Shown here piece after piece: positions 1 to 34,307 of a stretch of DNA of 34,307 nt (within the stretch, counting starts at the first letter, position 1; the number at the start of each line of letters is the position of its first letter). The DNA lies in assembly GCA_014380135.1 (NCBI GenBank), contig JACMKN010000206.1, positions 1 through 34,307 on the forward strand. The letters run 5' to 3'. The notes beneath the pieces are model-generated. The model made no database searches. It was given only the letters and a program-made list of their open reading frames with translations, and was not told the DNA's origin. The position numbers were made by a program, and so were the translations under genes. Source of the stretch: Deltaproteobacteria bacterium (GTDB lineage: Bacteria > Desulfobacterota > Desulfuromonadia > Geobacterales > Pseudopelobacteraceae).

Positions 1-591
1 CATGGAATTTCCGCTTCTGCTCCGTTGCTGCTGCTGTATACCCGCTATTTCGAATTCAGTCAGCCCCGACTACATGATCTGATTGAGATTCTGGTGGGGC
101 AGGTGCCTGACTGTCGGGTACTGGTGGTCGGAAAGGGACGTAAGGGGGAAGAAGAACAGCTGCTGTCCGCTGCCCAGGACAGGGGCTTTGAAGCTGCGCT
201 GATCATGGCCGGCTGGATAGAACCTCCGGATATCCCCGGCTACCTGGCTGCCGCCGATGTTGCCGTATATTTGATGGACGATACTTTGGTGAACCGGACC
301 AAATGCCCCGCCAAGCTGACTGAAATTCTGGCGGCGGGTCTGCCGGTAGTCGCAGATGCTGTGGGACAGGTGCCGGAATATGTTGTTAATGGCCAGGGAG
401 GGGTGTTGTGTGCTCCCGGTGATAACATGACCGAGATGGCTGCACAGATAGAGCGGCTTTTTACGGACCCTGCCCGCAGACAGGTGATGGGACAGGCCGC
501 GCGTGAGCATATCAGCTCAAATTTTGCCTGGGTCAGGTTAGCCGCCCGTCTCGAACAATTTTACAAAAAACAGATATTCCCAACAGCCTGA
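1..591 (+). CDS. Glycosyltransferase, GT4-like C-terminal part (5' truncated by window edge)
   Basis: Open frame continues to base 1 (HGISASAPLLLLYTRYFEF...). Motifs typical of GT-B/GT4 C-terminal domains: LLLYTRYFEF, CRVLVVGKGRKGEEEQL, AGWIEPPDIPGYLAAADVAVYLMDDTLVNRTKCPAKLTEILAAGLPVVADAVGQVPEYV. Confidence 0.8.
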   Translation, partial: HGISASAPLLLLYTRYFEFSQPRLHDLIEILVGQVPDCRVLVVGKGRKGEEEQLLSAAQDRGFEAALIMAGWIEPPDIPGYLAAADVAVYLMDDTLVNRTKCPAKLTEILAAGLPVVADAVGQVPEYVVNGQGGVLCAPGDNMTEMAAQIERLFTDPARRQVMGQAAREHISSNFAWVRLAARLEQFYKKQIFPTA

Positions 592-606
592 TCTGATGGA
601 GATGAT

Positions 607-3042
607 ATGACGGAAAGAAGAAAAGATTTTCTCTGCCTGACACTGTTTCTGGCGGTACTGCTTGTCTGCTATTCCACGGTACTGTTTACCGATCAGATTA
701 TACGGGCTCCAGATATTATCAACGAGTTTTACTGGGGCGTCGAGGGAATTGGCAAGTTATCATTTTTGGACCTGTTCCGGATCGATCTCGGATCGGCCGG
801 TTGGAGTCCCTACATCAACAGCGGGCATACAAACCTGGGGGGGATGGCTTCCATTCAGTTCCTGCTTCACAATAAGCTGATTTTTTGGTTGTTTCCCGCG
901 CCTTCCAGTGTTGCCTGGTTCATCGTTCTGCACCTGTTTTTCGGAGCTGTCGGGACATATCTTTTTTGTCGCATGGCAGGCTGTGCCCGCTCTGCCGCTT
1001 TTTTCGGAGGGCTGGTGTTTGCCCTGTCGACGGAGAATGCCTCGCTGATAAACGCCGGACACGTCATGAAAATAGCCACGATCTGCTACGCCCCCTGGGC
1101 CTTTTATTTTCTTGAACGGGGCTTCAGGAGCCTGCGCCCGATATTTTTTCTGACAACCAGCGTGGTACTGGCCTTTCAGTTCTTCAACACCCACTGGCAG
1201 ATTGCATTTTACACCTGCCTGAGTGTTGCCCTGTACGGTGTTGTCAGGGCGCTGCTGATTATTCGCGGTGAGCTTTCCGGAAACCGGTCTGAGATTTTCA
1301 GACTCCTCGGTCTGAATCTGCTGGTTCTGGTGTTTTTCCTTTCAACGGTAGCTATTTCGCTGGCTCCGTTGGCAAAATGGTCCACTGATACCAACCGAGG
1401 GGTTCAAAGTGGTGCCAATCAGGGCCAGGGCGGACTCGAGCGGGAGGAAGCGATGATGTGGTCCCTGCCGCCGGAAGAGCTGGCCTCTTTCGTGATACCC
1501 GGCCTGTTTGGACTATCGCGGCAGGAAGCCGGCGAAAACCCTAAGAACATATCTGCCTATTACTGGGGCAGAATGGTGTTTACCCAGACTCAATCCTACC
1601 TGGGGCTCTTGCCTTGGCTGTTACTTCCTTTGCCGCTCATTTTCAGGAGGGACCGGATAACCTGGTTGGCCGTTCTGTTGGCTGCCTTCGGCATCATCTT
1701 TTCGATGGGGAAATTTACCCCTTTTTACAATCTGTTGTACGACCACTTTCCGGGAATCAACCGATTTCGGGTACCCAAGATGATGATGTTTATTCCGGTA
1801 TTTGCGCTTGGTGTACTCGGGGCACGCGGTCTGGAGATCCTGCGTGATGATGATGCCTGCAGGTCTTTAAGCTTTCGGCGCTATCTTTATGGAGTCGGCG
1901 GTTTCATCCTCTTGCTGGGCTTGTTCCTGGGATTGGAGCTGACTGCCGGAAGAATTACACTAGAATTGTTTCAGCCACAGATCGCTCAGCCGACCCGTTA
2001 TGAGCAGGGGAGTTATCTGGCTGGTCAGCGCTGGGATAACCTGGTGCATGAAACCTGCATGGCACTACTGCTGACCGCGGCCTGTGCAGCTCTTTTGGTC
2101 GCCCGCTACAGGTGTATTGTTGGCGGCGGTGTGATTATCGCAATCTGTACCGTTTTCTATGTGGGTGATGTGGCAAGAGTCAATGCCAAGTTTCTTTTTA
2201 CTGTGCCGGTTCCGGATAAGGTGCGGGGCGCCAAGACCCCGGCCATGGATTTCCTTCAAAGCGACCGGGGCAATTATCGCACTCTGCCGATGGACGGCAG
2301 TGATCCGATGCAATATGCTACCAATAAGATTCCAGTCATGTTTACCTCCAATCCGGTACAGCAGCGTCGCTGGCAGGAACTGCTGGATGTTTTTGCCATC
2401 AACTCGGCAATTCCGGATATGCTTAATGTGAAATATCTGGTCTTTTCCACACAGCAGTATGAAGAGGAAAAGGGACAGCTTGAAAATCACTACGTCCCGG
2501 TTTTTCGGTCGCCTGATAACAGTCAGATTGTTGTCGAAAACAGGGCTGTTTTACCGAAGGCCTGGCTGGTGCCATCTGTTGTATTGACATCAGATAGTAA
2601 CCAGCGCTTTTCGATTCTTCACAATCCGGCTTTTAATCCGGCCCTGTTTGCCCTTGTGGAATCCAGTCCGCCGCTGCAAATGCAGAACGCAAACGCAACC
2701 CCGACAACAGCTCCCGGACAGGTGGTTGTAACCTCTCACGAGGACGTACGCATACTTTTGAAGGCTGAAACTGTTGCCAATTCGTTATTGGTCCTGGGTG
2801 AACGTTACTATAACGGCTGGAAGGCATTTGTTGATGGTCAGGAGGTACCGATTCATCCGGTAAATCATGTTTTAAGAGGCGTTTACCTGACGCCTGGCAA
2901 GCATACGGTAGAGTTCATATTTGATCCGCTCCCCTTCAAAGTCGGCAAGTATCTTACTCTCGGCTCCTTTGCTCTGTTTGCAGCAATGCTGATCCGCGAG
3001 TGGCTTTTGCGTCGTAAAAGAGTGAAGAAGGGTGAAGAGTGA
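607..3042 (+). CDS. YfhO-like polytopic membrane protein
   Basis: 811 aa, many hydrophobic segments, YfhO-like features (NSGHTNLGG, C-terminal 'YYNGWKAFVDGQEVPIHPVNHVLRGVYLTPGKHTVEFIFDP'). Confidence 0.75.
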   Translation: MTERRKDFLCLTLFLAVLLVCYSTVLFTDQIIRAPDIINEFYWGVEGIGKLSFLDLFRIDLGSAGWSPYINSGHTNLGGMASIQFLLHNKLIFWLFPAPSSVAWFIVLHLFFGAVGTYLFCRMAGCARSAAFFGGLVFALSTENASLINAGHVMKIATICYAPWAFYFLERGFRSLRPIFFLTTSVVLAFQFFNTHWQIAFYTCLSVALYGVVRALLIIRGELSGNRSEIFRLLGLNLLVLVFFLSTVAISLAPLAKWSTDTNRGVQSGANQGQGGLEREEAMMWSLPPEELASFVIPGLFGLSRQEAGENPKNISAYYWGRMVFTQTQSYLGLLPWLLLPLPLIFRRDRITWLAVLLAAFGIIFSMGKFTPFYNLLYDHFPGINRFRVPKMMMFIPVFALGVLGARGLEILRDDDACRSLSFRRYLYGVGGFILLLGLFLGLELTAGRITLELFQPQIAQPTRYEQGSYLAGQRWDNLVHETCMALLLTAACAALLVARYRCIVGGGVIIAICTVFYVGDVARVNAKFLFTVPVPDKVRGAKTPAMDFLQSDRGNYRTLPMDGSDPMQYATNKIPVMFTSNPVQQRRWQELLDVFAINSAIPDMLNVKYLVFSTQQYEEEKGQLENHYVPVFRSPDNSQIVVENRAVLPKAWLVPSVVLTSDSNQRFSILHNPAFNPALFALVESSPPLQMQNANATPTTAPGQVVVTSHEDVRILLKAETVANSLLVLGERYYNGWKAFVDGQEVPIHPVNHVLRGVYLTPGKHTVEFIFDPLPFKVGKYLTLGSFALFAAMLIREWLLRRKRVKKGEE

Positions 3043-3806
3043 AGGCCTGCCCTGAGCGATCTGTCCTGAGCGGAGTCGAAGGAAGTCGAAGGGGAGAAGA
3101 GCTGACACAGGAAGATCTGAAACTTTTCGATCTGCAGCTGTTCCAACCGCGACATGGTTATCGCTATTCGTTGGACCCGCTGCTGCTGGCACGTTTCAGT
3201 GGTCAACTGCCGTCCGGTTGCAGGATCATGGATCTCGGTGCCGGCTGCGGAATTATTGCACTGGTGCTGGCGCGGGTCAACCCAGGGTGTTCGGTGGTGG
3301 CGGTCGAAAAAAACTCCGAAATGGCGGCGCTTGTCGAAAAGAATATTCAGCACAACGACCTTGCCGGAAGGGTTGTCGTGCATGCTGAAGATGTTATCAA
3401 TCTCAGAAGGAGTTATCCTGTTTCAGCCTTTGATCTGGTCGTATCCAACCCCCCCTTCCGGAAAGCGGGGAGTGGCAGGATCAGTCCCAAAGCGGGGCGC
3501 GATGCCGCCCGGCATGAGACCACCGCCGGACTGGCGGAATTTATTTCCGCTGCCAAATATCTGGTAAAACCCACGGGGAGAATCTGCTTCATCCAGCTTC
3601 CGTCGCGTTTGGCTGAGCTCATGTCTCTGGCAGCGGAGATGAAATTGTCTGTGCTGCGCGTACGTATGATCCACAGTAATGCAGAGTCACCGGCCACCAT
3701 GTTCATGGCCGAACTGGCCAAGGGGAGACGATGCGCGCCGGTGGTGGATCCGCCACTGTTCGTGCGGGATATGGATGGGGAGTATACGGATGAGGTGCGG
3801 CAATAG
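3039..3806 (+). CDS. trmN6: TrmN6-like tRNA1(Val) adenine-N6 methyltransferase; start codon region overlaps a dispersed repeat
   Basis: SAM methyltransferase motif I (IMDLGAGCGIIAL), NPPF catalytic motif, and 'FQPRHGYRYSLDPLLLARF' typical of YfiC/TrmN6. GTG start overlaps the upstream stop. Confidence 0.75.
   Translation: MKACPERSVLSGVEGSRRGEELTQEDLKLFDLQLFQPRHGYRYSLDPLLLARFSGQLPSGCRIMDLGAGCGIIALVLARVNPGCSVVAVEKNSEMAALVEKNIQHNDLAGRVVVHAEDVINLRRSYPVSAFDLVVSNPPFRKAGSGRISPKAGRDAARHETTAGLAEFISAAKYLVKPTGRICFIQLPSRLAELMSLAAEMKLSVLRVRMIHSNAESPATMFMAELAKGRRCAPVVDPPLFVRDMDGEYTDEVRQ
3045..3094 (+). repeat. Short dispersed 'CCTGAGCGNAGTCGAAGG'-type repeat, apparently one copy nested in another
   Basis: GCCTGCCCTGAGCGA[TCTGTCCTGAGCGGAGTCGAAGGA]AGTCGAAGGGG. 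Removing the bracket leaves GCCTGCCCTGAGCGAAGTCGAAGGGG. Translates as ACPERSVLSGVEGSRRG. Confidence 0.75.
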
Positions 3807-3816
3807 CCATGCGAAT

Positions 3817-3853
3817 AAAAAAGGCATCCTCTGTCGCGGAGGATGCCTTTTTT
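3817..3853. terminator. Bidirectional rho-independent terminator between convergent genes
   Basis: AAAAAAGGCATCCTC-tgtcgcg-GAGGATGCCTTTTTT: 9-bp GC-rich stem flanked by A and T runs. Confidence 0.9.
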
Positions 3854-3869
3854 GAGTGGTGTCTGAGAC

Positions 3870-4736
3870 TCAGTTCTTTATCAGCAGGATCAGTTCCATT
3901 CTGTCGCCATCCCCGATATGGATCGGGAAACAGAGCGCCGTATGTCCAGCCGGTACCGGCAGTCCGCCTGTCGGCGGATGAATCGTGACGGGCGGGTCGA
4001 TGTTCATGATAACACCCATCTGGGAAGCCTTGGCAGCCACGTTGCCGCAGACCACGTTGACAAACTCCATGACGGTGTCCTCCAGCACCTCGACCGACTC
4101 GGCCTCTACCGATTCTTCGTGCAGAATCGCTTTGGCCACGGACTTTTGCAGCCCTTCCGAAACCGAAATCAGATAGCGAGCCTCAACGTCTCCGCTGAAA
4201 TCCATGGCTGCCATCATGAAGCTGGGGGGCAGCATCTCGACCGTAACGCACTTGCCGGGGCGAAACTGCAGATCCAGTACGCGGGTGATCATCTTGTAGG
4301 TCAGATCGGCGGTCATTTCCCAGATCTTGCTGTTGGCGATGTTGACAGGGAGTTCGATCCCGTCGGAGATGTACTGGGCCTGATCGGCCTTGAAATCGGC
4401 CAGATGCTGCTGGAGGCTCTCACCGGTCAGCGCACCGACCTGAACCAGTGCTTCGCCGATATACAGGTGGGTGTTTTTCTGGCGGGTGATGACATCATCA
4501 AGCTGTGTGAGTGTCAGAAAGCCCATCTCAACCAGCAGGTCCCCCAGCTTCATGTCCTTGGACATCTGGGCATTGTGGGCCCGCTCGATATCGACCTGGG
4601 TGATGTACCCCATGGATACGGCCATTTCGCCCAGCTTGAGGTTTTTCTGGTCCTGAAGGTCGATTGCGCTGATCAGGGCGTCTCTGGATACGAGGCCCTG
4701 CTCTACGAGAAATTGTCCGAAAAATTTAACAGCCAT
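3870..4736 (-). CDS. CheX-like CheY-P phosphatase domain protein with N-terminal MshEN/GspE-N-like repeats
   Basis: C-terminal half resembles CheX/CheC-family ('VEVLEDTVMEFVNVVCGNVAAKASQMGV...DPPVTIHP...LCFPIHIGDGDRMELILLI'). N-terminal half has four LGxxLVxxGxLT-type repeats. Confidence 0.75.
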   Translation of the reverse strand: MAVKFFGQFLVEQGLVSRDALISAIDLQDQKNLKLGEMAVSMGYITQVDIERAHNAQMSKDMKLGDLLVEMGFLTLTQLDDVITRQKNTHLYIGEALVQVGALTGESLQQHLADFKADQAQYISDGIELPVNIANSKIWEMTADLTYKMITRVLDLQFRPGKCVTVEMLPPSFMMAAMDFSGDVEARYLISVSEGLQKSVAKAILHEESVEAESVEVLEDTVMEFVNVVCGNVAAKASQMGVIMNIDPPVTIHPPTGGLPVPAGHTALCFPIHIGDGDRMELILLIKN

Positions 4737-4807
4737 GTCTGCAACCCCTTGTCGCTAGTGATCAATCCAGTAAATAATGCTTCCGAAGTCCACTTTGACG
4801 GTTCGTA

Positions 4808-5173
4808 TCAGAGTTCCCGCAGAATCCGCAGGACGTTGTCGACTTCGAACGGTTTTGAAATGACATTTTTAGCACCAAGTTTAAGAGCCTCGGTAAACTT
4901 GTCTCCAACGCCCCCCAGGGATGTAACCATGACGACCTTGACCTCTTTATCCATGACCGAGAGGGTACGCAGAGCCGTCAGGCCATCCATGCCGGGCATG
5001 TTCATGTCCATGCATATTATTTCCGGATTTTCAGTATGGTTCATCTTGATCGCCTCGGCACCGTTCTTGGCGTGGCCAACACAGACAAAATCACCGGATT
5101 CGCTGATTATCTTTTCAAGCTGTCGGGCGACTGAAAGACTGTCGTCAACTACGAGAACCCTCTTCATTTCCAC
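4808..5173 (-). CDS. CheY-like single-domain response regulator
   Basis: MKRVLVVDDSLSVARQLEKII...EIICMDMNMPGMDGL...VMVTSLGG...VISKPF: complete REC signature. Confidence 0.9.
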   Translation of the reverse strand: MEMKRVLVVDDSLSVARQLEKIISESGDFVCVGHAKNGAEAIKMNHTENPEIICMDMNMPGMDGLTALRTLSVMDKEVKVVMVTSLGGVGDKFTEALKLGAKNVISKPFEVDNVLRILREL

Positions 5174-5356
5174 GTATCCTCCTGTTGAATTTTTCAGCTG
5201 TACTTACAGGTGTCAAGCCAGCTGCGACCGATTAGTGCGGAATTTTGCCGAGGAATGTATCTGAAACCGAATAAAAAGTCAAAAATATGTTTGGCTTTTC
5301 ATGCGGCACCGAATTGTGGTACAGTCGCTAAAATTTATCTAAAGGAGATGTGAACG

Positions 5357-6382
5357 ATGCAAAAAGATAATTCATCAGCATGGCTCTCAAAAGGAATTGT
5401 AATGGCTGCACTGGTCGGATGCGGGACTTTTGTACAGGCCGCAGAGACTAAAAAGGAAGCTGCCCCTGCCGCGGAAACCAAGAAGGTTGCTGTTCCTGTT
5501 GAAGTCGTCAAGGGTCCGGTTGCACGGGTCAACGGGGTTTCCATAGACGCCATCGAATTGCGGCGTGCCAGAAAAGTCATGCTGCGTGGCCAGACCGTTC
5601 CTGCCGAACAACAGGCCGCAGTCGACAAACAGGCGCTTGAGCAGCTCTTATCGGCCGAATTGTTGTACCAGGCTGCAGCCAAGGTAGAAGTGAAAGACAT
5701 GGAGAAGCTGGTTGACGAGAAACTGGCCCAGGGCAAGACCCGCTTTGCCAATGAGCAGGAATTTGCGAAGGCGATCAAGGATCTGGAAATGGATGAGAAG
5801 GATCTGCGCAATTACACACGCCGGGATCTGCTGATCAGCAAGTTCGTTGAATCCGCCATCGTATCCAAAATCAAGGTTACCGAAGAGGAAACCCGTAAAT
5901 TCTATGATCAGAATCCTGATAAATTCACGCGCAGCGAGTCGTTAAAAGCCAGCCATATCCTGATTGCTGCAGAGACGGCAGCCTCTGTCGACGACAAGAA
6001 AAAAGCCCGCGAAAAGGCTGAAAAACTTCGCAAGGAACTGACCGCTGGAGCTGATTTTGCGGCACTGGCCAAGGGCAACTCTTCCTGTCCCAGCAGTCAA
6101 CAGGGAGGCGATCTGGGCTTTTTTGGCAAAGGCCAGATGGTGCCGTCGTTTGAGAAGGCCGCCTTTGCACTTAAACCAGGTGAAATCAGCGATGTCGTTG
6201 AAACCCAGTTTGGTTATCACATCATCAAGCTGATGGAGAAAAAACCGGCCGAAGTGGTGGCTTTCAAGGAAGCGCAAGCGAAAATCGAGGAATATCTCAA
6301 GGGTCAGAAGGTTAATACGGCCGTCGGGGAATATGTTGCCGAAGCCAGGAAAACAGCCAAGATCGAGATTCTGCTCAAGTAG
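5357..6382 (+). CDS. Parvulin-type (PpiC/SurA-like) peptidyl-prolyl cis-trans isomerase, exported
   Basis: Hydrophobic N-terminus (possible lipobox LVGC or signal peptidase I site VQA-AE). Parvulin domain 'KASHILIAAETAASVDDKKKAREKAEKLRKELTAGADFAALAKGNSSCPSSQQGGDLGFFGKGQMVPSFEKAAFALKPGEISDVVETQFGYHIIKL'. Confidence 0.92.
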   Translation: MQKDNSSAWLSKGIVMAALVGCGTFVQAAETKKEAAPAAETKKVAVPVEVVKGPVARVNGVSIDAIELRRARKVMLRGQTVPAEQQAAVDKQALEQLLSAELLYQAAAKVEVKDMEKLVDEKLAQGKTRFANEQEFAKAIKDLEMDEKDLRNYTRRDLLISKFVESAIVSKIKVTEEETRKFYDQNPDKFTRSESLKASHILIAAETAASVDDKKKAREKAEKLRKELTAGADFAALAKGNSSCPSSQQGGDLGFFGKGQMVPSFEKAAFALKPGEISDVVETQFGYHIIKLMEKKPAEVVAFKEAQAKIEEYLKGQKVNTAVGEYVAEARKTAKIEILLK

Positions 6383-6413
6383 CTTGTTGAACAACTGACG
6401 ATGTTTTTATTTG

Positions 6414-6445
6414 AACGGCCACCCGGTTTTCCGGGCGGCCGTTTT
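6414..6445 (+). terminator. Rho-independent terminator
   Basis: AACGGCCACCCGG-tttt-CCGGGCGGCCGTT followed by a short T run, just after the ppiC stop. Confidence 0.7.
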
Positions 6446-6491
6446 AGCAGGCTGTCAGTGCATTTAATCTGACGCTTGAGAGGCGGTTATC

Positions 6492-7742
6492 ATGGATCAT
6501 ACGATTTCCCAAACCATCCTGATCATTGATGACGAATATTACGTTCGTGATTCGATGGCTGCTTATCTGGACGATATGGGTTACCGTGTGCTATCCGCTG
6601 AAAACGGCCGCGCAGGTGTGGAACTGTTCCGCCACGAAGCGCCGGATATCGTTCTGACCGATCTGCGTATGCCGGTGATGGACGGTTTTGGAGTGGTTCG
6701 AACGGTGCATGCCGAAGCGCCCTTCACGCCGATCGTCGTAGTTTCAGGCATGGGGGCGGTTGACGAGGCGATCCGCGCTCTCAATCTGGGGGCCTGGGAT
6801 TATGTCAGCAAGCCGATCCTGCATTTCGAAGAGTTGAAAATTACCCTTGAACGAGTCCTGGAACGGGCTCGACTGCTCCAGGAAAACCTGGCCTATCAGC
6901 AGAATCTGGAAAAACTGGTCGAGGAGCGGACACGGCAGGTCCAGGCCTCCCAAAGCCGGCTGATCCAGGCTCACAAGCTGGCCTCGATCGGTATGCTTGC
7001 CTCGGGGGTTGCCCACGAGATCAACAATCCCAATAACTACATCGCCTTCAACAGTGATCTGCTGACCGGCATCTGGAACGATGCCCTGCCGGTGCTGTCT
7101 GTGCACGCCGATGACCATCCGGGCTTCACACTGGGCGGACTTCCCTTCGATGAAATACCGGCCACCACCGAAAGACTCCTGAACGGTCTGGCAGATGGTT
7201 CGCGCCGCATCAGCACCATTGTCAGTCAGCTGAAGCAGTATGCCCGTCCCGGATCGGACGCATGTCAGCCCGGATTCGACGTCAATCGGGCGGTTACAAA
7301 TGCCGTAGTGCTGCTGGATCATCACATTCGCCGACAGACGGACGCTTTTCGACTGGAGCTTGGCAACGACCTGCCGCCGGCACAGGGTGCGCCCCAGCAG
7401 ATCGAACAGGTGCTGATTAATCTGATCACCAATGCTTTGCAGGCCTTGTCCGGAAGAGAGCGGGAAGTTTCAGTGATTACGTTCCGTGACAGCGGGAGTG
7501 GGGAGATCGTCATCGAGGTGGCCGACCAGGGGCAGGGCATGGCCCCCCAGACACTGCTGCGCCTGAAGGAACCCTTTTTTTCGACCCGTCAAGAAGCCGG
7601 GGGTACCGGTCTGGGACTTTCAATCAGTGACAGTATCATTCAGGAGCATGGCGGCACATTGACCTTTGAGAGCGAACCTGGCAAAGGGACGCGGGCTGTT
7701 GTCAGACTGAAGGAAGTTGAGAGAAGACGGAGCAGCGTATGA
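6492..7742 (+). CDS. Receiver-histidine kinase (REC-HisKA-HATPase)
   Basis: REC: ILIIDDEYYVRDSM...DIVLTDLRMPVMDGF...YVSKPI. HK: LASGVAHEINNPNNYI, TNALQALSG, GGTGLGLSISDSII. Confidence 0.9.
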   Translation: MDHTISQTILIIDDEYYVRDSMAAYLDDMGYRVLSAENGRAGVELFRHEAPDIVLTDLRMPVMDGFGVVRTVHAEAPFTPIVVVSGMGAVDEAIRALNLGAWDYVSKPILHFEELKITLERVLERARLLQENLAYQQNLEKLVEERTRQVQASQSRLIQAHKLASIGMLASGVAHEINNPNNYIAFNSDLLTGIWNDALPVLSVHADDHPGFTLGGLPFDEIPATTERLLNGLADGSRRISTIVSQLKQYARPGSDACQPGFDVNRAVTNAVVLLDHHIRRQTDAFRLELGNDLPPAQGAPQQIEQVLINLITNALQALSGREREVSVITFRDSGSGEIVIEVADQGQGMAPQTLLRLKEPFFSTRQEAGGTGLGLSISDSIIQEHGGTLTFESEPGKGTRAVVRLKEVERRRSSV

Positions 7743-9148
7743 AAACAAAACCGGGCGAGCCAGCCATCCTGCTGGTGGATGATGAAGAGGAGCTGTTGTT
7801 CAGCAGTCAGCTGATCCTGCGGCGGGCCGGCTTCGGCAACGTTCTGACCCAGCCCGACAGCCGGCTGGTAATGGAGATGCTGAAGGAACACAGGGTGGCG
7901 CTGGTGCTGCTGGATATGACCATGCCGTTTCTGTCAGGGTGTGAGTTGCTGAAGCAGATCAAGGCGACCCATCCGGATATCGCCGTCATCATGGTGACGG
8001 CGGTCAATGATCTGGAGACGGCTGTCAGCTGCATGCAGAACGGTGCTGAAAACTATCTGGTCAAGCCGGTGGAGCGTGACCGTCTGATTGCAACCGTGCG
8101 AACCAGCCATGAGCTGGCCAGCACACGCTTTCAGCTGGATCAGTTACGGCTGCGTCTTGCGGAAGGGACCCTGGGTAATGAAACGGCTTTCAGCAGGATC
8201 GTCACCGCTTCGCCGCGCATGCGCAATATCTTCCTCTATCTTGAATCGGTGGCGCCCTCCCGTCAGTCGGTGCTGATCACCGGTGAGACCGGCACCGGCA
8301 AGGAACTGGTCGCACGTTCCGTGCATGATCTGAGTGGTCGCGGCGGTCCTTTTATGGCAATCAACCTGGCCGGTCTGGACGACACGATGTTCAGCGATAC
8401 CCTCTTCGGACACCTGCGGGGTGCTTTTACCGGCGCCGAGCGAGGCCGCGAAGGTCTGATCCGTCAGGCGGCCGGTGGTACGCTCTTTCTGGACGAAATC
8501 GGCGATCTGGCGCCGACGTCGCAGGTCAAGCTGCTGCGGCTGCTGCAGGAGGGTGAATATCTGCCGCTGGGTTCGGACAAGGTACTGAAAAGCGATGTCC
8601 GGGTTGTGGCAGCCACCCATGCTGATCTCAAGAACCGCATGGAGAACGGCAGCTTCCGCCCCGATCTCTATTACCGGCTCTGTGCCCATCGGGTAGAACT
8701 GCCGCCGCTGCGGCAGCGACGCGAGGATATTCCGCTGCTTTTGGCCCATTTCCTTGATAAGGCCGCCGCCAGTCTCGGCAAGCCCTGCCCGGCAGTACCG
8801 CCCGAGCTCAGCCGCTATCTGATGGCCTACCGCTTTCCAGGCAATATCCGCGAGCTGGAGGCGATGGTCCATGACGCCGTGGCCCGCCACAGTGGGCGTA
8901 TCCTGCCGCTGGAACCCTTCGCCGCGGCGATTGGCCGGGATCTGGCCGCCTCGCCCGATGACAGTGCCCCGGTTAAGCGCTGTCCGGTCTGCCCATTTGG
9001 CGAGAAATTCCCGACATTGAAAGACGCCGAAAATCAGCTGATTTGCGAGGCATTGCGCCTGGCCGACAACAACCAGCGTCTGGCTGCCGCCTATCTGGGG
9101 ATCACCCGCCAGGCCCTCAATAAACGCTTGTCACGCTCGGAGCAGTAA
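7739..9148 (+). CDS. Sigma-54-dependent NtrC-family response regulator (REC-AAA+-Fis HTH)
   Basis: REC ILLVDDEEELLF...LLDMTMPFLSG; Walker A GETGTGKE; sigma-54 contact loop GAFTGA; GTLFLDEIGDL; C-terminal Fis HTH 'NNQRLAAAYLGITRQALNKRL'. Confidence 0.95.
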   Translation: MKTKPGEPAILLVDDEEELLFSSQLILRRAGFGNVLTQPDSRLVMEMLKEHRVALVLLDMTMPFLSGCELLKQIKATHPDIAVIMVTAVNDLETAVSCMQNGAENYLVKPVERDRLIATVRTSHELASTRFQLDQLRLRLAEGTLGNETAFSRIVTASPRMRNIFLYLESVAPSRQSVLITGETGTGKELVARSVHDLSGRGGPFMAINLAGLDDTMFSDTLFGHLRGAFTGAERGREGLIRQAAGGTLFLDEIGDLAPTSQVKLLRLLQEGEYLPLGSDKVLKSDVRVVAATHADLKNRMENGSFRPDLYYRLCAHRVELPPLRQRREDIPLLLAHFLDKAAASLGKPCPAVPPELSRYLMAYRFPGNIRELEAMVHDAVARHSGRILPLEPFAAAIGRDLAASPDDSAPVKRCPVCPFGEKFPTLKDAENQLICEALRLADNNQRLAAAYLGITRQALNKRLSRSEQ

Positions 9149-9175
9149 ATTCAAAAACGCCTGCACACACCCTCT

Positions 9176-9207
9176 GCGACATAAGTTGCTGCGGCAACTT
9201 ATGTCGC
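9176..9207. promoter_or_regulatory. Perfect 14-bp inverted repeat, candidate activator-binding site or RNA hairpin
   Basis: GCGACATAAGTTGC-tgcg-GCAACTTATGTCGC, intergenic, not followed by a T run. Confidence 0.6.
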
Positions 9208-9340
9208 CCCTGAACAAAACAAACAATAACAGATGGTTAGTCTCAGCTGTACCGCAAGTCTGTCAATCCCCGTCGCAGCCCCTCCAAAAAATCAAAATCA
9301 TAACTGGATGAAATTACTGAACAAATACTCTTGTGCTCGT

Positions 9341-9356
9341 TGGCATGCACTCTGCT
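9341..9356 (+). promoter_or_regulatory. Candidate sigma-54 (-24/-12) promoter upstream of the STAS/che operon
   Basis: TGGCATgcactCTGCT against consensus TGGCAC-N5-TTGCW; GG and GC at exact spacing, two mismatches at less invariant positions; 43 bp before the ATG at 9399. Confidence 0.55.
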
Positions 9357-9398
9357 CCATGAACTGGCAAACAAAGCCGGATAAATGCGGAGGATTCC

Positions 9399-9737
9399 AT
9401 GAACAGCTACTGGAACGACAACGGCACGTATTCCGTTCAAGTGTGTGGTGACTGGACCGTCAATACGGCCGCTGAACACCTGCAGAAAATTGCCCTGCAG
9501 TCGCTCAGCATTTCCGAACGGGCAATGCATTTTATCAAAAGCAACCCTGAAGGAAGGATTGTCACCAAGATCGACCTGAATGGCATTGCCTCTATCGATG
9601 ACAGCGGCTTCAGCATTCTGGCTTTATGGATGAGGCATCTTGAGAAGCACAGATTTTATCCGGTTGTATTTCACGAGGACGCCGCCCTTGCAAGCCGGCT
9701 GAATCATGATTTTGTTTGTGGCAGTTTATTTATATGA
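9399..9737 (+). CDS. STAS-domain-like protein with conserved DDSG motif
   Basis: 'VTKIDLNGIASIDDSGFSILALWMRHLEKH' resembles the SpoIIAA/STAS core; good RBS (GGAGG) upstream. Confidence 0.6.
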   Translation: MNSYWNDNGTYSVQVCGDWTVNTAAEHLQKIALQSLSISERAMHFIKSNPEGRIVTKIDLNGIASIDDSGFSILALWMRHLEKHRFYPVVFHEDAALASRLNHDFVCGSLFI

Positions 9738-9744
9738 GGTTGAA

Positions 9745-10083
9745 ATGATTAGTGAAACTGTTGAAACAACAACTATTCGGCTGGATGGCGACTGGTCCAT
9801 GAGTGGCGTCGCTGAAAAGTTTCCGGTGTTGGAGAAGTGCTTAAGGCATCTTTTGGACTCTGAAGCCTCCGGCGAACGGCAAAAAAGTCCTTCGGTCGGC
9901 ATCCCGGAAATTGACCTGGCGGGAGTCACCGACTTTGATGCCTGCGGCTGCCAGCTTCTGGCCCTGTTTGTCCGCAGCCTGAGACAGAACGGCAGCAGCC
10001 CGTTGCTGCTCAACATGTCTGAAGCTTTCATATCCAGGGTTCATTCTTTAGGGTTTGGGCGCGAATTGAATCTACCACTTTGA
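9745..10083 (+). CDS. STAS-domain-like protein, DACG variant
   Basis: 'IPEIDLAGVTDFDACGCQLLALFVRSLRQNG' parallels the preceding gene; ATG at 9745 chosen (MISETVETTTIRLDGDWSMSG). Confidence 0.6.
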   Translation: MISETVETTTIRLDGDWSMSGVAEKFPVLEKCLRHLLDSEASGERQKSPSVGIPEIDLAGVTDFDACGCQLLALFVRSLRQNGSSPLLLNMSEAFISRVHSLGFGRELNLPL

Positions 10084-10101
10084 TGAGCCAAGGAAATCAG
10101 C

Positions 10102-12204
10102 ATGACCAACTCCGGACAGAATAACAACAGCATAGATCTCAACCAGTTCAATCAGGTCTTTTTTGAGGAATGTGCCGAGCACCTGGCCGGGATGGAGCAG
10201 ATTCTGGTATCGCTGGCCGATGCCGGACCGGATGAAGAGCAGCTCAATGCCATTTTCAGGGCGGCGCATTCGATCAAGGGGGGCGCCGGCATCTTCGGCT
10301 TCCAGGATATGACCGTCGTGACCCATGTACTGGAATCGCTGCTCGACCGTATGCGCAATCACGAGATTCCCTTCAGCACGGCCATGGTAGATCTGTTTCT
10401 GGAAGCCGGCGATGTGATCTCCATGCAGCTGGCCGGGCACCGTGACGGAGCGGAAGTACACCAGGATGCCATTGACCTGATCCGTTGCAAGCTGCAGCAG
10501 GTCATCGATTCGGGCGCTGTCGCCGCTTCCATCGCAGCCGTCGATTCTGAGCGCGCCTCTTCTGATGAGGCGGTCACATGCCTGGATTCCAACGATTCAG
10601 TTGCGGCCTGTTACCGCTACGAACTGGAATTCACCCCGGATCCGGATATCTTCAAGCGTGGTATCCGCCTGGAAAGCCTGTTTGCCGAACTGGAAGAACT
10701 GGGCAAGCTGACCGTGACCGCCGAACTGCAATCCCCGGCTGATTTCAGTACTCTTGATCCGGAAATCTGCAGTAGCTGCTGGCATCTTTCGCTGGAGACA
10801 ACCGCCAGCGAAGCGGATATCCGGGATGTCTTTGAATTCGTGGCGGATGTGGATCAGCTGAAGCTGCTTCAAGTTGCAAATCACCCTGCCGCCGTGGCGA
10901 ATGTGCCGGAAAGCAATCGACTGGATCTGCCCTGTGAAACGGATGGGGACGCTGTTGAAACGGCCGTCGGCAGAAGAATCTATGACAAAAACGAACTGGC
11001 TCCGGGCGCATACGGCCGACGCACAGTTGAAGCTGACTCTTCGATCCGCGTCGGCGTCACCAAGGTTGACCAGCTGATCAATCAGGTCGGGGAGCTGGTG
11101 ATTACCCAGCTGATGCTGGCCCAGACGGCCGCCGGTCTCGACCCGGTACTGCATGAGGGCCTTCACCGCAGCCTGCTGCAGCTGGAGCGCAACACCCGTG
11201 ATCTGCAGCAGAGCGTCATGTCGATCCGGCTGGTTCCGATCAGCATCGTTTTCAGCCGTTTCCCTCGCATGGTGCGTGAGTTGGCCTCAAAGCTCGGTAA
11301 ACAGGTGGAATTGAAAATGGTGGGCGACTCCACCGAACTGGACAAGGGGCTGATCGAGAAAATCAGCGATCCGCTGACACACCTGGTCCGCAACTGCATG
11401 GATCACGCTCTGGAGAAACCCGCGGTACGGGTTGCCGCCGGAAAAGAGCCGGGCGGAACGATCACGCTGCGCGCCTCTCAGACCGGCGGCCGGATTGTTA
11501 TCGACGTAATCGATGACGGAGCCGGGCTAAATCGCGAAAAGATTCTGGACAAGGCGGCCGAACGCGGTATTCCGGCCTGTGAGTCAATGAGTGATGAGGA
11601 GGTCTGGCAGCTGATATTCGCACCGGGCTTTTCCACGGCCGAGGCCGTCACGGATATCTCCGGCCGCGGAGTGGGCATGGATGTCGTGCTGCAAAATGTG
11701 CAGTCGCTGAGCGGCAAGGTCAGCATCGTCTCCGAACCGGGTCAGGGTACGCGGGTTACGATCAGTCTGCCGCTGACACTGGCCATTTTGGACGGGCTTT
11801 CGGTGGCGGTCGGCGACGAGAAGTTCATTATTCCGCTCAGCTCGATCATTGAGTCACTACAGCCGTCAACCGGGAGCCTGAAGAGCGTCAACGGCAAAAA
11901 AGTCGTGCATGTGCGCGGCGATTACATCCCGGTCATTCCGCTGTATGAGCTGTTCAATCTGCCGGCGCTTGTGACGGAACCGGAAAAGGGGATCCTGATC
12001 CTGATCGATGTGGACGGTGAAAAGGCGGCTCTTCTGGTGGACGCTCTGCTGGATGAGCATCAGGTTGTCATCAAGAGCATCGAAACAAATTACCGCAAGG
12101 TGGATGGCACCGCCGGCGCGACCATTCTGGGAGACGGGCGGGTAGCCCTGATTCTGGATGTCAATTCACTACTGCAGATGCAAAAAAAGAAGCTGTCACT
12201 TTAA
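10102..12204 (+). CDS. cheA: Chemotaxis histidine kinase CheA
   Basis: Hpt domain [13 protein letters not shown]; kinase motifs [31 protein letters not shown]-terminal CheW-like domain. Confidence 0.97.
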
Positions 12205-12236
12205 TAAATCTGACTGGAATGGAGGTAGTTCAAATT

Positions 12237-12728
12237 ATGCAGACAGGTCAGGGACTTACTGACAGAAACGGGACCAGCACCCCCGCCGAGTACCTTACCT
12301 TCACGCTGGGTAAGGAAGAATACGGGATCGATATCCTCAAGGTTCAGGAAATTCGCGGCTATGACGTGGTTACTCACATTGCCAACGCTCCGGAGTTCAT
12401 CAAGGGAGTCGTAAACCTGCGGGGCGTGATCGTGCCGATCGTCGATATGCGGATCAAGTTCAAGGTCGGTGTGCCGACCTACAACGAATTCACCGTGGTG
12501 ATCATCATGAATGTGCTGGGGAGAGTGATCGGGATGGTGGTTGACGGCGTCTCGGACGTGGTGGCGCTGGGACCGGAACAGATCAAACCGGCCCCCGAAA
12601 TGGGCACTGCACTGGATACCGGCTACATCACCGGTCTCGGCACCCTGAACGATCAGATGCTGATCCTGGTTGATATCGAAAAGTTGATGAGCAGTGAAGA
12701 GATGCAGGTCATGGATCAGGCAAACTAA
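12237..12728 (+). CDS. cheW: Chemotaxis adaptor CheW
   Basis: '[23 protein letters not shown]...[22 protein letters not shown]...VDGVSDVV'. ATG at 12237 preferred, with GGAGG at about 12221. Confidence 0.95.
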
Positions 12729-12763
12729 TTTAATTTATTACTCATAGAGAGGCGGTAATTTAC

Positions 12764-14503
12764 ATGAAAATCAAGAGCTTTAAAAACTGGAAGATACTTT
12801 CGAAGATTCTCAGCATTTCAATCACCACCATCGTACTGCTGATTCTGGGGGTTCTGTTCTACGTCCTGCCCTACATGGAAAAGCAGCTGCTGAACGAGAA
12901 AATCGCGGCCACCAAGGGTGTCGTTGAAACGGCTTCATCGCTGATCGAAAGCCATCTTCAGGATGCCAAGGACGGGAAGATAACCGTCGAGGAGGCCAAG
13001 GTCCGGGCACTGGAAAACATCAAGGATCTGCGCTACCACGGCAATGAGTATTTCTGGGTCAACGACCTTGAGCCAAAGATGCTGATGCATGGTGTCAAGC
13101 CGGAATTGAACGGAAAAAACGTCGCTGATATCAAGGATCCCCACGGCAAGCAGATTTTCGTAGAATTTGCCAAGGTGGCCAGGGAAAAGGAAGCCGGAAT
13201 CGTCGAATATCAGTGGGCCAAGCCGGGCGCTACACAACCGGTCGATAAAATTTCCTATGTAAAGCTGATCAAGGGTTGGGATTGGGCAGTTGGCAGCGGC
13301 ATCTACGTTGACGATGTCAAGGCGCAAGTGGCAAAGATGCGGCTGCAGATTCTTGGTGGAACCCTGCTGCTGGCGCTGGTGATCTTCGCCTTCGCCTGGC
13401 TGGTTGCCCGCCGGATCAAAGAAGCTCTCGACAAGGCTATCAGTGTATCGGAGCAGATCGCGGCCGGTGACCTGACCGTCAAGATTGAGATCGACAGCCA
13501 GGACGAGACCGGCCAGCTTCTTTCTTCGCTGAAAGAGATGAATGAAGGGTTGGCCCGGATTGTGGGCGAGGTGCGCAGCGGCGCCGATTCCATCGCCACC
13601 GCCACCGAACAGATCTCGGCCGGCAATGCCGATCTTTCCCAACGCACCGAAGAGCAGGCCTCGGCCCTGGAGGAAACCGCCTCCAGCATGGAAGAGCTGA
13701 CCTCCACCGTCAAGCAGAACGCCGACAACGCCCAGCAGGCCAATCAGCTGGCGATCAGCGCCAGCGGCGTGGCGGTCAAGGGGGGCGATGTGATCAACAA
13801 GGTGGTCCGCACGATGGAGTCCATCACCGACAGCTCCCGCAAGATCTCGGATATCATCGGCGTCATCGACGGCATCGCCTTCCAGACCAACATCCTGGCG
13901 CTGAACGCGGCAGTCGAGGCGGCCCGGGCCGGCGAACAGGGCCGCGGTTTTGCCGTTGTGGCGGCCGAGGTGCGAAGTCTTGCCCAGCGCAGCGCCGCTG
14001 CCGCCAAGGAGATCAAGTCGCTGATCGAGGATTCGGTCGGCAAGGTGCAGGACGGCAGCAAACTGGTGGAGGAGGCTGGCCACACGACCCAGGAGATCGT
14101 TACCAGCATCAAGCGGGTGACTGACATCATGGCCGAGATCTCGGCTGCCTCGCTGGAGCAGTCCAGCGGCATCGAGCAGGTCAACACCGCCATCACCCAG
14201 ATGGATGACGTGACCCAGCAGAATGCAGCGCTGGTGGAACAGGCTGCCGCGGCCGCCGAGTCGCTGGAGGAGCAGGCGCAGCAAATGGTGCAGGTCGTGA
14301 CCCGCTTCAAGCTGGAAGAGTCCGCTCAGCCACAAAAAAACGTGTCGGTAGGGAATGCCCGCAAGATTCAGCCGCTGCATCCCGAAATAACTTCAAACAA
14401 GTTCGGCCGGCCGGGCGCACCGAAAAGCCAGAAAAAAGCTGGTTCGCTCAAATTGTCCGCGCCGAAAACGGCAGATGCCGATGATGACTGGAAGGAATTC
14501 TGA
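12764..14503 (+). CDS. Methyl-accepting chemotaxis protein: TM, single Cache_2-like sensor, TM, HAMP, MCP signalling domain; C-terminal DWKEF
   Basis: Canonical MCP tip '[43 protein letters not shown]'; Cache motif '[36 protein letters not shown]'. Confidence 0.96.
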
Positions 14504-14553
14504 TGAGATGCGAGCGGGGGCGAACCCTGATGGTCGCCCGTCGGGAACTGTGA

Positions 14554-15426
14554 ATGCCGGCTGCAATCGATAATATAAAACCGGCCTTCGGAATGTCGGC
14601 TGGTGAAAGGGATCTATATGCATTCCCTTTCACCAGCGAGGACTTCCACCATATCCGCAGCCTGATTTACCGGGTGGCCGGTATTTCCCTGGCCCCCTCC
14701 AAGAAGGACCTTGTCTACAGCCGTCTGGCCCGCCGCCTCAGGACCAGGCAGATCGAATCATTCAGCGCATACATCCGGCTTCTGGAAAGCGGCGACCTGC
14801 AGGAGCGCGAAGAGTTCGTCAACGCCCTCACAACCAACATGACCTCCTTTTTCAGGGAGGCACATCACTTTCCGATCCTTTCCAAACATCTCGGCAGCAT
14901 CTCTAAATCAAATCCGGTCCGGATCTGGACCTGTGCCTCATCCAGCGGTGAGGAACCCTATTCCATCGCCATGACGGTGGTGGAACACTACAAAAATTTC
15001 AACGCCCCGGTCAGTATCCTGGCCACGGACATCGACACCCATGTGTTGGAGAAGGCCCGGCGCGGTGTCTATCCGCTCGATCAACTGCAGAAAATCTCTC
15101 CCGAACAGCTCAAACGCTTTTTCCTGAAGGGTGACGGAATAAATGCCGGTTTTGCCAAAGTCCGCCCTGAACTGCAGCAGATGATCACCTTCAAACGCTT
15201 CAACCTGCTGGACGAACAGTGGGGGCAGCGCGAAAAATTTGATGTAATATTCTGTCGCAATGTGATGATCTATTTCGACAAGGATACCCAATATGCTATC
15301 CTGAAAAAAATGCAGCCCTGCCTGCAGCCCCACGGGCTCTTCTTTGCCGGTCATTCGGAAAGTTTTCATCACGCTGCCGACCTGTTCAGGGTCTGCGGCA
15401 AAACTGTCTATTCGCCGAAGGCCTGA
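14554..15426 (+). CDS. cheR: Chemotaxis methyltransferase CheR
   Basis: '[17 protein letters not shown]', '[17 protein letters not shown]', '[14 protein letters not shown]', 'GHSESF'. Confidence 0.95.
14599..14637. repeat. Perfect 14-bp inverted repeat inside the cheR 5' coding region
   Basis: GCTGGTGAAAGGGA-tctatatgcat-TCCCTTTCACCAGC. Confidence 0.8.
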
Positions 15427-15431
15427 CGCAT

Positions 15432-15992
15432 ATGCACAGAGGTCGATATTTTTCCACCAGCAGTTATTATGACCGGATCTTTGCCGCAAAAGCCGTAAAA
15501 ATACTTCCCGGCCAGTACCATGCAACCGGAGATGGTACGGTCATCACGACCGTGCTGGGGTCGTGCGTATCGGTTTGTCTTTACGATGCCGTCAACGGTG
15601 TGGGCGGTATGAATCATTACATGCTGCCGAGCGATGCGGGTGCGCTTCGCAATTACGGAAACGGCTCCGCCCGCTATGGAAACCATGCCATGAACCTGCT
15701 GCTTGAACATGTTCTTCAGCTGGGAGGTAAACGTGCCAATCTGGAGGCAAAGGTTTTCGGCGCCGGCAGAGTCATGGAGGGCATGAGCGATGTCGGCAGG
15801 CAGAATGCAAGTTTTGCGCTGCGCTACCTGAAGGAGCAGAAGATACGGGTCGTCGCGGTCGATGTGGGTGACACTTTTCCGAGGAAAATTTGTTTTTCGC
15901 CGGTCTCCGGGCAGGTGTTTGTCAAACGGATTCAGCCGCAGCCCCTTTCTCCCGAACTTTTTGCACCATTGTATGTAAAGACAGCCGGGTGA
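15432..15992 (+). CDS. cheD: Chemoreceptor glutamine deamidase CheD
   Basis: '[28 protein letters not shown]' (catalytic Cys and His) and '[10 protein letters not shown]'. Confidence 0.95.
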
Positions 15993-15996
15993 CGAT

Positions 15997-17088
15997 ATGT
16001 CCATCAAAGTTCTGATCATAGATGATTCCGCCCTGATCCGCTCCATACTGAGCGAAATAATCAACCGACAGCCGGATATGGAGGTGGTGGGAACCGCACC
16101 CGACCCGCTGGTGGCCCGCGAGAAGATCAAGGCGCTCAACCCGGATGTGCTGACCCTGGACGTGGAAATGCCGAAAATGGATGGCCTGGCGTTTCTGGAG
16201 CGGCTGATGCGGCTGCGCCCGATGCCGGTGGTGATGGTGTCGTCCCTGACCGAAAAGAGTTCCTCGATTACGCTGCATGCCCTGGAGTTGGGCGCCTTCG
16301 ATTTTGTCACCAAACCCAAACTCGACATCCGCAACGGCCTGCAGGAGTATGCCGAGGAGCTGACCGACAAAATCAGAGGGGCCGCCAAAGCGCGCCTGCG
16401 ACGTCCGGTATCAATGGGTGCTGCGCATGTTTCGGTTGAACAAAAAAACTCGGCCGACGTCGTGCTGGCTGCCGAGCACCACAAATTTTCCACAACCGAA
16501 AAGGTCATACTGCTGGGCGCTTCCACCGGCGGCACCGAGGCGCTCAAAACAGTTCTGGTTGATATGCCCCCCGATTGTCCCGGAATTCTGATTACCCAGC
16601 ATATGCCGGAAGCCTTCACCAAGACCTTTGCAAAGCGCTTGGACGGCCTCTGCAGGATAGCGGTAAAAGAGGCTGAACATGGTGAACGGGTATTGCCGGG
16701 GCATGCCTACCTGGCCCCCGGCAATCGTCACCTGCTTTTGAAAAGAAGCGGCGCCAATTATGTCACCGAACTTTCCGATGGACCGACAGTCAGCCGCCAC
16801 CGGCCATCGGTGGATGTGCTGTTCCGCTCGGCCGCCAATTGTGCCGGTAAAAACGCGATTGGAATCATCATGACCGGCATGGGGGATGACGGCGCAGCCG
16901 GCATGCTGGAGATGCATCAGGCCGGGGCATACACGCTGGCCCAGGACGAGGAAAGCTGTGTTGTGTTCGGTATGCCAAAAGAGGCGATTGCCAGAGGTGG
17001 CGTTGATGAGGTGGTGCCACTGCAGGATCTGTCCAGACGCCTGTCCGCCTGGTTGTCATCCCAGGGGAAACGCGGCTTCAGGGTGTGA
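15997..17088 (+). CDS. cheB: Chemotaxis response regulator / methylesterase CheB
   Basis: REC ([18 protein letters not shown]...[13 protein letters not shown]) plus methylesterase domain ([32 protein letters not shown]). Confidence 0.97.
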
Positions 17089-17124
17089 TGTGTTGCAGAT
17101 GACAGACGAATAAAGAGGGAAATT

Positions 17125-17523
17125 ATGGATGCCAAGGTGATGCTGGTCGATGACGATGAGATGATCAGGGAGTCGGTTGAAATGTTCTTTCAGTCAGTGG
17201 GAGTAAAGATCCTGACTGCATCCGGGTGCGATGAATGTATCGACCATCTGGAGGAGGGCTTTCGGGGGGTGATCCTGATGGATGTCATGATGCCTGAAGT
17301 AAATGGCTGGGATACGATCCGCAAGATTGTGGAGAACGATCTCTACGATGGCAACATTATTGTCATGCTCACCGCTCTGGATGCGCCCGACAATAAAATG
17401 GATGGTATTCAGGAGTATGTCACCGACTATCTGACCAAACCGTTTAATCCGGATGAGCTGATGGAAATCCTCCAGTATTATTTCAGCCTTCTGAAGGTAG
17501 CGTACCCTGACAAAACTCATTAG
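17125..17523 (+). CDS. Single-domain response regulator
   Basis: KVMLVDDDEMIRESVEMFFQS...GVILMDVMMPEVNGWDTI...MLTALDAP...YLTKPF. Confidence 0.9.
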   Translation: MDAKVMLVDDDEMIRESVEMFFQSVGVKILTASGCDECIDHLEEGFRGVILMDVMMPEVNGWDTIRKIVENDLYDGNIIVMLTALDAPDNKMDGIQEYVTDYLTKPFNPDELMEILQYYFSLLKVAYPDKTH

Positions 17524-17602
17524 GCGACTGTGGATTTTGTTTTTACTCCAATGTAACCAGACACAAAATCTGTCTAATTATTGAAATGATACCGGGGACC
17601 AC

Positions 17603-19396
17603 ATGGAATTGCTGACGCAGTGGCGGGACAGGATCCTGCCTACAATCGATATAATCAAGCGGACCGCCGGCACGACCGAGGACGAGTTTTTGCAGATCGG
17701 TGCCCGTCTGCAGGAGTTTTATGCAAAGTCGCAGGAGAGCTCCCGGCTGGCACACCGGCTTGTGGATCTGGTCAGTGATGATGACTACCACGCCTTGGTC
17801 GCTGGGTTGCGGCGAATGACTGACGAGATGGCTGAGTATCTGGAAGCCTCACGACTTCAGAACCGGGAGAGTTGTGATTCCCTGGAACAGGTTCTGGAAC
17901 TACTGGAAACGGTTTCCCAGCCACTGGCCGCGTTCAAAAAAATGGATAAAACTCTGCGGATGCTGGGTATTTCCACTAAAATCGAGAGTGCGCGGCTGGG
18001 GGAAGCGGGCAATGGATTTATGAGCCTGGCCGTGGATGTTGGAAAGCTGTCCTGCCTGGTACGTGAAAAAACCGATTCCATCCGGATCCAGCGTGAGCTT
18101 CTAGGCAGCGTGCTGGCCAAACACCTGCAGGTGGGGAAAGCAAGCAAACTTCTCCAGACTAAGGAAGCTTGTTCCATGCTCAACGCTGCTACGATCAGTT
18201 TTGACGAACTGGCAGATCTGAATGCCCGTTGTTCAAGTTGCGGAGAGCTGGCTGGCCAGGTATCCGGCGAAGTTTCTTCCTCAATCAGCGAAGTGGTCTC
18301 CTCCCTGCAGATCCACGATATGATGCGTCAGCAGATGGAGCATGTCAGCGAAGCGCTGGAACGGCTGGCATGCGAAGTGGATACCACATTGGCAATAGAG
18401 TGTGATGACGAGCGGCTCGCAGCGGCGGTGGGGCAGGTTGGGGATGTTTGTGAATTACAGGTGGCACAGGTGCAAAATGCCACCAATGAACTGCACGAAG
18501 CGGTCGTCTCCGCCATTGACAACCTGCACGATATCGGAGAGCGGCAATCACTGCTGTCCTGTGAAATCATGAATGCCACCGGCAGCAACGGCGCCTCGGA
18601 AAACTCCTTTTTTACCGATTTGCGTAATGTTTTCTCCGATCTCGGTGCCGTACTGCGCAAATGTGCCGAAACGGATCGCCTGTTTTTTGCGACCCTGGGG
18701 AAAGTGGCCGAAACCATTAGTGAAATCTCCGGATTTGTCAGCAGTATTGAAGAGGTCAGCACTGAAATCAATCTTATCGCACTGAACGCCCAGATCAGGG
18801 CTGCCCACACCGGTCAGGATGGTGTGGCACTGGGAGTGCTGGCCGAGGGGATCAATTCACTTTCCAAGGTGGCAGCGCCACAGGCCAATGAACTGTTGCG
18901 GACTTTGTCCAGCATCAGCGTGCTGACCGATACCCTGGTCAGTAAGGCTGAATGCGAACTGGCCGTACTGGGCGAACGGTTGACCGGCATGGAGGAAAAA
19001 TCCGATAAAACTGTTTCGTCACTGGAGCAGATGAATGAAAAGATCAGCAGGCTGCTTGTGGATCTGGTTGGCAGTGTGGGAGAGCTGAATGAGGATATCC
19101 GGCAACTCACGTCTGGTATCACAGTACATTACTCCGTGGCAGAGCTTACCAGGTCGGTAGCTTGTGAGTTGAACGAGGTCGTGTCTCAGGCGCGGGAGCG
19201 GGTGCCGGCCACCAACGAATTCCATGAAAACCTGCGCCACATGGCGAGTCGTTACACCATGCAGAGTGAACGGCGCATCCACGAGGCAATTGCTCGCCGG
19301 CACTCGGGTGCTGCTGAAGATTCTGTTGTGAATTCCATGGAATACGCGGACAGTGGCGGTGACTCGGAATTTGGTGATAACGTGGATCTTTTCTGA
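17603..19396 (+). CDS. Soluble MCP-like coiled-coil protein with two degenerate MCP-tip-like segments
   Basis: No obvious TM segment. 'LRMLGISTKIESARLGEAGNGFMSLAVDVGKLSCLV' and 'INLIALNAQIRAAHTGQDGVALGVLAEGINSLSKVA' both resemble the MCP hairpin tip. Confidence 0.65.
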   Translation: MELLTQWRDRILPTIDIIKRTAGTTEDEFLQIGARLQEFYAKSQESSRLAHRLVDLVSDDDYHALVAGLRRMTDEMAEYLEASRLQNRESCDSLEQVLELLETVSQPLAAFKKMDKTLRMLGISTKIESARLGEAGNGFMSLAVDVGKLSCLVREKTDSIRIQRELLGSVLAKHLQVGKASKLLQTKEACSMLNAATISFDELADLNARCSSCGELAGQVSGEVSSSISEVVSSLQIHDMMRQQMEHVSEALERLACEVDTTLAIECDDERLAAAVGQVGDVCELQVAQVQNATNELHEAVVSAIDNLHDIGERQSLLSCEIMNATGSNGASENSFFTDLRNVFSDLGAVLRKCAETDRLFFATLGKVAETISEISGFVSSIEEVSTEINLIALNAQIRAAHTGQDGVALGVLAEGINSLSKVAAPQANELLRTLSSISVLTDTLVSKAECELAVLGERLTGMEEKSDKTVSSLEQMNEKISRLLVDLVGSVGELNEDIRQLTSGITVHYSVAELTRSVACELNEVVSQARERVPATNEFHENLRHMASRYTMQSERRIHEAIARRHSGAAEDSVVNSMEYADSGGDSEFGDNVDLF

Positions 19397-19463
19397 TGAA
19401 TAACAGCGTCAGCAATAAAATATTCAGCATTACTTTAGTTCTGAAACAACAGGAGGATATGAA

Positions 19464-19829
19464 ATGGCAAAATTAATTATGACCGCCGATGATTCGGCCA
19501 GCGTACGTCAAATGGTAGCTTTTACTCTCAAACAGAACGGCTATGACGTGATTGAGGCAGTGGACGGCAAGGATGCCCTTACCAAGCTTGGCTCGCAAAA
19601 AGTGGATATGCTGCTTACCGACCTCAATATGCCGAATCTGGATGGTATCGGTCTGATCAAGGCGGTGCGGGGAGGGACGCTCAACCGGATGATCCCTATT
19701 GTCATGCTAACCACCGAATCCCAGGATTCCCGGAAGTCCGAGGGGAAAACGGCTGGCGCCACCGGATGGATCGTAAAGCCGTTCAAGCCGGAACAGCTGA
19801 TTGCTGTCGTGAAGAAAGTTCTCGGCTAA
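19464..19829 (+). CDS. cheY: CheY-type response regulator
   Basis: IMTADDSASVRQMVAFTLKQNGY...DMLLTDLNMPNLDGIGLI...MLTTESQ...GATGWIVKPF; AGGAGG RBS upstream. Confidence 0.92.
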   Translation: MAKLIMTADDSASVRQMVAFTLKQNGYDVIEAVDGKDALTKLGSQKVDMLLTDLNMPNLDGIGLIKAVRGGTLNRMIPIVMLTTESQDSRKSEGKTAGATGWIVKPFKPEQLIAVVKKVLG

Positions 19830-19866
19830 TGCGCAGTTCAACCCCCAGGTCAAGACAGAGTTCGAC

Positions 19867-22434
19867 ATGATGAAATCTATTACCAAATACAATATGGCAA
19901 GTTCTCTTGTTGCCATTCTGCTCATTACAATGTTTGGGGTTTACTCCCTCAGCCATTACAATGCGCGTGAAACCTTGGAAGAAAATGAAAAGCTTGAAGC
20001 GTGTATAAAAACCTTCTGGCAATTGCTTTCGAACAAGGGGACCGATTTCATGGTTGTAGACGGTAAGCTGCTGGCCGGCACGTATACTGTCAATGGCAAC
20101 TTCGAGCTGCCGGACAAGGTACAGGAGATATTTGGCGGGACGGCCACGATCTTCATGGGGGACGAGCGGGTTTCAACCAACGTACTGACCGCCGCTGGCA
20201 AGCGGGCTGTGGGCACCAAACTGGTAGGCCCGGCCTACGACGCCATTTTCAAACAGGGAAAACCGTATCGTGGTGAGACGGCCATACTCGGGATTCGCTA
20301 CCATACGGCCTACGACCCCATCCGGGACCGCACCGGCAAGATCATCGGCGTTCTCTATGTCGGGGCCAAAACCAGCGTATTACTGTCCAGTCTGTCCGAG
20401 CTTCAAATGCATCTGACCATGATGCTGGCTGGCATTGTGGCGGTCTTCATTATCTTCATGGTATTACTGGGCCGGTCAATGAGGCGGGCTGAAGAGGCTA
20501 ATGAAAGTCATATCAAATTTCAGCAGACCCTGATCGACACGATTCCCATCCCCATTTATTACAAAGATGCTGACTGCCGTTATATCGGCTGCAACAAGGC
20601 TTTTGAGGAGTATGTCGGATTCTGCCAGGAAGAACTGATCGACAAAACGCCCCATGAACTTTGGCCAGCGGAGTTGGCGGAACGCTATCGGCAACAGGAT
20701 CGGGCCCTGCTGGAAAATCCCGGCCTGCAGGTTTATGAAGCCACCGTCAAGTATGCCGATGGCACCCTGCGTGACGTGATTTTCAATAAGGCCACTTTCA
20801 ATGAAAGCAACGGTTCTGTGGGAGGACTGGTGGGCGTTGTTCTTGACATCACCGAGCGCAAAGCGGCCGAAGAGGCCGTCCTGTTTCAGAATATTCTGCT
20901 TTCAACGCAGCAGGAGGCCTCCCTTGATGGAATTCTGGTGGTTGATGAAAACGCAAAAATACTTTCGTTCAACAGTCGCTTCGTGGAAATCATGGCTATT
21001 CCTGCCGAATTGCTGGAAACAAAGAACGACGAACCTGTCTTGAAGTATGTGACTGGCAGGATGATTGACCCCCAAGCCTTTCTGGAGAAGGTGCGTTACC
21101 TGTATGAAGATCGGATGATCTGCTGTCGGGACGAGATTGGCCTTTGCGATGGCAAAACTCTGGACCGTTACACTGTCCCGCTGTTGGGGGATAACGGGCG
21201 CTATTATGGCCGGCTTTGGTCCTTCCGCGACATCACCGAACGCAAGGCGGCCGAGGAAGTAACCAGGAACGCTTATCAGCAGCTGCAGGACATCGTGGAG
21301 TTTCTGCCGGATGCCACATTTGTCGTGGATAAGGATAAACGGGTGATTGCCTGGAACCAGGCGATTGAAAAAATGACCGGACTGAAAAAAGAGGATGTGA
21401 TCGGCAAGGGCGATTACGTCTATTCAATACCCTTCTATGGAGAGCGTCGCCCGATTCTGATTGATTATATCGATGAGGATCTTGAGTTTATCAGACGTAA
21501 ATATGCCTATATCAATGTAGAAGGCAGAACCCTTTTTGCAGAAACCAACATTCCTTCATTCCGCAATGACGGTCCCTGCCATCTGTGGGCTACCGCTACG
21601 CCTTTATTTGACGGTCAAGGTAATCAGGTGGGCGGGATCGAATCCATCCGAGACATTACCGAATACAAACGGTCGGAGGAAGAACAGTCCCGTCTGGTAG
21701 CGCAACTGAATCAGGCACGTATGATGCGTTCTTTCATGGTCAGGTTGAGCCATGATCTGAAAACACCGCTGACCCCCCTGCACATTCTTTTACCGATGAT
21801 TATGGCGCGTGTCGAGGACCCTGAACTTAAAAAGATGCTGGATCTCTGTTTTAAAAACACCATAATAATAAAGGAACTGACGGACAAAACCGGAACGCTT
21901 GTCAAGCTCTCCTCCGATATAAAACCGTACGAACTTGAGCATATTCAACTTGCTTCATTGCTTGATGAAAGCCTGGCCGTGTGCGCCGGTGCTTTTGCCG
22001 GTGATGGGGGCAGTTGCAAAAACGGGATTGATCCGGCGATTGTCGTCCAGGTTGTAACATCTCAGATAAAAGAGCTCTTCACGAATCTGATCTCGAACGC
22101 TGTGCGTTATTCGCACGTGAACAGGGACATTTGCATTAATGCTGATATTAGTTCCGAAACTGTAACGGTATCGGTTATCGATAAAGGTATTGGTTTGGAT
22201 CAGGCTCATCTGCAAATTATCTTTGACGAGTTTTTCAAGGTGGATGAATCACGCCACGATCTTGAAGCATCCGGCCTGGGACTCTCGATCTGCAAGCGCA
22301 TAGTGCAGAATCACGGCGGAAGGATATGGGCTGAAAGCGCTGGACTGGGGTACGGCACAAGCATTATGTTCACGCTCAATCAGCAGTTTAAATGTGATGG
22401 TAACACTCAAAAGGAGAGGGCAGGTAATGAATAG
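19867..22434 (+). CDS. Membrane sensor histidine kinase: Cache-like periplasmic domain, three PAS domains, HisKA-like, HATPase
   Basis: N-terminal TM; Cache-like 'GGTATIFMGDERVSTNVLTAAGKRAVGTKLVGPAYDAIFKQGKPYRGETAILGIRYHTAYDPIRDRTGKIIGVLYVG'; repeated PAS C-termini 'DITERKAAEE'; SHDLKTPLTPL; ASGLGLSICKRIV. Confidence 0.9.
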   Translation: MMKSITKYNMASSLVAILLITMFGVYSLSHYNARETLEENEKLEACIKTFWQLLSNKGTDFMVVDGKLLAGTYTVNGNFELPDKVQEIFGGTATIFMGDERVSTNVLTAAGKRAVGTKLVGPAYDAIFKQGKPYRGETAILGIRYHTAYDPIRDRTGKIIGVLYVGAKTSVLLSSLSELQMHLTMMLAGIVAVFIIFMVLLGRSMRRAEEANESHIKFQQTLIDTIPIPIYYKDADCRYIGCNKAFEEYVGFCQEELIDKTPHELWPAELAERYRQQDRALLENPGLQVYEATVKYADGTLRDVIFNKATFNESNGSVGGLVGVVLDITERKAAEEAVLFQNILLSTQQEASLDGILVVDENAKILSFNSRFVEIMAIPAELLETKNDEPVLKYVTGRMIDPQAFLEKVRYLYEDRMICCRDEIGLCDGKTLDRYTVPLLGDNGRYYGRLWSFRDITERKAAEEVTRNAYQQLQDIVEFLPDATFVVDKDKRVIAWNQAIEKMTGLKKEDVIGKGDYVYSIPFYGERRPILIDYIDEDLEFIRRKYAYINVEGRTLFAETNIPSFRNDGPCHLWATATPLFDGQGNQVGGIESIRDITEYKRSEEEQSRLVAQLNQARMMRSFMVRLSHDLKTPLTPLHILLPMIMARVEDPELKKMLDLCFKNTIIIKELTDKTGTLVKLSSDIKPYELEHIQLASLLDESLAVCAGAFAGDGGSCKNGIDPAIVVQVVTSQIKELFTNLISNAVRYSHVNRDICINADISSETVTVSVIDKGIGLDQAHLQIIFDEFFKVDESRHDLEASGLGLSICKRIVQNHGGRIWAESAGLGYGTSIMFTLNQQFKCDGNTQKERAGNE

Positions 22435-22819
22435 GAAAGTAATGCTTGTTGATGATGAAGCCATGATCAGAGAGGCCGTTGAGATCCTTTTTCAGTCAGA
22501 GGGACTGGATATTACTACTGCCTCGGGCGGGGAAGAATGCCTGGGTCTTCTGAAGGCGGGTTTCAGGGGGGTGATTTTGATGGATGTCATGATGCCCAGA
22601 ATGGACGGTTGGAGTACAATCCGCAGAATAGTGGAAGACGAACTCTATGAAGGCAACATAATCGTCATGCTGACAGCCTTGGAGGCACCTTGCGCCAAGA
22701 TGGATGGGTTGCAGGAGTATGTCACCGATTATGTTACCAAGCCATTTGATACGAATAACCTGCTGGATTCCATCCAATATTATCTGAGTCTTCTGCAGAC
22801 GGAGGAGGATGGACCATGA
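22427..22819 (+). CDS. Single-domain response regulator, paralogue of 17125-17523
   Basis: MNRKVMLVDDEAMIREAVEILFQSEGL...GFRGVILMDVMMPRMDGWSTI...GNIIVMLTALEAP...YVTKPF; start ATG 22427 after AAGGAGA. Confidence 0.9.
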   Translation: MNRKVMLVDDEAMIREAVEILFQSEGLDITTASGGEECLGLLKAGFRGVILMDVMMPRMDGWSTIRRIVEDELYEGNIIVMLTALEAPCAKMDGLQEYVTDYVTKPFDTNNLLDSIQYYLSLLQTEEDGP

Positions 22820-23424
22820 CCAATACGAATATTGTCATGATCGGGGTTTCAACGGGCGGACCGATCGTTCTCAAGCGCCTATTCGGCGAACTGCCACAGT
22901 TGGACGCTGCTTTCGTGATAGTGCTGCACATTCCGCCCGGTATGGATTACCGGATTGCCAAAAGTCTGGCGAGCGTGGCGGCAATGCCCGTGGCTCTGGC
23001 CGAGGATGGCGACTATCTTCGCAGCGGGCAGATCTATCTCGCCCCGGGAGGTTTTCACCTGAAACTGGAAGGCAACAGCCGCATAATCCTGGAGGAGGGG
23101 CCACGGGTAAACTTTGTTCAGCCTTCCGTTGATGTGGCGATGAAATCACTGCTAAAGCCGCTGAAACGGGGACGCATGATCGGTGTCATCCTGACCGGCA
23201 TGGGCCGGGACGGAGCCGAAGGGATTCGGCATATCAAGGATCTGGGAGGCACCACATTCGCACAGGATCAGGAATCATCGGCCATCTACGGCATGCCGCA
23301 GGCCGCTGCCGAAACCGGTGCGGTCGATTTCGTGCTTCCTCCCGAGAAGATCGGCCGCAAGCTGGTGGAACTGCTTTCCTGCCGCTTGGGCGAACAGCGC
23401 TTGGCCCCTGCCGTTAGCCATTAA
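22816..23424 (+). CDS. CheB-type methylesterase domain protein lacking a receiver domain
   Basis: GVSTGGPIVL (Ser), VIVLHIPPGMD (His), LTGMGRDGAEG (Asp): complete triad motifs; only 202 aa. Confidence 0.9.
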   Translation: MTNTNIVMIGVSTGGPIVLKRLFGELPQLDAAFVIVLHIPPGMDYRIAKSLASVAAMPVALAEDGDYLRSGQIYLAPGGFHLKLEGNSRIILEEGPRVNFVQPSVDVAMKSLLKPLKRGRMIGVILTGMGRDGAEGIRHIKDLGGTTFAQDQESSAIYGMPQAAAETGAVDFVLPPEKIGRKLVELLSCRLGEQRLAPAVSH

Positions 23425-23445
23425 TGCAGGACTTGGAGGAACCCA

Positions 23446-24630
23446 GTGTTGCACAGTCATGAATCCGGACAGATAAGGCACCATGAAAAAGCTCTGCTGG
23501 ATATTTTGGATACGCTCCCTTCCATCATAGTCAGGGTAGATCGTGACGGTCGGGTTGATCTTGTCAACCGGCGCTTCGAGCAGCTCAGCGGCGTTTCTGC
23601 CGCAGATGCGCGGGGAAAACTGCTCGCAACGCTGATTCCGCAGTTTGCCGGCCAACTGCAGCAGGTGGCCGAAGTCATCGATTGTCACGCACCGTTAACC
23701 AATGAGAGGATTCAGTCCGGCAGCGGTGCGGATCTGCGCTATTACTCGCTGCAGATCTATCCGCTCAATTCCGGAGCTTTTGGAATGGCGGTCATCCGCA
23801 TCGACGATGTCACCGAGCATGTCCGCATCGAGGAAATCATGGCCCAGACCGAAAAGATGATCATGGTCGGCGGTCTGGCAGCCGGCATGGCCCACGAGAT
23901 CAATAATCCGCTGGGGGCCATCATGCAGCATGCCCAGAACATCGAGCGGCGTGTGTCTCCGACGATTGCCGCAAATCTGAAGGCGGCCGATGAGGTGGGG
24001 GTCAGCCTGGAGCTGGTGCGGGACTACCTGGAAAAACGGGGTATTTTCGAGTTTATAAGCCATATACGATCGGCCGGTGTGCGCGCCTCAACCATAATCA
24101 ACAATATGCTGCATTTCAGTCGCCGCAGCGAAGTGCGGCTTGAGACCGTAGATCTGGCGGTCATGCTGGATCGGGTGCTGGAGTTGGCCGCCAGCGACTA
24201 TGATATGAAAAAGGTGTACGACTTCCGCAATATAAAACTGGTTCGGGAATATGCCGCGGATATGCCTTTGATCGCGATGACGATGGAGATGGAGCAGGTC
24301 GTCATCAATATTCTCAAAAACGCGGCTCAGGCCTTGTCGCAGATCGGAACCGGAAGCTTTCCGCGCATAATACTGCGGACGCGGCCCGACGGAGATAAGG
24401 CCGTGATAGAAATTGAGGATAACGGGCCCGGTATGGATGAGTCCACCCGCCTGCGGGTATTCGAGCCGTTCTTCTCCACCAAGGATGTTGGTGTCGGCAC
24501 CGGACTGGGGTTGTCGGTCGCCTACGCCATCGTTACCAACGGGCACCATGGCACGATCGACGTACTGTCGCAACCGGGCCAGGGGTGCAATTTTATCATC
24601 AAGCTTCCGATTCAGGGGAGGAACCTGTGA
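23446..24630 (+). CDS. PAS-domain histidine kinase
   Basis: PAS 'LPSIIVRVDRDGRVDLVNRRFEQLSGVSAADARGK'; GLAAGMAHEINNPLGAIMQHAQNIERR; GTGLGLSVAYAIV. Confidence 0.92.
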   Translation: MLHSHESGQIRHHEKALLDILDTLPSIIVRVDRDGRVDLVNRRFEQLSGVSAADARGKLLATLIPQFAGQLQQVAEVIDCHAPLTNERIQSGSGADLRYYSLQIYPLNSGAFGMAVIRIDDVTEHVRIEEIMAQTEKMIMVGGLAAGMAHEINNPLGAIMQHAQNIERRVSPTIAANLKAADEVGVSLELVRDYLEKRGIFEFISHIRSAGVRASTIINNMLHFSRRSEVRLETVDLAVMLDRVLELAASDYDMKKVYDFRNIKLVREYAADMPLIAMTMEMEQVVINILKNAAQALSQIGTGSFPRIILRTRPDGDKAVIEIEDNGPGMDESTRLRVFEPFFSTKDVGVGTGLGLSVAYAIVTNGHHGTIDVLSQPGQGCNFIIKLPIQGRNL

Positions 24631-25016
24631 GTGCTGCCGAAATTTCGATACTGCTGGTTGATGATGATGAGATGATCAGGGAATGCATCTGCGCCTATCT
24701 GGAGGATGAGGGCTTCAGCGTGCGCTTTGCAGCCAGCGGCGAGGAGGCGCTGGAGACCATTGCCGCCATCCGGCCGACGGTCTGCATCTCGGATATGCGT
24801 CTACCCGGTATGAACGGGGTGGTCTTCATCGGCAAGGCCCACCTGCTCTGCCCTGAGACCGGTTTCATGCTGCACAGCGGCCTGGCCTATAGCCTGTCGG
24901 ACGAACTGCGGGCCATTGGCATGACCGCTGATGATGTCTTCCTCAAACCGATCCACGAGCTTTCAACGCTGATCAAAAGAATTACTGAAATTGCAGCGGC
25001 GGGGAAAAAATCATGA
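24627..25016 (+). CDS. Single-domain response regulator
   Basis: ILLVDDDEMIRECICAYLEDEGF...VCISDMRLPGMNGV...VFLKPI; GTG start at 24627 overlapping the upstream TGA, RBS GGGGAGG. Confidence 0.88.
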   Translation: MSAAEISILLVDDDEMIRECICAYLEDEGFSVRFAASGEEALETIAAIRPTVCISDMRLPGMNGVVFIGKAHLLCPETGFMLHSGLAYSLSDELRAIGMTADDVFLKPIHELSTLIKRITEIAAAGKKS

Positions 25017-27130
25017 TGCGGCGGTTTGGTACCGATCTGGTGCTTTTGACGATAGATGACGAAGAGTCTGTCCGCAGCAGTATTGCCGCTTTTTTTGAGG
25101 ACTGCGGTTTCAGCGTGATGCAGGCTTGTGACGGGCGAGAAGGAATCGGGATGATCCATGCCGTGCGCCCGGATGTTGTCATTACCGATCTGCGCATGCC
25201 CCACATGGACGGCCTGGAGGTCGTGGATGAAATCAAACGAATCGATGGAAATCTGCCGGTGATCGTCCTCTCCGGCACCGGCGTGCTGGCCGATGCCGTC
25301 CTGGCCCTGCGGCGCGGTGCCTGGGACTATCTGCCGAAGCCGGTTCCGGATCTGGTGGAGCTGGAATTGGTCGTCGCCCGTTGTCTGGAACGTGCCCATC
25401 TTCTGCGGGAAAATAGAGAGCATCACTGCAATCTGGAGCGCCTGGTGGATCAACGCACTTCCGAACTTCGCAAGCTGAGCGCAGCGGTAGAGCAGAGCGC
25501 CAACAGCGTTATTATTACCGGCGTGGACGGCATCATCGAATATGTCAATCCCAAGTTCAGCCAGACCTTCGGGTATACATTTGATGAAGCGGTGGGGCAG
25601 ACTCCCCGAATTTTAAAATCAGGCCGACAGCTGGACAGTTATTACGCTGAGATGTGGAATACGATCGGTTCCGGCAGGGAGTGGCAGGGCGAATTCTGCA
25701 ACAAAGCCAAGGATGGCAGGCTTTATTGGGAGTTGTGCAGTATAGCGCCGATCAAGGACGAGACCGGCAAAATCACCAGTTTTGTCGCCATCAAGGAAGA
25801 CATCACCGATCGCAAGCGGCACGAGGAACAGTTGTACTATCAGGCCAACTTTGATGTACTGACCGGCTTGCCCAATCGCTTCTATTTCCAGAAACACCTG
25901 GAGCTGCAGCTGGAACTGATCGACTGTCAGAGCCAGTTCCTGTCACTGCTGGTACTGGATGTGGATAATCTCAAGTCTGTCAACGACATCTTCGGACACG
26001 GTTTCGGTGACCTTCTGCTGACGGAGATAGCGCATCGGCTGGAGCTGGTATGTGGTGCCGGCTGCTTCGTATCCCGTTTCGTAGGCGACGAGTTCGTGGT
26101 TGTTCTGCCGCTGTCATCCGAAGCCGACCTGGCTGTCTTTTTGGGCGAGAAGATCCGCGGCGCTCTGAACGAAGTTTTTCAGATCAAAGGCACAGAAATC
26201 GTTACAACCGTCAGTATCGGGGTTGTAGTGTACCCGGAGGATGGCGAATGCGTCGAGAGTCTGCTGAAAAATGCCGAGGCGGCCATGTACCAGGCCAAGA
26301 AGATCGGCAAGAACATGGTCAGTTTCTATAGCAGCGAGCTTAACAACCAGCTGGAGCAGCGTTTTCTGCTGGAGTCAAGACTGCACAAGGCGCTGGAACG
26401 GGGCGAGTTCAGCCTGCAGTATCAGCCGCAGATCAACCGGGCCAGCGGAGCGATTGTCGGTGCGGAGGCTCTTCTGCGCTGGACACCGGCCGGCGAGGCA
26501 CCGGTTTCGCCGGCGCTGTTCATTCCGTTGCTGGAAGAGAGCGGAATGATTGTTGCCGTGGGTGAGTGGGTCCTTCGGCAGGCCTGTTTGCAGGCTGTGG
26601 CCTGGCTGAAGCAAGGGCTGCCGTCCCTGCGCATGTCGGTCAATATTTCGGCCCTGCAGTTCATGCGCAGCGATCTGGATCTGACGGTGCGGCGGATTCT
26701 GCACGAAAGTGGGCTTGATCCGCATTTTCTCTGTCTGGAACTGACCGAAAGCATGGTTATGATCGACAGCGACCGTACCATGGCGATGCTGACTACTCTG
26801 ACCCAAACCGGCCTGACCCTTTCACTGGATGACTTCGGCACCGGCTATTCCTCCCTGGCCTACCTGGGGCGACTGCCGATCAATGAACTGAAAATCGACA
26901 TGTCATTCGTACAGCGCATGCTGACGACCAGAAACGATGCGGCCGTGGTCAATACGATCATTGCCATGGGGCAGGGACTGGATATGGAACTGGTGGCCGA
27001 AGGGGTGGAGACGGAAGAACAGTTTGCCTATCTGGCGGCCAGAGATTGCGCGATTATTCAGGGCTACTATTTCAGCCGTCCCCTGGCGCCGGATGGTTTT
27101 GCCCGGTTTTGCTGGGAGTGGCAGGGTTGA
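25013..27130 (+). CDS. REC-PAS-GGDEF(degenerate)-EAL c-di-GMP signalling protein
   Basis: REC TIDDEESVRSSI...VITDLRMPHMDGL; PAS; GGDEF region 'DVLTGLPNRFYFQKHL...SRFVGDEFVVVLP'; EAL 'GAEALLRW', 'LELTESMVM', 'SLDDFGTGYSSLAYLGRLPINELKID', 'VAEGVETEEQ'. Confidence 0.93.
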   Translation: MMRRFGTDLVLLTIDDEESVRSSIAAFFEDCGFSVMQACDGREGIGMIHAVRPDVVITDLRMPHMDGLEVVDEIKRIDGNLPVIVLSGTGVLADAVLALRRGAWDYLPKPVPDLVELELVVARCLERAHLLRENREHHCNLERLVDQRTSELRKLSAAVEQSANSVIITGVDGIIEYVNPKFSQTFGYTFDEAVGQTPRILKSGRQLDSYYAEMWNTIGSGREWQGEFCNKAKDGRLYWELCSIAPIKDETGKITSFVAIKEDITDRKRHEEQLYYQANFDVLTGLPNRFYFQKHLELQLELIDCQSQFLSLLVLDVDNLKSVNDIFGHGFGDLLLTEIAHRLELVCGAGCFVSRFVGDEFVVVLPLSSEADLAVFLGEKIRGALNEVFQIKGTEIVTTVSIGVVVYPEDGECVESLLKNAEAAMYQAKKIGKNMVSFYSSELNNQLEQRFLLESRLHKALERGEFSLQYQPQINRASGAIVGAEALLRWTPAGEAPVSPALFIPLLEESGMIVAVGEWVLRQACLQAVAWLKQGLPSLRMSVNISALQFMRSDLDLTVRRILHESGLDPHFLCLELTESMVMIDSDRTMAMLTTLTQTGLTLSLDDFGTGYSSLAYLGRLPINELKIDMSFVQRMLTTRNDAAVVNTIIAMGQGLDMELVAEGVETEEQFAYLAARDCAIIQGYYFSRPLAPDGFARFCWEWQG

Positions 27131-27245
27131 GCCGTATTGCCGGATTCAAACTGCTGTGAAACGCTGCATTACCAGGTGTCTTTTTTGCCCATATGTGTTA
27201 ATTAAAAACTGTCTTTATTGAATTTTGTGCCATTTGGAAGCTGTC

Positions 27246-29924
27246 ATGCAGACCAATTATTACAATCAGATAAAACGAAAGTACTTGTTTGCGGGTGGGG
27301 GAGGGGGGCTGGTTCTGGCCGGACTGTTCTGCTGGCACGCTGTGACTGAATACCGTCTTGCGACGCTGGCAAATGTCGGTCAAAAAGAGACGCTCGCCTC
27401 CTGGTACGCAACAATTTACGTAGAGGCATTGATCGGCGGGCTGTTGATACTGCTTGTCGCCACCCTGTTTTTTCTTTTCCTGCGACAGATAAAAAAGCTT
27501 GAATTTGCCAATCTGAAGCTGCTTTCGCAGCAGGAAGAACTGCAGTTCAAGGCCGAACTGATCGATTCTGCTTCTGATGCGATCCTGCTGCTGGACGAAA
27601 AAGGGGGCGTGATACAGTTCAATAATGCTTTCTGCAAAATCACCGGCCGCAGTCGTCCGGAATTGGATATGGTGAATATTCAGGATTTAAAGCCGGCTGA
27701 AAACGCCGGGCTGGTGGAAGAGCGCATTCAGCAGATCCTGAAAAACGGTGAGGCGGTCTTTGAGTCGGTCTATCGGCATGTGTCGGGCACGAATGTTTCG
27801 GTCGAGGTTCATGCCAGATCAGTAGATATCGGGCACAGGCAGCTCGTTTTGGGTGTCTTGCGGGACATAAGCGAGCAGAAGGCGCTTGAGAAAACCCTGC
27901 AAAAAGTTGCTTCGGAGTGGCGGGATACCTTTGATTCCGTTGAAGATGTGGTCTGGTTGCTGGATATGAATCGCCGGATTATCCGTGCCAATAAGGCCAC
28001 CCAGAAGTTATTCAATAAATTACCAATGGAGGTTGTGGGGCTTTGCTGCTGTGAAATCGGTCACGATGATCTGAAACAGCATCATGCCTGTCCGTTTAAC
28101 CGGATGATGGAATCAAAAAAACGCGCATCGATTCAGATGCCGGTTGCCGATAAGTGGTTTGAAGTCTCGGTTGACCCGGTTTTATCTGCAGACGGTGTGG
28201 TCTACAACGCCGTTCACATTATCAAGGACATTACTGCCATTAAAAGTACCGAACTGCGTGAACGTGTCCGGGCCGAAATTCTGGAACGGATTGCCGGTGG
28301 TGATCCTCTGCCGCAGCTACTCACGTTCATTGCCCTTGCCATCGAAAAGGAATGTCCGGAAGCGCTCTGTTCTATTATGCTGGTCGATGAAGAGGGTGAA
28401 CGCCTGACAACCGGCGCGGCGCCCAGTCTGCCGGAGGCGTATAACATGGCGGTAAACAGAACCAGAATCGGCGAGGGGATCGGTTCGTGCGGTACGGCGG
28501 CCTTCCGCAGGGAACGGGTCGTGGCGGAGGACATTGACACCCATCCCTTCTGGAAAGGATTTATTCCGGCGCAGGAGGCCGGTCTCCGGTCGTGCTGGTC
28601 GGAGCCGATCTTTTCCTCCGTCGGACAGTTGCTTGGTACCTTTGCCATCTACCACCGCATACCGGCTGCTCCCGGCGAAGAGGAAATAGGACTGATACAG
28701 CAGGCGGCAGCTTTTGCAGGTATCGCTATCGAGCGCAGTAAAAACGAGCTGGAGCGGGAACAGCTGGAAAATCTGCTGAGCCAGTCGCAGAAGATGGAGG
28801 CGATCGGGCACCTGGCCGGCGGTGTGGCTCACGATTTCAACAATCTGCTGACCCCGATCATCATCTACTCGGACATGCTCAAGCGGGCTTTGCCGGACGA
28901 CGAAAAGCTGCAATCCAAGATCGACGGCATCATCATGGCTTCCCATAAGGCACGCGATCTGACCCAGCAACTGTTGAGTTTCGGTCGCAAGCAGGTCATG
29001 CAGATGCAGGTGCAGGATCTGAACGAGATCATTATGTCTTTCTTCTCGATCATGCGCCGGGCATTGCGGGAAAATATCGACCTCAAGCTACAGCTGGCCG
29101 TGCAGCCGGCCATGGTTCGCGCCGATCGCTCAAAAATCGAACAGGTACTTCTCAATCTGGCAATTAACGCCCAGGACGCCATCTCAGAAAATGGTGTCAT
29201 TTCGATAGATACAGGCCATATCATGATCGATGATGAATATGCCCGTCTGCATCCCGGCATGAAAACCGGCTACTATATCCAGATGTCATTCAGTGACAAC
29301 GGCTGCGGCATGGGTGATGAGACCATGCGGCACATCTTCGAGCCGTTCTTTACGACCAAGCAGGTCGGCCACGGCACCGGCCTTGGTCTCGCAAATGTTT
29401 ATGGTATTGTAAAACAGCACAACGCTTATATCTCGGCTCTGAGCAGACCCGGAAACGGAACGACCTTTAAAGTCTACTTTCCGCTGACAAGCGAACAGCC
29501 GAACGTCGTAAAACCGCAATTATGCATCAACGATGAATATCAAGCCGGCGTGGAGACGATCCTGCTGGTCGAGGATAACGAGATGGTTCGTGCGATGTCC
29601 ACCGATCTGCTGGAAGGGCTCGGTTACACGGTGCTGGTCGCTGATCATCCTGCAAGAGCTCTGGAAATTGCACGACAGGCAACGGCGAAGATCGACCTGG
29701 TTATCACCGATGTCGTCATGCCGGGTATGAACGGCAGGCAGCTTTTTGAACAGTTAACCACCGACCATCCCGAAATCGACAAGGTGCTCTTCATGTCGGG
29801 CTACACCAACAACGTCATCGTAACCGACGGCGTTCTGGAAGAGGGACTGCATTTTCTGCAGAAGCCGTTTACAGCCGATGCCATGATGGCTAAAGTCAGG
29901 GACCTGCTGCATCCGGTGCTGTAA
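27246..29924 (+). CDS. Membrane hybrid histidine kinase: 2 TM, PAS-PAS-GAF-HisKA-HATPase-REC
   Basis: PAS '[29 protein letters not shown]'; GAF '[28 protein letters not shown]'; [50 protein letters not shown]...[15 protein letters not shown]. Confidence 0.92.
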
Positions 29925-29999
29925 TCATAAATTTAATGAAAAAGTTTGGACAGTGGCGGTTTTATTATCCGGGATTTCTACCGATTTCGAGGGTGCAAC

Positions 30000-31250
30000 A
30001 TGAGCATTCCTGTTCTGCGCAAGTTCAAGCCGATCGCCATGTTCTATCTGAATCTGAGTCTGGTGATATCTCTGGTAGTTGTGGCTATCTACCTGGGCAT
30101 CTATATGCGCAACAATCGCCTGCTGATCGAGTCGGTCAGGCAGCAGGCCGTATCCTGCTTTGATCTGATTGTCAAGGTAAGGCGCTGGAATGTGGATTAT
30201 GACGGTATTTATGTTGTAAAGAAACCGGGCATGGAGTCCAACCGTTTTTTGCATGAAGTCGGGATCGAGCCGGACATAGCGACGACTGACGGACGCATCT
30301 TTACGCTACGCAATCATGCCATCATGACCAGCGAGATCTCCAGAATTCTCAGGGAGTATAACGGCGTACAGTTTCGTATCACCAGCCGGCAGCTGCTCAA
30401 CAAGGACAATGCTCCCGACGGCTTTGAACTGAAAGCCCTCAAAAAGTTCGACCAGGGCGAACCGGAATTCTGGGCGATAGAAACCGGAACCGACGGTCCG
30501 TTGTACCGTTACATGGCGCCCCTCGTGATGGAGCACTCCTGCCAGAAATGCCATTCCGGCTTTGGCTACAAAGTAGGCGATATCCGGGGAGGGATCAGTG
30601 TCAGCATCCCCTTCGACAAGATTGCCCGCGAGATGACCCTAAACCGCCGCGTTATTATCGGCCTGTCCGTGCTGACCCTGGCTCTGTTGCTCGGTTCTTC
30701 CTACATCATGCTGAACCAGCTGATCGGCAAAATCGATTCGGCCCAGCGTGCGCTGCATGAGGCCTCCATCTCGGACGAGTTGACCGGGCTGCGCAATCGC
30801 CGTTTTCTGATGTCACGATTCAACGAAGAGTTTGAGCGTGCCAGGCGCCACAACACACCGCTTGGATTTCTGATGATGGATCTTGATCATTTCAAGAAGA
30901 TCAACGACAGCTTCGGACATCCCTTTGGCGACCTGGTGCTGAAGGGTGTCGCCGGGATCATTTCCGGCGCGATGCGCGAGTACGATGTGGCCGCCAGGTA
31001 TGGCGGAGAAGAGTTTGCCGTTCTGGTGCCGGAAACGAAGCGCCAGGATCTGGTCGCCCTGGCGGAACGCATCCGTGAACAGCTCGAAAATCAGGATATT
31101 TCCGATGCAAACAGCACCGTTCGGGTTACTGTCAGCATCGGGGTCACCTCGCTTGATGATAACGATACACCGGAAACACTGTTGAAAAGGGCCGATAATG
31201 CCCTGTACCAGGCCAAGAATGAAGGGCGCAACCGGACGGTGCTGTTGTGA
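30000..31250 (+). CDS. Diguanylate cyclase with DUF3365/Tll0287-like periplasmic haem-binding domain
   Basis: Two TM segments flank a domain containing 'MEHSCQKCHSGFGYKVGDIRGGISVSIPF' (CxxCH); GGDEF domain with ARYGGEEF and an REYD I-site five residues upstream. Confidence 0.88.
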   Translation: MSIPVLRKFKPIAMFYLNLSLVISLVVVAIYLGIYMRNNRLLIESVRQQAVSCFDLIVKVRRWNVDYDGIYVVKKPGMESNRFLHEVGIEPDIATTDGRIFTLRNHAIMTSEISRILREYNGVQFRITSRQLLNKDNAPDGFELKALKKFDQGEPEFWAIETGTDGPLYRYMAPLVMEHSCQKCHSGFGYKVGDIRGGISVSIPFDKIAREMTLNRRVIIGLSVLTLALLLGSSYIMLNQLIGKIDSAQRALHEASISDELTGLRNRRFLMSRFNEEFERARRHNTPLGFLMMDLDHFKKINDSFGHPFGDLVLKGVAGIISGAMREYDVAARYGGEEFAVLVPETKRQDLVALAERIREQLENQDISDANSTVRVTVSIGVTSLDDNDTPETLLKRADNALYQAKNEGRNRTVLL

Positions 31251-31266
31251 GGTTTGCTCCGACTTT

Positions 31267-32256
31267 TCAGATCCCGCTGGAAACCAGCCTGCTTCTCCCC
31301 GATGAAAGCCCTTCAAATCTGAAGCGTCCCAGGTAAACGCCCCCTCTGTACAATCCGGTTTCTCCCGGCGGGAGATACTGCCCGCTGGTGTTGCTGAGCT
31401 GTCCGGAAAAACGGTTGTAGATGCCGCCGCCATAACTTTCTTCCGTAATGGGGAGTTGGAATGTGGCCAGGCGGGCGCTGTTGCCGGGCAGAGCCGGGAA
31501 AACCGCCGCCGTGGCCGCCTCGGCCAGGGAACCGGCCGAAACCCGTTGCAGATAGCCGCTGTAGTTGGCCGTCACCTTTGCCGAAAGCTGCAGCCGGGCG
31601 GTGCCGGAACCTGTCAGATGCAGGTCGTAGCGCGGCTGCCATCCGATTTCCGAGGTGGCATAGCGTACGCTCATCCTGCCGCGGGTTGGCGTGACGCTGA
31701 TGCGTGCCGTACTTTCCCCGCTTCTGCCGCTTCTTTTGATTGCCGCAATGCGGCTGTCGATTCTCTTTATCTCCTGTTCGGTCCTGCGGCGGGCGGTGTA
31801 GACCGCTTCCAGCTGGGCAATGGCAAAGTCGGTTCCCTGACGGATGGCCTGCATCGGATCAGGATTGGCCTTGGTCTTGCGGGGAGCCTTGCCGCTCTGG
31901 GACTTGGCGGCCGCCTTGAAAATCTCTTCGCGGGTCGCCAGGGCCTGCAGACGGTCCTCCAGTCGCTGACGCTGTTCGCTCAGCGCATCCAGTTCCTTGC
32001 CGCTTTTGCCCTCCTGGCGCGCGGCTCTGATCTCCACCCCCAGAATAGTCGTGCCGGGAGCCGGGACCACTTTCAGGGTGCCCTCCAGCAAGCCCGCTTC
32101 CAGCGGCAGCTCTGCGAGCCCTTTTATTGCGACCGCTTCACGCTCGAAAACAGCGCCGTCGCTGTAGAAAGTGATGCTGCCGCCGGCCTGGGCCGCGCTG
32201 GCGGTTACGGTTAGTGCGAAAATGCCTGCAATTGAAGTTATCTTCATAAGGTTCAC
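31267..32256 (-). CDS. Exported DUF4139-like protein (short form)
   Basis: Signal peptide 'MKITSIAGIFALTVTASAAQA'; 'ITFYSDGAVFEREAVAIKG'; coiled coil; 'RYATSEIGWQPRYDLHL...AKVTANYSGY'; 'LPPGETGLYRGGVYLGR'. Confidence 0.6.
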   Translation of the reverse strand: MNLMKITSIAGIFALTVTASAAQAGGSITFYSDGAVFEREAVAIKGLAELPLEAGLLEGTLKVVPAPGTTILGVEIRAARQEGKSGKELDALSEQRQRLEDRLQALATREEIFKAAAKSQSGKAPRKTKANPDPMQAIRQGTDFAIAQLEAVYTARRRTEQEIKRIDSRIAAIKRSGRSGESTARISVTPTRGRMSVRYATSEIGWQPRYDLHLTGSGTARLQLSAKVTANYSGYLQRVSAGSLAEAATAAVFPALPGNSARLATFQLPITEESYGGGIYNRFSGQLSNTSGQYLPPGETGLYRGGVYLGRFRFEGLSSGRSRLVSSGI

Positions 32257-32305
32257 CCTTTTTATTTATCTTTAGTTCTACTTTGTCACAATAGAAAGCG
32301 ATCGC

Positions 32306-32971
32306 TCAGAGCAAATCTTTCCAATCCTTAAGGGCAGAAAGGTTCTTGATGAGGAGCGTTCTGCGGTTAAGCTTTTCGAGGAAATCTGCCTTGATAAAGT
32401 CGTTGAGAATCAGGGAGATTGTCTGCCGCGTGGTGCCAACCAGCAGGGCGATATCCTCTGTGCTCAGTCCCAGTTCGACGACCGTGCCGTCACTGGTGTG
32501 ACGGCCCCGATCTGCCGCCGCTCCGATCAGGTACTCAACCAGCCGCCGCCGCACATCCTTAAAGACCAGACCTTCGATAGTCGAGATTGAGTTCTTGAGC
32601 AGGTCCCCCAGTACTTTGACCATGGTGAGTGACACCTCGGGAAGGGCAGACAGTTGTTGTTGGAACTTCGTGGTATTACAGACCAGGATTTCCGTGTCGT
32701 CCAAGGCCTGCACAAAGGCCCTGGTATGTGTGCTGTAGATATCGCCAGACTCAAGGAACGCGAGGGTGAATTCCTTGTCTTCGTAGGCAAGGTATACCCG
32801 CAGTTTTCCACTTTTAACAATGAAGATAAGGTTTTTTTCTTCGAAAGGTGAGTAAATCAGGTTTTTTTTGGGGAAACGCTGTGTGGTGAAGTCCTTGAGA
32901 AGGTTTTCATAATCGGGTGAGTTAAAAAGTCTCAGGAGATTCATCTCAGTCAGCTTCATCTTGGTAGGCAA
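32306..32971 (-). CDS. cooA: CRP/FNR-family regulator, probable CO-sensing CooA
   Basis: 'SGKLRVYLAYEDKEFTLAFLESGDIYSTHTRAFVQA' aligns by eye with CooA 'DGRLRVYLVGEEREISLFYLTSGDMFCMHSGCLVEA'; HTH 'DIALLVGTTRQTISLILNDFIKADF'; TTG start gives MPTK; next to cooC/cooS. Confidence 0.75.
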   Translation of the reverse strand: MPTKMKLTEMNLLRLFNSPDYENLLKDFTTQRFPKKNLIYSPFEEKNLIFIVKSGKLRVYLAYEDKEFTLAFLESGDIYSTHTRAFVQALDDTEILVCNTTKFQQQLSALPEVSLTMVKVLGDLLKNSISTIEGLVFKDVRRRLVEYLIGAAADRGRHTSDGTVVELGLSTEDIALLVGTTRQTISLILNDFIKADFLEKLNRRTLLIKNLSALKDWKDLL

Positions 32972-33066
32972 AGTTTCTCCTTTCCGTAGCTTGCTTAAGA
33001 CTTGCTGGCAGGTAATGCATAGAGGGACTGTTTACTTGGAAAAAGTGAAGTTCAGTTTACATATGA

Positions 33067-33086
33067 GGTCTTTGTAAGTAAAGACC
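33067..33086. promoter_or_regulatory. Inverted repeat upstream of cooA, candidate operator
   Basis: GGTCTTT-gtaagt-AAAGACC in the 186-bp AT-rich gap between cooC and cooA; no T run on either side. Confidence 0.45.
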
Positions 33087-33157
33087 GAAACTTCCAACCC
33101 AAAGCTGATCCTTTATATATTTTTTATGCAAATAGGCAGCATCTCTTGAAATCATAA

Positions 33158-34045
33158 TTACAATTCCAGATCAAGGCGCTGCCTTTCGCTGCCGGTCAGG
33201 CGAGCGGCAATCCGGTCCTTTATATCACGCACTTCCGCGAGAGAATTAAACGCTGCTTTGTCTGGTGCCGTATTTTCCTGGTCGGCCCGTTTGATCTCTT
33301 CACTGTAGGTAATGAACCCGAGCAGCCGATTGTGGGGAATTGCCGTCTCAATCAGACGCCGGTCCATGTCGTCGCGTACTTTGCTGCCGACAACAAAGAC
33401 CTGCTTAATGCCGACGTCTTCAGCCAGCTTCATGATCTGATAGGCGGTCTGAATACTGCGTTGTCCCGGTTCGACCACGACCACCAGTGCATCGACGGAT
33501 TCGGCCGTTCTCCTGCCGAGGTGTTCCAGGCCGGCCTCCATATCCATGATTACCACATCATCCCGCTTCAAAAGAAGATGTGCCATCAGGCGCCTGACCA
33601 GGGTGCTTTCAGGGCAGGCGCAGCCGCTACCGCCACTTTCCAGCGTCCCCATCCACAAAAAACGTATCCCATCATGGGTCAGGCAGAATTTTTCCGGCAG
33701 ATCACTCACAGTTGGATTGAGTTTGAACATCGTTCCGTATCCACCGGTTGCCCCTGTTCGCTCCTCTGCCAGTTCCTTCATTTTGGCAATCGGCTGCAGC
33801 CGACTAGCCAGCTCGTGCGGAATACCCAATGAAGTGGCGAGATTTGCATCTGGGTCGGCGTCGATTGCCAGTACCCGACTGCCGTCGTTTGCGAAGGCGC
33901 GGGCAAGCATGCTGGCCAGAGTAGTTTTACCCACTCCACCCTTGCCGGTAATCGCAATCTTGATCCCTTTCGAAAGCGGCCTGGTGTCTGCATGATGGTG
34001 CTGTTGGTGGGAGTGCTCTTCGCACTGATCATGTTGATCGCACAT
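33158..34045 (-). CDS. cooC: CODH nickel-insertion ATPase CooC with His/Cys-rich N-terminal extension
   Basis: Deviant Walker A ITGKGGVGKTTLASMLA; AIDADPDANLATSLG; GSGCACPESTLVRRLMAHLLL (CxC); N-terminus MCDQHDQCEEHSHQQHHHADTR; GGAG RBS upstream. Confidence 0.9.
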   Translation of the reverse strand: MCDQHDQCEEHSHQQHHHADTRPLSKGIKIAITGKGGVGKTTLASMLARAFANDGSRVLAIDADPDANLATSLGIPHELASRLQPIAKMKELAEERTGATGGYGTMFKLNPTVSDLPEKFCLTHDGIRFLWMGTLESGGSGCACPESTLVRRLMAHLLLKRDDVVIMDMEAGLEHLGRRTAESVDALVVVVEPGQRSIQTAYQIMKLAEDVGIKQVFVVGSKVRDDMDRRLIETAIPHNRLLGFITYSEEIKRADQENTAPDKAAFNSLAEVRDIKDRIAARLTGSERQRLDLEL

Positions 34046-34064
34046 GGTATCGTTATCTCCTTGT

Positions 34065-34092
34065 GGGGACGGGACTCTTCGGCCCCGTCCCC
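34065..34092 (-). repeat. GC-rich hairpin in the cooS-cooC intercistronic gap
   Basis: GGGGACGGG-actcttcggc-CCCGTCCCC, 9-bp perfect arms, ending just upstream of the cooC Shine-Dalgarno on the minus strand. Confidence 0.65.
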
Positions 34093-34104
34093 TCTGTATG
34101 AAGC

Positions 34105-34307
34105 CTATATTCCGAGCGATTTGCGGCGCTCGTCGATCACCGCCAAAAGTTTGTCAGCGGCCCGGTCCGGGTCGAGTTCGACGATAAAGTAGCCGCCCAG
34201 CAGCTCCTTGGCCGTTTCAGTCAGCAGTTCGGTCACCAGCGGCGACCCGGTTATCTGGGGCATGATTCCAAGGTGGGTAGGAATTCCAAGGGCCACGCTC
34301 CAGGTAC
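34105..34307 (-). CDS. cooS: Ni-CODH catalytic subunit CooS, C-terminal end (truncated by window edge)
   Basis: Frame open to the edge: '...TWSVALGIPTHLGIMPQITGSPLVTELLTETAKELLGGYFIVELDPDRAADKLLAVIDERRKSLGI*', matching the remembered CooS C-terminus. Confidence 0.85.
   Translation of the reverse strand, partial: TWSVALGIPTHLGIMPQITGSPLVTELLTETAKELLGGYFIVELDPDRAADKLLAVIDERRKSLGI

Follow-up and report, generated by a model that had tools for sequence, protein, structure and literature searches.

TWIN, a soluble protein of tandem chemoreceptor-like hairpins with a CheZ-type DxxxQ helix, as a candidate CheY~P phosphatase

A chemotaxis cluster in the window (the whole 34,307-nucleotide stretch of DNA analysed, to which all positions refer) encodes a protein, named TWIN here, that joins two hairpins of the methyl-accepting chemotaxis protein (MCP) type to a helix bearing the DxxxQ signature of the CheY~P phosphatase CheZ (Table 1). 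On the evidence of sequence comparison, we give an even chance to the proposal that TWIN would be a dedicated phosphatase for CheY~P, working like CheZ but on a framework of chemoreceptor hairpins, with the CheY encoded at 19464 as its target. A literature search confined to freely accessible papers, preprints aside, did not find such a protein reported. If the proposal is true, TWIN would add a new phosphatase architecture to those of CheZ, CheC/FliY and CheX, and termination of the signal could be physically tied to receptor-type hairpins, with a bearing on the origin of CheZ.

Table 1. Features of TWIN and of its gene neighbourhood (window positions)
Feature	Residues	Position	Strand	Basis or remark
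TWIN		17603..19396	+	597 aa, soluble, tandem MCP-like hairpins and CheZ-type DxxxQ helix
Hairpin 1	about 60-262	17780..18388	+	internal repeat; AF2 model; Foldseek
Tip 1	116-150	17948..18052	+	alignment to Tsr contact positions
DxxxQ helix (putative catalytic)	228-255	18284..18367	+	68/68 conservation; CheZ D143/Q147 register
Hairpin 2	about 331-533	18593..19201	+	duplicate of hairpin 1, offset +271
Tip 2	387-421	18761..18865	+	alignment to Tsr contact positions
Degenerate counterpart of DxxxQ helix	499-526	19097..19180	+	repeat alignment; no Q
YTMxSERxxH motif	551-560	19253..19282	+	nearly invariant in family alignment
C-terminal peptide GDNVDLF		19373..19393	+	after disordered linker; N593 and F597 invariant 68/68
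Partner CheY		19464..19829	+	121 aa; D+2 = N, T+2 = E, as E. coli CheY
Other receiver, upstream of TWIN		17125..17523	+	D+2 = M, T+2 = L; not conserved partner
STAS-domain protein		9706..10083	+	upstream of cheA in window
cheA, cheW, MCP (ends DDDWKEF), cheR, cheD, cheB		10102..17088	+	same cluster as TWIN

The lack of an evident transmembrane segment, remarked on in an earlier note on this DNA, is borne out by a Kyte-Doolittle mean that peaks at 1.16 over 19 residues. TWIN has no sensor domain, and a search for the methylation motif [EQ][EQ]xxA[ST] found none. The Pfam MCPsignal model matches it at 49.5 bits (cut-off 34.6) over two stretches, which in a search of the own genome score 44 bits for tip 2 (18689-19123) and 19.8 bits for tip 1 (17948-18307). 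Since tip 1 by itself falls below the cut-off, default annotation of TWIN would display one domain; TWIN genes would normally be annotated as methyl-accepting chemotaxis proteins, so that the class could easily be overlooked. The hairpins constitute an internal duplication, as hhalign matches residues 40-261 to the second half of the chain without a long gap (97.7%, E 2e-12, 222 columns, offset 271). AlphaFold2 predicts an all-helical protein (pLDDT 83.4, pTM 0.60) with disorder at ~569-590, before the tail. For residues 30-300 (pLDDT 88.8) the best Foldseek fit is the Tm14 soluble chemoreceptor (3g67_B, TM 0.75 on target), whose hairpin is matched with an rmsd of 3.5 over 207 columns. DSSP assigns helix continuously through the tips; the top Foldseek matches are nevertheless solved chemoreceptors, in keeping with the hairpin tips that the earlier note expected structure prediction to reveal. 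CheZ was absent among the Foldseek matches listed, and covariation over 116 distinct sequences was too shallow to give usable contacts.

Both tip sequences quoted in that note are present, and their description as degenerate holds family-wide at the receptor contact positions. Of Tsr residues F373, E385, R388, R394 and V398, which we take to be the canonical contacts of the tip, tip 1 lacks F373 (K116 at the equivalent position), R394 and V398 (S141), and retains the equivalents of E385 and R388. Tip 2 lacks F373, E385 (reversed to K/R) and R394 (A/V), and has L at the equivalent of F396. The TWIN tips thus keep the fold of a receptor tip, but not its canonical contacts. The repeat alignment sets H238-D239 opposite a family consensus H509-E510 and leaves Q243 without a counterpart, so that each chain carries one DxxxQ; its retention in hairpin 1 only leads us to interpret TWIN as a pseudo-dimer made in one piece, with a single active site. 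E128 of tip 1 is matched by K/R399 at the equivalent place in tip 2, a pairing that would fit pseudo-dimer packing.

These features bear on the twin-tip scaffold put forward in the earlier note, a role like that of DosM of the F9 class. Tandem double signalling domains without a sensor are the described DosM architecture (PMC9321776), and the demonstrated duplication and solubility of TWIN suit an array scaffold or adaptor whose two tips bridge or stabilise a cytoplasmic array, the DxxxQ being merely structural or used for docking. Such a role is nevertheless unlikely, as canonical contact residues are missing from both tips, the cluster encodes a single-domain CheW of 169 aa rather than the triple CheW of F9, and a scaffold leaves both the invariant polar DxxxQ and the constant CheY neighbour unexplained. 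Judged from the sequences, duplication and altered tips are easier to reconcile with a pseudo-dimer formed by one chain, its two tips lying at the same end, than with a scaffold that has a tip at either end.

Full-length TWIN relatives occur in most of the 58 related genomes searched. In a 297-genome sample of the phylum, 38 genomes had matches, which in 29 covered all or almost all of the protein, and a scan of ~85,000 species genomes confirmed 353 relatives, of which 80 were kept, including members from Geomonas, Geotalea, Citrifermentans, Oryzomonas, Trichlorobacter, Desulfobulbaceae, a Syntrophus and one Ignavibacteriaceae MAG. The last of these (L201), from outside the phylum, shows the order TWIN-CheY-CheA and is likely a case of horizontal transfer or mis-binning. 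Conservation was assessed on 68 full-length members across the phylum, the most divergent sharing 24% identity with TWIN of the window. The CheZ-like segment between the tips to which the earlier note drew attention (SSLQIHDMMRQQMEHVSEAL, residues 233-252) is present, and conservation, profile alignment and gene context all back it: Q236, D239 (codon 18317-18319), R242, Q243 (codon 18329-18331) and H247 are invariant in all 68, and position 238 is H in 60 and Q in seven. Such invariance in a diverse family makes the D239/Q243 motif more than chance. For catalysis CheZ and NarX depend on D and Q (PMC3510030). The motif is absent from PcaY_PP (6s18), to which hairpin 1 is significantly related in the PDB.

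In spelling, the family motif S[LM]QFHDITRQ recalls QDFQDLTGQ of E. coli CheZ, and the Q that can replace H238 is the CheZ letter. A profile built from E. coli and Desulfobacterota CheZs was run on 6,134 ORFs within ~10 kb of 87 TWIN genes, including 80 MCPs, 83 CheA and 50 kinases. It returned 32 matches at E<1, comprising 31 of the 87 TWIN proteins and one of the 80 MCPs (best whole-sequence E 2e-5). Single-domain scores were 13-17 bits in the cases inspected, where the alignments run through D..Q, and no true CheZ was detected by this profile in the 87 neighbourhoods. With hhalign, TWIN 209-261 falls on CheZ 113-165 over 53 columns, pairing D239 with D143 and Q243 with Q147 (E 0.0003-0.003 for one comparison, probability 10-39%). 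When ~1e5 ungapped registers are ranked, the D239-D143 register comes first at each of the widths 13, 21, 31 and 41, and masking D and Q at width 31 lowers it to sixth place; a reversed-sequence control outscores it at width 21, though not at 31, so that the ranking is support rather than proof. A PDB search with the motif segment alone gave chance matches only. TWIN has no match to the Pfam CheZ model (PF04344) over the curated cut-off; across 25 genomes of the order the model makes sub-threshold matches, all <30.7 bits, on seven family members. Of the two profile relationships that the earlier note singled out for checking, that to MCPsignal therefore clears its threshold, whereas that to CheZ does not, even if its catalytic residues align. 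The similarity to CheZ is real but weak and, with Pfam matches confined to sub-threshold scores, it is CheZ-like working that is claimed and not CheZ membership.

The same evidence bears on whether TWIN could be a degenerate cytoplasmic chemoreceptor that feeds CheA and carries DxxxQ by chance. An MCPsignal score above the Pfam cut-off, best fold matches that are chemoreceptors and similar strings in ordinary MCPs (e.g., SIND[IV]TRQ in four of 117) would all suit this explanation. It is none the less highly improbable for a protein with altered tips and neither sensor, transmembrane segment nor methylation motif, in a family with invariant D and Q that the CheZ profile favours over neighbouring MCPs.

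Gene context supplies the presumed substrate. Of the 81 loci that extend far enough downstream, 78 have CheY as the next che gene; of the other three, one has a CheA there, one a kinase and one no che match. All 78 partner CheYs carry N at D+2 together with E at T+2, and their mean identity to the window CheY is 85%. In relatives (L127-L206) TWIN and CheY are often separated by a STAS-like gene of ~115 aa. Whereas both neighbouring receivers had been put forward as targets, CheY 19464 is the likeliest, since it adjoins TWIN family-wide and its active site is like that of E. coli CheY; receiver 17125 belongs to another type. The constant link with a single, highly conserved CheY and the invariant tail peptide could also point to a sink or delivery protein without catalysis, which would bind CheY~P through its tail and DxxxQ face and so control how it is passed to CheA or the output. 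We regard this as improbable, because binding alone would not require both D and Q, which are catalytic in CheZ and NarX (PMC3510030).

In the window and two near relatives (L127, L137) the TWIN-CheY pair stands at the cluster end, and the three TWIN proteins form one clade (support 1.0); the closest relative has a second TWIN copy in the usual TWIN-CheY-CheA place (L142). An E. coli-like Type 1 cluster has been described in Geobacter (PMC2577667), and the window cluster, whose MCP ends in DWKEF, is of that kind. One clade at the end of a Type 1-like cluster and a second copy in the usual place suggest that the pair is mobile as a unit; cheY/cheZ moved as a unit in the history of F7 (PMC7184735). 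Further along the window, an ORF at 22816-23424 (+) encodes a CheB-like catalytic domain without a receiver, and the adjoining receiver gene (22394-22819) looks like a paralogue of receiver 17125.

A further family trait is the C-terminal tail, which ends in [DE][LFI]F in 87 of 87 TWIN-family ORFs of the neighbourhood set and in none of the other che genes. A tether for CheR/CheB was ruled out as its role: CheR-tether C-termini such as DDEFEKF and DDDWKEF are found in 66 of 80 neighbouring MCPs, while among the 87 TWIN tails none fits xWxxF and seven fit x[FY]xx[FY]. Being unlike these tethers, the tail is predicted to be a different docking peptide. CheZ has a linker followed by a CheY-binding C-terminal helix (PMC7750401).

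The proposed phosphatase might work as follows. The two hairpins would pack side by side, so that one chain forms a four-helix bundle and the two tips share an end, and the tail peptide would capture CheY~P in the manner of the C-terminal helix of CheZ. The active site of CheY would then receive D239 and Q243, D pointing towards the CheY lysine and Q orienting the attacking water, so that hydrolysis becomes faster. The altered tips may place the enzyme at the CheA/CheW/receptor array, or regulate it from there.

The best independent support for the phosphatase reading is that motif, tail and CheY neighbour turn up together again in proteins of another build. These are six MCPs (L237-L242), each about 425 aa long and encoded immediately next to CheY in the CheA-CheY clusters of relatives. 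Five of these have a canonical tip, followed ~114 residues on by QFQD[VI]xRQ, and a tail ending in [IL]ELF, and four of the five contain YVMxxQR, resembling YTMxSER; the sixth (L242) spells the motif differently and was grouped by sequence search and position. Two of the six are among the matches of the Pfam CheZ model in the 25 genomes, one of them being the best of all. Neither DxxxQ nor the tail is a general MCP feature, as only nine of 117 canonical-tip MCPs contain a similar string. The four with SIND[IV]TRQ are PAS-type MCPs (L220, L221, L224, L235) without an E-L-F tail; the string lies at nearly the same tip distance and may be a related motif or a coiled-coil coincidence. A broader, speculative and on balance doubtful idea is that CheZ and chemoreceptor signalling hairpins share ancestry, in which case TWIN and the canonical-tip membrane receptors with QFQD..RQ and E-L-F would make up an unrecognised receptor-phosphatase class, the receptor scaffold itself ending the signal.

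In agreement with the earlier note, which had seen no canonical cheZ in the cluster, neither the own genome (78.7% complete) nor any of 24 relatives yields a CheZ that clears the Pfam cut-off. Replacement of CheZ by TWIN at the genome level is, however, rejected, because 13 of the 29 phylum genomes with a full-length TWIN match also carry CheZ, and CheZ is not missing more often from TWIN genomes than from others of the phylum. Some CheZ proteins of the phylum (L243-L249) are 404-689 aa long because the two halves of the CheZ hairpin are separated by a large insert, which in several includes a similar FQTxYELCTNE segment. CheX-domain proteins are present both in the own genome and in the window; a phosphatase is thus not missing outright, and TWIN is not the sole possible one. 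The window example, at 3870-4736 (-), carries a C-terminal CheX domain (55.8 bits) and also matches CheC weakly; its EFVN fits the ExxN catalytic motif, making it a possible second CheY~P phosphatase ~13 kb upstream. cheZ is lacking from Geobacter genomes, for which the need for a CheZ-independent mechanism has been stated (PMC2577667). TWIN, adjoining the relevant CheY, is a testable candidate for that mechanism, and may be a means of switching off the CheY signal in Geobacter and other bacteria that have no CheZ gene.

Among known systems, CheZ (PF04344) is approached through F-[QH]-D-[LI]-T-x-Q on a helix following a hairpin, in D143/Q147 register, a flexible linker, a C-terminal peptide ending in F and a gene beside cheY. 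TWIN differs from it in length (597 vs 214 aa), in having MCP-type hairpins with a recognisable tip and one DxxxQ per duplicated chain, in a tail ending [DE]LF rather than LGF, and in a tip-to-DxxxQ distance of about 107-108 residues (R131 to D239), as against ~40 in the CheZ hairpin of about 130. With MCPs (PF00015) it shares signalling-domain homology and the hairpin fold, but not transmembrane segment, sensor, methylation motif or tip contacts. DosM, going by its published description, likewise has tandem receptor signalling hairpins without a sensor domain, yet reportedly takes part in trimers that include other receptors at both baseplates, whereas the TWIN tips are degenerate; the triple-domain CheW of the F9 class is also absent from the TWIN cluster. 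HisKA_3 kinases such as NarX contain an HDxxxQ string in which DxxxQ is required for phosphatase activity, but identity as such a kinase was rejected, since H238 is found in 60 of 68 members and is not invariant, and Pfam detects no HATPase match, and hence no ATPase domain, on TWIN. CheX, CheC and FliY would do the same job as that proposed for TWIN, with an unrelated fold and an ExxN motif.
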